Assembly (NCBI RefSeq): GCF_002028425.1
Contig: NZ_CP020042.1
Span: 7,105,560-7,169,559, forward strand
Reading direction: 5' to 3'
Source of the DNA: Streptomyces katrae
Lineage (GTDB): Bacteria; Actinomycetota; Actinomycetes; Streptomycetales; Streptomycetaceae
DNA length: 64,000 nt
The translations under genes and the position numbers were made by a program. The first letter of the stretch is position 1; each line of letters opens with the position of its first letter. Shown in pieces: positions 1 to 64,000 of this stretch. The notes beneath the pieces are model-generated. The model was given only the letters and a program-made list of their open reading frames with translations, searched no databases and was not told where the DNA came from.

Positions 1-202
1 GAGGCTGGGCGCGGTGATCGTGTCCACGTCGCCAGGTCCGAGGCTGCTCATCGCGGCCGCGGCTGGGCGAGACCGGTGCGAGGGAGCGGTCGCCGACCCA
101 CAGCCGGCCGAAGCCGGCCTCCTCGGCCCGGCGGGCGAACGGCACGATCCACTCGGGGCGGGCGTGGCCTCCGTACTGGGGCAGCGCTATTCCGATGTCC
201 AT
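1..202 (-). CDS. LLM class (luciferase-like) oxidoreductase, N-terminal fragment
   Basis: The ATG at 202 begins MDIGIALPQYGGHARPEW, and residues 23-42 run RRAEEAGFGRLWVGDRSLAP. This is the usual first beta-alpha unit of F420- or flavin-dependent luciferase-like oxidoreductases, (beta/alpha)8-barrel enzymes that take hydride from reduced F420 or FMN. After about residue 45 the frame becomes Arg-rich and no longer resembles the family, while another frame stays open. The gene may therefore already be frameshifted, or this may be ordinary divergence just before the window edge. The 3' part lies outside the window, so substrate and intactness cannot be judged. Confidence 0.5.
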   Translation of the reverse strand, partial: MDIGIALPQYGGHARPEWIVPFARRAEEAGFGRLWVGDRSLAPVSPSRGRDEQPRTWRRGHDHRAQP

Positions 203-254
203 CGGGCCAGTCTCGGCCCGGCCGCGACGCCGTGCCGGGGGTTTCCGGCCGCCC

Positions 255-273
255 GGCGTGGCGTGACCACGCC
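255..273. terminator. Short hairpin downstream of ynfA-like gene
   Basis: GGCGTGG and CCACGCC form a perfect 7-bp stem around a 5-nt loop, 12 nt beyond the stop of the ynfA-like gene on the minus strand. There is no U-tract, which is normal for high-GC actinobacterial terminators. Confidence 0.45.
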
Positions 274-284
274 TCCGGGGACGG

Positions 285-617
285 CTATCCGCGCGGCCCG
301 TACATGATCACGCCCACCCCGGCGAGGCAGATGAGCGCCCCGATGACGTCCGCCCGGTCGGGACGGTAGCCGTCGAGGACCATGGCCCAGGCGAGCGACC
401 CGGCCACGAACACCCCGCCGTACGCGGCCAGGATCCGGCCGAAGTGCGCGTCCTCCTGCAGGGTCGCGACGAACCCGTAAACGCCCAGGGCGATCACCCC
501 CGCACCGATCCACGCCCACCCCCGGTGCTCCCGCACCCCCTGCCAGACCAGCCAGGCGCCGCCGATCTCGAAGAGGGCGGCGGCGGCGAACAGGGCAACC
601 GAGCGGACTACGAGCAC
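285..617 (-). CDS. YnfA/UPF0060 family small membrane protein
   Basis: A 110-residue protein, the standard length for the YnfA family, with four hydrophobic segments near residues 4-24, 33-52, 61-80 and 88-106. It carries the family signatures [38 protein letters not shown] and [10 protein letters not shown]. YnfA proteins are SMR-like inner-membrane proteins linked to drug or cation efflux; the substrate here is unknown. I chose the GTG at 617, preceded by GAAAG at 8-nt spacing, because it gives the family-like N terminus [14 protein letters not shown] three codons upstream (626) is the alternative. It is divergent from the gene starting at 714. Confidence 0.85.
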
Positions 618-713
618 GTCAACCACTTTCAGAGACGGAGAGGCACCGAAACTAACAGCGGTCGCCTGCCGCCCGCACCGCGGGCGGCAGGCCGGCAGGC
701 AGGTAAGGGAAAC

Positions 714-2114
714 GTGGACAACGGATCGTCGTTCGGGGCGCGGCTGTGGGCAGGGGCGCGGCTCGTCGCCGCCTGCGCCCTCACCGCCGTGGCGGTGCTG
801 TACGCCGTGCTGTGCGTGAAGCTGGTCGCCGTCGACATGACGGAGGTCGTGTGCAGCGCCGGCGGCTGCCCGCGCGGGCTCGGGTGGCTGCTGCTGTGGG
901 CGTTCGCCGCCGTGGCGGGGGCCTCCCTGTTGTGGTGGGCGGTGCTGCGGGGCCGCGCGTACCGGTCCGCGGCGCTCTGGGCGGTGGCCGTCTTCCTGTC
1001 CCCGGCCGCGCTGCTGCCGGCCTGGCAGGGGTTCGAGTGGCTGCGCGGCCCGCACCTGACCCTCTTCGGCTACCAGGTCCCGGAGGGGCCGGCCGCAGGC
1101 AGGCCGCTGGGGGCCTGGGAGGAGCACGGGTCCGGTTCCGTGATCCGGGTCCGCACGGACGGGGTGAGCGCGTACGACGGCGAGGGCCGCCACGGCTGGG
1201 GCATCGCCGCGCCCCCGGACGGGGCGGCGGTCTGCGGGATGAGCGAGGAGACCCCCGCCCGGACCGGGCTCCTGGTGTATGGGCGCGGCGGCGTGTGCGG
1301 CAGCCGCCTCGTCGCCGTGGACCTCGCCTCCGGCCGGCAGCTGTGGGCGCAGGACGTCCCGGACCCGTCGGGCACGGTGTCCGCGGGCGGCTCCCTCGTC
1401 CTGACGGCGCCGGGCGGCACCGTCGTGGCCCGTGACCTCGCCACCGGCACCGAGCGCTGGCGCTCCCCCCTGCCCGAAGGCGCCACCGCCACCGGCCTCC
1501 GGGCCGGCCCGGACCGCGTCCTGGTCACGGCCCGCTCCGCCCCGGGCGGCAGCGAACTCCTCGCACTGGACCCCGCCACCGGCGCCCCCGCCTGGCGGGC
1601 CTCGCTGCCGGCCGGGGCCGAACCCGCGACCATCGTCTCGGCCGCCCCAGCGGCGGCCGTCATCGCGGGCGGCCGGCTCCTGGTCTTCGACGCGCGGGGC
1701 GGACAGCACACGGAGGGCTCCCCGTACGTCCCGTCGGCGGACGGACGCCGGATCCGCCTCGGCGACGTCCTGGTCGTGGCGGTCCCGGAGCGGGAGGAGC
1801 GGGAGGTCCTGGCCGGGTTCTCACTGACGGACGGCCGCCTCCTGTGGCGCCGTCCCCTCGGCGACGACTGGTCGGTCCGGACGCTGGGCGCCGCTGCCGG
1901 GGGCCGCGTCGCCGTGGTCTCCCGGGGCCCGTACAGCCACCTGTGGGACCTGGACCCGCGCACCGGCACCGCGACCGCAGAGCCGGCGGTGCTGCGCGTG
2001 CGCGACCTCCCGATGGGGGACCGGACGGTGCTGTACGGGCGGACGTTCGTCAACCTGGACCCCGGAGGGGCCCTCCCGCCGGTCTTCGACCTGGGACCGG
2101 TCCTCGGCTGGTGA
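714..2114 (+). CDS. Membrane-anchored PQQ-like beta-propeller protein
   Basis: 466 residues from a GTG preceded by a purine-rich AAGGGA. The first 110 residues hold three hydrophobic segments (about 14-38, 46-66 and 75-95). The rest is a WD/PQQ-type propeller with repeated blade motifs: [58 protein letters not shown]. Such blades occur in BamB-like and quinoprotein-like proteins, but no quinone-dehydrogenase catalytic residues are evident, so a scaffold or sensor outside the membrane is more likely than an enzyme. It stands alone, followed after 28 nt by a GNAT gene. Confidence 0.72.
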
Positions 2115-2142
2115 CGCGGCCGGTCGCCTATCCTGCCTGCCC

Positions 2143-2655
2143 ATGACAGTGCTGCACGGTGTGTCCGTCGTCCTCGCCCCCACCCTCACCGAGGACATCC
2201 CCGCCCTGGCCGCCATCCGGGCCACGCCCGAGGTCCGCGCCCGGTGGCGGGGCGAGGACGACCTCGAAGGGGAGATCGCCGGGGACCTGGAGGACCCCGG
2301 CATCGTCTGCCTCACCATCAGGTACGAGCAGCGGATCGTCGGCATGATCCAGTGGTACTCCGAGGAGGAGCCGGACTACCGGCACGCCGGCATCGACCTC
2401 TTCCTCGACCCCGCCGTGCACGGCAGGGGCCTGGGCACCGACGCGGTCCGCACCCTCGCCCGCCACCTCGTCGACGACCACGGCTACCACCGGCTCGTCA
2501 TCGACCCGGCGGCCGACAACACCGCGGCGATCCGCTGCTACGAGAAGGTGGGCTTCCGGCCGGTCGGCGTCATGCGCCAGTACGAGCGCGGCGCCGACGG
2601 CACCTGGCACGACGGCCTCCTGATGGACCTCCTGGCCGCCGAACTGAGGCGCTGA
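2143..2655 (+). CDS. GNAT N-acetyltransferase, aminoglycoside 6'-acetyltransferase-like
   Basis: 170 residues with GNAT motif A, AVHGRGLGTDAVRTLARHL (Q/RxxGxG/A acetyl-CoA pyrophosphate loop, about residues 88-106), followed by RLVIDPAADNTAAIRCYEKVGFRPVG, the N-A-A-I-x-x-Y-E-K-x-G-F core. The layout matches AAC(6')-type and RimJ/RimL-type acetyltransferases, which move acetyl from acetyl-CoA to an amine; the substrate cannot be read from sequence. It starts 28 nt after the propeller gene on the same strand. A resistance role is possible but unproven. Confidence 0.8.
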   Translation: MTVLHGVSVVLAPTLTEDIPALAAIRATPEVRARWRGEDDLEGEIAGDLEDPGIVCLTIRYEQRIVGMIQWYSEEEPDYRHAGIDLFLDPAVHGRGLGTDAVRTLARHLVDDHGYHRLVIDPAADNTAAIRCYEKVGFRPVGVMRQYERGADGTWHDGLLMDLLAAELRR

Positions 2656-2839
2656 CGAGCGCCCTGCCCGGACGGCGCCGGGACGGGCGACGCGGAGCGT
2701 GCGGTGTGGTGGTCGGCACCCGTCCGGCGCCCGGACCGGCTCCGGAACCGGTCGCGGGCGCCGGACGGGTTGCCGCCTGGGCCCACGGAAGATCCTGCCC
2801 CTCCCCACGAGCCCAGTCAATCCTGGGGTTTTCTAAGGC

Positions 2840-2863
2840 AACCCCAAGCATTAGCTTGGGGTT
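2840..2863. promoter_or_regulatory. Perfect 10-4-10 dyad abutting the LysR start codon
   Basis: AACCCCAAGC, ATTA and GCTTGGGGTT form a perfect inverted repeat that ends one base before the GTG at 2865. A further GGGGTT at 2825-2830 pairs with the AACCCC at 2840-2845, so two dyads overlap. The arrangement fits an autoregulatory operator for the LysR protein. The position leaves no room for a Shine-Dalgarno sequence, so the mRNA may be leaderless or the start may lie downstream. Confidence 0.65.
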
Positions 2864-2864
2864 T

Positions 2865-3773
2865 GTGACCTTGGACGATCTACGGGTGTTCCTGGCCGTC
2901 TGCCGGGCCGGAAGCCTCAGCGGCGTGGCGCGGGAACTGGGATGCACGCAGTCCGCGGTGAGCCAGCACGTGAAGCGGCTGGAGCGGGAGACGGGGGCGG
3001 TCCTGCTGGAGCGCCGGCCGCGCGGCGTGGTGCCCACCCCCGCCGGACGCATCCTCCAGGAGGCGGCCGCCGAGGGCATCGGCGCCCTGGACCGGGCGCT
3101 GCGCCGCATCGGCGAACTGGCCGACGGCGAGGGCGGCTCCGTACGGGTCGGCACCGGCGGGGCGACCGTCCGCCACTTCATGGCCGAGGCCATCGTCGGC
3201 TTCCGCCGCCGCCACACCGCGGTGAGCCTGGAGTTCCGCACGGAGACCTCCAGCCGCCGCTGCTTCGACGCCCTGCTGGCCGGGACCCTCGACCTCGCCT
3301 GGGTCACCATCGGCCCGCCGGTCCCCGGCATCGAGCAGCGCCCCGTGGTCGACCTGCCCTGGGTCCTCGCCGTACGCGCCGAGGACCCGCTCGCGGCCCG
3401 CCCGGCCATCGGCGCCGCCGACCTCACGGACCTGCGCCTGGTGCGCCTCCCGCCGAACTCCCTCTCCGGCGCCCGCCTGGACGCGGCCCTCACCGGCCTC
3501 GGCGTCCGCGTCGGCTCCGACACCAGCGTGGCCGACTGGGACACCGCCCTCCTGCTCGCCGAACTCGGCCTGGGGCACACCGTCGTACCGGCCGTCCCCG
3601 GACTGCGGGCACCGGCGGGCGGGCCGCTGCGCCTGGTCCCCGTGACGGACCTGCCCCCGCTCCCGGTCGGCTGGGCGGTCCGCCGCTGGGACGCCCTCAC
3701 CCCGCTTGCCCGTGCCTTCGCCGACACGGTCGCCGCAGCCTGCGCCGACCCGGCTGCCACCGTCCGGACTTGA
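2865..3773 (+). CDS. LysR family transcriptional regulator
   Basis: 302 residues, normal for the family. The N-terminal winged helix (about 1-60) has LDDLRVFLAVCRAGSLSGVA, CTQSAVSQHVKRLERETG and LLERRPRGVVPTPAG. The periplasmic-binding-fold effector domain follows from about residue 85 (VRVGTGGATVRHFMAEAIVGF). The GTG at 2865 was chosen because it places LDDLR at the family-typical N terminus. No divergent target gene is present: the upstream GNAT is on the same strand, so the dyad at the start is most simply autoregulatory. The effector is unknown. The stop codon overlaps the -35 region of the next promoter. Confidence 0.85.
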   Translation: MTLDDLRVFLAVCRAGSLSGVARELGCTQSAVSQHVKRLERETGAVLLERRPRGVVPTPAGRILQEAAAEGIGALDRALRRIGELADGEGGSVRVGTGGATVRHFMAEAIVGFRRRHTAVSLEFRTETSSRRCFDALLAGTLDLAWVTIGPPVPGIEQRPVVDLPWVLAVRAEDPLAARPAIGAADLTDLRLVRLPPNSLSGARLDAALTGLGVRVGSDTSVADWDTALLLAELGLGHTVVPAVPGLRAPAGGPLRLVPVTDLPPLPVGWAVRRWDALTPLARAFADTVAAACADPAATVRT

Positions 3774-3800
3774 CCCTCACCCCACGTCAGGCTCCAGGCT
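3770..3800 (+). promoter_or_regulatory. MerR-type promoter with 19-bp spacer
   Basis: TTGACC (3770-3775) and CAGGCT (3795-3800) are separated by exactly 19 bp, the overlong spacer typical of MerR-family-controlled promoters. The spacer region contains an imperfect dyad, GACCCTCAC and GTCAGGCTC (7 of 9 positions pair). It lies 25 nt before the TipA-like gene, as expected for autoactivation. Confidence 0.6.
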
Positions 3801-3824
3801 GGACGCCGACGAAAGGGCAGGTGC

Positions 3825-4625
3825 ATGAGCTATTCGGTGGGACAGGTCGCGGCCTTCGCCGGGGTGACGGTGCGTACGCTGCACCACTACGACAAGGCGG
3901 GGCTGCTCTCCCCGGGCAGCCGCAGCCAGGCGGGCTACCGGCTCTACGACGACGCCGACCTGGCGCGCCTTCAGCAGATCCTCTTCTACCGCGAGCTCGG
4001 CTTCACCCTCGAGGACACGGCCGCGATCCTCCGGGACCCGCAGGCGAACGTCCTGGAACACCTCCAGGCCCGGCAGCGGCAGCTCGGCGAGGAGATCGCC
4101 CGCCTGCGGCAGCTCGCCGAGGTGGCCGCGCGGGCCATCGAGGTCCAGCAGACCGGGGTCCGGCTGACCCCGGAGGAACGCTTCGAAGTGTTCGGCGAGA
4201 TCACCTTCGACCTGAGCTACGCCACGGAGGCGGAGCTGAAGTGGACCGGCTCGCAGGGCCGCCGCGAGGCGATGGCCCGCGCCGCCGCCCACACCAAGGA
4301 GGACTGGCGCCGGCTCATGCGCGAGGCCACCGCATGGCGCGCCGAACTGCTCACCGCCTTCGACGAGGCGCAGCCCAGCGACGGCGAACGGGCCATGGAC
4401 CTCGCCGAGGAACACCGCCTGCACGTCTCGCGGTGGTTCACCTCCTGCCCGCCCGACATGCACCGGCGCATCGCGGACGACTTCCTCGCCGACCCCCGCG
4501 CCTTCGCCCTCGTCGTACCGCCCTCGCAGCAGCGCCCGGGCCTCGCCGCCTACCTCTGCAAGGCCGTCCACGCCAACGCGGCGCGCCGCGCGGACGGCCG
4601 TACCGACACGGAAGAAACCCGATGA
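3825..4625 (+). CDS. MerR family regulator, TipA-like (MerR + TipAS domain)
   Basis: 266 residues. Residues 1-70 are a MerR winged helix: YSVGQVAAFAGVTVRTLHHYD, GLLSPGSRSQAGYRLYDDADLARLQQI. A dimerisation coiled coil follows (about 75-110). The C-terminal part, RLTPEERFEVFGEI onward with AMDLAEEHRLHVSRWF, resembles the TipAS effector-binding domain, which captures thiopeptides and other multidrug ligands in TipAL. Regulators of this type twist 19-bp-spacer promoters into activity, and such a promoter precedes the gene. The stop overlaps the start of the glycosyltransferase (ATGA), so the two are one unit and the glycosyltransferase is a likely induced target. Confidence 0.85.
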   Translation: MSYSVGQVAAFAGVTVRTLHHYDKAGLLSPGSRSQAGYRLYDDADLARLQQILFYRELGFTLEDTAAILRDPQANVLEHLQARQRQLGEEIARLRQLAEVAARAIEVQQTGVRLTPEERFEVFGEITFDLSYATEAELKWTGSQGRREAMARAAAHTKEDWRRLMREATAWRAELLTAFDEAQPSDGERAMDLAEEHRLHVSRWFTSCPPDMHRRIADDFLADPRAFALVVPPSQQRPGLAAYLCKAVHANAARRADGRTDTEETR

Positions 4626-5854
4626 AGACACTGAAGATACTCATCGCCGCCGCCGGATCACGCGGCGACGTCGACCCCTACACCGGCCTGGGCGCCGCAC
4701 TGCGCGCCGCCGGACACGAGGTCGCCCTGGCCACCACCGCCCCCTTCGCGCCCCTCGTGCACGCCGCGGGCCTGGAGTTCCGCGCCCTGCACGCCGACAC
4801 CCGGCCGCGCGGGGACGTCACCGACCGGCGCGAGCTGATGCGCACCGCCGCCGCGTTCCTCACCGAACTGGGCCAGGGCTTCGCCGACGCCGTGGACGAG
4901 GGCACCGACCTGCTCCTGCTGTCCACCACCACGGCCCCGCTCGGCTGGCACCTCGCCGAGGCCACCGGCACGCCCAGCCTCGGCGTCTACCTCCAGCCCA
5001 CCGCCCCCACCGGCGACTTCCCGCCCGTGGTCACCGGCGCCCGCTCGCTGGGCCGGCCCGGCAACCGCGCGGCCGGACGGTTCGCCCTGCGCATGGCCGA
5101 CCGGATCAGCGAGCAGGGCGTCGCCCGGCTGCGCGACCGCCTCGCCCTGCCGCCGCTCACCGCCTCGGCCATGCGCCGGCGCCGGGAGCGGGCGCACTGG
5201 CCCGTACTGCACGGCTGCAGCACGGCCCTGGTGCCGGCCCCCGCCGACTGGCGGCCGGGCCTGGACGTCGTGGGCAACTGGTGGCCCCACCTCGACCCGG
5301 CCGAACGGCTGCCCGGGGACCTGGAGGACTTCCTCCGCGCGGGCCCGCCCCCCGTCCTCATCGGCTTCGGCAGCATGGCCTCCGGCGAGGGGGAACGCCT
5401 CGGCGAGCTCGCCGTACGGGCCCTGCGCCGCGCCGGACTGCGCGGAATCCTCCAGAGCGGCGCCGCCGGACTCGCCGCCGCCGGCGCCGGCCCGGACGTC
5501 CTCGTCGTCGGCGACGTCCCGCACGCCCTCCTCTTCCCCCGGCTGGCCGCGGTCGTCCACCACGCCGGGGCCGGCACCTCGGCGGCCGCGCTGCGGGCCG
5601 GGGTCCCCGCGGTGCCGGTCCCCGTGACCGCGGACCAGCCGTTCTGGGCGCGCCGCCTCGCCGCGCTGGGCGCCGCGACCGCTCCCGTCCCCTTCCGCTC
5701 CCTCACCGCCGAATCGCTCGCCGCGGCGCTGGAGCGGGTGGTCGGACAGGAGGCGTACGCCCGGGCCGCGCGGGCCGCGGCGCGGCACATCGCCGCCGAG
5801 GACGGAGCGGCCCGGGTCCTCGAAGCGGTCGAAGGGGCGGCCCGCGCGAGGTGA
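4622..5854 (+). CDS. GT1/GT28-like glycosyltransferase
   Basis: 410 residues with GT-B architecture. The N-terminal Rossmann domain opens ILIAAAGSRGDVDPYTGLGAALRAAGHEVALAT, as in sterol and macrolide glycosyltransferases. The C-terminal nucleotide-sugar domain has IGFGSMASGE and FPRLAAVVHHAGAGTSAAAL...GVPAVPVPVTADQPFWARRL, the HHGGAGT-like donor site with Gly replaced by Ala, then the D-Q-P-F-W motif. The donor is probably a UDP- or TDP-sugar; the acceptor is unknown. Coupling to a TipA-like regulator suggests inducible glycosylation, perhaps inactivating a toxic compound, which is an inference. No sugar-biosynthesis genes lie nearby. Confidence 0.82.
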   Translation: MKTLKILIAAAGSRGDVDPYTGLGAALRAAGHEVALATTAPFAPLVHAAGLEFRALHADTRPRGDVTDRRELMRTAAAFLTELGQGFADAVDEGTDLLLLSTTTAPLGWHLAEATGTPSLGVYLQPTAPTGDFPPVVTGARSLGRPGNRAAGRFALRMADRISEQGVARLRDRLALPPLTASAMRRRRERAHWPVLHGCSTALVPAPADWRPGLDVVGNWWPHLDPAERLPGDLEDFLRAGPPPVLIGFGSMASGEGERLGELAVRALRRAGLRGILQSGAAGLAAAGAGPDVLVVGDVPHALLFPRLAAVVHHAGAGTSAAALRAGVPAVPVPVTADQPFWARRLAALGAATAPVPFRSLTAESLAAALERVVGQEAYARAARAAARHIAAEDGAARVLEAVEGAARAR

Positions 5855-5966
5855 GCGCCGACGGGCGCCGCGAGCGGCGGATCGGAGCCCCGAAAACGTG
5901 TCGCCGCGCCCGTCACCGGCCACCTCGTGGAACCGTCTTCCCATGACTGAAGGATCGGTACCCCAC

Positions 5967-6212
5967 ATGTCCCCGGCGCGCATCACCGTCCTCTCCGTCC
6001 AGCAGGGCGACCCGCCGTTCCGGATCGTCGAGGTGGACGGAGAGGTCGTGGGCAGGGCGACGTCGATGACGGACGTGCTGCTGATCGCCGCCGAGGTCGG
6101 GGTCGTCATCCACGACCTCGACGACCTGGACGAGGTCCGGTGGGTCGGCGGCGGCAAGTTCCACTGGACGCTGCACTCCAGGAGGAACCGCCCGCCGGCT
6201 GCTGCCGACTGA
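5967..6212 (+). CDS. Small hypothetical protein
   Basis: 81 residues starting MSPARITVLSVQQGDPPFR. It continues IVEVDGEVVGRATSMTDVLLIAAEVG and ends in a basic tail. No signal peptide or membrane segment is visible, and I do not recognise a named family. The ATG at 5967 has AGGA 12 nt upstream; an ATG at 5943 would add eight residues but has no ribosome-binding site. It ends 3 nt before the stop of the convergent P450 pseudogene. Confidence 0.55.
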   Translation: MSPARITVLSVQQGDPPFRIVEVDGEVVGRATSMTDVLLIAAEVGVVIHDLDDLDEVRWVGGGKFHWTLHSRRNRPPAAAD

Positions 6213-6215
6213 CAC

Positions 6216-7072
6216 TCAGCAGGTCACGTACAGGGCCTCCGGCGAGCGGTGGACAAGGGTGGGGCGCATCCGCGGAGCGGGCCGGGCCGCGTCGAGCCGC
6301 AGGCCCGGCAGGGCCCCGGTGAACAGCTCCAGGGTGAGCCGCAGCTGGCCGCGGGCCAGGTGCGAGCCCGGGCAGGCGTGGGCGCCGTGCCCGAAGGCGA
6401 GGTGCCGGCCGTTCGCGGCCCGGCGGATGTCGAAGACGCCGGCCTCCTCGTGGCGCCGCCCGTCCCGGTTGGCCGACGCGTACGCCACCAGGAGGGCGGC
6501 GCCGGCGGGCAGCCGCGTCCCGGAAGGCCTGCACCCGCCGAGTCGAAACGCAGCCCCTCCTCCACCGCCGCCGGGACGAGCCCCGGATCGGCGCACAGGA
6601 GTTCCCACTGGCGCCGGTCGGCGAGCAGGTGCATCAGGGTGGTGGCGATCAGCGCACTGGTCGTCAGGAACCCGGCGATCAGCAGGTTCTGCAGATGGGC
6701 CACCAGCTCGTGGCGCTGCTCCTCGCCGAGCCCGGCGCCCGGCGGGGCGGCGGCGGCCGCCAGGTCCGAGCAGAGGTCCTCACGGGGGCGTGCCCGGCGC
6801 TCGCGGACGTACCCGTCGAGCAACTGCTGCAGTGCGACGACGTCCTCGGCGGCGGCCACCTGCTCTTGCGGCGCCAGAGGGCGGAACAGCAGTTCCCCGG
6901 CCCGGTACCCGCCGTGCACCGCGGCCGGTACGTCCGCCGGGTCCAGCCCGATCACCCGCCCCACCACCAGCCCGGGCAACCCGCGCGCCAGCACCCCGAG
7001 CGCCGCCTCCGCCGGCGTGATGTCGGGCAGCAGGGCGTTGGCGGAGGAAAAGACCGCCGTTCCTCCGCACGG
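6216..7072 (-). pseudogene. Cytochrome P450 remnant, 5'-truncated and frameshifted
   Basis: The minus strand carries the C-terminal half of a P450 in two frames. The first (about 7072-6530) has LLIAGFLTTSALIATTLMHLL, an I-helix in which the usual AGxxT acid is Leu, and PAAVEEGLRFDS with the ExxR motif. The second (about 6534-6216) has RLPAGAALLVAYASANRD and the haem loop FGHGAHACPGSHLAR with the axial Cys. The junction lacks roughly 15 codons and about 200 N-terminal residues are missing. The remnant begins immediately after the TGA of the upstream gene in the same frame, so a deletion seems to have fused the two regions. Not expected to be functional. Confidence 0.75.
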
Positions 7073-7736
7073 TCATACGGTCCTGGCCGGGCGGTCGATG
7101 ACGCGGAGCGTGCCGAGCAGGTACAAGAAGGCGTCGGCCAGCGGGGAGTCCCGGTGGTCGCGGTCGAGGCGCTCCCAGTCGATCTGCTCGCGCAGCATGC
7201 GCGCCATCGGCAGCAGGTCCCCGAAGTCGCAGTAGTGCTCGCACAACGCGGCGAGGCGGCTGTCCATGAGGTCGGTGGGGGACAGGACCGGCATCCACAC
7301 CGAGTCCACGGCCTTGACGGGCGCCCGTTCCAGCAGCGCGGTGCTCACCGGACGCCGGGCCAGCTCGAAGATCAGGTCGATCTCCTCACCGCCCGCGCGC
7401 CCCTTGACCAGCCAGTCCTCGGGGGCGCGGCGCATGGCGATGCCCCCGGCCTCCAGTGCCCGCACGGCCTCGTCGGCGTCCTCGGGACGGACGCAGAAGT
7501 CCGTGTCGTGCTGGAAGGTCGCGGGCAGTCCGTGGGCGAAGGCGGCGACGCTGCCGGCCAGGGCGAAAGGGACGCCCGGACCCTTTGAGCAGGGTCGCCA
7601 CCCTCTTGGTGGTCTCCAGGATCGCCTGGGTGTGGTCCTTCGGCAGAAGCCCTTCGCCGGACCCCGCCGAGCCCCTGCCCTCCGGCGGCACGGGGTCGCC
7701 GGGGAGGCAGGGGGCTGGGGTGTCACGACGGTGCAC
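7073..7736 (-). pseudogene. Nucleotidyltransferase-like gene with a 1-nt frameshift
   Basis: One frame from the GTG at 7736 encodes LLPKDHTQAILETTKRVATLLKG. A different frame then continues VPFALAGSVAAFAHG, HDTDFCVRPEDADEAVRAL and EEIDLIFEL, a nucleotidyltransferase-fold layout (G-S loop, then D-x-D, then a third acid). Removing one G near 7573-7577 joins the two frames cleanly, so the gene is either a recent pseudogene or carries a sequencing error in a GGG run. Proteins of this type include the minor nucleotidyltransferases of toxin-antitoxin-like pairs, but no partner is visible. Its stop directly precedes the P450 remnant. Confidence 0.6.
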
Positions 7737-7756
7737 GGTGTGCCTCGGAGTGGCGG

Positions 7757-7912
7757 TCAATAGTAGTGCCGGCGGCCCCCCACGGCGTGCCCGACGGCGC
7801 CCAGCACCCACAGGACGAGGCCGATCACGACGAGGATGACGCCGATCGTCCAGAGGATCGAGATCCCGGTCAAGAAGCCGATGATCAGCAGAATGACGCC
7901 CAGGATAATCAT
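7757..7912 (-). CDS. DUF6131-like 51-residue membrane protein
   Basis: The ATG at 7912 follows a perfect AGGAGGT at 5-nt spacing, stronger than most sites in this window. The 51 residues form two hydrophobic stretches (about 2-17 and 20-42, MIILGVILLIIGFLTGISIL then TIGVILVVIGLVLWVLG) and end in a basic GGRRHYY tail. This matches the small DUF6131-type proteins common in actinobacteria; function is unknown. It is divergent from the CsbD gene, and both are often stress-induced in the group. Confidence 0.75.
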   Translation of the reverse strand: MIILGVILLIIGFLTGISILWTIGVILVVIGLVLWVLGAVGHAVGGRRHYY

Positions 7913-8071
7913 GAGTACCTCCTGTGTCCCTCTCGAATGGGGACTCCCCGCGTCTACCACCCCCGCGCGGATTCATGCATGCGCGGAAACGCCGGCGGAT
8001 TCCCCGGAGCATGGAGCAGCGCATTCCGGGTAGCCGCCAGGCGTTCGCTACCCCAAGCCGGGAGGGCCGTC

Positions 8072-8254
8072 ATGAGCAAGATGAAGGGCAAGGCCGAGCA
8101 GCTGAAGGGCAAGACGAAGGAAGAGATCGGCGACATGGCCGACGACAAGACGATGGAGATGAAGGGCAAGGCGGAGAAGGCCGCAGGCCGCGCGAAGGAG
8201 TCCAAGGCGGACGCGGCGGCCCAGATGCGGAAGATCCACGACGCGAACCGGTGA
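8072..8254 (+). CDS. CsbD family stress-response protein
   Basis: 60 residues, nearly all charged and helical: MSKMKGKAEQLKGKTKEEIGD, then repeated K-G-K-A-E motifs (KGKAEKAAGRAKES). This is the CsbD-like signature (general stress protein, SigB-controlled in Bacillus). The ATG at 8072 is preceded by GGAGGG. It is soluble and probably cytoplasmic; molecular role unknown. It is followed by a long hairpin shared with the convergent methyltransferase. Confidence 0.85.
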   Translation: MSKMKGKAEQLKGKTKEEIGDMADDKTMEMKGKAEKAAGRAKESKADAAAQMRKIHDANR

Positions 8255-8262
8255 CCACCGGC

Positions 8263-8310
8263 CGCGCGCGGCGGGCACGGCGTACGCATACGCCGTGCCC
8301 GCCGCGCGCG
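8263..8310. terminator. 22-bp perfect-stem bidirectional terminator
   Basis: Positions 8263-8284 and 8289-8310 are exact reverse complements around the 4-nt loop CGCA. The stem lies between the stops of the convergent CsbD and methyltransferase genes, and the methyltransferase stop begins at the next base, so it can serve both. Confidence 0.85.
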
Positions 8311-9123
8311 TCATCCCGGGGCGGCCCCGGCGGGCTTCCAGCCCCACGCCGTGAGCATGCCGGCCGACAGCGCGGCGCACTCCTCGGAGTCCAGGTACCG
8401 CACCGCCGCGTCGACCGCGGCGTCGTCCACCAGGCCGGTGCCGGTCATCGCCGCCCGGCTGCGTTCCCACGTGTCCGCCCAGAAACGGCTGAGGGGGCTG
8501 CCGGGCTCCAGCGGCGGTACGTGCATCTCGGCGGCGACCGGCACGAGCCCCGCCGCGCGCAGCAGCCGCGGGTACGAGGGCACCCAGGACACGTCCGTCC
8601 CGATGGTCTCCCGCAGCCCCTGCCACATCGCCCGCATGGCGGCGGCGTACGGCGTGCCGGGCTCCGAGCCGCTCGTCAGGTCGACCGCGTCGCTGAGCAC
8701 CAGCACACCGCCGGGCTCGACCCGTTCGGCCAGCGCCGCGATCAGGCGCTCGCGCTCGGGCAGGTGCATCAGCACGAAGCGCGCGTGGACGAGCCGGAAC
8801 CGGCGGCCCGCGGCGAACTCCGGGCCGGTGACGTCGGCCTGCAGCACCTCGAGCCCGGGCCGCTCCCGCAGGAAGCGCACGTCCCGGTCGACCGCCAGCA
8901 CGGCCGCCACCCCGGCCTCGTCCAGCAGCCGGCGCGAGACCGTCCCCGTGCCCGCGCCCACGTCGAGGCAGCTCCACCCGGGACCGGCCCCCAGCGCCCG
9001 CAGCCGCGCCATGGTGATGTCGTCGTACGCGAGGGCGCCGAAGTCGATGCGCTCGCCCTCACCCGCCTGCTCCGGCCGGAACACCGCCTCCCCGTAACGC
9101 CCGCCGGGCTCCCCGGCGTTCAC
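8311..9123 (-). CDS. Class I SAM-dependent methyltransferase
   Basis: 270 residues. Motif I is SCLDVGAGTGTVSRRLLDE (about 47-65), followed by VLAVDRDVRFL (motif II acid), LQADVTG (motif III) and FRLVHARFVLMHLPERERLIAAL with VEPGGVLVLSDAV (post-motifs). This is a Rossmann-fold methyltransferase of the UbiE/small-molecule type using S-adenosylmethionine; the acceptor is unknown. The GTG at 9123 is the first start that leaves a compact N terminus; a GTG near 9190 would add about 22 Arg-rich residues. The stop abuts the shared terminator. Confidence 0.82.
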   Translation of the reverse strand: MNAGEPGGRYGEAVFRPEQAGEGERIDFGALAYDDITMARLRALGAGPGWSCLDVGAGTGTVSRRLLDEAGVAAVLAVDRDVRFLRERPGLEVLQADVTGPEFAAGRRFRLVHARFVLMHLPERERLIAALAERVEPGGVLVLSDAVDLTSGSEPGTPYAAAMRAMWQGLRETIGTDVSWVPSYPRLLRAAGLVPVAAEMHVPPLEPGSPLSRFWADTWERSRAAMTGTGLVDDAAVDAAVRYLDSEECAALSAGMLTAWGWKPAGAAPG

Positions 9124-9317
9124 CGGACCGCCCGGCCGCTGCCAAGGGACGGCGGATCTTCGGACTGCGTCATGGCCGGACCTCTTCACGCGGCGGGGGC
9201 GGAGCCGGCCGCCCCCAGCCGGGGCAGCCGTCCCTCGATCCTGCACCCCCGGGCGCCCGGCGGACCGAGGCGCGCCGCAGCCGCCGGCCGCCTGCCGGGC
9301 ATCGCCCGGACGGGGGG

Positions 9318-10127
9318 TCAGGAACCGGCGGCCCGGGCGGAACCGGTGCTCGTGCCGTTGGAGGTGCCCAGGAAGCAGGTCACCGTGCGGTCGCCGAGCA
9401 GCCAGCTGCTGGCCTGCGGGTAGTAGTAGAAGACCTCGAGGTTGTTCGGCAGCTTCTCCGCCTCGCCCACGTAGTCGGTCAGCGCGGAACCGCCGCACTT
9501 CTCCTCGGACATCGTGACGATCTTGTCCGCGCCGGGGAACGCCCCGTTGTCCAGGGTGAAGACCGCGTACGCCTCGCCCTCGTGGGGCTGGGTGCAGGGC
9601 ACGGTCCGCACCGAGAGGCGGGCCTGCGTGCCGTCGCCCTTCTGGGTCTTCGACAGGTCGTCGTCGGTGTTGAAGCAGTCGCCCTTGCGGATGTCCTCCA
9701 CCTTGCTGGATCCCGGCGTGGTGACCTGGCCGTGGGTGTCGCGCCGCGGAGTGGAGCCCCCGTCAGCCGCCCTCGTCAGTCCGAGGATCACCGCCAGCAC
9801 GATGATCAGGAGGCTCACGCTGTGGATGACCACGGCCGCGATGGCCAGCCCCTTGCCCTTCCCGCCCTCCTTGCGTATCTGGGACATCGCGACGATGCCC
9901 AGGATGAGCGGAACCGTCGGTACCGCGCAGACGAGCGACATCACGAACGCCACCACGGCAACCGTGTTGGTCTTCTGCTGCTGCGGCTGGTACCAGCCCT
10001 GCGGATCGCCGTACGGCGTCGCGGGCCCGGGCATCGCGCCCTGCGGCGGCTGGCCGGGCTGGCCGTACGGCCCCGGCTGCCCGTACGGCTGCTGCGGGTA
10101 CGGCGGGGGCTGAGGGGGTGTCGACAT
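9318..10127 (-). CDS. DUF4190 domain-containing membrane protein
   Basis: 269 residues from an ATG with GAGGAG upstream. Residues 1-50 are Pro/Gln/Gly-rich (repeated GQPGPYGQPG). Two transmembrane segments follow (about 54-77 and 92-117, VAFVMSLVCAVPTVPLILGI and GLAIAAVVIHSVSLLIIVL), the DUF4190 layout. The C-terminal extracytoplasmic part has Cys at KGDCFN, VPCTQPH, EEKCGG and VTCFLG and the septum-formation-like segment PCTQPHEGEAYAVF. Its role is unknown; similar proteins are assumed to act at the membrane or cell wall. It is monocistronic. Confidence 0.75.
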   Translation of the reverse strand: MSTPPQPPPYPQQPYGQPGPYGQPGQPPQGAMPGPATPYGDPQGWYQPQQQKTNTVAVVAFVMSLVCAVPTVPLILGIVAMSQIRKEGGKGKGLAIAAVVIHSVSLLIIVLAVILGLTRAADGGSTPRRDTHGQVTTPGSSKVEDIRKGDCFNTDDDLSKTQKGDGTQARLSVRTVPCTQPHEGEAYAVFTLDNGAFPGADKIVTMSEEKCGGSALTDYVGEAEKLPNNLEVFYYYPQASSWLLGDRTVTCFLGTSNGTSTGSARAAGS

Positions 10128-10442
10128 GCGCGTGGTGCTCCTCGCGGGCGGGTGGGACAAGCCCGCCGACTGGGCGTCGAGGCACAGGGCGGGGACGGAT
10201 GAGCGGATGATGTGACCATCGGCCGCGCCCTAGTATCCCCTGGACGCATTCCGCCCTCCGTCCGGGCCGGTACGCCTCCTCATCGGTCACGAACGGAGAA
10301 GCGCGCGTCCCCTGCCCGCACTTAGCCTGCCGCTCATGGACCTCACCGTCCGTGACCGCGCCTTCCGCGGCGCCCGGGACGCCTGATCCGCCATCAGGAA
10401 CCCCGCCGAAGCCTTCCGGACCTGACGAACAGGAGTCACCCC
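10128..10442. other. Intergenic region, divergent promoters presumed
   Basis: Between the DUF4190-type gene and the small ORF at 10443. On the minus strand GATACT (10232-10237) could be a -10 element for the DUF4190-type gene. A 16-codon ORF at 10336-10386 (MDLTVRDRAFRGARDA) has no ribosome-binding site and is not called. Nothing else is supported. Confidence 0.4.
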
Positions 10443-10607
10443 ATGTGCCACCCCGCGTGGGCCCGCGCCCGCATCGCCGCCCTGCCCCCGGACGGCCCCG
10501 CCCGGCCGGACGAAGTCCCCGGGCCGGCCGGCCGTGACGGCGGGCCGGCACCGGAAGCCGGCTCTCCCGCCCGTGAACTCCTCACGCCCGCCGGACAGCC
10601 GCACTAG
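10443..10607 (+). CDS. Short hypothetical ORF ending in the IS target site
   Basis: 54 residues (MCHPAWARARIAALPPDG...) after AGGAG at good spacing. It is Pro- and Ala-rich with no recognised domain. Its TAG stop (10605-10607) lies inside the 6-bp target duplication of the insertion sequence, so the insertion leaves the reading frame complete. It may be a real small protein or a chance ORF; the ribosome-binding site is the main support. Confidence 0.4.
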   Translation: MCHPAWARARIAALPPDGPARPDEVPGPAGRDGGPAPEAGSPARELLTPAGQPH

Positions 10608-10608
10608 G
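10603..10608. repeat. Target site duplication, left (IS copy 1)
   Basis: ACTAGG, repeated exactly at 11680-11685. It matches the NCTAGN target known for IS481. Confidence 0.9.
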
Positions 10609-11679
10609 TGTATTGCCCTGGGAGGTTGTGGACGGGTGACGCAGGTCTCGGCTGAGGGATCTTGAACGGGTGAGGGCCTTCCGGGTTCGGTGTGGATTGC
10701 GACGTCTACACCGACCAGCAGAAGGCTCTCATGCCCCACCGTAATGCACCCCTGACCGAGACCGGACGCCTTCGCCTGGCCCGCTGCGTGGTCGAGGACG
10801 GCTGGCCGCTGCGCCGGGCGGCCGAGCGATTCCAGGTCTCGCCCACCACCGCCCAGCGGTGGGCGGCCCGCTACCGGGCCGGGGGTGAGGCCGGAATGAC
10901 CGACCGGTCCTCGCGCCCGCACACCAGCCCACGCCGGACCCCGACCCGCATCGAGCGGCGGATCATCAAGGTCCGCCTCGCCCGCCGGTGGGGGCCCGCC
11001 CGCATCGCCCACCTGCTCAACCTGGTGCCCTCGACGGTGCACCGGATCCTGACCCGGTTCGGCCTGGCCCGTCTCACGCACCTGGACCGGGCCACCGGCG
11101 CCGTCATACGCCGCTACGAACGCGACCGTCCGGGCGAGCTGGTCCACGTGGACATCAAGAAGCTCGGCAACATCCCCGACGGCGGCGGCCACAAGACCCT
11201 CGGCCGCCAGGCCGGCCGCAAGAACCGCTCCAGCGCCGGCTACAGCTACATCCACACCGCCGTCGACGACCACTCCCGCCTCGCTTACAGCGAGATCCAC
11301 GCCGACGAGAAGAAGGAGACCGCCACCGCCTTCTGGGCCCGGGCCCAGGCCTACTTCGCCGGCGTGGGCATCACCGTCGAACGGGTCCTGACCGACAACG
11401 GCGCCTGCTACCGCTCCCGCGACTGGCGCGACGCCCTGACAGCGGCCGGAATCGCCCACAAGCGAACCCGGCCCTACCGGCCCCAGACCAACGGCAAGGT
11501 CGAACGCCTCAACCGGACCCTGCTCGAGGAGTGGGCCTACGCCCGCCCCTACCACTCAGAGCAGGAACGACGCGACGCCTTCCCTGGCTGGCTCCACACC
11601 TACAATCACCACCGCGGACACACCGCACTCGCAGGCAAACCACCCGCCAGCCGCGTCCCCAACCTCACAGGGCAGTACA
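10609..11679 (+). mobile_element. IS481-family insertion sequence, copy 1 (1071 bp)
   Basis: The ends are TGTATTGCCC (left) and, read inward from the right, TGTACTGCCC. The 26-bp terminal inverted repeats (10609-10634 and 11654-11679) match at 23 positions. It is flanked by the 6-bp duplication ACTAGG and carries one transposase on the plus strand. Copy 2 at 51218-52288 is inverted, the same length and nearly identical; I noticed two synonymous differences (CGG/CGC and GCT/GCC codons). The element itself contains no stop codon for its transposase. Confidence 0.95.
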
Positions 11680-11684
11680 ACTAG
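10731..11684 (+). CDS. IS481-family transposase (copy 1)
   Basis: 317 residues from the ATG at 10731 (AGAAGG 6 nt upstream; an upstream GTG at 10692 would add 13). The N-terminal helix-turn-helix has LRRAAERFQVSPTTAQRWAARY, and a second winged segment has RIAHLLNLVPSTVHRIL. The DDE catalytic core is HVDIKK (D141), VLTDNGACYRS (D222) and GKVERLNRTL (E258), with 35 residues between the last two, as in IS481 and retroviral-type integrases. The final codon and TAG stop (11682-11684) lie in the target duplication, so the last residue here is Asn; in copy 2 it is Thr. Intact and presumably active. Confidence 0.95.
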   Translation: MPHRNAPLTETGRLRLARCVVEDGWPLRRAAERFQVSPTTAQRWAARYRAGGEAGMTDRSSRPHTSPRRTPTRIERRIIKVRLARRWGPARIAHLLNLVPSTVHRILTRFGLARLTHLDRATGAVIRRYERDRPGELVHVDIKKLGNIPDGGGHKTLGRQAGRKNRSSAGYSYIHTAVDDHSRLAYSEIHADEKKETATAFWARAQAYFAGVGITVERVLTDNGACYRSRDWRDALTAAGIAHKRTRPYRPQTNGKVERLNRTLLEEWAYARPYHSEQERRDAFPGWLHTYNHHRGHTALAGKPPASRVPNLTGQYN

Positions 11685-11685
11685 G
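11680..11685. repeat. Target site duplication, right (IS copy 1)
   Basis: ACTAGG, identical to 10603-10608. It supplies the last base pair of the final sense codon and the TAG stop of the transposase. Confidence 0.9.
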
Positions 11686-11783
11686 GCGCACGGGCGATCG
11701 CTGACATACGTCACTTCCGGCCCGTGCGGTCCGGCCCGACCCTGAGAGGGACGACGGAGGAGCGCCGGGATGGGGGAGAGCAC

Positions 11784-12410
11784 GTGACGGAGCAGGAGCG
11801 GATGACGGGCACCGTGACGGCCAGGCCCCCCGCGGCCGTGATCGTACGGGTGTGGGGCGCCTCCCTGGTCCGGTGGGCGCTTCTGCGCCGGGCCGAACCG
11901 GGGCTGCGGCACTCGGCGTCGACGCGGCAACTGGTGCTGGTCATGGCGGTGACGGAGGTCGTGACGGCCTTCGTGCTCTCCTCGGTACTGCCGCCCGCCG
12001 TACGGCCGGTGCACGCCGGGTGCGAACTGCTCGTGATCCTGGCCGGGCTGGGCCTCGTGGCCGCGCTCCTGCGGCATCCGCACACGGTGGACGACGAGCA
12101 CGTGGTGCTGCGGACCGGGTTCCTCGGGGAGCTGACGCTGCCCCGGGCGGCGGTGCGGTCCACGGCGCCGGCCGTCCGCACCGTGCCGGGCCGTGGCCCG
12201 CGCCCCGTACCGGGCGAACCGGGCGCCGTGGCCTGCTCGGTGGAGGCCTCCCTCAACGCCGCCCTGTACCTGGACCCGCCCGTCCGCCTGGACCTGGGCC
12301 GCGCCGGGCGGCTGGAGGTGACGACGGTCTACACCTCGGTGGACTCCCCGTCCGACCTCGCGGCGGCGCTCCGCGCACCCGTCAGGGGGCGGTCCGCGCC
12401 GGGAACGTGA
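11784..12410 (+). CDS. Hypothetical membrane protein
   Basis: 208 residues from a GTG preceded by GGGGGAG; an ATG at 11802 is an alternative. Two hydrophobic segments lie at about 46-66 and 74-93 (LVLVMAVTEVVTAFVLSSVLP and CELLVILAGLGLVAALL). The C-terminal half is a soluble PH-like stretch ending in a basic tail (EHVVLRTGFLGELTLPRAAVRS, VRLDLGRAGRLEV), so the protein may resemble bacterial PH-domain membrane proteins. Function unknown. Its last 29 nt overlap the convergent deacetylase gene. Confidence 0.65.
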   Translation: MTEQERMTGTVTARPPAAVIVRVWGASLVRWALLRRAEPGLRHSASTRQLVLVMAVTEVVTAFVLSSVLPPAVRPVHAGCELLVILAGLGLVAALLRHPHTVDDEHVVLRTGFLGELTLPRAAVRSTAPAVRTVPGRGPRPVPGEPGAVACSVEASLNAALYLDPPVRLDLGRAGRLEVTTVYTSVDSPSDLAAALRAPVRGRSAPGT

Positions 12411-13164
12411 ACGCGTAGCCCTGGGACCGGAGCCAGGGGAGGTACTGCTCCAGGGCGGCCACGGTCTGGCTGCGGTCGCCGCCGCCGTCGTGGAACAGGA
12501 CCGTGGGCAGCTCGGGCAGCTTGTCCTCCACCGCCGAGACGATGGCCGGCAGGCCCGGGCGGCTCCAGTCCTTGGGGTCCACGCTCCAGCCCAGCGGGCG
12601 CATCCCGTTCGCCGCGGCGACGGCCCGGCTCTCGGGGGTGAAGGCACCGCCCGGGGCGCGGTAGTAGCTCACCGCGACCCCCGGTACGGCCGCCTCGATC
12701 ATGGCCTTGCCGTCCAGGACCTGCTGCCGCTGGTAGGCGACCGGCTTGTGGTCCATCGTCTCGTCGTGGTCGGCGGAGTGGTCGCACAGCTGGTGCCCGT
12801 CGGCGGCGATCTCGCGCACCAGCTCCGGGTACTTCTGCGCCCGCGTGCCGATCAGGCAGAAGGTGGCCTTCACGTGGTTCTGCCGCAGTACGCGCAGCAC
12901 CTGCGGGGTCCACGTCGGGTCCGGCCCGTCGTCCACGGTGATCGCGACGTCCCGGCCCGCGCCCTGGGCGAGGCGGGATATGCCCTGCGGGACGGCCGCG
13001 CCGTGGACCGGCCGGGAGGAGGAAGCCGCCGGGGAACGGCCGTGGGAGGAGGAGTCCGCCGCGGCGAGGGCCGGCGCGGCGGCCGCCGCCAGGAGGCCGA
13101 GGACGGCCGCCGCCACCGCGGCGCCCGGCCGACGACGGCGCGCGGAACTGCTGCTCATGCCCAT
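12382..13164 (-). CDS. Secreted polysaccharide deacetylase (NodB domain)
   Basis: 260 residues. Residues 8-36 form a Sec/Tat-like signal (SARRRRPGAAVAAAVLGLL...ALAAAD). The NodB domain has the catalytic/metal motif ITVDDGPDP (D78 and D79), the zinc motif CDHSADHDE (H129 and H133), YYRAPGGAF (motif 3) and VLFHDGGGDRSQT (motif 5). It should remove N-acetyl groups from peptidoglycan, chitin or a related surface glycan outside the cell. The two Met near the start (13164 and 13158) are nearly equivalent. Convergent overlap with the preceding membrane-protein gene. Confidence 0.85.
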   Translation of the reverse strand: MGMSSSSARRRRPGAAVAAAVLGLLAAAAAPALAAADSSSHGRSPAASSSRPVHGAAVPQGISRLAQGAGRDVAITVDDGPDPTWTPQVLRVLRQNHVKATFCLIGTRAQKYPELVREIAADGHQLCDHSADHDETMDHKPVAYQRQQVLDGKAMIEAAVPGVAVSYYRAPGGAFTPESRAVAAANGMRPLGWSVDPKDWSRPGLPAIVSAVEDKLPELPTVLFHDGGGDRSQTVAALEQYLPWLRSQGYAFTFPARTAP

Positions 13165-13400
13165 GGACGTGCTCTTCCTCTGCGTGTGTCGTTCCGGCCG
13201 CGGGATCCTGTGGTCCCGGGGGTCCGCTCCAGTGTGGTCAGGGGGCGCCGGAGCCGTCTTCCCCCGAACGGCCGAGGCGGCCGGCCTGCCCGTACGGCCG
13301 GGGATCCCCCGGCCTCCCCATCGACGCTAGGGAGCCCTCCTTCCCCGGTCAAGGAAGGGTGGGACGGCTCACACCGGGCGAATCCGGCGAATCGGGCGGA

Positions 13401-14645
13401 TTACTTGCTCCTTCCGCCGGCCGCCCCGGCTCCGGCCGCCGCGGCCCCGGCCTGGAACCGGACCCGGACGGTCATGCCACCCTCCGGCGCCGGATTGGCC
13501 TCCGCCCGCAGCCGGGCGCCGTGGGCGCGGGCGATCGAGGCGACCAGCGAGAGACCGAGCCCGGCGCCCTCGCCTGCCGTGTGGCGGCGTTCGGCGCGCC
13601 GGCGGAACGGCTCCAGCAGCCGGGGGACGTCCTGCGGGTCGATCACCGGGCCGGTGTTGGAGACCGTCAGGACCCCTCCCGCCGGGCCCTGCGCCGTGCT
13701 CACCTCGATCCGGCCCCCCGGCCGGTTGTGGCGTACGGCATTGGTCAGCAGGTTGCGGATCAGGTGGTCCAGCAGCGCACGGTCGCCCTCGACCGTCAGC
13801 GGCGCGAAGGAGGTGACGGCCGTCAGCCCCTCGTGCGCGGTCGCCGCCAGGTCCGCCTCGGCCAGCTCCGCGAGGTCCACCGGCTCGGTGGCCTCCAGGC
13901 CCTCCTCCGACACGGCGAGCAGCAGGAGCGACTCGATCAGGTGCTCGCTGGAGTCCGCGACGCCGATCAGCCGCTCCCGGATCCGGGCCACCTTCTCCGG
14001 CGGCGGATCCCCGGCCAGCCCGATCTCCGCCGCCGCCCGCTGCACGGCCAGCGGCGTACGGAGCTCGTGGGCGGCGTTCGCGGCGAACCGCCGCTGCGCA
14101 CCCACCAGGCTCTCCATCCGGTCGAGCATCCCGTCGAAGGTGTCCGCCAGCCGCTTGAGCTCCCCGGGCGGGGCCTGGAGGGAGATCCGCTCGTGCAGGT
14201 TCGCCCCCGACAGCCGGCGCGCCGTCTCGGTGATCACCCCCACCGGCCGCAGCACCCGGCCGGCCATCCACCAGGCCAGCCAGATCGACAGCACGGCGAA
14301 CACGGCGAGCGCGACGAGCGAGACCAGCAGGAGCTCGTGCAGGGTGGCCTGCTCGACGGCGGTGGAGAGGTTCCGGGTCACCGCGTACCCCTGGACCTGT
14401 TCCTGGGCGGGGACCCGGCCGGCCGGCACCGACTGGGCGGGGACGGGTGTCCTGCCCGCCTCCACCAGGGCCTTCTCGAAGTCGCCGCGCGGCACGGCCG
14501 TGGTCACGGCGCCGCTGATCCGGGCGTACAGGCCGCCCCGCAGCAGGAGGTTCACCAGGGCGATCAGGCCGCCCCCGGCCAGGACCAGCAGCGAGCCGTA
14601 CAGCGCCGTCAGACGGGCGCGCTCGGAACGGAGCACCGCTCTCAC
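13401..14645 (-). CDS. Sensor histidine kinase of the OmpR-type pair
   Basis: 414 residues from a GTG overlapping the response-regulator stop (GTGA). Transmembrane helices lie at about 13-35 and 103-127, enclosing a roughly 65-residue extracytoplasmic sensor. A HAMP region follows (about 128-182). The H-box is FAANAAHELRTPLA (H193), the N-box NLLTNAVRHN, and the G-box GAGLGLSLVASIARAHG. The kinase should autophosphorylate and pass phosphate to D51 of the regulator upstream. The divergent lipoprotein/ABC operon is the probable target, as in antimicrobial-peptide or envelope-stress modules; the signal is unknown. Confidence 0.88.
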   Translation of the reverse strand: MRAVLRSERARLTALYGSLLVLAGGGLIALVNLLLRGGLYARISGAVTTAVPRGDFEKALVEAGRTPVPAQSVPAGRVPAQEQVQGYAVTRNLSTAVEQATLHELLLVSLVALAVFAVLSIWLAWWMAGRVLRPVGVITETARRLSGANLHERISLQAPPGELKRLADTFDGMLDRMESLVGAQRRFAANAAHELRTPLAVQRAAAEIGLAGDPPPEKVARIRERLIGVADSSEHLIESLLLLAVSEEGLEATEPVDLAELAEADLAATAHEGLTAVTSFAPLTVEGDRALLDHLIRNLLTNAVRHNRPGGRIEVSTAQGPAGGVLTVSNTGPVIDPQDVPRLLEPFRRRAERRHTAGEGAGLGLSLVASIARAHGARLRAEANPAPEGGMTVRVRFQAGAAAAGAGAAGGRSK

Positions 14646-15307
14646 AGCGGATCGGCGATCCGGTAGCCGGCCCCCGGCACGGTCTCGATCAGCTGCGGCT
14701 CGCCCAGCTTCGCCCGCAGTTTGCTGAGCGTGACCCGGACGGCGTTCGTCCGGTACGAGGTGTCCTGCTCCCACACCTGCTCGATCAGATCGTCGTTGCC
14801 CAGCACCGCTCCCTCGGCCCGCAGCAGAGCCTCCAGCACCGCGAACTCCTTGCGTGACAGCGCGAGCCGCCGCCCGTCCCGGGTCGCCGTCCGCCGCGCC
14901 GTGTCCACGGCGACACCGCACCGCTCCAGCACCGGCGGCAGCGCCGGATGCGCCCGCCGCCCCAGGGCCAGTACCCGCGCCAGCAGCTCGTCGTAGGAGA
15001 ACGGCTTGGTGAGGTAGTCGTCGGCGCCGAGCCCCAGGCCCTCCACCCGGTCGCGCACCGTCCCCGAGGCCGTCAGCATCAGCACCCGCGTCAGCATCCG
15101 CTCCCGCACGACCTGGCGGCAGACCTCGTCCCCGTGCAGCCCGGGCAGATCGCGGTCCAGCACGAGCACGTCGTACTCGCCCAGCCGCAGGCGCCGCAGG
15201 GCCTCCAGCCCGTCACCCGCCTCGTCGACGGCCAGCGCGTCGCGGCGCAACCCCTCCGCGATCATCTCCCGGAGGAACTCCTCGTCCTCCACCACCAGAA
15301 CTCGCAT
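14642..15307 (-). CDS. OmpR/PhoB-family response regulator
   Basis: 221 residues. The receiver has the acidic pocket VVEDEE (residues 6-9), phospho-acceptor D51 in VLVLDRDLPG, T79 in MLTASG and K101 in LTKPFSYDEL. The C-terminal winged helix (about 125-221) has LSRKEFAVLEALL, GAVLGNDDLIEQVWEQD and NAVRVTLSKLRAKL, with the final GAGYRI wing. It is the first gene of a two-gene operon with the kinase and is divergent, across 89 nt, from the lipoprotein/ABC operon that it most likely regulates. Confidence 0.9.
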   Translation of the reverse strand: MRVLVVEDEEFLREMIAEGLRRDALAVDEAGDGLEALRRLRLGEYDVLVLDRDLPGLHGDEVCRQVVRERMLTRVLMLTASGTVRDRVEGLGLGADDYLTKPFSYDELLARVLALGRRAHPALPPVLERCGVAVDTARRTATRDGRRLALSRKEFAVLEALLRAEGAVLGNDDLIEQVWEQDTSYRTNAVRVTLSKLRAKLGEPQLIETVPGAGYRIADPL

Positions 15308-15396
15308 GTGCCCTCTCTACTCGAAGGCCGCATTTCCTCGTCGTAAACATGATCGGTGAAGGAAGCGAAACCGACCTCCCCGGCAGGCTCCGCTCC

Positions 15397-15936
15397 ATGA
15401 ACCGATCCTCGAGCTTGACCATGACCGCGGCCGCCGCCGTCACCGGCCTGGCCCTCCTCGTGACCGCGTGCACGGGCACCGGCACCGGCTCCTCCGGCGG
15501 CGGCAAGGACGACGCCGCGCAGCAGAACGCCGGAGCCTCGGGCAAGGGCGACGGCCCGTCCGGCTCCGGCTCCGGCACCAGCGGCAAGGACGCGGACAAG
15601 GCCCTCCAGGTACGCAAGTGCCTGCGCGAGCACGGCATAGACGCCCCCGACCCGCAGCCCGGCCAGGACCCCCGCGGCATGACCCTCGGCACCGGCAGCG
15701 AGGACCCCGACACCCTCAAGAAGGCCTTCGAGGCCTGCGGGATGCAGGCCCCCGGCACCGGCGAGATGCCGCAGGCGGACAAGGACAAGGCCCTGAAGTG
15801 GGCCAAGTGCATGCGCGACAACGGCGTCAACATCCCGGACCCGGAGTTCAAGGGCAACGCGATGAGCGCCACCAAGATCCCCGAGGGGCAGGAGCAGGCC
15901 TTCGAGGAGGCCCAGAAGAAGTGCCAGGCCGCGTGA
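15397..15936 (+). CDS. Lipoprotein with duplicated Cys motif
   Basis: 179 residues. The signal peptide ends in the lipobox LLVTAC (C25). A Gly/Ser-rich linker follows, then two related segments: VRKCLREHGIDAPDP (C75, partner C114) and WAKCMRDNGVNIPDP (C138, partner about C176). The near-equal spacing (39 and 38) suggests an internal duplication of about 63 residues, each with one disulfide. I know no function for this fold; it resembles the small lipoproteins encoded with MacAB-like transporters in Streptomyces. An ATG at 15349 would add 16 residues but gives a poorer signal. The stop overlaps the next start (GTGA). Confidence 0.78.
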   Translation: MNRSSSLTMTAAAAVTGLALLVTACTGTGTGSSGGGKDDAAQQNAGASGKGDGPSGSGSGTSGKDADKALQVRKCLREHGIDAPDPQPGQDPRGMTLGTGSEDPDTLKKAFEACGMQAPGTGEMPQADKDKALKWAKCMRDNGVNIPDPEFKGNAMSATKIPEGQEQAFEEAQKKCQAA

Positions 15937-17047
15937 ACCGGCGCGGGAAGTGGCTGCTCGGCTCGCTCGCCGTCGTCGTCGCCGCCACGGGCGGCGGCTA
16001 CGCGGTGACCGCCCAGCCCCGCGCGGACCGGACGGCGGACGAGGACCGGCACGCCGACGGCCTGCCGCAGCGGACCGAACCGGTCCGCCGGGGCGACCTC
16101 AGCTCGGGCCTCACCGTCGAGGGCACCCTCGGCTACGCGCAGGAACGCCGGCTGAACGCCCCCGGCCCCGGCGTCCTCACCTGGGCCGCGGCCGCCGGCG
16201 CGGCCGTCGAGCGGGACGGCCGGCTCTACGAGCTCGGCGGCAGACCGGTCCGCCTGATGTACGGGACCACGCCCATGTACCGCGGGCTCAAGGCCGGCGA
16301 CAAGGGCGAGGACGTCAAACAGCTCAAGCGCAACCTCGCCGCACTCGGCTACGGCACCGGGCTCGACCCGGACGACGCCACCTTCACGGCAGGCACCGCG
16401 ACGGCCGTCAAGCGCTGGCAGAAGGCCCACAAAGCACCGGAGACCGGCGAGGTCGGCAAGGAGGACATCGTCTTCGCCTCCGGCCCGCAGCGGGTCCAGC
16501 GCAGCGACAGCCAGGTCGGTGACGAGCCCGGCCCCGGCAAGCCCGTGCTCACCCTGACCGGCACCGAGCGGATGGTCCGCTTCCAGCTGGACGCCGCCAA
16601 GGCGGGCACGGTGAAGAGCGGCGATCCGGTGACCGTGACCCTGCCCGGCGGCGGGAGTGCCACCGGGAAGATCGACTCGGTGGGCAGCACCGCCGGCCCC
16701 GACGGCGACGGCAACGGCTCCGGCGGTTCCGGAGGCGGGAGCGGAGGCGGGGGCGGGAACGCAAAGCCGAAGGTCCAGGTCACCGTGACCCTGGACGACG
16801 CCGCCCAGGCCAAGGGCCCCGACCAGGCCCCGGTGTCGGTCCGGCTGACCGGCGAGACGCGCAAGGGCGTGCTCTCCGTCCCCGTCAACGCCCTGCTCGC
16901 CCTCGCCGGAGGAGGCTTCGGCGTCCAGGTCGTGGAGAACGGCGCCGTACGGGAGGTCCCCGTGGAGCTCGGGATGTTCGGCCAGGGCCGGGTCGAGGTC
17001 AAGGGGGACGCCCTGAAGGAGGGCGTCCGGGTGGGGGTGCCGAACGT

Positions 17048-17051
<4 letters not shown>
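15933..17051 (+). CDS. Membrane-fusion-type adaptor with peptidoglycan-binding domain
   Basis: 372 residues. An N-terminal anchor (about 6-24, WLLGSLAVVVAATGGGYAV) is followed by a HlyD/MacA-like beta-barrel region (SSGLTVEGTLGYAQERRL). A PG_binding_1 domain lies at about 108-160 (GLKAGDKGEDVKQLKRNLAALGYG, AVKRWQKAHKAPETGEV). The barrel then continues, interrupted by a Gly/Ser-rich loop (about 255-275). This is the actinobacterial form of the MacA-like periplasmic adaptor, tying the ABC transporter to the wall. It overlaps both neighbours by 4 bp, so the four-gene operon is translationally coupled. Confidence 0.82.
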
Positions 17052-17904
<853 letters not shown>

Positions 17905-17908
<4 letters not shown>

Positions 17909-19119
17909 CGGCCCCGGCGCCGGCCCCGGTCCGGCTGCGGCCGCCCCGCCTCGGCCCCCGGGACGTGCTGCACGTCGGCTCGGCCGGGCTCCGCTCCCGC
18001 CCGATGCGGGTGTTCCTGTCGGCCCTCGGCATCGCGATCGGCATCGCGACGATGATCGCGGTGGTCGGCGTCTCCTCCTCCAGCCAGGCCAAACTGCTGC
18101 GGGAACTGGAGAAACTGGGCACGAACATGCTGGTCCTCACGCCCGGGCAGTCGATGTTCGCGGGCCAGGACACCACACTGCCCAAGGAGGCCCCCGGGAT
18201 GCTCTCGCGGATCGAGGGCGTCCAGTCGGTCGGCACCACGGGCGACGTACCGGAGTCGGTCCGCCGCTCGGAGAAGATCCCCAAGGAGGAGACCGGCGGC
18301 ATCGCGGTGAAGGCGGCCAAGGACGATCTGCCCGGCGTGCTGCGGGCCCGCATGCGCTCCGGCGTCTGGCTGAACGACGCGACCTCCCGCTACCCCTCCG
18401 TGGTGCTGGGGCACGTCACGGCGGAGCGGCTGGGCATCAGCGCCCCCGGCGGCCAGGTCTTCATCGGCGGCCGGTACTTCACGGTCATCGGCATCCTGGA
18501 CCCGGTTCCGCTCGCGCCCGAGATCGAACGCTCGGCGCTGATCGGCTGGCGGGCGGCCGAGGAGCTGCTCGGCTTCGACGGCCACCCGACGGCCGTCTAC
18601 GAACGCTCCGCGGACGACCGCGTCGCGCAGGTACGGGCCCTGATCGCGCGGACGGCCAACCCGCAGAGCCCGACCACGGTATCGGTGACGGACCCCTCCG
18701 CGGCCCTCCAGGCCAAGGCCGCCACCGAAGGAGCCTTCAGCACGCTGCTGCTCGGGCTGGGCGGGATCGCCCTGCTCGTCGGCGGGGTCGGCGTCGCCAA
18801 CACGATGATCATCTCGGTGCTGGAGCGCCGCCACGAGATCGGCCTGCGCCGCTCGCTGGGCGCGACCAGGGGCCAGATCCGCGTGCAGTTCGTGACGGAG
18901 TCCCTGCTGCTGTCCGGGCTCGGCGGGCTCGCGGGCATCGCCCTGGGGGCCGCGGCCACCTGGGTGTACGCCCGTACCGGCGACCTCCCCTGGGTGGTGC
19001 CCCTGTGGGCGGTGACCGGCGGCTTCGGGGCCACCTTGGCCATCGGCACCCTGGCCGGCCTCTACCCGGCCGTCCGCGCCGCGCGCCTCTCCCCGACCCT
19101 GGCCCTCCAGGCGGCATAG
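17905..19119 (+). CDS. MacB-like ABC permease (FtsX domain)
   Basis: 404 residues. The first transmembrane helix follows the basic segment GLRSRPMRVFLSALGIAIGIATMIAVVG (about 30-55). A large extracytoplasmic domain (about 60-270) begins SSSSQAKLLRELEKLGTNMLV. The FtsX domain has three helices (about 280-300, 330-350 and 365-390) with NTMIISVLERRHEIGLRRSLGATRGQIRVQF, the typical coupling segment. With the ATPase and adaptor this makes a tripartite-like envelope exporter, presumably removing amphiphiles or signalling peptides. Last gene of the operon, followed by a bidirectional terminator. Confidence 0.87.
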
Positions 19120-19144
19120 CGGGCCGGGCGCGGCCTTGCGTGCC

Positions 19145-19177
19145 GACCGCCCCGCCGGTCCCGCCGGCGGGGCGGTC
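19145..19177. terminator. 14-bp-stem bidirectional terminator
   Basis: 19145-19158 and 19164-19177 are exact reverse complements around a 5-nt loop (TCCCG). It sits between the convergent permease and VWA genes. Confidence 0.85.
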
Positions 19178-19183
19178 ACGGCG

Positions 19184-20224
19184 TCAGCTCATCAGCAGCA
19201 GCCGGGTGTTCGGCACCAGCTTCCGGTTCACGCTGGTGCTCTGCACGAAGATCGTGAACTCGTCGTTCTGGTCAGGCTTGACCCGGACCTCGGCGTCCGG
19301 CAGCCCCAGCAGGGCGCGCGCCGCCGGCCCCGTGTACACCCGGTCGGTCTTCTTCTCCAGAACGGCGATCTGCTTGCGCGCCTGGACCTTTTCCGACTTG
19401 CTCAGCTGGTAATAGGCGCCACCGGTACGGTACGTGTGCCCGCATTCGACGACCCATTCGCGGATCCCCGCATCACGGGACACCGGAATGAGCTGATACT
19501 GCGTCTGGTCGGCGGGAGTGAGCCCGGCCGCCTTGATGGTTTCCTTGTTGACCGCGTCGGCGCCCGTGGAGAACACCGCACGGGAACCCCGGATTCCCTT
19601 GGTGCGCCCCACCATGAATTTCTCGGTGGCCTCCTGGATGACCTGTCCGGCCTCCTCCAGGCCGCGCGTGCTCGTGGCGTCCCAGAGGGCGATGTTGTCC
19701 TTCGGGAACCCGCACCGCATGGCCTCCCGCCTGCCCATCTGGTCCGGCACGAGCACGGCCAGGGTCCAGTTGTCCTGCTGCGTCCCGATCATCGTCGCCA
19801 GGGCGTCCACCAGGGCCCGCGGATCCTGGGAAGGGGCGTCCGGGCAGCGGTGACTGGCGTTCTCCTGGCCGTCGGTGAGCACGAACGTGAGGAAGCTGTG
19901 GTCGCCGTACAGCTGCGCCGTCTGCGCCAGCTCCCCCTGGGACTTCAGCGTCGCGGCCAGCAGGGAGGTCATTCCGCCGACCCGGTACAGCTGCTTCAGG
20001 GACGGCATGCGCAGCACGTCCTTGTCGTAGATGACGCATTCCACCGCATTGGCGAAGACGTACACCGTCACACGGGTTTCCTGGTCGAGTTCCTGCGACC
20101 GGCGGGCCAGATAGGCGATCTGCTGGTCGGCGACTTCGACGACCTTGTCGCTGAGGTGCGACATGGACGAACTGGCGTCCAGTACAAGGGCGACGTGATT
20201 GATGTAGTTCTGGTTTCCGGACAT
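19184..20224 (-). CDS. VWA domain-containing protein
   Basis: 346 residues from an ATG with GGGGGAG upstream. The von Willebrand A domain begins at residue 11 with the MIDAS motif VLDASSSM (D16, S18, S20), then GGMTSLLAATL and VLTDGQENAS (fourth MIDAS acid). The C-terminal 150 residues are not recognised (EWVVECGHTYRTGGAYYQL, KPDQNDEFTIFVQSTS). There is no signal peptide, so the protein is probably cytoplasmic, binding Mg2+ and a protein partner. VWA proteins of this size appear in tellurium-resistance-like, vesicle and defence loci, but no such partner is nearby. It uses more AT-ending codons than its neighbours, a possible mark of transfer. Confidence 0.8.
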   Translation of the reverse strand: MSGNQNYINHVALVLDASSSMSHLSDKVVEVADQQIAYLARRSQELDQETRVTVYVFANAVECVIYDKDVLRMPSLKQLYRVGGMTSLLAATLKSQGELAQTAQLYGDHSFLTFVLTDGQENASHRCPDAPSQDPRALVDALATMIGTQQDNWTLAVLVPDQMGRREAMRCGFPKDNIALWDATSTRGLEEAGQVIQEATEKFMVGRTKGIRGSRAVFSTGADAVNKETIKAAGLTPADQTQYQLIPVSRDAGIREWVVECGHTYRTGGAYYQLSKSEKVQARKQIAVLEKKTDRVYTGPAARALLGLPDAEVRVKPDQNDEFTIFVQSTSVNRKLVPNTRLLLMS

Positions 20225-20458
20225 GGCCGCTCCCCCTTTTTCGAACCGATGCCCAGATCCTCGCACCCGCCACTGACAATGGGCCCGCACCGGCCCCGGC
20301 CGCCGGGGGAACGCCCCGTCAGAACGGGGCCAGGAGAGGCGAAACGTTACCTCTGTGGCATCCGGGTGAACGGCCGTTCCCATCGGGGGCCCGGGGCGGT
20401 TGGACCGGCCGACGCGCATACCGACCGCGCGTCGTTTCACCGGATCCTTAGGGGAGTC

Positions 20459-20713
20459 ATGCGTATTCGTTCCGCCGTCACCGCTTCCGTCCTGGCCGCC
20501 GGCATCCTCCTGGGCGGGGCCGGCGCCGCCCTGGCCAACGAGGGGGTCGACATCGACTACTTCTCCGGCGGTCACAAGGCCTTCTCCTCGAACTGCTCCT
20601 CGTTCGCCGCGGTGCCGCACAACCTCCCGTCGTTCGCCGGCCCGGTCTACAGCTCGAGCTGTGCCAAGGAGGGCGAGAAGGAGTGGCTCAAGGGTAGCCA
20701 CCTGGGCGCCTGA
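20459..20713 (+). CDS. Small secreted two-Cys protein
   Basis: 84 residues. A clean signal peptide (MRIRSAVTASVLAAGILLGGAGA, cleavage near ALA-NEG at about residue 27) leaves a 57-residue mature protein with two Cys (SSNCSS and SSSCAKE), consistent with one disulfide. GGGGAG precedes the ATG, at short spacing. I do not recognise a family; size and form resemble the many small exported proteins of Streptomyces. A strong terminator follows. Confidence 0.7.
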   Translation: MRIRSAVTASVLAAGILLGGAGAALANEGVDIDYFSGGHKAFSSNCSSFAAVPHNLPSFAGPVYSSSCAKEGEKEWLKGSHLGA

Positions 20714-20731
20714 GCCCGGGACGACTCCGCA

Positions 20732-20773
20732 CCGCGGGGGCGGGCCGACACCGACGTCGGTCCGCCCCCGCGG
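20732..20773. terminator. 18-bp-stem terminator
   Basis: 20732-20749 pairs with 20756-20773 with a single G-T mismatch; the loop is ACCGAC. It is located 19 nt beyond the small secreted-protein stop. Confidence 0.85.
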
Positions 20774-20887
20774 CGTTCCCGCACCCGGTCGCGCATTGTC
20801 ACGATCATGCAACAAGGGTCAATTGAATGTGTTCAAAACCCTGGAGTGCGGGCCTACTCTGTCCCCTCCGCACCAGGGGAGGACTCC

Positions 20888-22564
20888 ATGTCCGAGAACG
20901 CCGACAACAGGGCCGAGCAGGCGAAACAGCCCGAACAGCACAACCCGTGGGGGCCCGCACCGGCACCGCCCGCCCCTCCCGCCCCCGGCCTGCCCGGGTA
21001 CGACCCGGCCGCCTGGCTGGTTCACCAGCAGCAACTCCGGCAGCGCAGGGCCATGGAGGCCGCCGCCGCGAGGGCGGAGAACTCCATGTGGCACCGGATC
21101 CGGCCCGCCGAGGCCGCCCCGATCCCCACCGTCACCCTGGTGGCCGTGCTCGCCGCCGGACTCGCCGCCGCCGCGCTCCTCGGCGACGGAGTCGGCCCCG
21201 GCCTGCTCCTCGCCGCGCTGCCCGCGATGGCCGCCGCGTACGTCTCGGCCCGGGCGGCGGGCCGCAAGGCCCGCCCCTGGACCCTGCTGTGGGCGGCCGG
21301 CTGCGTGGCCCTGCTCGCCGTGCCGGCCCTGCGCGACTCCGCCTGGCCGTCCACGCTCGCGGTCCTGGCGGCCGTGCTGCTCGCCGCCCTGGCCCTGCAC
21401 GGAACCCGCAGGTGGCCCGGCGTCCTGCTGGCCCCCATCGGCTTCCTCGGCAGCGCCGTCGCCGGCGTCGGCTGGGCCTGGGCCGGCATACGGGCACGCG
21501 GCGGCGGGGCGGCCCGGGACCGCTGGGTGCCCGTGGCCAAGGCGGCCGTGGTGGCGGCGGTCCTGCTGGGGGTCTTCGGCGCGCTGTTCGCCTCCGCCGA
21601 CGCCGCCTTCGCCGATCTGCTCGGCGGCCTGGTCCCCGACGTCTCCGTGGGGGAGGGGCCGCTGCGGGCCCTGCTCTTCCTGGCCGGCACCCTCCTCGCC
21701 GTCGCCACCGCCCGCACCGCGGCCGCCCCGCACCGCTGGGACCGGATGAAGTCCCGCCCAGGCGAGGCGCGTTCCCGGCTGGAGTGGAGCCTGCCGCTGA
21801 TCCTGCTCAATCTGCTCTTCGCCGGCTTCAACGCGGTCCAGCTGGCCGTCCTGTTCGGCGGCTACGACAAGGTGCTGGAGAGCACCGGGCTCTCGCACGC
21901 CGAGTACGCGCGCCAGGGGTTCTGGCAGCTCCTGTGGGCCACCGTCTTCGTCCTCGTGGTCATCGCCCTCGCCCTGCGCTGGGCGCCCCGGAGCACACCC
22001 GGCGACCGCCGCCTGGTCCGGGCGGTGCTGGGCACCCTGTGCCTGCTGACGCTGGTCGTGGTGGCCTCCGCCGTACGCCGCATGGACCTGTACGTCGACG
22101 CGTACGGACTGACCAGGCTGCGGCTGTCCGTGGTCACGATGGAGCTGTGGCTGGGCCTGGTCATCGTGCTGCTGATGGCGGCCGGAGCGGCCGGCGGCCG
22201 CTGGCTGGCCCGTGCGGTGGCGGGCAGCGCGGCGGCGGCCGTCCTCGCCTTCGGGCTGCTCTCACCCGACGCGATCATCGCGGAGAGCAACGTCACCCGG
22301 TACCAGCAGGACGGCAAGATCGACCTCGCCTACCTCCGCGACCTGTCCGCGGACGCCGCCCCCGCCCTGGACCGGCTGCCCGAACCCCGGCGCTCCTGCG
22401 CCCTGATGGGCATCCGGGACGAGCTCCGCCAGGCCGGCGACCTTCCCTGGTACGCCACCAGCCTCGGCCGGCACCGGGCCCGCGAGATCCTGCGCGAGCG
22501 GCCGGTGACGGTGGACCGCGCCGAGTGCGTCCGCCTCGGCGCGTACGGCAGCCGCTCCGAGTAG
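20888..22564 (+). CDS. DUF4153/DUF4173-like multispan membrane protein
   Basis: 558 residues from an ATG with GGGGAGGA. The N-terminal 75 residues are soluble and Pro/Ala-rich. About ten to twelve hydrophobic segments follow, among them TVTLVAVLAAGLAAAALL and LIGFLGSAVAG-like stretches, with LEWSLPLILLNLLFAGFNAVQLAVLFGGYDKV, LSHAEYARQGFWQLLWATVFVL and RMDLYVDAYGLTRLRL. These last three are hallmark segments of the DUF4173 group. The C-terminal 90 residues are extracytoplasmic or soluble (NVTRYQQDGKIDLAYL). Function unknown. Confidence 0.78.
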   Translation: MSENADNRAEQAKQPEQHNPWGPAPAPPAPPAPGLPGYDPAAWLVHQQQLRQRRAMEAAAARAENSMWHRIRPAEAAPIPTVTLVAVLAAGLAAAALLGDGVGPGLLLAALPAMAAAYVSARAAGRKARPWTLLWAAGCVALLAVPALRDSAWPSTLAVLAAVLLAALALHGTRRWPGVLLAPIGFLGSAVAGVGWAWAGIRARGGGAARDRWVPVAKAAVVAAVLLGVFGALFASADAAFADLLGGLVPDVSVGEGPLRALLFLAGTLLAVATARTAAAPHRWDRMKSRPGEARSRLEWSLPLILLNLLFAGFNAVQLAVLFGGYDKVLESTGLSHAEYARQGFWQLLWATVFVLVVIALALRWAPRSTPGDRRLVRAVLGTLCLLTLVVVASAVRRMDLYVDAYGLTRLRLSVVTMELWLGLVIVLLMAAGAAGGRWLARAVAGSAAAAVLAFGLLSPDAIIAESNVTRYQQDGKIDLAYLRDLSADAAPALDRLPEPRRSCALMGIRDELRQAGDLPWYATSLGRHRAREILRERPVTVDRAECVRLGAYGSRSE

Positions 22565-22605
22565 GCCGGCCCCGGCCGGACGAGGCGCGCACGGAGCACG
22601 CCCCG

Positions 22606-23280
22606 TCACCGGAGGGCGGTGAAGCGGGCGGCCTGTCCGCCGTGGAGGCGGCCGGGGGGCAGGCGGCGGCCGAAGGCGAGCAGGACGAGGTCCTGGGCGG
22701 CTCCGTAGACGGGGGTCCCGGCGCCGTAGGACCAGTCCGTGTCCTCGGCGCACAGCCGCACGCCCCGCAGGTCGACGCCGAAGAACCTCAGGCCGCTGGG
22801 CCGGACGTCCTCGAGCAGCACGCGCAGCCGGTCCTCGGGGACCCGCCGGTCGATCCCGAGGGCGGCGGTGACGTCCAGCCCGTGCACCACGTCGTGCCCG
22901 AGCGCGGCCCGGAAGCCCCCGACCGGCGGCTTCCACGGATGGCCGGCGTTGTCCCGCACGAACGCGCAGAGCTCGCCCACGGAGTGGGCGGCGGCGTCCC
23001 TGCGGGCCACGCGGTCCGTCATGCGGTGCAGGTTGCCCCCGGCCCTGACCAGCTCGCCCAGTGTGGCGGGCAGCGACAGCCGGAACCCCATGGACATGTG
23101 CGCGACGACCTCACGGACCCGCCACCCCGCGCACAGGCTGGGCGCGTCCCAGGCCTCGGCCGGCAGGCCCTCGAAGAGATCGGCCAACTCCCGCCGCTCC
23201 GCCGCGATGGCGGCCCTGACGTCGATCGCCCCGCCCGTGAACTCGCCCTGTCGGCCGGTCTGTTCCGTATCCCTCTTCAT
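22606..23280 (-). CDS. Mycothiol-dependent maleylpyruvate isomerase family protein (DinB-like)
   Basis: 224 residues from the ATG at 23280. A DinB-like helical bundle begins IDVRAAIAAERRELADLFEGLPAEAWDAPSLCAGWRVREVVAHM, with the W-D/S-L-C-x-G-W-x-V motif and the first metal His in VVAHM. A second His motif, LGHDVVHGLDV, lies at about 128-138. The family (TIGR03083-type) uses mycothiol for isomerase or transfer reactions with a three-His metal site. The substrate is unknown and no catabolic genes are close. Confidence 0.82.
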   Translation of the reverse strand: MKRDTEQTGRQGEFTGGAIDVRAAIAAERRELADLFEGLPAEAWDAPSLCAGWRVREVVAHMSMGFRLSLPATLGELVRAGGNLHRMTDRVARRDAAAHSVGELCAFVRDNAGHPWKPPVGGFRAALGHDVVHGLDVTAALGIDRRVPEDRLRVLLEDVRPSGLRFFGVDLRGVRLCAEDTDWSYGAGTPVYGAAQDLVLLAFGRRLPPGRLHGGQAARFTALR

Positions 23281-23485
23281 GCTGATCAAGTGTGCTGGCC
23301 GGGCGGCCGCGACTCCAATAGAGGTTCCTGCTCCCGTCCAGTACCAGCGGTTATGGGGCCGTGCGGCGCGGTCCCCCCGCTGGGTCGGAATCCCGGACGG
23401 TGTGACGGCGGGGCTGCCGGAACGTCCCTCCGGGTGAAGGGCGCACGCACCCGGACCGCTGAGCCCGCGGGTGCGCTCGGCGGAG

Positions 23486-24925
23486 TCAGCGGAAGACCAC
23501 CGCCGACGCGGCCCACTGGGCCGTGGTGGTGCCCGTGGCCGCGCAGGTCTGGGCCGCCGGTACCACCCGGTAGGCGGTGGTGAGCCGGTAGGACGAGAGC
23601 TGGAGCATCGGCAGCGGCGTCCACTCGGCGGTGAAGACCGGCGCGGACCCGGTGTTGGTGCCGACCGCGCCCACCATCAGGTCACCGGCGGCGCAGTCCA
23701 GCCGGATCGAGCCGGTGCTGAAGGCCGTCCCGCCGTTATCCCCGTGGGCCTCGGCGGAGCCCACGGCCGCGCTGATGCCGCGGAACTCGTCCACGGCGAT
23801 GTGGTACTTGCTCGCGTGCGGGTACGTGGCGTGCAGGGAGTCGGCCGTGCCGAGCGGGTGCGCCCCGAAGGCGGCCAGGACCAGCGTGCGGTGGCGAGCG
23901 GTGTCGGTCTCGTCGCCCACGATGCGGAACGTGTCCCCCTGCGTGTCGGTGACCGCGACCGGGCCGGGACAGGAGCCGGTCAGCATGACGGTGACCACCA
24001 GCGCGTCCCCCTCGGTGACCGGGGACAGCACGGGCAGCACCACGTCGGAGCCGGAGAGGATCTCCTGCCCGGAGGTGACCCGGCCCACCCAGGAGGGCGG
24101 TTCCTTCGCCGTACCGGCCCCTCCCGCGGCCGGAGCCCGCAAGGACGGGTGCGGGTTCGCGGTGGGCGGCGGGCAGGGCTGCTCCGCCACGGGGAACCCG
24201 GCCTTGGCCCCGGCCGGGGCGCCCCCGCCCAGCGCCAGCACCGCCCCCGCCCCGATGCCGGCCCCCAGCAGGAGGGTCGCCACATGGGCGGCGAGCCGCT
24301 GCCGCCAGGGCCACCACCGCGCCCCCGGCCGCCGGCCCGGCCCAGGGGCGGCAGGCTGCACGGCGGCCTGAGCACCGGCCCCGCCGGCCCCACCCCCCAC
24401 TCCGGAACCGGCCACACCGACCGGCCCGATCGCACCACCGGGCCAACCCGAACCAGCCGCGCCGCCCGCAGCGCTCGGCCGGCCGGGCCCGCCCGCTCCA
24501 CCCGCACCGACGGCTTCGCCGCGCCCGCCCGTACTGCCGGGCGCGCCCGGTCCAGCCGCACTGCCCGACCCGGCCGTACCGGCGCCTTCGCCCGCCCCGC
24601 CCGGCTCCTGGGGCCCGGTCGGTGGCCGCTCGGCCTCCCGGGCCAGGCGCAACCGGGTCCAGTGCGCCTTCCATTGCGGCAGTGCCGCCTCCGCCACACC
24701 CAGCGCCCGCAGCAGCCCCGCCACCCGGTCCCACGGCGGCAGCCCCGGCCGGTCCGTCCGCAGCGCGTGCGCGATGGTGGACCGGGGCAGCCCCGAGCGC
24801 CGCTGCAACTCCCGCAGGGACAGCCCCTCCACCGCCTTGAGCGCCCGTAACTCCCCGATGAACTCCGCGACCGATTCCGGCCGCCCCGGCGCCCGCTCTC
24901 CCGCCTGCTCTTCCCGCGTCGTCAT
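23486..24925 (-). CDS. HTH protein anchored by one transmembrane helix with beta-rich ectodomain
   Basis: 479 residues. The N-terminal XRE-type helix-turn-helix (about 18-75) has VAEFIGELRALKAVEGLSLRELQRRSGLPRSTIAHAL. A linker of about 100 residues is almost entirely Gly, Ala, Ser and Pro. One transmembrane helix sits at about 214-236 (LAAHVATLLLGAGIGAGAVLAL). The outside domain of roughly 230 residues has DALVVTVMLTG and AVTDTQGDTFRIVGDET, then VDEFRGI, a beta-sandwich pattern also seen in adhesin-like repeats. XRE-TM proteins are common in Streptomyces, but this ectodomain is unusual; it may bind a surface ligand and relay to the HTH. Function is inferred only. Confidence 0.7.
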   Translation of the reverse strand: MTTREEQAGERAPGRPESVAEFIGELRALKAVEGLSLRELQRRSGLPRSTIAHALRTDRPGLPPWDRVAGLLRALGVAEAALPQWKAHWTRLRLAREAERPPTGPQEPGGAGEGAGTAGSGSAAGPGAPGSTGGRGEAVGAGGAGGPGRPSAAGGAAGSGWPGGAIGPVGVAGSGVGGGAGGAGAQAAVQPAAPGPGRRPGARWWPWRQRLAAHVATLLLGAGIGAGAVLALGGGAPAGAKAGFPVAEQPCPPPTANPHPSLRAPAAGGAGTAKEPPSWVGRVTSGQEILSGSDVVLPVLSPVTEGDALVVTVMLTGSCPGPVAVTDTQGDTFRIVGDETDTARHRTLVLAAFGAHPLGTADSLHATYPHASKYHIAVDEFRGISAAVGSAEAHGDNGGTAFSTGSIRLDCAAGDLMVGAVGTNTGSAPVFTAEWTPLPMLQLSSYRLTTAYRVVPAAQTCAATGTTTAQWAASAVVFR

Positions 24926-25194
24926 GCGTCCCCCGCTCCGTCCCCCTGGACCGGCCCGTCCCGAGGTGTCCCACGGCGGCCGGCTGGCCGGATCCTACGA
25001 GGCCGCGGCCCGGCCGGGGAACGGCTCCACCGGCCAACTCCGCCGCGCCGGGCGGCCCGTCCCGTCCCGAGCCGTCCAGGGTTGTCCCAGCACGTCGAAG
25101 GGGCTTGTCGGACACCGGCGCCGCTGCCGATGGTTGGCCCCGTCGCCGGACCCGGAGGACGGGCCCGGCAGTCGAGTCCCGACAGGAGACAGTC

Positions 25195-25578
25195 ATGAAG
25201 CTCGCTCTCGGTCGCCGTGGCGCCATGGCCGCGACGGTCGCGGCCCTCACCGCCGGCGCGCTGGCCACGGGGATCACCACCGCCTCCGCCACCAGCGGAT
25301 GGACCCGCCTGAGCACCTCGCACGGCGTGGGCGTCTACTCGTACCACTCCGGGTCGTCCTCCAAGGTCACCGCGGACCTGTTCAACGGGGACTACGTCGA
25401 CGTCGTGTGCTGGAAGCGCGGTGACAACATCAACAACCAGGGCAACGTCTGGTACTGGATCGACAACGAGTGGCACGTCAACGGCGGGTACTACAACCAG
25501 GCCGGCTGGGTGTACGCGCCCTACGTGGACGACTCCAACGCCTGGCGCACCGGCCTCACCGAGTGCAGCTTCGGCTGA
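25195..25578 (+). CDS. Secreted SH3-like domain protein
   Basis: 127 residues with AGGAGA before the ATG. The signal peptide runs to about residue 33 (AMAATVAALTAGALATGITTASA). The mature part is one SH3b-like domain, beginning TRLSTSHGVGVYSYHSGSSS and continuing DLFNGDYVDVVCWKRGDNI, then NVWYWIDNEWHVNGGYYNQAGWVYAPYV, with two Cys. SH3b domains bind peptidoglycan cross-bridges; a wall-binding role is likely. Convergent with the DUF4436-type gene across 62 nt. Confidence 0.75.
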   Translation: MKLALGRRGAMAATVAALTAGALATGITTASATSGWTRLSTSHGVGVYSYHSGSSSKVTADLFNGDYVDVVCWKRGDNINNQGNVWYWIDNEWHVNGGYYNQAGWVYAPYVDDSNAWRTGLTECSFG

Positions 25579-25640
25579 TCCGGCCCCGCGGGCGGCGGGC
25601 GGGACCGGCGCAACCGGCCCCGCCGCCCCTGCCGTCCGGG

Positions 25641-26522
25641 CTAGGCCGCGTCCTTCTGACGCAGGGAGGTGCGGACGCCGGTGACGACCACGGCGATCAG
25701 GCACAGGGCGATGATGCTCTCGGCCCACAGGAAGGCGAACCAGTCCAGCACGCAGCCGATCGGCGGTGTGCCCGGGGCGGTGTTGCGGAAGGCCGAGAGG
25801 GCGAACAGGGTGGCGGCCATCCAGGCGAGGGCGGGCCAGACCAGGCCCTCGCCCCGCGTCATCAGGTACCAGGTGCCGATGATCACGGACGCCGCCAGCG
25901 CCCACATCACCACCATCATGAACCCGACGAAGACCAGCAGACTGCCCGACCGGGCCACGGACAGCCCGAGGACAGCCTCCTGCCGGGCGGTCAGGGGTTC
26001 GGCGGTGACCGAGAACAGCGTGTCGTTGTTGGAGAACAGGATCCGTACCGGTACCTGCCTGCCGTCCATGACGGCGCGGAACTCGATGTCGGTCTTGTAG
26101 GTGTCGAACGGGTAGTCGCCGATCGAGCCGCCGGTGAGGGCGACCTGGACGTCCCTGGGCGTGAGCCGCTCGTGCGCCTTGAACGCCAGGTCGCCGAGGG
26201 TCGCCGCCGAGGTCTGCAGGCCCAGGCCGGCCACGGGGGCGGTGCCGTCCTCCTCGCCGAGGGCCCCGCGCGGGACGACCCGGACCCGGAGCACCAGCTC
26301 CCGGCCCGCGGCGTCGACGCGCTGGACGGTGGCCTCCACGTCCACCCGGTCCGCGGCGGTGGACCCGGCGGTGCGGACCCTGTCGCCGGCCTGCCGCTCG
26401 GAGAACTGCAGCCACGACCCTACGGCCACCGCCGCCACGATCAGGACCGCGATCGGGATCAGGACGGGGAGGAGCCACGTCCCGGAGCGGCGCGGGGGAG
26501 GAGGGTCCCAGGTGGCACTCAT
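25641..26522 (-). CDS. DUF4436 domain-containing membrane protein
   Basis: 293 residues from an ATG with GGAG upstream. One transmembrane helix near residues 16-37 (LLPVLIPIAVLIVAAVAVGS) is followed by a roughly 150-residue extracytoplasmic beta domain (DVEATVQRVDAAGRELVLRVRV, YPFDTYKTDIEF). Three C-terminal helices follow (about 192-215, 222-240 and 258-280). The Y-P-F-D-x-Y motif is typical of DUF4436. Function unknown. The TAG stop forms one of the rare CTAG sites in the window. Confidence 0.75.
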   Translation of the reverse strand: MSATWDPPPPRRSGTWLLPVLIPIAVLIVAAVAVGSWLQFSERQAGDRVRTAGSTAADRVDVEATVQRVDAAGRELVLRVRVVPRGALGEEDGTAPVAGLGLQTSAATLGDLAFKAHERLTPRDVQVALTGGSIGDYPFDTYKTDIEFRAVMDGRQVPVRILFSNNDTLFSVTAEPLTARQEAVLGLSVARSGSLLVFVGFMMVVMWALAASVIIGTWYLMTRGEGLVWPALAWMAATLFALSAFRNTAPGTPPIGCVLDWFAFLWAESIIALCLIAVVVTGVRTSLRQKDAA

Positions 26523-26897
26523 CGTGACTCCGGCGGCAGGAGGAGCGGAACAGGTTCGTCCGGCCAGCGAAACCTTTCGGCGGCCCCGCCGCCACCCGGG
26601 CGGCCCGGGCGGCCATCCCGCCGCCCCTTCCATCGCGCCACCCGGGCCGGGCCGCCGTGCCCCGCACGGGGAAGCCCCGCCCCGCCAGGGAAAACGATGC
26701 ATGGACCACACATCTGATCGGTTACTCCTGTGCCGGCTGGGGCCCCGGCGCACCCGAGGTATCCACACAAGAGCCGCGATCCGGCCGATTCCCCCCTTCA
26801 GGCCCCGTCGCAACTTCGGAACGATGAGCTCCGCGACTCCCGGGCCACCGCTGCGAGCGGTGGCTTCCTGGCTGCCGAAACTAGAGGGGAAACACGC
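26523..26897. other. Intergenic region without recognised gene
   Basis: Divergent promoter region of the DUF4436-type and I36-like genes. It contains a locally AT-richer stretch around 26695-26730 but no convincing ORF, dyad or RNA structure. Confidence 0.4.
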
Positions 26898-27431
26898 ATG
26901 TCACCGCGCAGGATCCTGGCGATGATGACCGCGACCGCCGCGCTGGTCGCCGGCCCGGTACTTTCCGCCCATGCCTCCGCCTCACCCCAGAGCGCCTTCT
27001 CCGAGCAGGCCCGCGCCGCCGGGCTGACCGCCGCCCAGGCGGCCGGGCTCCAGCGGCGGGCCGACGCCGTCCTCGCGTCCGACCCGCGGGCGCGCCAGAT
27101 CTCCGCGAACAAGCTCGCCATCGCCGGCGGCGAACTCGTCCTCAAGGCCCCGGGCCAGACCGAGACCCGCGACCTCGCCGCCCCCGGCCAGGCACTGGCC
27201 TGCGCCAGCGGCCACCTGTGCATCAGGGACGGCCAGGGCAGCAACTACGACTACTACTACTGCGGCTACTACGACTTCAACGGGATCGGCGACGGCACGT
27301 TCAACAACAACCAGAGCACGGGCACCCGGGCCCGCTTCTACAACCAGAACGGCAGCGAGCGCTGGTCGAACGTGGCCAAGGACACCGGCACGGCCTCCTG
27401 GACCCCGGTCTACCACATCCGCCCCTGCTGA
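26898..27431 (+). CDS. Secreted peptidase inhibitor I36-like protein
   Basis: 177 residues with AGGGGA before the ATG. The signal peptide ends near residue 27 (ALVAGPVLSAHASA). A helical propeptide-like segment follows (about 30-90, EQARAAGLTAAQAAGLQRRADAVLA). The C-terminal domain (about 98-177) is beta/gamma-crystallin-like: CASGHLCIRDGQGSN, a Tyr-rich strand, GTRARFYNQNG and a final C, as in I36-type inhibitors (SMI family). Inhibitor activity is inferred from fold alone. Confidence 0.65.
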   Translation: MSPRRILAMMTATAALVAGPVLSAHASASPQSAFSEQARAAGLTAAQAAGLQRRADAVLASDPRARQISANKLAIAGGELVLKAPGQTETRDLAAPGQALACASGHLCIRDGQGSNYDYYYCGYYDFNGIGDGTFNNNQSTGTRARFYNQNGSERWSNVAKDTGTASWTPVYHIRPC

Positions 27432-27517
27432 CCCCTCCCCGAGCCGCCGCCCGGCGCCCCGCCCCCACCGGCGCGGGCCCGGGCGGCAGCGGCGCGCGCC
27501 CGCGCGGGCGGCGCGTT

Positions 27518-28453
27518 TCAGCGCGGGATCACCCAGTCCGGCATCCAGGTCCCTGCGGTGTCCCGCCCGCCCGCCGCTCCGGCGAGATGGGCGCGCAGGG
27601 CCGCCAGCCCCGGGTGGGGGTTGTCGCGGCGCCAGAGCAGCGCGTGCGGGTAGACCGGTGTCGGATCGGTCACCGGGATGCGGCGCAGACCGTGGCCGGC
27701 CGGCCAGACGAGCCGGGTCCGTTCGCTCATGAACGTGGCCAGGGCCGGGGTGTCGGCGATGGTGTCGAGGAGCGCGTCGGAGCCGAAATTGGGGCCCGTC
27801 GCCTCGATGGTGAGGCCGAAAGCGGCGACCAGGTCGTCGTAGTAGGCGGTCCACTCGGTGCCGGGGACCACGCCGGGCATCCAGATCCGGTGCCCGGCCA
27901 GCTGGGCGACGGTCACCGACCTGGCGCCCGCCAGGGCGTGGGCGGGCCCGGTGAGCAGCTGGAGCGGCTCGTCCAGCACCCGTACGGCTTCGACGTCCGC
28001 CGGAAGGGGGCGGCCGGGCGCGGTCACGGCGCGGAAGGACGCGTCGATCGCCCCGGAGCGGATGGCGGACACGGCCGCATCGATCTCGAACAGCATTACC
28101 ACGTCGAGCTCGACCTCGGGATGGGCGCGGTGGAACTCGCGCATCAGCCCCGTCGCCGCGCCCCGCGAGTTGATCACGTCGACCCGCAGCGGACGGTGGC
28201 CGGTGCTGACGGACGCCACCGCCCGCTCGGCGGTGCGCAGCAGCTCCCGGGCGTGCGGGAGGAAGGCCTGCCCGTCGATGGTGAGCTCGGCGCCGCGCGG
28301 CGTGCGGGTGAACAGCCGCACGCCGAGAGCACGCTCCAGGGCGGCGATGCGCTTGGAGACGGCCTGCTGGGTGACCGCCAGCTCGGCCGCGGCCTCCTGG
28401 AAGCGCCCCGCGTCGGCGGCGGCGACGAAGGTCCGTACGGCGTCGAGGTCCAT
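27518..28453 (-). CDS. LysR family regulator of the divergent MFS gene
   Basis: 311 residues. The winged helix has LDAVRTFVAAADAGRFQEAA, LAVTQQAVSKRIAALERALG and LFTRTPRGAELTIDG. The effector-binding domain has RVDVINSRGAATGLMREF and DVVMLFEIDAAVSAIRSG. Divergent from an MFS exporter with a perfect dyad in the shared 161-nt intergenic region, the standard LysR arrangement. Inducer unknown. Confidence 0.87.
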   Translation of the reverse strand: MDLDAVRTFVAAADAGRFQEAAAELAVTQQAVSKRIAALERALGVRLFTRTPRGAELTIDGQAFLPHARELLRTAERAVASVSTGHRPLRVDVINSRGAATGLMREFHRAHPEVELDVVMLFEIDAAVSAIRSGAIDASFRAVTAPGRPLPADVEAVRVLDEPLQLLTGPAHALAGARSVTVAQLAGHRIWMPGVVPGTEWTAYYDDLVAAFGLTIEATGPNFGSDALLDTIADTPALATFMSERTRLVWPAGHGLRRIPVTDPTPVYPHALLWRRDNPHPGLAALRAHLAGAAGGRDTAGTWMPDWVIPR

Positions 28454-28469
28454 GCCCTCAGCCTAGGTC

Positions 28470-28486
28470 CACAACCAGGGGTTGTG
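28470..28486. promoter_or_regulatory. Dyad in the LysR/MFS divergent promoter
   Basis: CACAACC, AGG, GGTTGTG: a perfect 7-3-7 inverted repeat, 17 nt upstream of the LysR start and 129 nt upstream of the MFS start. The T-N11-A-like spacing suits a LysR recognition site. Confidence 0.65.
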
Positions 28487-28614
28487 ACCAGTCGGCCTCC
28501 CGGTTGTTTGATCCGCCGGTGCGAAGCCCGCTTTGATGCTCCGGAACGCCGATCGGTTGTGGTCGGTTGCAGCGGTCGCAGTCGGCTGTACGGGCAGGGG
28601 CAGGAGTGTCGGGG

Positions 28615-29952
28615 ATGGGAAGTGGGCGGCTGCGGGGATTTCCGCGGGGTCACGGGCCGGGGAAGCCGTTCGGGTGGTTCTGGGGGGCGTACGGGGCCAG
28701 TGCGCTCGGGACCTGGCTCGCCTTCGGGGCCTTCCCCCTGATCGCCGTCCGGGTGCTGCACGCCGGGCCGGCCGAGGTGGCCGCGCTCTCGTCCGCCGGG
28801 GCCGCGGCGGGCGCGGCCGCGGCGGTGCCGCTGGGCCCGTGGGTGGAGTTCCGGCGCAAGCGGCCCGTGCTGATCGCGACGGACCTGGTGCGGTGCGCGG
28901 CACTGCTGACGGTGCCGGCCGCGTTCGTGCTCGGCGCGCTCACCTTCGTCCAGCTGCTGCTGGTCTCCGTCGTCGTCGCGGCGGCCGACATCACCTTCCG
29001 CGCCGCCTCCGGCGCCTACCTGAAGTCCCTGCTGCCGGCGCAGGACCTGCTCGCCGCCAACGCCCGGCTGGAGTCCACCTCCTGGACGACCACGATCATC
29101 GGGCCGCCGCTGGGCGGCGCCCTGACCGGGCTGCTCGGTCCGGTGGCGACGGTGGCGGCCGACGCGGCGAGCTACCTGCTGTCGGCCCTGGGCATCCGGG
29201 CGACGGGCCGGCACGAACCGCCGCCGCCCCGCCGCCCGGAGACCGGGCTCCCGCCGACCGGTGGCCTCCTCGAAGGCTGGCGGTTCGTCCTCGCCGACGC
29301 GGGCCTGCGTCCGCTGTTCCTCAACACCGCCCTGTTCAACGGCCTGGTGATGGCCACCTCGCCGCTGCTGACCGTCCTGATGCTCGGCCGGCTCGGATTC
29401 GAGCCCTGGCAGTACGGTCTCGCCTTCGCCCTGCCCTCGGTCGCCGGGCTCATCGGCTCGCGGCTGGCCCGGCCGCTGGTCACCCGGTACGGGCGGCACC
29501 GGGTCCTGACGGTGTCCGGATCCCTGCGCGCCCTCTGGTCCGTCGGCCTGGCATTCGTGGGGCCGGGCACCGGGGGGCTGCTGCTGGTGATGGGCGTCGA
29601 GCTCGGGCTGATCCTGTGCTGCGGGGTCTTCAACCCCGTCTGCGCCACCTACCGGCTCGAACGCACCCCGTCCGACCGCGTCGCCCGCACGCTCTCCGCC
29701 TGGTCGGTGACGACGAAGGCCGCCACCGCCCTCCTGACGGCCGGCTGGGGCGCCCTGGGCACCCTCCTGGGCCCCCGCCAGGCCCTCGCCCTGGCCGGTG
29801 TCCTCCTCCTCACCACCCCGCTGCTGCTCCCGCGCTCCCCCGCTCCGGCTGCGGACCCGGGACCGGACGCCTCACCCGGGAACGGTGAACCTGACGCGGC
29901 GCCCCGCCCCGACGGCGCCAGCCCGGAGCGGGGCGCCGCCTCATCCGGGTGA
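28615..29952 (+). CDS. MFS transporter (drug-exporter type)
   Basis: 445 residues from the ATG at 28615 (AGGAG at 9-nt spacing). Twelve hydrophobic segments can be drawn; the first is FWGAYGASALGTWLAFGAFPLIAVRVL. The loop between helices 2 and 3 has VEFRRKRPVLIATDLVR, and helix 5 has LESTSWTTTIIGPPLGGALTG, features of the MFS_3/EntS-like exporters. The C-terminal 45 residues are Pro-rich and soluble. Export of a small hydrophobic compound under LysR control is likely; the substrate is unknown. Confidence 0.85.
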   Translation: MGSGRLRGFPRGHGPGKPFGWFWGAYGASALGTWLAFGAFPLIAVRVLHAGPAEVAALSSAGAAAGAAAAVPLGPWVEFRRKRPVLIATDLVRCAALLTVPAAFVLGALTFVQLLLVSVVVAAADITFRAASGAYLKSLLPAQDLLAANARLESTSWTTTIIGPPLGGALTGLLGPVATVAADAASYLLSALGIRATGRHEPPPPRRPETGLPPTGGLLEGWRFVLADAGLRPLFLNTALFNGLVMATSPLLTVLMLGRLGFEPWQYGLAFALPSVAGLIGSRLARPLVTRYGRHRVLTVSGSLRALWSVGLAFVGPGTGGLLLVMGVELGLILCCGVFNPVCATYRLERTPSDRVARTLSAWSVTTKAATALLTAGWGALGTLLGPRQALALAGVLLLTTPLLLPRSPAPAADPGPDASPGNGEPDAAPRPDGASPERGAASSG

Positions 29953-29967
29953 AGCCGGAGCGGTTTC

Positions 29968-31506
29968 CTACGTGGGGAGTTGTTCGGCGGCGCGGGCGAT
30001 GTTGCGGGCCATGCCGCCGAAGACCACCGCGTGGAAGGGGCTGACCGACCACCAGTACAGGTGGCCGAGCAGCCCGCGCGGGTGGAAGAGGGCGCGCTGG
30101 CGGTAGCGCGAGCGGCCCGCGTGCTGCGGGTCGGGTTCGGCGTACATCTCCAGCCAGGCCAGCCCGGGTACCCGCATCTCCGCGCGCAGCCGCAGCAGCC
30201 GGCCCGGCTCGATCTCCTCGACCCGCCAGAAGTCCAGGGCGTCGCCCACCCGCAGCCGGCCGGCGTCCCGGCGGCCCCGGCGGATGCCGGCGCCCCCCGC
30301 CAGCCGGTCCAGCCAGCCGCGTACCGCCCAGGCGAGCGGGAAGGAGTACCAGCCGTGTTCCCCTCCGATGCCCTCCACCACCCGCCACAGGACCCCCGGC
30401 GGGGCCGCCACCGGGGCGGTGCGGTGGTCGGTGTACAGGCTGCCGCCCGCCCAGTCCGGGTCGGTGGGCAGGGGGTCGCTGGGTGCGCCGGGCAGGGAGG
30501 CGTTGGACCAGCGGGTGCTCACCCGCGCCTCGCGGACCCGCTGCAGGGCCAGGACCAGGGCCTGGTCGAAGGGGAGCGGGCCGCCCGGCGGATCCGGCAC
30601 CCAGCGGGTGATGTCGTGCTCCGCGCACACCACTTCGTGGCGCAGCGACTCGGCCAGCGGCCGGGCCAGCGCCCGGGGCACGGGCGTGACCAGGCCGATC
30701 CAGAGGCTGGACAGACCAGGGCTGAGCATGGGCACGCGCAGGATGCGCCGGTGCGGGAGTCCGGCGACCTCGGCGTAACGGTGCATCATCTGCTCGTACG
30801 TCAGGACGTCGGGCCCGCCGATGTCGAAGGTCCGGCTCACCCCGGGCGGCATCGCGGCGCTCCCGACGAGGTAGCGCAGCACGTCGCGCACGGCGATGGG
30901 CTGCACCCGGGTGCCCACCCAGCTCGGCGTGATCATGACCGGCAGCCGTTCCGTCAGGTAGCGCAGCATCTCGAACGAGGCCGAGCCCGACCCGATGACC
31001 ACGGCCGCCCGCAGCACCGTGCAGGGGACGCCGGACGCCAGCAGCACGGCGCCCACCTCGGCCCGGGAACGCAGGTGCGGGGAGAGCTCTTCGGGGGGCG
31101 GCCCGGACGGGGTGAGGCCGCCCAGGTAGACGATGCGCCGTACGCCGGCCAGCCGGGCCCGCTCGCCGAACAGGCGGGCGGCGACCCGGTCGCGCTCCTC
31201 GAAACCGGGCCCGCCGCCGAGGGCGTGCACCAGGTAGTAGGCGACGGCCACCCCGCCCAGCGCCCCGTCCAGCGAGTCCCCGTCGGTGACGTCACCGCGC
31301 ACCACCTCGACGCGGCCGGCCCAGGGATGGTCGCGCAGCCGTTCCGGGGAGCGGGCCAGCGCCCGGACCCGGTAGCCGGCGTCGAGGAGTTCGGGCACCA
31401 GGCGGCCGCCGATGTAGCCGGTGGCACCGGTGACCAGGCACAGGTCGCCGGCCGGCTCCGTTCCCGTGGGCTGCGTACCCGCCGGGCTCGTCCCCTTGAC
31501 CGTCAT
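29968..31506 (-). CDS. SDR family oxidoreductase fused to DUF2867
   Basis: 512 residues. The N-terminal NAD(P)-binding fold has LVTGATGYIGGRLVPELLDAG (about 23-43), RVEVVRGDVTD and YYLVHALG, an atypical or extended SDR like NmrA/YbjT proteins. From about residue 345 the DUF2867 domain follows: GGSLYTDHRTAPVAAPPGVLW, DFWRVEEIEPGRLLRLRAEM, and SPFHAVVFGGMARNIAR. The fusion is a known architecture, with unknown reaction. Its stop lies 16 nt from the convergent MFS stop. Confidence 0.82.
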   Translation of the reverse strand: MTVKGTSPAGTQPTGTEPAGDLCLVTGATGYIGGRLVPELLDAGYRVRALARSPERLRDHPWAGRVEVVRGDVTDGDSLDGALGGVAVAYYLVHALGGGPGFEERDRVAARLFGERARLAGVRRIVYLGGLTPSGPPPEELSPHLRSRAEVGAVLLASGVPCTVLRAAVVIGSGSASFEMLRYLTERLPVMITPSWVGTRVQPIAVRDVLRYLVGSAAMPPGVSRTFDIGGPDVLTYEQMMHRYAEVAGLPHRRILRVPMLSPGLSSLWIGLVTPVPRALARPLAESLRHEVVCAEHDITRWVPDPPGGPLPFDQALVLALQRVREARVSTRWSNASLPGAPSDPLPTDPDWAGGSLYTDHRTAPVAAPPGVLWRVVEGIGGEHGWYSFPLAWAVRGWLDRLAGGAGIRRGRRDAGRLRVGDALDFWRVEEIEPGRLLRLRAEMRVPGLAWLEMYAEPDPQHAGRSRYRQRALFHPRGLLGHLYWWSVSPFHAVVFGGMARNIARAAEQLPT

Positions 31507-31664
31507 GGACTCGCTCCCGTCCCTCCTGCGGCGGTGCGCCCGCCGCCCCCTTCCGAGCCTGGACCCCGCGCGCCCCGGCCGCAACGCTGCTCCGCCGGGG
31601 GCGCCGTGACCTGGTGCGGAGGGGACGGGTTACGGTGTGCCTTTTCCAAGGGGGAGAAACAGCG

Positions 31665-32762
31665 ATGTCGCAACACGCGGGGTGGGGACAGCACCACCCG
31701 GGACAGCCCGTACCGCCGTGGGGAGGATGGGCGCCGCGGCCGCCCCAGCCGGGCGTCATCCCGCTCGCGCCGCTCGGGACGGGCGATGTGATAGGCGGGG
31801 CCTTCAGGGCGTTCCGCAGTTACTGGAAGCCCCTGGTCGGCATCATCATGCTGGTCCAGGGCATCGGGTTCCTGCTGGTCGCCGTGGCCATCGGCATCAC
31901 CGTCGCCGGGATCCGCCCCAGGTTCGCCGCGGTGTTCGACGTCCCGTCGGGCGAGCGCCCGGGGGGAGAGGACGTGGCGGCCCTGCTGCTGTATCTGGCG
32001 CCCGTCGTGGTGCTGTTGGTGCTCACCATGGTCCTGCTCGGCGGACTGATCACCTCGCTGGCCCCCGCGGTGATCCAGGAGGCGGTGCTCGGCCGCCCCG
32101 CGACCTTCGGGGCGATGTGGCGGCGCTGCTGGTCGCGGCTGCCGTCCGTGCTCGGGACCCTGCTGTGCACGGGGCTGCTCGCCGGCGGGCCGATGCTGGT
32201 CCTCTACGCCCTGTTCTTCTCGTGGCTGGTGACGTCCGGGGACCGGTGGGTCACGGCTCTGCCCGTCTTCATGATGATCGTGTTCCTGGTCGGGATGCCC
32301 GTGATGCTGTGGCTCACCGTCCGCTTCAGCCTGGCGCCCGCCGTCGCGGTGTGCGAGGGGCTGGGCCCGGTCGAGGCGATGCGGCGCTCCTCCCGTCTGG
32401 TCAGCGGCGGCTGGTGGCGTACGTTCGGCATCGCGGCGCTCGGAAACCTGCTGGGGGCGGCGGTCGGGTACGCCGTCCAGCTGCCGTTCGCCTTCCTCGG
32501 GATGTTCGCGCTCTTCCCCACCGTACTGGCGACGGGCGACGCGGCGGACCCGTCCACGCTGTTGTTCGGCATGGTCGTGTACGTGGCCTGCATACTGCTC
32601 GGCACGGCGGTCGGTGCGGTCTTCCAGCTCGGGTACCCGCAGCTGGTCCTGTCCCTGCTCTACGTCGACCAGCGCATCCGCAAGGAGAACCTCGCCGAGG
32701 CCCTGCTCGCCTCCGCCGCCGCGACGCCGCCGGCCGGTGCGTATCCCGCGGGTCCGCGATGA
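31665..32762 (+). CDS. Membrane protein of the glycerophosphodiesterase-membrane-domain type
   Basis: 365 residues, preceded by GGGGGAGA. The first 40 residues are soluble and Pro/Gly/Trp-rich. Six hydrophobic segments follow (about 58-82, 104-130, 158-182, 190-212, 245-275 and 290-320). IPLAPLGTGDVIGGAFRAFR before the first helix and LAPAVAVCEGLGPVEAMRRSSRLVSGGWWRTFG between helices 4 and 5 are typical. No catalytic GDPD domain is attached, so it is a stand-alone membrane module of unknown role. Confidence 0.72.
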   Translation: MSQHAGWGQHHPGQPVPPWGGWAPRPPQPGVIPLAPLGTGDVIGGAFRAFRSYWKPLVGIIMLVQGIGFLLVAVAIGITVAGIRPRFAAVFDVPSGERPGGEDVAALLLYLAPVVVLLVLTMVLLGGLITSLAPAVIQEAVLGRPATFGAMWRRCWSRLPSVLGTLLCTGLLAGGPMLVLYALFFSWLVTSGDRWVTALPVFMMIVFLVGMPVMLWLTVRFSLAPAVAVCEGLGPVEAMRRSSRLVSGGWWRTFGIAALGNLLGAAVGYAVQLPFAFLGMFALFPTVLATGDAADPSTLLFGMVVYVACILLGTAVGAVFQLGYPQLVLSLLYVDQRIRKENLAEALLASAAATPPAGAYPAGPR

Positions 32763-32909
32763 GTTCATGAGTTCATGAGGCCGCGCCGGGCCTAGCACAT
32801 TCGACCCGGTCGGGTGCGAACCTCCGCGATGCCCGCCCGTGCCGGGGCCCGGCCTGACTACCGTGTGGGGACGGCCATGCCGCCCGGCGGCCGGGAAGGA
32901 GCGGGCCTG

Positions 32910-33613
32910 ATGGGCACCGTGGTGGTGGGGTTCCGGCTCGGCTGGGACGCGAAGGGCCGGCAGGCCACGGTGGTGCTCACCCGGGCGGGCGTCCTGCACC
33001 ACAGCATGGGCCTCCTCGGCCTGGCGGTGCGGCCCGCCCGGCCGCACGCCCCGGCGGCCCGGGACCCGCACCCGGTCCCGCGCCAGGCGGCGACCCTGCG
33101 CAGGCTGTACGCCGACCTGCTCCACCAGGGCTACACCCGGGAGCTGATCCCCCCGGCCTGCGTCCGCCTCGACACCGACGAACACCCCCTCCACCCGCGC
33201 CCGTGGGGCGAGCACGCGCCGCCGGCCCACCCGGGGCTGATCGCCGAGTTCACCGGCGCGGCCCCCTCGGGCCGGGGTCGCTCGAGGACGCCCTGGCCGA
33301 GTTCTACACGGCGATCGGCCTGACCACCCGCCCGAAGACCCCCGCCCCCCGCCCGGAGACCGCCGTTGCGGTACCCCCGCCCGGCGTCCCTCCGGCGGTC
33401 CGTGAAGGCCTGCGCAGCCTGGCCGAGGGCCGCCCGCTGGCGTCCCGCCCCGGACGCGGCGCCGGCTGGACCATCACGGGCACGGCCGTGCGCCTGCGCG
33501 TGGGCCGGACCGGTGAAGACCTCACCCCCGGCGAAGTGGCCGAACTCCAGGCCGCCCTGACGGCCTGGCTCCGCCACCAGCGCCGCCCCGGGGCGGGTTC
33601 CGCGGCGCGGTGA
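32910..33613 (+). pseudogene. Hypothetical gene with a 1-nt frameshift
   Basis: From the ATG at 32910 (AAGGAG at 9-nt spacing) one frame runs MGTVVVGFRLGWDAKGRQA to HPGLIAEFTGAAPSG. Another frame then continues GSLEDALAEFYTAIGLTTR to the stop at 33613. Adding one C near 33275 (GGGCCGGGG) restores a single ORF of about 234 residues, so this is a recent frameshift or a sequencing error. The second half has a wHTH-like or PAZ-like stretch (EDLTPGEVAELQAALTAWL) but no named family. Function unknown. Confidence 0.6.
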
Positions 33614-33680
33614 ATGCGGGTCCGGGCCGCGGGTAGGCGCGCACCCGCAAGGGGTCGGAACCAGGCTCGGGACAAGGGCG

Positions 33681-34112
33681 GTGAGGGCGTTGGAGCTGCG
33701 GGCGGTCGGCTGGGCGCATGCGTTCCCGGTGGCGAACGGGGCCCGTGCGGCCCGGGTGTGGACGGCCGGGCACCTGGAGTCCCTCGACTGGGCCCGGGAC
33801 GACCCCGACACGGTGCACTCCGTCCTGCTCGCCGTGTCCGAGCTGGTGACCAACGCCCATGTGCACGCCGCGAGCACCGCGCACCTGGTCCTCACCTGGG
33901 ACGGCCGCTGTCTGCACGTCAGCGTGGCGGACGCCGACCCGCACCTGCCGCGGCCCCGGGAGGCCGGCGAACGGGCCACGTCCGGGCGGGGCCTGGGCAT
34001 CGTCGCCGCGCTCGCCGACACCTGGGACGTCCACCCGGGCGAGCACCGCAAGACGGTCACCGCGTGCTTCAGGCCGCCCGGCGGACGGGCGCGGCAGGGC
34101 GGCCCGCCGTGA
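33681..34112 (+). CDS. RsbW-like ATP-binding protein (anti-sigma kinase fold)
   Basis: 143 residues from a GTG. HATPase_c_2 features: LLAVSELVTNAHVHA (N-box), LHVSVADAD (G1 acid) and GRGLGIVAALADTWDV (G2 box). The fold is that of RsbW/SpoIIAB serine kinases, which sequester SigB/SigF-type sigma factors or phosphorylate anti-anti-sigma proteins. It is convergent with such a sigma gene just downstream, which suggests, without proving, a functional pairing. The stop overlaps a hairpin. Confidence 0.82.
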   Translation: MRALELRAVGWAHAFPVANGARAARVWTAGHLESLDWARDDPDTVHSVLLAVSELVTNAHVHAASTAHLVLTWDGRCLHVSVADADPHLPRPREAGERATSGRGLGIVAALADTWDVHPGEHRKTVTACFRPPGGRARQGGPP

Positions 34113-34124
34113 GACGGGCCGCCC
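34097..34124. terminator. 10-bp-stem terminator overlapping a stop codon
   Basis: GGGCGGCCCG (34097-34106) and CGGGCCGCCC (34115-34124) pair around an 8-nt loop that contains the kinase-like gene's TGA. Shared with the convergent sigma-factor gene. Confidence 0.7.
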
Positions 34125-34148
34125 GGGGCGCCGGCGGAGGGGCGGGGC

Positions 34149-35081
34149 TCAGTCGTCGCGCAGCAGCTCTTCGCGCAGGGCGCCCAGGGTGCGGGTGAGC
34201 AGGCGGGAGACGTGCATCTGGGACATGCCGATCTCCTCGCCGATCTGCCGCTGCGTCATCTCCTGCCCGAAGCGCAGCTCCAGGATGCGCGTGGTGCGTT
34301 CGTCCAGCTCGGACAGGAGCGGCGCCAGGGAGTGCAGGTCCTCGACCGTCTCCAGTGCGTGGTCGGTGTCGCCCAGCGTCTCGGCGAGGGTGTGCGGGGA
34401 CCGGGCGGCCGAGGGTGCCGGCTCGTCGGCGGTGCCCGCGGGGGCGTCGAGGGACTGGGCGGAGTAGCCGTTCGCCGCGACCAGGCCCTGGCGGACCTCT
34501 TCCTCGTCGAGGTCCAGGTGCTCGGCGAGTTCGGCGGGAGTGGGTGCGCGGCCCGTCGCGGCGGTCAGGTCCTCGGTGGACCTGGCCAGCTGCGTCCGCA
34601 GCTCCTGGAGCCGGCGCGGGACCCGTACGGCCCATGTGGTGTCGCGGAAGTGGCGTTTGATCTCGCCGGTGATGTACGGCAGGGCGAGGGTGGAGAACTG
34701 GGTGTTGCGGTCGAGCTCGTAGCGGTCGATGGCCTTGATCAGGCCGATGGTGCCGACCTGCACGATGTCCTCGTTCTCCGGGCCGCCTGGGCGGTCGCGG
34801 AACGGGCGGGCGGCGAAGTTCACCAGTGAGATGTTCATCTCGATCAGGGTGTTGCGGACGTACTGGTACTCGGGGCTGCCCTCGTCGAGGCTGCGCAGCC
34901 GTTCGAAGAACACCCGCGTCAGCTGACGGGCCTCGCCAGGATCCACCTCCCGGGGGCAGGGGACGTCCGGCAGGCCGTCGGGCACGGGGGTGTCCGCGGC
35001 GGCAGGTGCGGCCGTGGGAGCTGCGGCGGCTTCGGCAGCAGTGGCCGGTGTCGTCACCTCGGCAGTAGCCGTAAAGGTCAT
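34149..35081 (-). CDS. RNA polymerase sigma factor, SigB/SigF/SigG family
   Basis: 310 residues from an ATG with AAGGAG. The first 45 residues are Ala/Thr/Pro-rich and disordered. Region 2 has LIEMNISLVNFAARPF, NEDIVQVGTIGLIKAIDRYE and FSTLALPYITGEIKRHFRD, the SigB-family signature. Region 3 has VRVPRRLQELRTQL, and region 4 ERTTRILELRFGQEMTQRQIGEEIGMSQMHVSRLLTRTL. It directs stress- or development-related transcription. It is convergent with the RsbW-like gene and divergent from a winged-helix protein. Confidence 0.92.
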   Translation of the reverse strand: MTFTATAEVTTPATAAEAAAAPTAAPAAADTPVPDGLPDVPCPREVDPGEARQLTRVFFERLRSLDEGSPEYQYVRNTLIEMNISLVNFAARPFRDRPGGPENEDIVQVGTIGLIKAIDRYELDRNTQFSTLALPYITGEIKRHFRDTTWAVRVPRRLQELRTQLARSTEDLTAATGRAPTPAELAEHLDLDEEEVRQGLVAANGYSAQSLDAPAGTADEPAPSAARSPHTLAETLGDTDHALETVEDLHSLAPLLSELDERTTRILELRFGQEMTQRQIGEEIGMSQMHVSRLLTRTLGALREELLRDD

Positions 35082-35203
35082 CGTCTGCGCTCCTTGGGCA
35101 CGGGTGCTTGCGGTGCGTTCTCGGTCGTTCCGGTCAAGCGGAAGTCGGATTCCGCTCACCCTGAACCCTGCCCGCTGAAGCGGACACACGTCAAGGGATA
35201 CCG

Positions 35204-35215
35204 GAAATTCATTTC
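35204..35215. promoter_or_regulatory. AT-rich palindrome upstream of the winged-helix gene
   Basis: GAAAT-TC-ATTTC within an unusually AT-rich stretch (35200-35235) between the divergent sigma-factor and winged-helix genes. It may be an operator or promoter core. Weak evidence. Confidence 0.35.
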
Positions 35216-35270
35216 TGGATTTGCCTTTCCTTCGTGGTCCCCCAAGAATGGCCGGGTGGAGAACGAGTAC

Positions 35271-35636
35271 ATGGGACCCCGCCGGAACCGCTGGACCTTC
35301 CTGACCAACCACGCCAGGGTCCTGATCGCCATCGCGCGCGACCCGGGCGTCCGCCTGCGCGACATCGCCGCCGTCTGCGGACTCACCGAACGCACCGTGC
35401 AGGCGATCGTGACGGACCTCCAGGCGGACGGGTACCTCACCCGCACCCGCGACGGCCGGCGCAACCGCTACGTCATCGCCCCCGGCGCGCGCTTCCGCCA
35501 CCCGGCGGAGGCCGACCACGAGATCGCCGGCCTGCTCGCCTACCTCGCCGCCCCGCTGCCCGCCCCGGCGCTCCCGGCCCCCGCGGCGGCGGCCGTCGAA
35601 GCCCCCGCCGGCGCGGAACCCCACGCGACGGCGTGA
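35271..35636 (+). CDS. Winged-helix transcriptional regulator (MarR-like)
   Basis: 121 residues. The DNA-binding domain is LTNHARVLIAIARDPGVRLRDIAAVCGLTERTVQAIVTDLQADGYLTRTRDGRRNRYVI (about 9-67), a canonical wHTH with wing. The C-terminal part is Ala/Pro-rich and short, with no effector domain. The ATG at 35271 has GGAG at 9 nt; a GTG at 35256 would add five residues. The position divergent from the stress sigma gene suggests a regulatory link. A strong terminator follows. Confidence 0.78.
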   Translation: MGPRRNRWTFLTNHARVLIAIARDPGVRLRDIAAVCGLTERTVQAIVTDLQADGYLTRTRDGRRNRYVIAPGARFRHPAEADHEIAGLLAYLAAPLPAPALPAPAAAAVEAPAGAEPHATA

Positions 35637-35641
35637 CCCCC

Positions 35642-35671
35642 GGGCGGGCGGCCGGACCCGGCCGCCCGCCC
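35642..35671. terminator. 14-bp-stem bidirectional terminator
   Basis: GGGCGGGCGGCCGG (35642-35655) and its exact complement (35658-35671) with a 2-nt loop, between the convergent winged-helix and emfourin-like genes. Confidence 0.82.
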
Positions 35672-35680
35672 GCTACCCCG

Positions 35681-35923
35681 TCAGGCACCCTCGCCGAGCA
35701 CGCCGCGGATCAGCCGCCGCTGGTCCTCGGAGAGATAGGGGTCCTGGAGGTCGACCGCCCGGCCGTCGACGGTGATCCGGTAGTGGTAGCCGTCAGGTGC
35801 GGGCGCGACGGCCCGGTGCGCCAGCTCCTCCCACTGCGGGGCGTCCCGGCGGCCCGAGGTGTCGAGCTCGCGCTCCTCCTCGCCCCCGGCGAAGCCCCCG
35901 GAGCGGGTCACGGTGATCAGCAT
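35681..35923 (-). CDS. Emfourin-like protealysin inhibitor protein
   Basis: 80 residues with GGAAGGAAGGG before the ATG. The sequence MLITVTRSGGFAGGEEERELDT then HYRITVDGRAVDLQDPYLSEDQRRLI matches the emfourin fold (T-R-x-G-G-F-A-G start, Y-x-x-x-V-D-G centre). Emfourins inhibit M4 metalloproteases of the protealysin type and are usually encoded next to the protease. No M4 protease is present here, so this copy is an orphan. Confidence 0.78.
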   Translation of the reverse strand: MLITVTRSGGFAGGEEERELDTSGRRDAPQWEELAHRAVAPAPDGYHYRITVDGRAVDLQDPYLSEDQRRLIRGVLGEGA

Positions 35924-36243
35924 GGTCCCTTCCTTCCTGGTCCGGCAGCACGCCGCCACGGGACCCGACCGGTCCCGCGCGGCGCGGGCGGTGCACAGCC
36001 CGCCACACCCCGCGGCTGCCCCCGAACGCCCCCATCTCCCGGCGGACCGGCCCGGAACACCCCGAATCGGCCGGAAAGCGCCGTCCGGTGGCCGACGGGC
36101 ATGCACCACCGCCCGGGCGCACCGGGCGCACCGGGCGCACCGGGCACCCGTCCCGGCCGGGCCGGCCGTCGGTTTGCGGGGGGAGCGGCAGGGCACGCGC
36201 GGACCCATCGCGTACCTTCCGCCCCCGACACCTCCGAGGAGTC
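35924..36243. other. Intergenic region with a 9-bp triplicate
   Basis: Divergent region between the emfourin-like and MscS genes. GGGCGCACC is repeated three times at 36115-36141. No ORF is supported. Confidence 0.45.
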
Positions 36244-37335
36244 ATGAACGGCGTTCTGAGACTGCTGACCGTCCTGGGCGGCTCCGTCCTGATCACCTTC
36301 GCGGCCGGCCGCCTCGCCGACCTGCTGCTCAGGCGCGCGGACGCCCGCCACCCCGAGACCCCCCTGTGGAGCCTGCTGCGCCGCTGCGTCCTGCCCCTGC
36401 GGCTCCTGCTGCTGGCCGCCCTGCTGCGCGGCTCGTACCGGCAGATCGCATGGGAGCCCCTGCGGACGCACGAGGCCGCCGTGGGCAGGACCCTGTCGCT
36501 GGTGACGATCGGCGCGGGGGCCTGGTGCGTCGTGCTCGTCACCTCGGCGGTGGTGGAGTCCTCGTACGCCCGCTACGCCGCCGGCACCCGCGACCCGTCG
36601 CGGCTGCGCCGCGTCCGCACCCAGGTGACCCTCATCATGAGGATCGTCACCGCCCTCGTCGCACTGGTCGCGGCGGCCGCGATGCTGCTCACCTTCCCCG
36701 ACTTCCGGGCCGTCGGCACCTCGGTGCTGGCCTCCGCGGGCATCATCGGCATCGTCGCCGGTGTCGCCGCCCAGTCCACCCTCGGCAACCTCTTCGCCGG
36801 GTTCCAGATTGCCTTCGGCGACCTGGTGCGCATCGGCGACACCGTCGTCGTCGACGGGGAGTGGGGCGTGGTCGAGGAGGTCACCCTCACCTTCCTCGCC
36901 GTACGCACCTGGGACGAGCGCCGCATCACCATGCCCGTCTCCTACTTCACCGGCAAACCGTTCGAGAACTGGTCCCGCGGCGGGATCCAGATGACCGGCA
37001 CCGTGTTCCTGCACTGCGACCACAGCGCCCCCGTGCCGCTGATCCGCGAACGGCTCAAGGAGATCCTCGACGGCTGCGAGGCCTGGGACGGACGCGGCTG
37101 GAACCTCGCGGTCACCGACACCACCCCCACCACCGTCGTCCTGCGGGCCATCGTCACCGCCAAGGACCCCGACGACCTGTGGACCGCCCGCTGCACGGTG
37201 CGCGAGCAACTCGTCGCCTGGATCGCCGAGAAGCACCCGTACGCCCTCCCGCGCGTCTCCACCTCCCCGGCCGTCCCCGCCCCGCAGGATCAGGCGGATT
37301 CCGCGCGGACGGAGGGGTTTCGCGCGCCGCGATGA
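36244..37335 (+). CDS. MscS-family mechanosensitive ion channel
   Basis: 363 residues after GAGGAG. Four to five membrane segments lie in the first 190 residues. The pore-lining helix and following loop are SVLASAGIIGIVAGVAAQSTLGNLFAGFQIAFGDLVRIGDTVVVDGEWGVVEEVTLTFLAVRTWDERRITMPVSYF (about 160-237), the MscS beta-domain signature. The C-terminal alpha/beta part (about 240-340) is cytoplasmic. It should open under membrane tension and release solutes during osmotic downshift. Single-gene unit. Confidence 0.88.
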   Translation: MNGVLRLLTVLGGSVLITFAAGRLADLLLRRADARHPETPLWSLLRRCVLPLRLLLLAALLRGSYRQIAWEPLRTHEAAVGRTLSLVTIGAGAWCVVLVTSAVVESSYARYAAGTRDPSRLRRVRTQVTLIMRIVTALVALVAAAAMLLTFPDFRAVGTSVLASAGIIGIVAGVAAQSTLGNLFAGFQIAFGDLVRIGDTVVVDGEWGVVEEVTLTFLAVRTWDERRITMPVSYFTGKPFENWSRGGIQMTGTVFLHCDHSAPVPLIRERLKEILDGCEAWDGRGWNLAVTDTTPTTVVLRAIVTAKDPDDLWTARCTVREQLVAWIAEKHPYALPRVSTSPAVPAPQDQADSARTEGFRAPR

Positions 37336-37487
37336 GGCCAGACGAGGGGAAGGCGGACCCGGGAGGGCCGACGGACGCCACGGCGCACGCGGCGATCCGG
37401 TCCACCCCCCTCCCCCCGATCCACCCGATCCACCCGAATCCAGCCATCCGCCCCATCCACCCCGTCATGCGGGAAAGGAGTAGACCC

Positions 37488-37775
37488 ATGTCGAACGTGT
37501 CACGGCTGCCGGGCCGAGCGGAGCACCACTGGGCATGGCAGGAACGCGCCGCCTGCCGCGACCTCGGACCGGACAGGTTCTTCCACCCGGCGGGGGAGCG
37601 CGGCGAGGACCGCGCCGAACGCGACGAGGCGGCCAGGGAGATATGCGCCCTGTGCCCGGTGCAGGTGGAGTGCCTGCGCCACGCCCTGCGGGTGCAGGAG
37701 CCCTACGGCGTGTGGGGCGGCCTGACCGAGGAGGAGCGCCGCCCGCTGTACGCCGGGGCGGCGGGGGCCAGGTAG
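37488..37775 (+). CDS. WhiB-family iron-sulfur transcription factor
   Basis: 95 residues with GAAAGGAG at 8 nt. The four cluster-ligating Cys are in RAACRDLG (C23), ICALCPVQVECLRHAL (C53, C56, C62); the G-V-W-G-G turn (YGVWGGLTEEERRPLY) and basic context are present. WhiB-like (Wbl) proteins bind a redox- or NO-sensitive [4Fe-4S] cluster and partner region 4 of the principal sigma factor. The 3' end overlaps the convergent glycosyltransferase gene by 73 nt. An upstream ATG at 37467 would add seven residues. Confidence 0.9.
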   Translation: MSNVSRLPGRAEHHWAWQERAACRDLGPDRFFHPAGERGEDRAERDEAAREICALCPVQVECLRHALRVQEPYGVWGGLTEEERRPLYAGAAGAR

Positions 37776-39226
37776 GCGCGGTACCCGGGCTGCCCAGGCG
37801 GTTCGGGCAGCCGGTGCGGGGCCCAGTGGCGGGCCCACGCCGGCGGCCGCAGCCGCCCGGGCAGCAGCAGCGCCGTCGGCCTGGTGCCGGACAGGGCGAC
37901 GAGTTCCCGGGCGGTGACGCTGCCGTCGTGGCCCCCGTACACCTGCCGGGCCGCGCATCCGGTGGCGTACGCGGCGCGCACCGCCTCCGTGCCGCTGAGC
38001 ACGCACGGCGGGCGCACGCCCAGCCGGCGCAGCTCCGCCGCGACCGCCGAGAACGCCACCCGGTCGGCGCGACTGCGGTCAGCCGCGGCATCGGCGATCC
38101 CGGCCTGCAGGACCAGATGGGCCACCAGGGCGGCGCACAGGGCGCCCAGGGCGAGCGGCCGGCCCCGGCCCAGGGCGAACAGCCGTGACAGGCCCAGGGC
38201 GACGGGCACGGCGAGCAGCGCGTAGGCGGGCAGCAGGAAGCGCGGAGCCGCGTAGCCGACCATCAGCAGGTACGGCACGGCCAGGGACACCGCGACGCCG
38301 GTGGCCAGGGCGGCCGGCGCCCACCGGCCGCCGCGCCGGGCGGCGACGAGCCCGCCCGCGGTCAGCGGCGGCAGGGCGAACCACCACAGGGCCGTGACGG
38401 GCCGGGTCGACGGCACGTCGCACGGCCGGCACAGCGTCCGCCCGTCGAGGGAGCGCAACTGGTCGGTGAAGGCGGGGTTCCAGCCCAGACCGCCCTGGAT
38501 CTCGCTCGCCCTCCGCAGCCGCGGCAGCAGCCCGCCGTAGTGCAGCTGCGCCTCGACGGCCCACTGCGCCCCGCCCGCGACGAGCCCGCCGAGCAGGACC
38601 GCCACGAGCAGGGCCCGCCGCCGGGGCGCGAGGGCCGGTGTCACGCAGAGCAGGGGCAGCACCAGCCACACCGCGTCACCCGGCCGCATGAGCGCCGTGA
38701 ACGCGACCCCCGCGACGATCCCGGCCGGCGCGAGGCGGTCCGCCGGATCGCGGGCCGCCCGGAGGAAGCAGCCGACGGTGAACAGCGCCCCGAAGGCCAC
38801 CCACAGGTTGGGCATGGCCTGCGGACCGTAGAACAGGGTCGTCCACAACCCGGCGAACAGCCCGCCCGCCAGGGCGAGCACGCGAACGGGAAGCAGCGGC
38901 CGCCACACCCACAGCGAGAGCAGCAGCCCGCCCGCCGCCAGTACCGCCAGCCAGACCCGCAGCACCGGCACGGAGGAGGTGACCGCGGCGACGGGGGCCA
39001 CCAGCCAGGTGATCCCGCGGGCGCGAGGGGCGCTGAAGAAGGCGGCCGGCGCCCGGCCGGACACCTGGCTGACGTACACCGTCTCGTCCCATCCCAGCCC
39101 GGTGCCCGGCACGACCAGCAGGAGCTGGCAGAGGGCGTACCCGGCGGCGACCGCCCCCAGCAGGCGCAGGTCCCGGAGCACGGCGGAGAGGGGAGCGGGC
39201 GGCTCGGCGAGGGTGCGGCGGGGCAT
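37703..39226 (-). CDS. Membrane glycosyltransferase-like protein (GT-C type)
   Basis: 507 residues with about eleven hydrophobic segments. The first extracytoplasmic loop after helix 1 has GLGWDETVYVSQVSG, with the D-E acid pair typical of GT-C polyprenyl-phosphate mannosyl- and arabinosyltransferases. Later come MPNLWVAFGALFTVGCF and LMVGYAAPRFLLPAYALLAVP, the latter shared with GT39/GT87-type proteins. The C-terminal 110 residues are extracytoplasmic with Cys in PPCVLSGTEA and ATGCAARQVYGG. Probably adds a sugar to a surface glycan or lipid; donor and acceptor unknown. The gene overlaps whiB by 73 nt. Confidence 0.72.
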   Translation of the reverse strand: MPRRTLAEPPAPLSAVLRDLRLLGAVAAGYALCQLLLVVPGTGLGWDETVYVSQVSGRAPAAFFSAPRARGITWLVAPVAAVTSSVPVLRVWLAVLAAGGLLLSLWVWRPLLPVRVLALAGGLFAGLWTTLFYGPQAMPNLWVAFGALFTVGCFLRAARDPADRLAPAGIVAGVAFTALMRPGDAVWLVLPLLCVTPALAPRRRALLVAVLLGGLVAGGAQWAVEAQLHYGGLLPRLRRASEIQGGLGWNPAFTDQLRSLDGRTLCRPCDVPSTRPVTALWWFALPPLTAGGLVAARRGGRWAPAALATGVAVSLAVPYLLMVGYAAPRFLLPAYALLAVPVALGLSRLFALGRGRPLALGALCAALVAHLVLQAGIADAAADRSRADRVAFSAVAAELRRLGVRPPCVLSGTEAVRAAYATGCAARQVYGGHDGSVTARELVALSGTRPTALLLPGRLRPPAWARHWAPHRLPEPPGQPGYRAYLAPAAPAYSGRRSSSVRPPHTP

Positions 39227-39313
39227 CGGCGGACCACCCTCCGGGGCCAAGGGGCGTGGGCCACCACCCTGCCCGGCCCGGACCGGCCCCGCCATCCGGC
39301 GCGGCAGCCGGCC

Positions 39314-39367
39314 GAATCGGCTGAATCGGCTGAATCGGCTGAATCGGCTGAACCGGCTGAACCGGCC
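39314..39367. repeat. 9-bp tandem repeat, six units
   Basis: Four exact copies of GAATCGGCT (39314-39349) followed by GAACCGGCT and GAACCGGCC. It lies directly beside the 19-bp hairpin array, in the gap between two minus-strand genes. Confidence 0.9.
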
Positions 39368-39462
39368 GGAGGCGGCCGTACCGCCTGGAGGCGGCCGTAC
39401 CGCCTGGAGGCGGCCGTACCGCCTGGAGGCGGCCGTACCGCCTGGAGGCGGCCGTACCGCCT
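39368..39462. repeat. 19-bp hairpin array, five exact units
   Basis: Five perfect copies of GGAGGCGGCCGTACCGCCT. Each unit contains the inverted repeat AGGCGG-CCGTA-CCGCCT, so the array can form five identical 6-bp hairpins in RNA or act as five phased binding sites. It sits 142-236 nt upstream of the membrane glycosyltransferase start and 34 nt downstream of the deacetylase stop, both on the minus strand. Confidence 0.93.
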
Positions 39463-39495
39463 GGAGGCGGCGAGGCGGCGAGGCGGCCGTGACGG

Positions 39496-40353
39496 TCAGG
39501 GCTCGGAGGCGTTCCAGTAGGCCCGGCCCGGTTCCGGGCGCCGGGGAGCGAACAGCTGAGAGACCGTCACGGGCGTCAGGCCGCGCCTGCGCAGCCCGTC
39601 GATGACGGCCGGGACGGCGGGCACCGTCCCGGGGTAGACGTCGTGCAGCAGGATGATCCCGTCGCGCTGCGCGCCCTGGAGCACCCGGTCGGCGATCACC
39701 CGGGGGTCGTGGTCGCGGTAGTCCTTCGCGGTCACGCTCCACAGGATCTCCGCGAGCCCGAGGGAGCGGCAGACCTCGGCCACCCGCGCGTCGGTCAGGC
39801 CCCGGGGCGGACGCATCAGGGTGGGGGTCCGGCCGGTGAGTTCCCTGACCCGGTCCTGGACGAGGACCAGCTCGCGGCGGATCCCCTGCGGCGAGGCCGA
39901 GGGCAGCAGGGCGTGCGTCCAGGTGTGGTTGCCCAGTTCGTGCCCCTCGACGGCCTCCCTCCGGACGAGTCCGGGACGGGCCTCGATGTTCTTGCCGAGC
40001 AGGAAGAACGTCGCGTGGACGTCCTTTTCCCGCAGCACGTCCAGCAGCTTCGCCGTGTCCGGCCCCGGCCCCGCGTCGAAGGTCAGGGCGACGCACGCGG
40101 TCCTGCGGCAGTCGACGGGCGCCGGCCGGGCGGGAACCGGTGGCCCCGTCGTGCCCACGGGGGAGCGGGGCGCCGGCTCGGCGGCCCGGGGGACCGGGGC
40201 GGGCGGCGCGCCCCCGCAGGCCCCCATCAGCAGGGCCGCGGCCAGACCGGTCAACGACCGTACGAGCCGTCCGGGACGGCGGGCTCCGCCACGGGAACCA
40301 CGACGGGATTCGCTACGGGCTTCGCTGCGGGAACCACTACGGGAATCGCTCAC
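39496..40353 (-). CDS. Lipoprotein polysaccharide deacetylase (NodB domain)
   Basis: 285 residues from a GTG. Residues 1-28 are Ser/Arg repeats, then a lipobox LLMGAC (C46). The NodB domain (about 86-270) has LTFDAGPGPDT, in which the second Asp of TFDDG is Ala (A94). It also has NHTWTH (H143 and H147, metal ligands), PPRGLTD, and ILLHDVYPGT (motif 5). Loss of the metal-binding Asp suggests altered or weak deacetylase activity, but related actinobacterial proteins also carry TFDAGP. It is anchored outside the membrane, and the 19-bp array lies just past its stop. Confidence 0.8.
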   Translation of the reverse strand: MSDSRSGSRSEARSESRRGSRGGARRPGRLVRSLTGLAAALLMGACGGAPPAPVPRAAEPAPRSPVGTTGPPVPARPAPVDCRRTACVALTFDAGPGPDTAKLLDVLREKDVHATFFLLGKNIEARPGLVRREAVEGHELGNHTWTHALLPSASPQGIRRELVLVQDRVRELTGRTPTLMRPPRGLTDARVAEVCRSLGLAEILWSVTAKDYRDHDPRVIADRVLQGAQRDGIILLHDVYPGTVPAVPAVIDGLRRRGLTPVTVSQLFAPRRPEPGRAYWNASEP

Positions 40354-40449
40354 TGCCCATCCGTACCCGCCCCGTACGGCCCCCGCTGGACGCCGTACGG
40401 GGGACGTCCGCCGCGTGATCACGGCCGCCGACGGGGAAGAGGCGAAAGT

Positions 40450-41679
40450 ATGCCCGACCTCGCACGGCCCTTCCGTCCCCTCCGCCGCCTCCCGCGCCGC
40501 CTGGCCGCCAGACGGCGGGACCCCGTGGTGGTGCAGAGCGTACGGTCCACCGGGGCCGCGGTCCTCTCGTACGTGGTTGCACTGCGGCTCAGCAACGAGC
40601 CCGCGCCGCTGACGGCCCCGCTCACCGCCCTGCTCGTCGTCCAGGTCACCCTGTACTCCACGCTCACCACCGGGGTGCGCCGCGTGAACTCGGTCGTGGC
40701 CGGGGTGCTGGTGGCGATCGGGTTCAGCGTGCTCGTCGGACTCACCTGGTGGAGCCTCGGGCTGGTCATCCTGGCCTCGCTGGTCGTCGGGCACCTGGTC
40801 AGGGTGGACGAGTTCATCCCCGAGGTGGCGATCAGCGCGATGCTCGTCCTCGGAGTCACCCGGGTGGCCGACACGGCCTGGGACCGGGTGCTGGAGACCC
40901 TGATCGGCGCGGTGGTCGGACTGGCCTTCAACCTCCTGTTCGCCCCGCCCGTCTGGGTGGAGCCCGCCAGCCGGGCGATCGACGACCTCGCCGCCCGCAT
41001 GGCCGCGCTGATGAACGGCATGGCCGACGAACTCACCGGGCGCACCACCGTCGCCGAGGCCGCGACCCGGCTGCACGAGGCCCGCCGGCTCGACAACGAC
41101 ATCGCCGGGGTGGACGCCGCGCTGCGCCAGGCGGAGGACAGCCTGCGCATGAACCCCCGCGTACGGGAGGGGCTGATGTTCCGGCTGGTCCTGCGCACGG
41201 GCCTGGACACGCTGGAGATCTGCGCGGTCGTGCTGCGCGTCTCGGCCCGGGCGCTCACCGACCTGGCGAAGGCCCGCACGGACGAGCCGCTGTTCTCCCC
41301 GCCGGTGACCCGCGCCCTGCAGGACCTGTTCGGGCACATGGCGCTCGCCGTCCACAGCTTCTCCCGGCTGATCACCGCCCAGGTCACCGCCAATGCCGAG
41401 GAGCAGGAGGACCGGCTCGCCCGCGAACTGCGCATGGCGCGCGAGGCCCGCGACCTGCTGGCCGGCCTGCTGCTGGAGCAGCTGCGCACCGCACCGGGGC
41501 AGTGGCAGCTGCACGGCGCCCTGCTCGCCGACGTCGACCGGGTGCTGGACGAACTCGACGTGGACAAGCGCTCCCAGCGCCTCATGGAGGAACTGGACCG
41601 CCACTCCCGCCTCCGCCGCGAGGGCGGCACCCGGGTGCACCGCGCCCTGCGCCGGGCACGCGGGGTCAGCGGTCCTTGA
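40450..41679 (+). CDS. FUSC/aromatic acid exporter-like membrane protein
   Basis: 409 residues. An N-terminal basic segment precedes four to six hydrophobic helices in residues 25-165 (TGAAVLSYVVALRLSNEPAPLTAPLTALLVVQVTLYSTLTTG, VLVAIGFSVLVGL, LVILASLVVGHLV, AISAMLVLGVTRVADTAWDRVLETLIGAVVGLAFNLLFAPPVWVEPA). A long cytoplasmic helical region (about 170-409) follows, with coiled-coil-like heptads. The layout matches the half-size FUSC/ArAE proteins. Function inferred only as an exporter or membrane scaffold. Overlaps the convergent serine-hydrolase remnant by 14 nt. Confidence 0.75.
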   Translation: MPDLARPFRPLRRLPRRLAARRRDPVVVQSVRSTGAAVLSYVVALRLSNEPAPLTAPLTALLVVQVTLYSTLTTGVRRVNSVVAGVLVAIGFSVLVGLTWWSLGLVILASLVVGHLVRVDEFIPEVAISAMLVLGVTRVADTAWDRVLETLIGAVVGLAFNLLFAPPVWVEPASRAIDDLAARMAALMNGMADELTGRTTVAEAATRLHEARRLDNDIAGVDAALRQAEDSLRMNPRVREGLMFRLVLRTGLDTLEICAVVLRVSARALTDLAKARTDEPLFSPPVTRALQDLFGHMALAVHSFSRLITAQVTANAEEQEDRLARELRMAREARDLLAGLLLEQLRTAPGQWQLHGALLADVDRVLDELDVDKRSQRLMEELDRHSRLRREGGTRVHRALRRARGVSGP

Positions 41680-41985
41680 GGAGCGCGCAGGCGAAGTCCT
41701 CCTGGACCGGGCGCAGCCGGGGAAGTTGGCGGTGTGGCCGTAGAGGATGCCGCACCGGGTCGTGTACTGGGAGATCGCCAGCCCGGCGGCGTTGTTGCCG
41801 GGTCCCGCGGGTTCGCAGGAGTCGCCGGGGCGGAAGGCCAGCTGGTCCTTGCGGGTCTTCTCCGGCAGCAGGGCGGGGCCGCCGTACGCCCGGATGAAGG
41901 CGGCCAGTTCCCGGGGGGTGGAGACCATGCCGCCGGAGGCCCACACTCCCGAGGCGCTGATGGCCTCGCTGACGTCCTCGGGTTG
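41666..41985 (-). pseudogene. Serine hydrolase (beta-lactamase family) C-terminal remnant
   Basis: One frame carries SASGVWASGGMVSTPRELAAFI, ALLPEKTRKDQLAF and TRCGILYGHTANFPG, the C-terminal half of class C beta-lactamase/D-Ala-D-Ala carboxypeptidase-like hydrolases, including the H-T-G/A-N motif. The frame then shifts to RPVQEDFACALLKDR and the stop. The N-terminal half with the SxxK nucleophile is absent and a stretch between NFPG and the end is missing. Dead gene. Confidence 0.7.
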
Positions 41986-42444
41986 GGCGGGCGCAGCCGG
42001 CCGGCGGCGCGCAGGGCCGGGAGCCGGTCGGCAGACACGGGCTTCCCCGCGCCGGGCGTGTCGCGCCCCCGTCCGGATCCGGAAGGCAGGGCTCGGGAAA
42101 GCGGGTCCGGCGGCCCCGCCGACGCCGGCCGGGCGGGTGGGCGCGGTCCGTGGCAGAGCAGGCCGAACCCCCGGGACCACCCCCGGCAGGGCGGCGTCAC
42201 GCGCGCTCCCGGGCGGTTCCCCGGCCGTGATGTGCCGCCCGAGCCCGCGCAGGACCGCGCGGTGCGTGCCGGCGGCGGTCCCGGCGAGGAGCGCCGGCGG
42301 CGGGGGAGGGGCGGAGCCCGAGGCGTCCGCGGGGTGCGGCGGGTGCCCGGTCAGGGCCGCCGCCAGGGAGGCCGCTCGCGGCGCCCCATCGGCGAACCGG
42401 GCGCCACAGCGGCCGGAGCGGCCCGGTGCCCCGGGGGTCGGGGG
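41986..42444. other. Gene-poor region beside the hydrolase remnant
   Basis: Long open frames exist on both strands but show compositional, not protein-like, sequence (Arg/Pro/Gly-rich in every frame). I see no motif. It may be further decayed coding DNA continuous with the hydrolase remnant. Confidence 0.4.
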
Positions 42445-42921
42445 CTACGAGAGCGGTACCCCGGCGCGCAGGAACCAGAGCCCGCCCAGCCGGCCGTCCT
42501 TGTCGAACGTGACGCGGAACTCACCGGGCTGCTTCGCCATCCGCAGGGGCACGCTCACCACCGTCCCGGCCCCCACCACGGTCTGGCGGGGCTCCCCGTG
42601 CGACAGGTAGCGCCCGAACTCGAGCTGGTAGGCGTCCCAGGACTTGCGCAGCGCCTCCGGGGACACCTGCCCGCGCAGCGCCGTGTCGAACCGGGCCCAG
42701 ACGGCGTCGAAGTCCCCGCGCACCACCTCGTCGAGGGTGTCGAGGGCCGGCTGGGTGAAGGAGTCGCGGGCGGGCACCGTCATCTCCGGGGCGGACGCGA
42801 CGGGGCGCGCCGGCGCCACCGCCGCGGCGGAGCCGTCCGCGACGACGCACAACGCCGCCGCGGCGGCCACGGCGGCGACCCCGCTCCGGACGGACACGAT
42901 CCTGCGACGGGTCACGGCCAT
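42445..42921 (-). CDS. Secreted DUF3887-like protein
   Basis: 158 residues with GAAGGAG before the ATG. The signal peptide ends near residue 34 (VAAVAAAAALCVVADGSAA). The mature domain, TLDEVVRGDFDAVWARFDTALRGQVSPEALRKSWDAYQLEFG then VSVPLRMAKQPGEFRVTFDKDGRLGGLWFL, matches the DUF3887/NTF2-like layout, a small cone-shaped fold often attached to alpha/beta hydrolases. Here it stands alone and exported. The 22-bp array lies 89-528 nt upstream of the start. Confidence 0.8.
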   Translation of the reverse strand: MAVTRRRIVSVRSGVAAVAAAAALCVVADGSAAAVAPARPVASAPEMTVPARDSFTQPALDTLDEVVRGDFDAVWARFDTALRGQVSPEALRKSWDAYQLEFGRYLSHGEPRQTVVGAGTVVSVPLRMAKQPGEFRVTFDKDGRLGGLWFLRAGVPLS

Positions 42922-43009
42922 GGCCTGCTCCTTCCGCAGTACGGCGAGGGCGGCGGGAGCGCCGCGGCGCGCGGCCCTCCGCCACCCTTTCAGGCTAGGA
43001 CGCCCCCGA

Positions 43010-43449
43010 ACCGCCCGCACGCCGGCCCGGGACCGCCCGCGCACCGGCCCCGAACCGCCCGCGCATCGGCCCGGGACCGCCTGCGCATCGGTCCCGAACT
43101 GCCCGCGCATCGGCCCGGGACCGCCTGCGCATTGGCCCGGAACCGGCCGCGCATCGGCCGGGGACTGCCTGCGCATTGGCCCCGAACTGCCCGCGCATCG
43201 GCCCGGGGATCGTGCGCGCATCGCCCCCGAACTGCCCGCGCATTGCCCCCGAACCGCCCGCGCACCGGCCCCGACCGCCCGCGCATCGGTCCCGAACTGC
43301 CCGCGCATCGGCCGGGGACTGCCTGCGCATTGGCCCCGAACTGCCCGCGCATCGGCCGGGGACCGTCCGCGCACCGGCCCCGAACCGCCCGCGCATCGCC
43401 CCCGAACCGCCCGCGCACCGGCCCCGGACCGCCCGGGCGTCGTGCCGGG
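43010..43449. repeat. 22-bp minisatellite, 20 units
   Basis: About 20 head-to-tail units of 22 bp (one unit is 21 and one 23), core GCCCGCGCATCGGCC, with no spacers. Variants alternate at the unit end (CCGGG or GGGG versus CCCGA), giving a partial 44-bp higher-order period. The array fills most of the gap between the MerR-HEAT gene stop and the DUF3887-type gene start, both on the minus strand. Confidence 0.93.
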
Positions 43450-43477
43450 ACCCCGGCCCGGGAGGTGGCGACGCCCC

Positions 43478-44479
43478 TCACGTGCCGCGCAGTTGCAGCA
43501 GGTACGCCGCCGTGCGGGCGACGGTGGGGTCCTCGTCCCGGGACAGGTCCGACAGGCCCCGCGCCGCCGCCCCTCCCGGGATGCCGGCGAGGGCCTGCAC
43601 CAGCCGAAGCCGGGCGGGCGCTGCGGCCGGGCCGTGACCGAGGCGGTCGAGGAGCCCGGCGGCGATCCGGTCCGCCGACGCCGGATCACCGGCCAGCGCG
43701 CCCAACGCATCGGCGGCGTCCACGTCGTTCGCCCCCTCGACGACCATGTCGGTGAGCGCCGGGACGGCCCGCGCCACCCCCCGTAGCCCCAGTGCCAGGG
43801 CCGCGGCCCGGCGCACCCCGGCGTCGCCGTCCTTCAGCCCCTCCTCCAGCAGCGCGGTCGCCTCCGGGACGGGGAGCTCCGCGAGGGCCCGTACGGCGCG
43901 TCCCCTCACCTCCGCCGCCGCCGACCGCAGACCCTCCGCGAGCGGCCCGACCGCGGCGCCGCCGGCCCGGGCCAGCGCCCACCGCAGGGCGCCGGCGACA
44001 TTCGGCTCCGTCTCGCCCAACGCCGCCTCGGCCAGGGCCTCCACCGGCGCCGGGCCCCCGTCGGCCGCGCCCAGGGCGGCCCGCTGGCGCTCCCCGGCGC
44101 TGGGCGACCGGAGGGCCTGCAGGAGCGCGACGGCCCGCAGCACCTCGTCCCAGCCGGCGGGCTCCGCCGCACCGATCCGCTCGAGGCGCGTCAGCAGCCG
44201 GGTCTCGGCCGCGATCCGCTCGCGCAGCTGCCCGGCCAGGTCGTCGATGAGCCCGGCGGGAGTGAAACCCGGATCGTCCAGCGCCCGCGCGACGTCGCGC
44301 AGCCCGAGGCCCAGCGACCGCAGGCTCTCGATGTGGAAGATCCGCCGGACGTCCTCGCCGGAGTACTCCCGGTAGCCCGCGCCGGAACGGCCGGCCGGCC
44401 GCAGCAGGCCAAGTGACTCGTAGTGCCGGAGCATCCGGGCGCTGACCCCCGACCGCCGTGCCACCTCACCGATCAGCAC
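43478..44479 (-). CDS. MerR family regulator fused to HEAT repeats
   Basis: 333 residues from a GTG. Residues 1-70 are a MerR DNA-binding domain: IGEVARRSGVSARMLRHYESLGLLRP, GYREYSGEDVRRI. A coiled-coil helix follows. From about residue 150 to the end come HEAT/armadillo-like helical pairs such as PVEALAEAALGETEPNVAGALRWALARAG, then VRGRAVRALAELPVPEATALLEEGL, then DGDAGVRRAAALALGLRGVARAVPALTDMV. The HEAT solenoid replaces the usual ligand domain, so signals may be proteins. It follows the HEAT gene by 31 nt on the same strand, probably one operon. Confidence 0.82.
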   Translation of the reverse strand: MLIGEVARRSGVSARMLRHYESLGLLRPAGRSGAGYREYSGEDVRRIFHIESLRSLGLGLRDVARALDDPGFTPAGLIDDLAGQLRERIAAETRLLTRLERIGAAEPAGWDEVLRAVALLQALRSPSAGERQRAALGAADGGPAPVEALAEAALGETEPNVAGALRWALARAGGAAVGPLAEGLRSAAAEVRGRAVRALAELPVPEATALLEEGLKDGDAGVRRAAALALGLRGVARAVPALTDMVVEGANDVDAADALGALAGDPASADRIAAGLLDRLGHGPAAAPARLRLVQALAGIPGGAAARGLSDLSRDEDPTVARTAAYLLQLRGT

Positions 44480-44510
44480 TGCCCGTCCACTCCCTCCGGC
44501 CGTCCCCGCC

Positions 44511-45161
44511 CTACCCTCCGACCATGATCCGCCTCGCCTCCTCGACGGCCCACTCGAACCCCGCGTCGGGGTCGCGCACCAGCCGCTGCGTGGCGAGCGC
44601 GTGCTCCCGCACCCGGGGGGCGGGGTCCGCCTCCGCGGCACGCAGCACGGGCATCCCCTCCTCGCCCAGGGCGACGAACGCCCGGCTGAGGCTCAACCGC
44701 GTCTCGCGCCCGCCCCGCCCCAGCTGCGTCGCCAGCACGGCGGCCAGGTCCCCGCCCCCGCCGTCCGGGACGAGCACGACCGCCGCCCGCCAGGCGCTGC
44801 GCGCCACCGCGTCGTCTGCGTCGGTCAGCAGCGCCCGGGTGAGCGCCGGCCACGCCCGCCGGTCCCCGATCTTGGACAGCGTGTGCAGGGCCTGGCTGCG
44901 CGCCTGGGCGCACTCCGCGTCCAGCTCCGCCACGAGCTTCGGGACCGTCACCGCGGCCGGCTGGCGGACCAGCGCCCACGTCAGCATGTCCCGCACGAAG
45001 AACTCGGGTTCGACCGCGCACCGTGCGACGAGCGCGTCGGCGCAGCGGGGATCCGCGGCCGTCCCCACCTCCAGCGCCGCCCGCAGCCGCACCGACGCAC
45101 TGCCGTGCGCCAGTCCCTCCAGGGCCCGTACCAGCCCCGCTTCCGTCTCCTGCGTGATCAC
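44511..45161 (-). CDS. HEAT repeat protein
   Basis: 216 residues from the GTG at 45161, with GAGGAGG 8 nt upstream. It consists of helical HEAT-like pairs: ALEGLAHGSASVRLRAALEVGTA, VEPEFFVRDMLTWALVRQPAAVTVPKLVAEL, SQALHTLSKIGDRRAWPALTRALLTD, DAVARSAWRAAVVLV and RLSLSRAFVALGEEG. No other domain is present. It is first of a two-gene operon with the MerR-HEAT regulator; similar solenoids suggest the two may interact or that one is a duplicate of the other's repeat part. Confidence 0.8.
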   Translation of the reverse strand: MITQETEAGLVRALEGLAHGSASVRLRAALEVGTAADPRCADALVARCAVEPEFFVRDMLTWALVRQPAAVTVPKLVAELDAECAQARSQALHTLSKIGDRRAWPALTRALLTDADDAVARSAWRAAVVLVPDGGGGDLAAVLATQLGRGGRETRLSLSRAFVALGEEGMPVLRAAEADPAPRVREHALATQRLVRDPDAGFEWAVEEARRIMVGG

Positions 45162-45268
45162 CGGGACCACCTCCTCGACGGACAGCCAAGACCTTGCCAC
45201 CGTGTCAAGGTCAAGCCCGGCCGCGCGGATCCCCCCGGAGCCGGGAGCTGCGGGGGGAGGAGGAGGCC

Positions 45269-45778
45269 TCAGCAGCCGCCGCAGTTGTAGTAGAGGACGT
45301 CCCAGTGGTTGCCCTCGTCCGCGTAGACGTTGCCCGAGCCCGACTGCCACTGGGGAGCGCCGTCGCCGCGCAGGCCGATGTAGGCGAAGGTGCCCTTGAT
45401 GTAGTTGGTGAGGCAGGTGGCCTTGGCGTAGTCGAGCTTGTAGCCGTTCCAGTGGGAGTACGTGCCGCTCGCGTGGCCGGTCTCGGTGCCGCCGGTGATG
45501 TTGAGCGCGCAGCCGCTGGCGCCCTTGAGGGTCTGGGCGCCCTGGGCGGTGGCGAGGTTGAGCTGCTCGAAGGAGGTACAGGCCGGGTTGGAGCGGTCCG
45601 AGCAGTTGCCCGAGGAGGACCAGGTGATCCCGGCCTGGCGGAACATCGAGGTCGCCGTCGCATGGGTGATCTTGGTCGCGGCCTGGGCCTGGGACGCGCC
45701 GGTCAGAACTCCGAAGCCGGGTGCGAAGAGCACGCCGAGGACGAGGAAGAGAGCGGTGAGGACGGATCGGGTCTTCAC
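45269..45778 (-). CDS. Secreted M15-like D-Ala-D-Ala carboxypeptidase-type protein
   Basis: 169 residues from a GTG with AGGAGG at good spacing. The signal peptide ends near residue 34 (VLTALFLVLGVLFAPGFGVL...AQAAT). The mature domain has TGHASGTYSHWNGYKLDY (S-H-x-x-G-x-x-x-D type zinc ligands) and DEGNHWDVLYY (E-x-x-H-W), the M15/VanY peptidase metal site, with Cys pairs. It may cleave peptidoglycan cross-links or stem peptides outside the cell. Divergent from the ADP-ribosyltransferase gene across a repeat-bearing region. Confidence 0.7.
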   Translation of the reverse strand: MKTRSVLTALFLVLGVLFAPGFGVLTGASQAQAATKITHATATSMFRQAGITWSSSGNCSDRSNPACTSFEQLNLATAQGAQTLKGASGCALNITGGTETGHASGTYSHWNGYKLDYAKATCLTNYIKGTFAYIGLRGDGAPQWQSGSGNVYADEGNHWDVLYYNCGGC

Positions 45779-46131
45779 TTCGTGAGCCTCCTGCTGGGGT
45801 GACCGTGAGAGGTGGGGCCGGGTCCGTGCGGGTGGGGCACCGCGATGGTGCCCGACGTGTCCTTCCGCGCGCCAGAGGGCGTCCGTGCCGCGGCCTCCGG
45901 ACCGGCCCGCGGCCTCCGGACCGGCCCGCGGCCTCCGGACCGGCCCGCGGCCTCCGGACCGGCCCGCGGCCGCCACGCGGCCCGGGTCCGGGCCCGTCCG
46001 GGTCCCGTCGCGGTGAATCCTTTTCCCGGTACGACTGATCCACCCGCACGGGTGGACGTCCCCCGCGGCCCGGTCCCGGACCCTGACGGCCCCTCTATAA
46101 ACGGGATGATCTTCCCCCGTTGCCTCCACTG
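45779..46131. other. Divergent intergenic region with repeat array
   Basis: Contains the 19-bp array (45892-45967) and, close to the plus-strand gene, TATAAA (46096-46101) as a possible -10 element. No ORF is supported. Confidence 0.5.
45892..45967. repeat. 19-bp tandem repeat, four exact units
   Basis: Four perfect copies of GGCCTCCGGACCGGCCCGC; each has the palindrome TCCGGA. The sequence is unrelated to the 19-bp hairpin unit at 39368. It lies between the divergent M15-like and ADP-ribosyltransferase genes. Confidence 0.92.
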
Positions 46132-46842
46132 ATGGGTCGTCACACCATGCTGAACGCCGCCCTGCGGGTGCTCGCCGCCACCTTCGTCCTCTCCGCCGCC
46201 GCCCTGACACCGCCCGCCGCGGCCGCCCCGGCGGCCGGCGAGGACTCCAGCGCCCCCTGCGGCCCGGTCGTCGAATACCGGGCCTGGGACTGGTGGCGGA
46301 CCACGACGAACCCGGGGATCGCCCCGACGGTGGCGTCCACGGCGGCCGGGGAGCGCTGGCAGTGGCGGGATGACGTCAACACCCTGTGGCGCGGCGACAC
46401 CAGGGAGAACGTCGAGGACATCTTCCGGACCGGCTTCACCCCGCGCGGCGACCAGCTCATCCCCCTCGCCGAGTACATCGTCAAGGGAGGCGGCCAGCTC
46501 AGCGCGCACCTCAGCACCAGCTGTGACCCGTCGGTGGCCAAGCGGTTCGCGACGTACGGCACGGAGAAGGCCGGCTGGGTGTACGAGATCTACGCTCCCG
46601 GCGGCATCGACGTGAACGCGACGGCCCGGGTGAACGGCTACCAGTCGCCGTACCTGTGGAACAAGGAGATCGACTTCCCGGGCGGTGTGCAGGGCAAGTT
46701 CATCAAGGGGGCCTGCAAGTACCGTCTGACGGGTACGGACCCGGTCACCAACGACAAGACCTGGGAGCGGCTGGGCTGCAAGGACAACACCGGCTTCGCC
46801 CCCTACAAGAGCGACCGGGCCGCCTACGCCCTCACGCACTGA
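46132..46842 (+). CDS. Secreted ADP-ribosyltransferase, Scabin/ScARP-like
   Basis: 236 residues from the ATG at 46132; an ATG at 46147 is equally plausible, and neither has a clear ribosome-binding site. The signal peptide ends near residue 33. The mature domain has the mART motifs in order: LWRGDTRENVEDIFRTGFTPRG (R87, NAD binding), LSTS (128-130, the S-T-S motif), and WNKEIDFPGG (E179, catalytic Glu candidate; the residue two before is N rather than Q or E). Scabin and S. coelicolor ScARP modify guanine in DNA; Pierisin-type DNA targeting is therefore likely but inferred. Four Cys could form disulfides. No immunity gene is obvious. Confidence 0.75.
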   Translation: MGRHTMLNAALRVLAATFVLSAAALTPPAAAAPAAGEDSSAPCGPVVEYRAWDWWRTTTNPGIAPTVASTAAGERWQWRDDVNTLWRGDTRENVEDIFRTGFTPRGDQLIPLAEYIVKGGGQLSAHLSTSCDPSVAKRFATYGTEKAGWVYEIYAPGGIDVNATARVNGYQSPYLWNKEIDFPGGVQGKFIKGACKYRLTGTDPVTNDKTWERLGCKDNTGFAPYKSDRAAYALTH

Positions 46843-46875
46843 CCCCCGGCCGCGTCCCACGGCCCGCCGGGCCGC

Positions 46876-46900
46876 CCGGCGGGCGCGGGGCGCCCGCCGG
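46876..46900. terminator. 10-bp-stem bidirectional terminator
   Basis: CCGGCGGGCG (46876-46885) and CGCCCGCCGG (46891-46900) around a 5-nt loop, between the convergent ADP-ribosyltransferase and aldo/keto reductase genes. Confidence 0.75.
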
Positions 46901-46926
46901 CAGCACGGTCCCGTCCGGGCCGGACG

Positions 46927-47910
46927 TCAGCCGTTCAGGTTGCGCATGTACTCCGGGGAGTAGCGGTCGCCGGAGGCGACGCCCCGGGGGGCCACGGCCT
47001 CGATCGCGGCGATGTCCTCCTCGGTGATCGTCACCGTGGTGGCGGCGACGTTCTCCTCCAGGTAGCGGCGCCGCTTGGTGCCCGGGATCGGCACCGCGCC
47101 CCGGTGCAGCACCCACGCGAGGGCCAGCTGGGACGGGGTGACCGACTTCGCCTCCGCGAGGCGGCGGACGGCGTCGACGACGGCGAGGTTGCGGGAGAAG
47201 TTCTCGCCCTGGAAGCGGGGGTCGGTGCGGCGGAAGTCGTCCTCGGCGAAGTCGTCGGGGCTGGTGATGGCGCCGGAGAGGAAGCCGCGCCCCAGCGGGG
47301 AGTAGGCGACCAGGCCGATGCCGAGCTCGTCGAGGGCGGCCTGTACGCCGTTGTCCTCCAGGCCCCGCTCGAACAGCGAGTACTCGGTCTGGACCGCCGT
47401 CAGGGGGTGGACGGCGTGCGCGCGCCGGATGGTGGCCGCGGCGGCCTCGCTGATGCCGAGGTAGCGGACCTTGCCCGCGGTCACCAGCTCCGCCATGGCG
47501 CCGATGCTCTCCTCGACCGGCACGTCGGGGTCGATGCGGTGCAGGTAGTACAGGTCGATGTAGTCGGTGCCCAGGTGGCGCAGCGAGCGTTCGGCGGCGC
47601 GGTGGATGTAGGCGCGGCGGCCGTTGTGGCCGTGGACGGTGCCGTTGTCGTCGATCTCGATACCGGTCTTGGTGGCGATGACCACCTGGTCGCGGCGGCC
47701 GGCGACGGCCTTGCCGACCAGCTGCTCGTTGACGAAGGGACCGTATGCCTCGGCGGTGTCGAGGAGGGTGACGCCCAGCTCGAGGGCCCGGTCGATGGTG
47801 GCCAGCGATTCGGCCTCGTCGGTGGCGCCGTAGAAGGCGCTCATGCCCATGCAGCCGAGGCCTTCGGCGCCGACGTGCAGACCCTGGGAGCCGAGTGCGC
47901 GCAGTTCCAT
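46927..47910 (-). CDS. Aldo/keto reductase
   Basis: 327 residues with AGGAGA before the ATG. AKR features: [22 protein letters not shown] (catalytic D and Y), ATKTG (Lys) and YYLHRIDPD (His), with [11 protein letters not shown] and the NADPH loop [15 protein letters not shown]. This is the AKR11/AKR13-like group that reduces aldehydes and ketones with NADPH. Divergent from a TetR gene with two related operators between them, so it is very likely the TetR target and is induced by a reactive substrate. Confidence 0.9.
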
Positions 47911-47939
47911 GCTGTTCTCCTGGAGGAGGGGAAGGGAAA

Positions 47940-47953
47940 TAACTAACTGGTTA
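47940..47953. promoter_or_regulatory. TetR operator 1 (aldo/keto reductase side)
   Basis: TAACTAACTGGTTA, 29 nt before the aldo/keto reductase start. It is a quasi-palindrome (TAAC...GTTA) matching the second site at 47989 in inverted orientation at 12 of 14 positions. Confidence 0.7.
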
Positions 47954-47988
47954 CCTACACGATGCACGAGCCCGGGCCGTCATGTCAA

Positions 47989-48002
47989 TAACCAGATAGT
48001 TA
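47989..48002. promoter_or_regulatory. TetR operator 2 (tetR side)
   Basis: TAACCAGATAGTTA, 18 nt before the TetR start; centre-to-centre 49 bp from operator 1. The pair fits repression of both divergent promoters by one repressor. Confidence 0.7.
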
Positions 48003-48020
48003 CTTGCTAGCCTGGGCGGC

Positions 48021-48584
48021 ATGGCACGTGATTCCAGCGCAACGAAGGCCCGCATCCTCGCGGCGGCCTTCGACGAGTTCGCCGAGTACGGTATCGCCGG
48101 CGCCCGGGTCGACCGCATCGCCGACACGGCCGGGGCGAACAAGCGGATGATCTACGTGTACTACGGCAACAAGGAACAGCTCTTCGACCAGGTTCTCCTC
48201 CAGGCCGTGGAGCAGGGCGCGGAATCCGTCCCCTTCGACGCCGAGGACCTCCCCCGCTACGCGGGTGCGATCTTCGACCACCTCACGGCCGACCCGCGGC
48301 TGATGCGGCTGCTGATGTGGAAGCGGCTCGAACGCCCGCAGGCCACCGCCCCGGAAGCGGAGTCCTACGCCCGCAAGACCGCCTCACTGGCCGCGGCCCA
48401 GCGCGGGGGCCACGTCGACCCCGCGCACGATCCGGCCGACCTGCTCACCCTGGTCCTCGGCCTGGCCCAGGCCTGGTACACCACGGCCGGCGGCGACCCG
48501 GACACCGCACGCCACCGCGCCGGCCACCGCGCGGCCGTGGTCGACGCGGTGGCCCGGCTGGTCGAGGTCCGCGACCCCGCCTGA
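48021..48584 (+). CDS. TetR family repressor
   Basis: 187 residues. The HTH (about 7-50) is ATKARILAAAFDEFAEYGIAGARVDRIADTAGANKRMIYVYYGNKEQLFDQVL. The C-terminal domain (about 60-187) has the TetR_C_17-like RLMRLLMWKRLE and LVLGLAQAWYTTAGG. It most likely represses itself and the divergent aldo/keto reductase through the two matching sites; the inducer is unknown. Confidence 0.9.
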   Translation: MARDSSATKARILAAAFDEFAEYGIAGARVDRIADTAGANKRMIYVYYGNKEQLFDQVLLQAVEQGAESVPFDAEDLPRYAGAIFDHLTADPRLMRLLMWKRLERPQATAPEAESYARKTASLAAAQRGGHVDPAHDPADLLTLVLGLAQAWYTTAGGDPDTARHRAGHRAAVVDAVARLVEVRDPA

Positions 48585-48586
48585 GA

Positions 48587-48715
48587 CGGACACGCACCCG
48601 CAGGTCTGGACGGACGTCACGCTCCGCGCGGTACGGGACGAGGACCCGGCGGTCTTCCACGCCGACACGAGCGCTCCCGAGGCCGCACGCGGGGGCGGAG
48701 ACCGACGAGGTGGTC
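48587..48715 (+). pseudogene. GNAT acetyltransferase N-terminal remnant
   Basis: The frame reads VTLRAVRDEDPAVFHADTSA then PEAAR, which resembles the first strand and helix of GNAT proteins (L-R-x-V-R-x-E-D-x-x-x-F). It has no start codon and no acetyl-CoA loop, and stops resembling the family within 45 residues. A decayed fragment. Confidence 0.4.
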
Positions 48716-49083
48716 CTCACCCTCCCCGGCTGAGGACCCCGCCTCGTGCGCCGAGCTCAATGACGGGCCCGCGCGGGGGGTGCCCGGCGGGCCCGGTACG
48801 CGGGCGGCGCGGCCGGCCGGGCGGGGGGCCGGCAACCGCTGAGAGGCGTGCGCAGGGTGCGCGGGGTTTGCGGCCCGCCGGAGCGGGTCGCGACCGGGCC
48901 GGCCCGCCATGTGGGCGGAGAGCACCCGGGCCGGCTCCTCGGCGTTCCCGGCCTGGGCGACCGGTACGTCGCGGACCGTCGATGCCGCGCACCAGGTCCC
49001 GGCCTCGGGCCGGCGCGCCCGCACGGCACGGCGCAGCCTCGTCGTCACCGGGCTTCGACCGGCCTGAAGGTCGACCTCCGCCG
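48716..49083. other. Stretch without an assignable gene
   Basis: A minus-strand frame from a GTG near 49049 (VTTRLRRAVRARRPEAG) stays open but shows no recognisable motif and becomes Pro/Arg-rich. Possibly more of the decayed material that includes the GNAT remnant. Confidence 0.4.
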
Positions 49084-49758
49084 TCACGCGGGTGTGGCCG
49101 CTGCAGGGAGCCGGCGGGCGCGGGCCGCCGGCACGAGCCCCAGCGCGCAGCCGACGAGCAGGCCCACGCCGTGGTTGTTGGCGAGCAGGCACAGCACGAG
49201 GCCCGCCGCGGGGACGGCGAGCGCCGCCCACCGCAGGGCGACGGCGCTGCCGCGCACCGCGTACCAGGCGGCGAGTGTGCCGACCAGGCCGCAGATCGCC
49301 ACCGAATCGCCGCCTCCCCGGGGGCTCCAGCCGGCCATGCTCACCGCCTGGGCGGTGACACCGCTCACCGCGAGGACCAGCACGGTCCGCCAGGCCCCGA
49401 ACCGCCGCTCGGCCACCGGAGCGACGACCGCGAGCGCGGCCAGGTTGACCAGGAGCTGGAACCATCCGGACGACTGCACCAGCAGGGCGGTGCCCGCCCG
49501 CCACCACGCGCCGTGGGGCTGCCGCGCCAGCGCGTCGACGGTGCCGGGGACGGTCGTCTGGACCACGCCGAGCACCACCATCACGGCCAACAGCACCACC
49601 GCGACCCGGGGGACCGGCCGCCGCCAGGCCCGCAGCAGGGCCACCGGAGGAGGGACCTGGGCGGGGCCGCCCTCCGCGGCGAGCGCGGCCAGGAGCTGCA
49701 GGCCGGGCACGACGACGGCCGCGGCGCACCCGTAGAGCACAACACTGTGCATGTTCAT
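49084..49758 (-). CDS. Rhomboid-like membrane protein
   Basis: 224 residues with six hydrophobic segments. Helix 4 and its loop have GGGDSVAICGLVGTLAAWY, matching the rhomboid G-x-S-x-x-x-x-G segment (Ser nucleophile in GDSVA), and NNHGVGLLVGCALG has the second-site His. The N-terminal W-R loop (QLLVNLAALAVVAPVAERRFG) is also rhomboid-like. It could be an intramembrane serine protease; the non-canonical GDS motif leaves activity open. Starts ATG-AAC-ATG, so 49752 is an alternative. Confidence 0.7.
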   Translation of the reverse strand: MNMHSVVLYGCAAAVVVPGLQLLAALAAEGGPAQVPPPVALLRAWRRPVPRVAVVLLAVMVVLGVVQTTVPGTVDALARQPHGAWWRAGTALLVQSSGWFQLLVNLAALAVVAPVAERRFGAWRTVLVLAVSGVTAQAVSMAGWSPRGGGDSVAICGLVGTLAAWYAVRGSAVALRWAALAVPAAGLVLCLLANNHGVGLLVGCALGLVPAARARRLPAAATPA

Positions 49759-49830
49759 GATCGAAGCCTGTCAGACCCCACCCCTTGCGGGTCCCGCGGG
49801 AGCCGACATGCCCATGGCAGGCTGGCGCGC

Positions 49831-50664
49831 ATGTCCGCAACCCCCGAGCCCGAGCCCGTCCGGGCCACCCTCCAGCTGTCGGGCCGGCCCCTGTCCTACC
49901 TCGACTCCGGCGGCCCCGGCCCGCTCCTCCTCGCCCTGCACGGGCACTTCGGCGAAGCCCGTACGTTCGCCCCGCTGGCCCGGCAACTGGCCCCCGACTG
50001 GCGGGTCGTGGCCCTCGACCAGCGCGGCCACGGCCACTCCGGGCGACCGCCGGACTTTTCCCGCGAGGGATACGTCGAGGACGCCGCAGCCGTGCTGCAC
50101 CACCTCGGCGGCCCCGGCCCGGCGGTCGTCCTCGGCCATTCCCTGGGCGGCGTCAACGCCTACCACCTCGCCGCCCGCCATCCCCGGCTGGTCCGTGCCC
50201 TGGTCATCGAGGACATCGGCGCCGAAGTCGACGGCGACCTGTCGTTCTGCCTCACCTGGCCGCACCGCGCCCCCACCCGGCCGGCGCTGCTGGAGGCCCT
50301 GGGCGCATCGGCCCCCCACCTGACGGACGCGGTCCGCGAGTACGGGGACGGCTGGGGCCTCGCCTTCCGTCCGCAGGACATGGCGGCCTCCCAGCGCGCC
50401 CTCAACGGCGACCACTGGCGGGCCTGGCTCGGCAGCGACTGCCCGGCCCTGCTGCTCCGCGGCACCCGCAGCGGCGTCCTGTCGGCCCGCCACGCCCGGG
50501 CCATGGCGGCCGCGCGCCCGCACACGCGGCTCGTCGAACTCCCCACCGGGCACAGCGTCCACGCCACCGACCCCGAAGGGTTCGCCGAGGCCGTCCGGAC
50601 CTTCCTCGACGCTCTGCCCCCGCATCCGCATATTCGTTTGCCGCGGGCACGCCGCGCCGGATAG
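49831..50664 (+). CDS. Alpha/beta hydrolase
   Basis: 277 residues. LLLALHGHFGEA (oxyanion region), VVALDQRGHGHSGRP, VVLGHSLGGVNAYHLAARHP (nucleophile elbow G-H-S-L-G), a late Asp, and LPTGHSVHATDPEGFAEAV with the catalytic His. Esterase, lipase or epoxide-hydrolase-type fold; the substrate is unknown. It is followed 9 nt later by a GNAT gene, likely one transcript. Confidence 0.85.
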   Translation: MSATPEPEPVRATLQLSGRPLSYLDSGGPGPLLLALHGHFGEARTFAPLARQLAPDWRVVALDQRGHGHSGRPPDFSREGYVEDAAAVLHHLGGPGPAVVLGHSLGGVNAYHLAARHPRLVRALVIEDIGAEVDGDLSFCLTWPHRAPTRPALLEALGASAPHLTDAVREYGDGWGLAFRPQDMAASQRALNGDHWRAWLGSDCPALLLRGTRSGVLSARHARAMAAARPHTRLVELPTGHSVHATDPEGFAEAVRTFLDALPPHPHIRLPRARRAG

Positions 50665-50673
50665 GAAGCTCGC

Positions 50674-51216
50674 ATGCTGACAGGCGACAAGGTCGGGCTC
50701 AGGGCCCGCTTCGACGAGGACATCCCGCTCCTGCGGACCGAGCTCTACGACGACGTGGTCAACTCCTCGCGCTCCGAGGCCGGGCCGTGGCGGCCGGTGA
50801 CCCCCGGAACGCAGGACCCGCGGCTCGTGGTCGACGAGAAGCAGGAGCGGAGCGTCTCGTTCTCCGTGGTGGAGCTGGACGGCGGCACGCTCATCGGCTC
50901 CGCCACGCTGTGGGGCATCGACAACCACAACCGCAACGCCCACATCGGGCTGGGCCTGTTCCCGGCCGCTCGCGGCAAGGGGTACGGCACCGACGTGGTA
51001 GCGGTCCTGTGCCACTACGGGTTCACCGTCCGCGGCTTCCAGCGGCTGCAGATCGAAACCCTCGCGGACAACGCCGCCATGCTGCGCTCCGCCGAGCGCA
51101 ACGGCTTCGTCCGCGAGGGCGTACTGCGCAACTCGGCCTGGGTGATGGGCGAGTTCCTGGACCAGGTGCTCCTCGGGCTCCTCGTCCAGGACTGGAAGCA
51201 GGCCCCGGCGCGCTAG
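50674..51216 (+). CDS. GNAT acetyltransferase (RimJ/RimL type)
   Basis: 180 residues. MLTGDKVGLRARFDEDIPLL at the start, motif A GLGLFPAARGKGYGTDVVAVLCHYGF and LQIETLADNAAMLRSAERNGFVREGVLRNSAWV (motif B). This is the ribosomal-protein/aminoglycoside-type GNAT family. Its TAG stop lies in the CTAG of the IS copy 2 target duplication and, on the other strand, the same palindrome is the transposase stop. The gene is therefore complete despite the insertion. Confidence 0.85.
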   Translation: MLTGDKVGLRARFDEDIPLLRTELYDDVVNSSRSEAGPWRPVTPGTQDPRLVVDEKQERSVSFSVVELDGGTLIGSATLWGIDNHNRNAHIGLGLFPAARGKGYGTDVVAVLCHYGFTVRGFQRLQIETLADNAAMLRSAERNGFVREGVLRNSAWVMGEFLDQVLLGLLVQDWKQAPAR

Positions 51217-51217
51217 G
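51212..51217. repeat. Target site duplication, left (IS copy 2)
   Basis: GCTAGG, repeated exactly at 52289-52294. Contains stop codons for both the GNAT gene and the transposase. Confidence 0.9.
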
Positions 51218-52166
51218 TGTACTGCCCTGTGAGGTTGGGGACGCGGCTGGCGGGTGGTTTGCCTGCGAGTGCGGTGTGTCCGCGGTGGTGATTGTAGGTG
51301 TGGAGCCAGCCAGGGAAGGCGTCGCGTCGTTCCTGCTCTGAGTGGTAGGGGCGGGCGTAGGCCCACTCCTCGAGCAGGGTCCGGTTGAGGCGTTCGACCT
51401 TGCCGTTGGTCTGGGGCCGGTAGGGCCGGGTTCGCTTGTGGGCGATTCCGGCCGCTGTCAGGGCGTCGCGCCAGTCGCGGGAGCGGTAGCAGGCGCCGTT
51501 GTCGGTCAGGACCCGTTCGACGGTGATGCCCACGCCGGCGAAGTAGGCCTGGGCCCGGGCCCAGAAGGCGGTGGCGGTCTCCTTCTTCTCGTCGGCGTGG
51601 ATCTCGCTGTAAGCGAGGCGGGAGTGGTCGTCGACGGCGGTGTGGATGTAGCTGTAGCCGGCGCTGGAGCGGTTCTTGCGGCCGGCCTGGCGGCCGAGGG
51701 TCTTGTGGCCGCCGCCGTCGGGGATGTTGCCGAGCTTCTTGATGTCCACGTGGACCAGCTCGCCCGGACGGTCGCGTTCGTAGCGGCGTATGACGGCGCC
51801 GGTGGCGCGGTCCAGGTGCGTGAGACGGGCCAGGCCGAACCGGGTCAGGATCCGGTGCACCGTCGAGGGCACCAGGTTGAGCAGGTGGGCGATGCGGGCG
51901 GGCCCCCACCGGCGGGCGAGGCGGACCTTGATGATCCGCCGCTCGATGCGGGTCGGGGTCCGGCGTGGGCTGGTGTGCGGGCGCGAGGACCGGTCGGTCA
52001 TTCCGGCCTCACCCCCGGCCCGGTAGCGGGCCGCCCACCGCTGGGCGGTGGTGGGCGAGACCTGGAATCGCTCGGCCGCCCGGCGCAGCGGCCAGCCGTC
52101 CTCGACCACGCAGCGGGCCAGGCGAAGGCGTCCGGTCTCGGTCAGGGGTGCATTACGGTGGGGCAT
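51213..52166 (-). CDS. IS481-family transposase (copy 2)
   Basis: 317 residues, identical in sequence to the copy 1 protein except the final residue (Thr instead of Asn), which is encoded by the target duplication. Same HTH and DDE residues (D141, D222, E258). The TAG stop (complement of 51213-51215) overlaps the GNAT stop on the opposite strand within one CTAG. Presumably active. Confidence 0.95.
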   Translation of the reverse strand: MPHRNAPLTETGRLRLARCVVEDGWPLRRAAERFQVSPTTAQRWAARYRAGGEAGMTDRSSRPHTSPRRTPTRIERRIIKVRLARRWGPARIAHLLNLVPSTVHRILTRFGLARLTHLDRATGAVIRRYERDRPGELVHVDIKKLGNIPDGGGHKTLGRQAGRKNRSSAGYSYIHTAVDDHSRLAYSEIHADEKKETATAFWARAQAYFAGVGITVERVLTDNGACYRSRDWRDALTAAGIAHKRTRPYRPQTNGKVERLNRTLLEEWAYARPYHSEQERRDAFPGWLHTYNHHRGHTALAGKPPASRVPNLTGQYT

Positions 52167-52288
52167 GAGGGCCTTCTGCTGGTCGGTGTAGACGTCGCAA
52201 TCCACACCGAACCCGGAAGGCCCTCACCCGTTCAAGATCCCTCAGCCGAGACCTGCGTCACCCGTCCACAACCTCCCAGGGCAATACA
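51218..52288 (-). mobile_element. IS481-family insertion sequence, copy 2 (1071 bp)
   Basis: Same length, ends and gene as copy 1 but inverted, flanked by GCTAGG on both sides. The terminal inverted repeats are 51218-51243 and 52263-52288. Its target duplication differs from that of copy 1 (ACTAGG), so the two insertions were separate events. It lies between a GNAT gene and katG, 43 nt beyond the katG stop. Confidence 0.95.
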
Positions 52289-52294
52289 GCTAGG
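52289..52294. repeat. Target site duplication, right (IS copy 2)
   Basis: GCTAGG, identical to 51212-51217. Confidence 0.9.
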
Positions 52295-52336
52295 GCCTGC
52301 CCCCGGCCGGCCCTGCCCCCGGCCGGGCGGCTCGGC

Positions 52337-54643
<2,307 letters not shown>

Positions 54644-54754
54644 CTACGGCCCGGATTCCCCATATCGCTCAAAGGAGCATTCACGGACGGCACGGCGGGG
54701 AGCGCATTCCCATTCCCGGGGAAATGGCCGGGGCCGCCTTCCCGCCCCGCGTCC

Positions 54755-55573
54755 TCACACCCGGGGCCGGGCGGCCATCGCCCAGGAGAACACCCCGAAC
54801 AGGAGCAGCCCCGCCGCGACGGCGGCCAGCAGCCAGGGGCCCGCCGGGGTCTGCGCGAACGAGCGGAGGGTGTCGTCGACTCCCTTCGCCTTCCGCGGGT
54901 CGTACGAGACGGCGGCGTGGACGAGGAACGCGCCGGCCGCCGTGAACACGGCCCCGCGCGCCACTCCGCCCACCACGCCGAGGACGTCCACGGCCCGCCG
55001 GGCCCCCCGGGGAAGGCGGCTCGTCTCCATCTGCTCACGGAAGGAGAGCCGGGCCGCGCCCACGATGATGACGACCCCTCCGATGGCGACACCGAGCCCC
55101 GCCAGCCCCACGAGCCACGGGCCGGCCGGGATGCCCAGCACCCCGGCCGTGACGTCCCGGGACTGCTCGTCGCTCGAACGCCCACCGCCGTGCCCCGCGG
55201 CGAAGGACAACGTGGAGAAGGCCGTCACCCCGTAGAAGCAGGTCCGGGCGGCCGCCGCCACCCGCTTCGCCGGCCCCCGGCCGTCGGGGCCGGCGGAACC
55301 GAAGACGGCCTCCGAGAGCCGCCAGAGCGCCATCGCCACCAGACCGGCCCCGACGGCCCACACCAGCACCCGTCCGAACGGATGGCCCGCCAGCTCGGCG
55401 AGCGCCCCCGTGCGGTCGGCCGCCTGCCCGGGGCTCCCGAAGGCGACCCGCAGGGCCAGTACGCCCACCAGCACGTACAGCACCCCGCGCGTGGCCAGCC
55501 CGCACCGGGCGGCCACGGCCACCGCCGCGCGCGTCTCACGTGCCGTCGTTCCACCGCCCGACGGTCCGGCCAT
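54755..55573 (-). CDS. DUF1206 domain-containing membrane protein
   Basis: 272 residues with GGAAGGG upstream. Three internal repeats of about 85 residues each carry two transmembrane helices: VAARCGLATRGVLYVLVGVLALRVAFG, AARTCFYGVTAFSTLSFAAG and VGGVARGAVFTAAGAFLVHAAV, the classic DUF1206 pattern with G-x-x-x-R-G/Y turns. Function unknown. It is upstream of katG on the same strand but separated by 228 nt. Confidence 0.85.
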   Translation of the reverse strand: MAGPSGGGTTARETRAAVAVAARCGLATRGVLYVLVGVLALRVAFGSPGQAADRTGALAELAGHPFGRVLVWAVGAGLVAMALWRLSEAVFGSAGPDGRGPAKRVAAAARTCFYGVTAFSTLSFAAGHGGGRSSDEQSRDVTAGVLGIPAGPWLVGLAGLGVAIGGVVIIVGAARLSFREQMETSRLPRGARRAVDVLGVVGGVARGAVFTAAGAFLVHAAVSYDPRKAKGVDDTLRSFAQTPAGPWLLAAVAAGLLLFGVFSWAMAARPRV

Positions 55574-55725
55574 GCTCCACCCTTCCTGTGCGGGATCCCG
55601 CACGCCGCACCTGCCCCCTGCGGTCCGCGCCATGCGCCGGACCCGGGCCTGACGCCGTTTCGGCCCCGGCGGCCCGGGTAACCGCGCGGTCACGGACCAC
55701 CACCCCCGATGAGGAGGCAACATCC

Positions 55726-55938
55726 ATGGCCGGCATAGGCGGTTGCATCACCCTGTTCGTGGTGGGGGCCATCCTCACCTTCGCGAGCGACTGGCAGATG
55801 AAGGGCGTCAACCTGGACGTGGTGGGCCTGATCATGATGGCCGGAGGGCTGCTGGGACTCGGCGTCTACAGCAGCGTCCTGCGCCGCCGCCGCGCCGCCG
55901 CCCTCCCGGTGGTCGACGAGACCCGGGACCGGACCTGA
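55726..55938 (+). CDS. DUF6458-like small membrane protein
   Basis: 70 residues after GAGGAGG. Two hydrophobic segments lie at about 3-22 and 29-50 (GGCITLFVVGAILTFASDWQM and LDVVGLIMMAGGLLGLGVYSSVL), then a basic R-R-R-R stretch. This matches DUF6458, a small actinobacterial membrane protein of unknown role. Confidence 0.78.
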   Translation: MAGIGGCITLFVVGAILTFASDWQMKGVNLDVVGLIMMAGGLLGLGVYSSVLRRRRAAALPVVDETRDRT

Positions 55939-56117
55939 GCCGATGCCGGGGGCCGTGCACCGTCATGGGGCGGGCCCCCGGCGGACGAGCGGGAAGTGCG
56001 GCGCCGAGGTGCAAAGCGCGCGATCGAGGGTAGGCGCGGCCCATGATCGGCCCACTTCGCCGCGCGGCCCCCGGGCCCCCGTCCCGGTCATGGCCCGCGG
56101 CTGACCAGGAGACCCCC

Positions 56118-56810
56118 GTGCCCAGCACCGCACTGACCCACCTCGACGCCGTCCCCCTGCAGCGCCTGATCGCCCTGCCGGGCGTCTACCGCCCGCAGGC
56201 GGACACCCTGCTGCTCGCCGACGCCCTCGCCCGGGAGCCGCTGAGCCCCGGCGCACAGGTCGTCGAAATCGGCACGGGCACCGGAGCGCTCGCCCTGCGC
56301 GCGGCGGCCCGGGGCGCCCACGTCACCGCCGTCGACGTGGCGTGGCCGGCCGTCCTGGCCGCCCGCCTCAACGGATGGCGCCGGCGTCTGCGGCTGCGCG
56401 TCCTGCACGGCGACTTCGCCGACCGGACGCGTGGGCACCGCTTCGACCTGATCCTGGCCAACCCGCCCTACGTCCCCGGCCCCGATTCGCGGCTGCCCAC
56501 CAGCGGGGCCGGGCGCGCCTGGGAAGCCGGCCGCGAAGGCCGCGCCGTCATCGACCGCATCTGTACGGCCGCCCCGGCGCTGCTGCGCCCCGGAGGCGTC
56601 CTCCTGATGGTCCACTCGGGCATGTGCGGGGTGCAGAAGACCCTCGCCCTGCTGGCCGGGCAGGGCCTGTCCGCCCGTGTCACCGAACGCGCCCGAATCC
56701 CCTGGGGGCCCGTGCTGCGGTCCCGCGCGGCGTGGCTGCGGCAGGCCGGGCTGGCGGCGGAGGGCGAGGACCAGGAGGAGCTGGTGGTGGTCCGTGCCCA
56801 GTACGCCTGA
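56118..56810 (+). CDS. HemK2/MTQ2-like methyltransferase
   Basis: 230 residues from a GTG after AGGAG. VVEIGTGTGALALRAAARGAHVTAVDVAW (motif I and acid), FDLILANPPYVPGPDS (NPPY catalytic motif) and WEAGREGRAVIDRI follow the HemK/PrmC fold, which methylates Gln in release factors or other N-H groups. The NPPY loop is intact. It is first of a three-gene operon, its stop overlapping the next start by 17 nt. Confidence 0.83.
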   Translation: MPSTALTHLDAVPLQRLIALPGVYRPQADTLLLADALAREPLSPGAQVVEIGTGTGALALRAAARGAHVTAVDVAWPAVLAARLNGWRRRLRLRVLHGDFADRTRGHRFDLILANPPYVPGPDSRLPTSGAGRAWEAGREGRAVIDRICTAAPALLRPGGVLLMVHSGMCGVQKTLALLAGQGLSARVTERARIPWGPVLRSRAAWLRQAGLAAEGEDQEELVVVRAQYA

Positions 56811-57129
56811 CCCCGAGCGCACCCGCCCGCCGGCACCGGCCGGGGAGGGGCCCCGCCCCCGGCGGGTCCGCGTGGAGCGCGGCGGCCCGGTCCTGGTCGA
56901 GGGCCCGGTCGAGATCACCCTGGACGACGGGACCACCGTCCGGTCGGACCGGTTCACCGTCGCCGTGTGCACCTGCCGGCGCAGCCGTACGTACCCCTGG
57001 TGCGACACCAGCCACCGTCCCCGCGAACGGGCCGCCCCGGCATCCGGGCGTCCCGGGGAACCCCACGCACCCGACGGACCCCGGGCGCCCGCCGGGGGCC
57101 ACGAACCCGAGGACAGGACCGACCGATGA
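56794..57129 (+). CDS. CDGSH-type iron-sulfur protein
   Basis: 111 residues from a GTG inside the end of the methyltransferase gene. The cluster motif is VAVCTCRRSRTYPWCDTSH (C-x-C-x-many-C-x-x-x-H), the 3-Cys-1-His [2Fe-2S] ligand set of mitoNEET-like proteins. The N-terminal half is a small beta domain (VRVERGGPVLVEGPVEI), the C-terminal 35 residues are disordered. Such clusters are redox- and pH-labile and can pass iron-sulfur or electrons. Its stop overlaps the next start (ATGA), so it should be made together with both neighbours. Confidence 0.85.
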   Translation: MPSTPDPERTRPPAPAGEGPRPRRVRVERGGPVLVEGPVEITLDDGTTVRSDRFTVAVCTCRRSRTYPWCDTSHRPRERAAPASGRPGEPHAPDGPRAPAGGHEPEDRTDR

Positions 57130-58223
57130 CCGCACCCGCCAGCACCCCCGCCGGCGCGCCCGCCCGGACCGACGCGGCGGAACCGGCCGCGCGCGGCCCC
57201 GTCCTGGTCGAGGGCCGCGGCCCGCTGTCCCGCGCCGTGGTGGCCGCCCTGCGCGGCGGCCCTCCCCCGTCCGCCGGTACCGCGGCCGCCGGCAGCACGG
57301 CCGTACGCGGGGCCGTGGACAGGACCGACCCGTGGGGAGAGGACCTCCACCTCTCCCTCTACCTGCTCTACGAACTGCACTACCGCGGCTTCGCGGGCGG
57401 GGACGACGCCCTCGAATGGGATCCGGCGCTGCTGGGGCTGCGCGGGGCCATGGAGGAACGTTTCCTCCATGCCCTGCGGACGGCGACGGCCGACGCCCCG
57501 GGGACGGTGACGGAAGCCTTCGGCCCCCTCCTCGTCGAACCCGTGGACCTCGGCGGAAGCCTCAGCCACCACCTGGAGACCGAGGGCGAACTCTGGCAGC
57601 TGCGCGAGTACGCGGCCCTGCGCTCCCTCTACCACCTGAAGGAGGCCGACCCGCACGCCTGGGTGATCCCCCGGCTGCACGGCCGGGCCAAGGCGGCCAT
57701 GGTCGCCATCGAGTACGACGAGTTCGGCGCCGGCCACCCCGACCGCGTCCACGCCCGCCTCTTCGCCGGCCTCATGGCCGACCTCGGCCTCGACACCACG
57801 TACGGCCACTACCTGGACCGCGCTCCCGCGCCCCTGCTCGCCACCGTCAACCTGATGTCCCTCCTGGGCCTGCACCGCGCCCTGCGGGGGGCCCTGGTCG
57901 GGCACTTCGCGTGCGTCGAGGTCACCTCCTCGCCCGGCTCCCGCCGCCTCGCCCGGGCCATGCGCCGGTGCGGCGCGGGCCCCGCGGCCGAGCACTTCTA
58001 TGCCGAACACGTGGAGGCCGACGCGGTGCACGAACAGGTCGTGCGCCACGAGGTCATCGGCGGTCTGCTCGCCGACGAGCCGGAGCTGGAGCCCGACGTC
58101 GCCTTCGGCTGCGCGGCGACCCTCCTGCTGGAGGATCGGCTCGCCGCCCACATCCGTACGGCGTGGGACCAGGGCCGCTCGGCCCTGCGCCCGCCGGCGG
58201 TTCCGGGGCCCGGCACGGGCTGA
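57126..58223 (+). CDS. Iron-containing redox enzyme family protein (haem-oxygenase-like fold)
   Basis: 365 residues. The helical haem-oxygenase-like diiron fold (PF14518 type) has DLHLSLYLLYELHYRGF (E and H), SLYHLKEADPHAWVIPRLHGRAKAAMVAIEYDEFGAGHPDRVHA (E and several H) and FYAEHVEADAVHEQVVRHEVIGGLL (H-V-E-A-D-x-x-H, a ligand-rich helix). Known relatives perform oxygen-dependent oxidation or N-hydroxylation with two iron atoms. The coupled CDGSH protein is a natural electron or iron donor, and the methyltransferase may modify the product. The substrate is unknown. Confidence 0.82.
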   Translation: MTAPASTPAGAPARTDAAEPAARGPVLVEGRGPLSRAVVAALRGGPPPSAGTAAAGSTAVRGAVDRTDPWGEDLHLSLYLLYELHYRGFAGGDDALEWDPALLGLRGAMEERFLHALRTATADAPGTVTEAFGPLLVEPVDLGGSLSHHLETEGELWQLREYAALRSLYHLKEADPHAWVIPRLHGRAKAAMVAIEYDEFGAGHPDRVHARLFAGLMADLGLDTTYGHYLDRAPAPLLATVNLMSLLGLHRALRGALVGHFACVEVTSSPGSRRLARAMRRCGAGPAAEHFYAEHVEADAVHEQVVRHEVIGGLLADEPELEPDVAFGCAATLLLEDRLAAHIRTAWDQGRSALRPPAVPGPGTG

Positions 58224-58562
58224 TCGGGTCCGCGTCGCTTCACGGGGACGGCGTCCTTCTGAGCGGTGTGCCAGTTGGTGACGACCGGGCGGTCGACCGT
58301 GCCTCCGTGCCGTCGGATCGGCGCTTTCTTGATCACTATGAGGGAGCCGTGAGCCGGGGACCGCCCGCGTCTTCGTTCCAGGACGCCGCTGTCACGAACC
58401 GGCGACACGACCCCCCGGTTCCGGCCGGGCGGCCTCCCGGGTGGCCCGATCCGCCACCGGGGCGCGCCCGTTCGGCGTATGTATCCAGGGGTGCGGGGCG
58501 CGGCCGCCCGGACGGGATACGGATGTTCCCGCTGCCCGCCCCCATCGCCCCAGGGAGACCCG
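58224..58562. other. Intergenic region
   Basis: Between the iron-redox gene and the DoxX gene. No ORF, dyad or RNA feature is supported. A purine-rich GGGAG precedes the DoxX start. Confidence 0.4.
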
Positions 58563-59090
58563 ATGCGCTGCATCAACCGGCGAGACCTCGCACTGCTGGC
58601 GCTCCGCGCCGGAACCGGAGCCGTCCTCATGGCGCACGGAACGCAGAAGCTGTTCGGCTGGTTCGGCGGCGGCGGTCTGGACAAGACCGCGGCCGCGATG
58701 GAGCACATGGGCTTCACCCCCGGCCGGCAGAGCGCCCTGGCCGCGGGACTCGGCGAGACGGGCGGGGGCGCGCTGCTGGTCCTGGGCCTGGCCACCCCGG
58801 CGGCGGGCGCGGCGGCGGCGGGCGCCATGGCGGGAGCGGTGTCCGTCCACGCCCCGGCCGGGTTCTTCGCCCAGGCCGGGGGATACGAGTACCCGGCCTT
58901 CCTCGGATTCACCGCGGCCGCCATCGGCCTGGCCGGCGCGGGCCGCTACTCCCTGGACCACGCCACCGGCCACACCTTCGACCAGCGGTGGATGCTCGGC
59001 CTGGCGTTCACCGCGAGCGCCCTGGCGGCGGCCGCGGTCGTCGCCAAACGGGCCCGGGCACAGCAGAGCGACGAGGGGGAATCCGCCTGA
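58563..59090 (+). CDS. DoxX family membrane protein
   Basis: 175 residues. LALLALRAGTGAVLMAHGTQKLFGWFGGGGLDKTAAAMEHMGF (first helix and the H-G-x-x-K-L motif), then helices at about 60-80, 85-100, 112-130 and 145-165. DoxX proteins are four-helix membrane proteins linked to thiol and quinone redox balance (MRC complex in mycobacteria, with SodA/SseA). No partner gene is nearby. GGGAG precedes the ATG. Confidence 0.85.
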   Translation: MRCINRRDLALLALRAGTGAVLMAHGTQKLFGWFGGGGLDKTAAAMEHMGFTPGRQSALAAGLGETGGGALLVLGLATPAAGAAAAGAMAGAVSVHAPAGFFAQAGGYEYPAFLGFTAAAIGLAGAGRYSLDHATGHTFDQRWMLGLAFTASALAAAAVVAKRARAQQSDEGESA

Positions 59091-59243
59091 CCCGCGGCTC
59101 CACGTACCATCCCGCCGACCGGGCCCGGACCGGCTCGTCTGGGTACGCCGGCGGGCGGGGCTGAGTAGGACGACTCATGTGGTGCGGGTGCGTGGGTGGT
59201 CAGGCTGGGGTGGTCGTCGTCGTCCTCGTGAACGGGAATCGCC

Positions 59244-59906
59244 GTGCTCAGCCGCCTCGCCCGCCTCGTGGTTCCCGCCCTGGCGCGGATCCGCGTCACC
59301 ACCGCGTCCGACGCGCGGTTGCCGTCCGGCAGTGTCATCGTCGCCAACCACACGTCGCTCGCCGACCCGGCCGTGGTGCTCGCCGCCCTGCACCGGTGCG
59401 GGGTCGAGCCCGTCGTCATGGCCGCCGCCGGCCTCTGGCGGGCCCCGGTCCTGGGGCGGCTGCTCGTCCGCGAGGGCCACATCCCCGTCCGCCGGGGGGA
59501 CCGGCGGGCCGCCGAAGCCCTCGACCACGCCGTGTCGGCCCTGGCGGCGGGCCGCTCGGTGCTGCTGTACGCCGAAGGGGGCATCCCCTCCCGCCGTGAC
59601 GCCGCCGAAGCCGCGCCGCTGCCCTTCCGCAGCGGGCTCGCGCGGCTCGTCGAGCGCACCGGAGCGCCCGTCGTCCCCGTGGGCCAGGCCGGGGCCCGCC
59701 GCGTCAGTTCCGGCGGCGTCGCCAAGCAGCTGGCCGGCGTCGCCACCGCCCCGCTGAGGCGGCCGCGGCTGCACGTCCACGTCGGCCCCCCGCTGGAGCT
59801 GACCGGCGACGTGGCCGCCCGGACGCTCCAGGCGCACGCCGCCGTCACCGACGCATGGCGCACCGCGGCCGCCCGGTTGCGCGAGCCGGCCGCGTACGAC
59901 GGGTGA
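59244..59906 (+). CDS. 1-acylglycerol-3-phosphate acyltransferase-like protein
   Basis: 220 residues from a GTG. The acyltransferase motif I is VIVANHTSLADPAVVLAAL (H-x4-D), motif II-like GRLLVREGHIPVRRGD, motif III LLYAEGGIP (E-G) and motif IV VVPVGQAG. This is the PlsC/LPLAT fold that moves acyl chains from acyl-CoA or acyl-ACP to lysophospholipid. There is no transmembrane anchor, as in many actinobacterial homologues. Monocistronic. Confidence 0.85.
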   Translation: MLSRLARLVVPALARIRVTTASDARLPSGSVIVANHTSLADPAVVLAALHRCGVEPVVMAAAGLWRAPVLGRLLVREGHIPVRRGDRRAAEALDHAVSALAAGRSVLLYAEGGIPSRRDAAEAAPLPFRSGLARLVERTGAPVVPVGQAGARRVSSGGVAKQLAGVATAPLRRPRLHVHVGPPLELTGDVAARTLQAHAAVTDAWRTAAARLREPAAYDG

Positions 59907-60037
59907 CGGGGACGGCGGGGCGGGGGCGGTATCGCGCCAATTCCGCGGATCCGGCCGTAAGGAGCCGCGCGATCGGTAGCGTCCCGATACGGAAGACCCG
60001 TGCCGCGCCCGGCACACGACACCGACGGAGGACAGCC

Positions 60038-60412
60038 ATGGCGAATGTGGAAGTGTCGCTCAAGGAAGCGATGACCTCGATCGAGGGGGCCCTGGGGGTG
60101 GCGCTGGTCGACTACGCCAGCGGAATGGCCCTCGGCACGCTCGGCGGCGGCAAGGACCTGGACCTGATGGTGGCGGCCGCCGGGAACACCGACGTCATCC
60201 GGGCCAAGCTGCGGACCATGGAGATGCTCGGCATCCAGGACGAGATCGAGGACCTCCTCATCACCCTCGGCAGCCAGTACCACCTGATCCGGATCCGCCG
60301 CGGCCGGTCCGGCGGCGGTCTGTTCCTCTACCTCGTCCTGGACCGCGGCAGGTCGAACCTGGCGATGGCCCGGCACCAGCTGGCCCGCATCGAGTCCGAT
60401 CTGGAGGTCTAG
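60038..60412 (+). CDS. Roadblock/LC7-like protein
   Basis: 124 residues after GGAGGA. MANVEVSLKEAMTSIEGALGVALVDYASGMALGTLGGGKDLDLMVAAAG is the Roadblock/LC7 fold (helix, two strands with V-D-x-x-S-G-M, helix); YHLIRIRRGRSGGGLFLYLVLDRGRSNLAMARHQL completes the sheet. Such proteins regulate small GTPases; Streptomyces encodes them in conservon-like operons, but no GTPase is adjacent. The TAG stop is another CTAG site. Confidence 0.78.
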   Translation: MANVEVSLKEAMTSIEGALGVALVDYASGMALGTLGGGKDLDLMVAAAGNTDVIRAKLRTMEMLGIQDEIEDLLITLGSQYHLIRIRRGRSGGGLFLYLVLDRGRSNLAMARHQLARIESDLEV

Positions 60413-60444
60413 CCGCGGCGTCCGTCGGGCCCACGCACGCCCAT

Positions 60445-60466
60445 GAGTTGAAGAAATCTTCAACTC
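60445..60466. promoter_or_regulatory. Perfect ArsR-type operator palindrome
   Basis: GAGTTGAAGA, AA, TCTTCAACTC: a perfect 10-2-10 inverted repeat and the most AT-rich motif in this region. The TTGAA-N6-TTCAA core is the form recognised by actinobacterial ArsR repressors. It lies 113 nt upstream of the ArsR gene. Confidence 0.75.
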
Positions 60467-60579
60467 GGAACATGTGAAACCGGTCAACATCGGTTCCGCG
60501 TGGGCCGACCGGACGCGACGATGGGCGGGATGGCGTCGTCCCCGCCCGGGACGGACACCGTTCGAGGAGGAACAGGAGC

Positions 60580-60948
60580 GTGGTGGGCATGCAGGTCCCG
60601 CTGTACCAGGCCAAGGCCGAGTTCTTCCGGATGCTCGGCCACCCGGTCCGCATCCGCGTACTGGAGCTCCTCCAGGACGGCCCGATGCCCGTACGGGACC
60701 TGCTCGCCGAGATCGACGTCGAGGCCTCCAACCTGTCGCAGCAGCTCGGCGTCCTGCGCCGCTCGGGCATCGTCGTCTCCACCCGCGAGGGCTCGACCGT
60801 CACCTACGCCCTCGCCGGCGGCGACGTCGCCGAACTCCTGCGCGCCGCGCGCCGGATCCTCACGGAGATGCTGGTGGGCCGCAACGCCCTGATCGCCGAG
60901 CTCAACGACCCCGACCCGGCACCGGCCCCCACTCCCGCCCGCACGTAG
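60580..60948 (+). CDS. ArsR family transcriptional regulator
   Basis: 122 residues from a GTG with GAGGAGG at 9 nt; an ATG at 60589 is possible. The wHTH is AEFFRMLGHPVRIRVLELLQDGPMPVRDLLAEIDVEASNLSQQLGVLRRSGIVVSTREGSTVTYAL. No metal-binding Cys (for example ELCVCDL) is present, so it belongs to the metal-independent group, often paired with a SulP or other transporter. No target transporter is adjacent. A perfect operator precedes it. Confidence 0.86.
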   Translation: MVGMQVPLYQAKAEFFRMLGHPVRIRVLELLQDGPMPVRDLLAEIDVEASNLSQQLGVLRRSGIVVSTREGSTVTYALAGGDVAELLRAARRILTEMLVGRNALIAELNDPDPAPAPTPART

Positions 60949-61045
60949 CCCGCCCTGGGGCGCCGCCCGGCGCGGAGGGCCCGCGCGGGGCCTGATGGAG
61001 CAACCTCGGCTGCGGACCGGCCGAGAGGGTGGTGGCATCGGTGGG

Positions 61046-61249
61046 ATGAAGGATCCCTTCGCCTGCGAGGAGCCGGCCCTGCTGGCACGCACCGGCACCG
61101 CGGACCGGGCTGCGGCCCGCCGCGCCGTCGCTTCGCGTGCCACCGACAGCGAGGACCTGCGGACCCTGCTCGACATACTGGGCCTGCGCCCGGCCGACGA
61201 CCCGCCCGCTGAGCACGACCGCTGGAGGGCGCCGCCGTCGCGGCCGTGA
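61046..61249 (+). CDS. Small hypothetical protein
   Basis: 67 residues: MKDPFACEEPALLARTGTAD, then a helical RAAARRAVASRA and DLRTLLDILGL. No recognised domain. The coding statistics and compact form suggest a real conserved small protein rather than chance; I do not know its role. An ATG at 60995 would add 17 residues. Confidence 0.55.
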   Translation: MKDPFACEEPALLARTGTADRAAARRAVASRATDSEDLRTLLDILGLRPADDPPAEHDRWRAPPSRP

Positions 61250-61336
61250 GCCACGGTGCCCGGGGCGCCCCGGCGGACCGCCCCCGGGGACCGCCCGGGC
61301 GGACCGGCCGGGCTGGGGATTCCGTAGGGTTCGTCC

Positions 61337-62836
61337 ATGGATTCGATGATCATCAGGACCCGGAGGGCGGCCCTGCCGGCCGCGGTGGTGCTGTTCGCCG
61401 CGGCGGTGGTCGCCGTGTGCGCGGGCGGGCCGGTCCTGTGGTGGGGCCTTCCCCCGGCGGTGTGCGCCTTCATGGCCGGCAGCCGCCCCGGCCGGGGCGC
61501 GGACGTGCTCGTGGCGCTGGCCGCGGTGCTGGTGGCCGCCGCGGTGGCCGTGCTGCTGGTGCCCCAGTGGCTGGGCCTGGCCAGCATGTTCGTCGGGATG
61601 TTGCTGGTGGGGGCGATGCTGCCCTGGTTCGCGGGCCGGTTCCTGTGCCAGTACCGCGCGCTGGTGCGGGCCGGCTGGGAGCGGGCCGCGCAGCTGGAAC
61701 GGGAGCAGCGGCTGGTCTCCGAACAGGCGCGGCTGCGTGAACGGACCCGGATCGCCCAGGACATGCACGACCTGCTGGGCCACGACCTCAGCCTGATCGC
61801 CCTGTCGGCCGGAGCGCTGAAGCTGTCACCGGGTCTGTCCGAGAAGGGCCGGGCCGCCGCCGGGGAGATCCGGGCGCGGGCGGGGGAGGCCGTGGAACGG
61901 CTCGCCGAGGTGATCGGCGTCCTGCGCGGTCCGCAGGAGTCCGGCCCCGGCCCGGCCGCCGACGGCCCCGCGCAGGACGCCGACGGCCCTGGACCGGCGG
62001 CGCTGCGGGCTCTGGTCGAGCGGGCCCGCGGGGCGGGACTCGACGTACGGCTGTGCGTGGAGGGGGAGCCGGAGCGCGCCGACGGGGCGGCCGCCGCGGG
62101 ACGGGCGGCGGTCCAGCGGGTGGTCCAGGAGGCGCTGACGAACGTCGCCAAGCACGCTCCGGGCCACCGCGCCACCGTCTCCCTCCGGTACGGGGAACGG
62201 AGCACGCACGTCACGGTCACGGACGGGCCGCGCCCGGACGCGGGCCGTACCGCCCGCCCATCCGGAGGGGGCGGGAGCAGCGGGTTCGGCCTGATCGGTC
62301 TGGACGAGCGGGTCCGGCTGGCCGGCGGCACCTTCTCCTGCGGCCCCGAGGGGGCGGGCTATGCCGTCCGCGCCGTCCTCCCGCACGCCCGGGACTCCGG
62401 CCCCGCACCGGGCCGGGCCGCCGGCGGACCGGCCGTCCACGGGACCCGGCTGCCCGTGGCGCACCGCACCGCGAGCCGCCGGCTCGGGCGGACGGCCGCC
62501 GCGGCCGTCCTGGTGCCCCTGTGCTCCGCGGCCCTCCTCGTCAGTGCGGTACGGGCCTGGGAGGCCGTCACCGCCCGATGGTCGGTCCTCGATCCGCGGG
62601 ACTACGCCCGCCTGACCCTCGGTCAGCCCAGGGCCGAGCTGGCGGCTCACCTGCCCGAGCGCCAGACCTCCCACCGCCCCCTGGTACCAGCCCCCGCGCC
62701 GCCGGGGGCGGTGTGCGAGTTCTACGTGCCGACCGCCGACCTGTTCGACGACCGTTCGGGGGACCTGTACCGGCTCTGCTTCCGTGCCGGACGCCTGGTC
62801 TCGGCCGACACCTACGAGGGAAAGGACGTCCGATGA
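61337..62836 (+). CDS. NarL-type histidine kinase with C-terminal membrane/ectodomain extension
   Basis: 499 residues. Four hydrophobic segments lie in residues 10-100. The HisKA_3 motif is RTRIAQDMHDLLGHDLSL (H144) and the ATPase has VVQEALTNVAKHAPG (N-box) and SGFGLIGLDERVRLAGG (G-box). After the ATPase (ending about 350) comes a feature absent from typical kinases: a helix at about 384-405 (AAAAVLVPLCSAALLVSAV) and a 90-residue outside domain (DYARLTLGQPRAELAAHL, CEFYVPTADLF, YRLCFRAGRLVSADTY) that resembles the SmpA/BamE or small-lipoprotein fold. The stop overlaps the regulator start (ATGA). Confidence 0.83.
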   Translation: MDSMIIRTRRAALPAAVVLFAAAVVAVCAGGPVLWWGLPPAVCAFMAGSRPGRGADVLVALAAVLVAAAVAVLLVPQWLGLASMFVGMLLVGAMLPWFAGRFLCQYRALVRAGWERAAQLEREQRLVSEQARLRERTRIAQDMHDLLGHDLSLIALSAGALKLSPGLSEKGRAAAGEIRARAGEAVERLAEVIGVLRGPQESGPGPAADGPAQDADGPGPAALRALVERARGAGLDVRLCVEGEPERADGAAAAGRAAVQRVVQEALTNVAKHAPGHRATVSLRYGERSTHVTVTDGPRPDAGRTARPSGGGGSSGFGLIGLDERVRLAGGTFSCGPEGAGYAVRAVLPHARDSGPAPGRAAGGPAVHGTRLPVAHRTASRRLGRTAAAAVLVPLCSAALLVSAVRAWEAVTARWSVLDPRDYARLTLGQPRAELAAHLPERQTSHRPLVPAPAPPGAVCEFYVPTADLFDDRSGDLYRLCFRAGRLVSADTYEGKDVR

Positions 62837-63528
62837 TCAGGATCCTGGTCGCCGACGACGAACCCATGATCCGCGCCGGCATCTGCGCGGTCCTCGCCTG
62901 CGACCCCGGCTTCTCGGTCGTCGCGCAGGCGGCCGACGGCCGGGAGGCGGTGGAGCTGGTCCTGCGTCACCGCCCGGACGTGGCCGTCCTGGACGTCCGG
63001 ATGCCCGGCGGCGGCGGTATCGACGCGGCCGCCGAGATACGCCGGACGGTCCCCGGGACGGCGGTGGTCATGCTGACGACGTTCGGCGAGGACGAGTACA
63101 TCCTGCGCGCCCTCGGGGAGGGCGCCGCGGGCTTCCTGATCAAATCGGGGGAGCCGGAGGAACTCCTGGCCGGTGTGCGGGCCGTGGCCGAGGGAGCCGC
63201 CTACCTGTCGCCGAAGGTCGCCGCCCGGGTGGTGGCGCACCTGGCCGCGGACGGCGCGGGTGCCCGGGCCGCCCGCCGCTCAGCCGCCCGCGCCCGGGTG
63301 GAATCCCTGACGGCCCGGGAGCGGGACGTGCTCGGCTGCCTCGGCGGGGGGCTGTCCAACGGGCAGATCGCCCGCCGTCTGGGTCTCGCGGAGGGGACGG
63401 TGAAGGCCCATGTCAGCTCGATCCTCGCGCGGCTGGGCGTCGACAACCGCGCCGCCGCGGCCGTGACCGCCCACGAGGCCGGTGTCGTGCCGGCGCCGCC
63501 GGCCGGGGGGTCCGCCAAGGAGCGCTGA
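62833..63528 (+). CDS. NarL/LuxR-family response regulator
   Basis: 231 residues. The receiver has VADDEP, phospho-acceptor D54 in VAVLDVRMPG, T in MLTTFGED and K in LIKSGEPEEL. The LuxR-type HTH (about 165-220) is LTARERDVLGCLGGGLSNGQIARRLGLAEGTVKAHVSSILARLGVDNRAAA. Coupled to the kinase by ATGA. The 3' part is overlapped antisense by the PAP2 reading frame. Target genes unknown. Confidence 0.9.
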   Translation: MIRILVADDEPMIRAGICAVLACDPGFSVVAQAADGREAVELVLRHRPDVAVLDVRMPGGGGIDAAAEIRRTVPGTAVVMLTTFGEDEYILRALGEGAAGFLIKSGEPEELLAGVRAVAEGAAYLSPKVAARVVAHLAADGAGARAARRSAARARVESLTARERDVLGCLGGGLSNGQIARRLGLAEGTVKAHVSSILARLGVDNRAAAAVTAHEAGVVPAPPAGGSAKER

Positions 63529-64000
63529 CGCGCCCCGGGCGGCCGCCGGCAGCGCCAGCAGCCGTACGACGGCCACCGCCGCCGCCCCCAGCACCGCACC
63601 CGCGAGCACGTCGTGCGGGTAGTGCACGCCGACCAGCACCCTCAGCAGGGCCGCCGCGCCCGCCACGGGCAGGGCGAGGGCCGCGAGCCGCGGCCGCACC
63701 GCCGAGACGCCGACGGCCAGTGCGACGGCGAGGGTCGCGTGGTTGCTCGGGAAGGACCAGTCGCCGGGCGCGGGGCACTCCGCGAGGGCCCGCGCCCACG
63801 GCAGGGCGCGGCACGGCCGCTCCTCGTCGACGAGCACCTTCAGCACCTCGCTGATCCCGTAGCCCGCGACCGTGCCCGCGGCGGCCGTGGCGAGCCCGCC
63901 CAGCCCCCGTGCGTCGCGGGTACGGAAGGCCCGCCACGCCGTCCAGGCCAGCAGGAGGCCGAGGACGACCAGCGTGCCGTCGCTCGCGGCCTCCAGCAGG
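63280..64000 (-). CDS. PAP2 superfamily phosphatase, 5' end outside the window
   Basis: The PAP2 motifs are intact: KVLVDEERPC (K-x6-R-P), WSFPSNHATLAVALAVG (P-S-G/N-H) and RVLVGVHYPHDVLAGAVLGAAAV (S/V-R-x5-H-x3-D). At least three membrane helices are visible. Such enzymes dephosphorylate phosphatidate or undecaprenyl pyrophosphate. The frame continues 249 nt past the start of the convergent regulator's 3' end, with an Arg/Gly-rich tail (about residues 155 on) unlike the family. The true end may be near 63530 with that tail being artefact, but no earlier in-frame stop exists. Confidence 0.78.
   Translation of the reverse strand, partial: LLEAASDGTLVVLGLLLAWTAWRAFRTRDARGLGGLATAAAGTVAGYGISEVLKVLVDEERPCRALPWARALAECPAPGDWSFPSNHATLAVALAVGVSAVRPRLAALALPVAGAAALLRVLVGVHYPHDVLAGAVLGAAAVAVVRLLALPAAARGASALLGGPPGRRRRHDTGLVGGHGRGGAVVDAQPREDRADMGLHRPLRETQTAGDLPVGQPPAEAAEHVPLPGRQGFHPGAGG

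Follow-up and report, generated by a model that had tools for sequence, protein, structure and literature searches.

The window analysed here, a 64,000-nucleotide stretch of Streptomyces katrae DNA, contains two copies of one insertion sequence, each 1071 bp long. Copy 1 occupies positions 10609..11679 on the forward strand and has the ends TGTATTGCCC...GGGCAGTACA, with 14 of the 16 terminal bases complementary between left and right end. It is bracketed by the target duplication ACTAGG, at 10603..10608 on the left and at 11680..11685 on the right. Copy 2 lies on the reverse strand (51218..52288) between duplications with the sequence GCTAGG, one at its transposase end (51212..51217) and one at the opposite end (52289..52294). 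The element shows the features of the IS481 family: TG...CA ends, imperfect inverted repeats and a single transposase reading frame. Membership is corroborated by the copy 1 transposase, which matches NF033577 at 372 bits (cut-off 224) and has PF13011 and rve domains. Residues D141, D222 and E258 are invariant across a 12-member transposase alignment, and we take them to be the catalytic DDE triad of IS481 transposases.

The first in-frame stop of the transposase gene lies outside the element in both copies. In copy 1 the gene runs from 10731 to 11684 on the forward strand and encodes 317 amino acids from the ATG at 10731, which is the start adopted here (a GTG at 10692 also fits the open frame). 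Its last codon, AAC (11679-11681), draws two bases from the right duplication. The same duplication supplies the stop, a TAG at 11682..11684 that is contained in it entirely. The copy 2 gene (51213..52166, reverse strand) also encodes 317 amino acids from an ATG that was placed by offset from copy 1. It ends with ACC and a TAG at 51213-51215 on the minus strand, again within the duplication, where CTAG reads as TAG on either strand. There are two internal differences between the copies (10727 and 11090), both silent when translation is taken from the GTG at 10692. The sole difference between the two proteins is therefore the last residue, Asn (A plus AC) in copy 1 and Thr (A plus CC) in copy 2. 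The first-pass annotation had proposed this anatomy, namely an IS481-family element that takes its stop and last residue from an NCTAGN duplication and so ends in Asn or Thr with the proteins otherwise identical. Both copies confirm it, as do all of the full copies found in the source genome (see below).

The host sequence beside the insertions has some features of its own. A gene convergent with the copy 2 transposase (50674..51216, forward strand) encodes a protein of 180 amino acids with a GNAT acetyltransferase domain (PF13302, 65 bits). Here one palindromic CTAG (51213-51216) ends two convergent genes, the transposase on the minus strand and the acetyltransferase-like gene on the plus strand. 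To the left of copy 1, an open frame of 54 codons (10443-10607) ends exactly in the left duplication. It has no NCBIfam match and may not be a gene.

The source genome yielded six full copies. None has a transposase stop of its own and all six stop in the right repeat, with N, T, S, T, T, and S as the last residues. The repeat is an exact 6-bp NCTAGN in five of the six; in the other (L005) it is one base off, CCTAGT on one side and CCTAGG on the other. Right ends in 199 Streptomyces genomes show the same arrangement across the genus. The search pattern fixes the element side only and does not allow T as its final base, and the tails of the 150 matches listed were transcribed by hand. Among these 150, NCTAG comes next in 133 and an in-frame stop occurs there in 138. 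The stop at the junction is more than chance. The 17 listed right ends without CTAG comprise six CTGG, three CTAA, two CTAC, and six other sequences seen once each, and five of the 17 still yield a stop. Twelve listed right ends lack a stop. Nine of these are truncated or frame-damaged relics, one (G049) matches at full length and carries an internal TGA, and two (L047 and L044) are full-length open frames. L044 has no stop at its junction and a left end that is not recognisable; L047 is described later.

The CTGG right ends are six truncated Streptomyces relics (L241-L246) with NCTGG in place of NCTAG. NCCAG is present in none of the listed right ends, though NCTGG and NCCAG are both single transitions of the palindrome. 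A shared downstream gene was considered for the six, but their downstream sequences do not match one another and they look like separate relics.

The junctions of relatives were surveyed at 254 loci, all gathered as relatives of a single protein; they come from other Streptomyces, from further Actinobacteria and from plasmids. Ends were called by a rule based on TG...CA, the inverted repeat and a 6-bp repeat; CTAG was not used. Of the 254, 97 were set aside: the ends could not be resolved for 38, the transposase was partial in 33, no transposase matched in 16 and 10 were duplicates. Translation across the 3' junctions, the check that had been proposed for the claim, places the stop in the repeat in 123 of the 137 copies that have called ends and an exact 6-bp repeat. 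Of the remaining 14, 10 have an internal stop close to the right end, one (L029) stops prematurely and looks frame-damaged, and three read through. The internal stop is genuine in nine copies, which span six lineages, and the tenth (L151) looks frame-damaged. Among the read-through copies, L027 is probably frame-damaged and L175 is probably a false end call, whereas L047 is real. A further 20 copies have a repeat with one mismatch. Eleven of them stop in the repeat, two stop inside (L224, which is real, and L046, whose end is probably miscalled) and seven read through. These seven, most of which have weak ends, were treated as probable false end calls. L046, L175, and several of the one-mismatch calls have weak GC-rich ends. 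Conversely, the rule miscalled the ends of L248 and L026, which are intact and have a stop at the junction (GCTAA and CATAG, respectively).

When exact and one-mismatch copies are taken together, the stop is in phase +2 in 134 of the 157 copies with called ends. The core of the repeat in these 134 is CTAG in 130, CTAA in three and TTAG in one. Named elements with the same junction include ISMav3, ISCmi2, IS1649, ISRel2, and ISBcen26. Our claims concern the CTAG-targeting branch; ten distant members with 28-35% identity (L198, L201, L203, L204, L205, L207, L211, L213, L214, and L216) have unresolved or doubtful ends.

The C-termini of the proteins can be read in the same way. A codon of the form ANC can encode exactly four residues: T, S, N, and I. 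Among the best 120 relatives of the window protein (its own entry included), 106 end in one of these four. Eleven stop one residue short, and all of them are named 'partial' and come from contigs of 1045-1072 bp, on which the contig seems to stop where the element stops. The other three end otherwise. Among the best 120 relatives of the ISBcen26 transposase, which represents the ISBcen26/IS481 group, 115 have S, T, N, or I as the last residue, and H precedes it in 114. The other five consist of one ending in C, one ending in V and three with different tails (P0173, P0181, and P0198). P0173, from a metagenome, passes the usual end of the element, and by eye its tail resembles the end of a dehydrogenase. 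The borrowed stop explains both the differences in last residue among otherwise near-identical transposases and the 'partial' transposase calls in collapsed assemblies.

How often has the arrangement changed? A tree was made from 60 transposases, each less than 85% identical to the others and with the last 12 residues removed. The lineages are mostly from Actinobacteria, with Proteobacteria accounting for 5 of 60. Thirteen loci had been removed by hand, L047 because its frame enters the flank and the others for damage or doubtful ends (L026, L027, L029, L046, L106, L151, L161, L165, L175, L204, L213, and L248). The stop lies in the repeat in 53 of the 60 lineages, across diverged C-termini, and is internal in seven. 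The fewest changes that account for this distribution number three (bootstrap range 3-4); shuffles need a mean of 6.7-6.8, and a number as low was reached in 0 of 500. The tree suggests that, within the CTAG-targeting branch, borrowing the stop came first and an internal stop was gained on about three occasions, with the direction and exact number of changes uncertain on a tree that is midpoint-rooted, has no true root and contains long branches (L208, L209, L210, and L224). In the sampled CTAG-targeting IS481 elements, then, a borrowed stop is the usual state, with about three switches to an internal one.

The internal-stop lineages are G007, IS1122, G242, Tessaracoccus, Mycolicibacterium chubuense, G344, and G220. 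Their stops fall 7-26 nt before the right end. The target is CTAG in six of the seven and GGTAGC in G242. Therefore, an internal stop is compatible with the same target. The IS1122-like copies L054, L097, L200, L223, and L224 form one group in the tree with moderate support (86/79). An internal TGA is located 12-15 nt before the right end in the first four and 26 nt before it in L224.

A stop borrowed from the target duplication has already been published for related IS481 elements. The available passages of a 2008 report describe the arrangement for ISLxc2 and ISLxx4, IS481-family elements of Leifsonia xyli, and cite the 1998 paper on Tn5564 (PMC2516522). According to the same passages, ISLxc2 has an additional in-frame stop near its start, whereas the window element has none there. 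For ISRe46/TnRErm46 of Rhodococcus equi, also of the IS481 family, excerpts of a 2019 paper state that the TAG of the right repeat is the transposase stop (PMC6794481). As described in those excerpts, this element shares the CTAG target with the window element and its left repeat closes some host genes, but TnRErm46 is a 6.9-kb transposon with cargo genes whereas the window element is a bare 1071 bp (PMC6794481). IS5564 (Tn5564; Tauch, 1998) has the junction ...CATCACA/TCTAGG, in the same phase as the window element, with the end placed by homology. It belongs to a chloramphenicol-resistance transposon, and its transposase is about 55% identical to that of the window. For IS481 of Bordetella pertussis, the portion of PMC3053399 that was available gives an NCTAGN consensus and an insertion of IS481a at CCTAAC. 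The IS481 transposase is much diverged and is known here from protein rows, two of which end in NLLTVHT and NLLTVHS. IS1122-like elements of Clavibacter and others share the family, the TGT...ACA ends and the CTAG target (one is at GGTAGC) but differ in having their own TGA, 12-15 nt short of the right end. Within the open-licence papers searched, neither the breadth of the arrangement nor a count of its changes was found. A search of the same literature for a precedent in the IS5 family, which the first-pass annotation had mentioned, returned no matching paper. Breadth across relatives is what the present analysis adds.

We consider it very probable that this is an ordinary CTAG-targeting IS481 element whose palindromic CTAG target is so close to obligatory that the gene needs no stop of its own. 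The steps are as follows. The transposase gene spans the right terminal repeat and stays open up to the final base of the element. Insertion into NCTAGN duplicates six bases, so that the right flank starts with NCTAG. With a fixed reading phase, NCTAG completes the codon ANC and then provides TAG. CTAG is its own reverse complement, and therefore both orientations of insertion work. Because the target is nearly invariant, an internal stop would be dispensable, although some stop is presumably maintained by selection, as no counter-examples are present in the sample. On this view the strict choice of target produces the borrowed stop as a side effect, and the stop would not control that choice. 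What was observed directly is the anatomy, how far it is conserved and where exceptions occur.

What if the stop does more than end the protein? One scenario is that the ancestor of all CTAG-targeting IS481 elements already had the borrowed stop, that this state is actively maintained, that transposases given a tail by off-target insertion transpose poorly and that the gene structure thereby proofreads the target. We think this unlikely. A related claim, made in the first-pass annotation, is that the transposase is complete only when the element sits at CTAG, which couples expression to target choice. In this scenario, only correct CTAG insertions would yield a normal transposase, and mistargeted copies would make a poor, tailed enzyme and be silenced. 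In favour of this, without the stop in the repeat the next in-frame stop is a median of 49 codons further on (quartiles 19 and 110, from 129 of 134 copies). Five of the 134 have no further stop in the available flank and nine would gain a tail of at most five codons. Mistargeting would therefore usually add a long tail, and a cost is plausible. Moreover, open full-length frames among the 12 listed stop-less right ends are confined to L047 and L044. However, relics are expected to be older and mutated, which accounts for the lost stops without silencing. The lineages with internal stops retain CTAG or near-CTAG targets, and the second-best sites CTAA and TTAG provide a stop anyway.

Off-target insertions bear on the same claim. 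Exact-repeat copies with credible ends that retain the stop at non-NCTAGN sites are found at CCTAAG, at CCTAAC twice and at GTTAGA. CTAA and TTAG also give a stop, and therefore normal-length transposases occur at non-CTAG insertions. The other non-NCTAGN sites with exact repeats and credible ends are GGTAGC, which belongs to the internal-stop type, and TCTACC, the site of L047. L047 (G092:C1:390041) is an intact copy that shows no difference over 1053 bp from six siblings located at CTAG, all of which stop in the repeat. It is the only exact-repeat copy with credible ends and an undamaged frame that has neither an internal stop nor one in the repeat. Its frame continues for 95 codons into a uvrA-like gene. 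The product of that gene matches the end of UvrA (NF001503 positions 855-941 of 943) at 111.8 bits, a score under the full-length cut-off, as a fragment should give, and has no Pfam match. An orientation test on 392 genomes, which compares one duplex site read in its two directions, gave 14 NCTAY and 2 NRTAG pattern matches, but just 2 and 1, respectively, beside a transposase. One of these two NCTAY junctions belongs to an intact element and the other to a truncated one. Thus relatives with internal stops, stops made by CTAA or TTAG and the read-through of L047 all speak against completeness at CTAG alone, and both kinds of case named beforehand as counter to it, internal-stop relatives and normal-length transposases at non-CTAG sites, exist. 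Coupling by this route is improbable. If the borrowed stop did affect activity, it would tie the quality of the enzyme to the choice of target by simple genetic means.

Another idea is that CTAG is chosen for the safety of the host. The target would be harmless to host genes, often being their own stop (C plus TAG) and rebuilt by the duplication, and the transposase stop would be a side benefit. The gene convergent with copy 2 and the 54-codon frame left of copy 1 both end in the repeats, and TnRErm46 insertions likewise close parB in the excerpts of PMC6794481. Among the 142 copies with CTAG in the left repeat, the TAG of that repeat is the end of an open frame of 100 codons or more in 63; for the other two frames the counts are 42 and 16. 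Other CTAGs in the flanks end such a frame in 56 of 183 cases, a difference from the 63 of 142 that gives Fisher p = 0.015 with related copies and no correction. However, right repeats close such frames in 40 of 139 copies, which is no excess over the other flank CTAGs (p = 0.81), and no excess is seen when both sides are pooled (103 of 281 against 56 of 183, p = 0.19), again with copies that are related and p-values that are uncorrected. Host safety is thus a very improbable reason for the target. The direct comparison of left (63/142) and right (40/139) repeats gives p = 0.009, uncorrected and with related copies. Perhaps the element tends to sit behind host genes, oriented as they are.

That the TAG is in frame by coincidence, or that a damaged copy lost its stop, is barely credible, since chance would give a workable phase one time in three but phase +2 recurs in 134 of 157 copies and 53 of 60 lineages and six near-identical copies share the arrangement in one genome. 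A redundant internal stop at a nearly obligatory CTAG remains our preferred reading.

A last observation concerns Mycobacterium rhizamassiliense. Both of its copies (L132 and L133) are at CTAA/TTAG sites, and this lineage may have a slightly shifted target preference.
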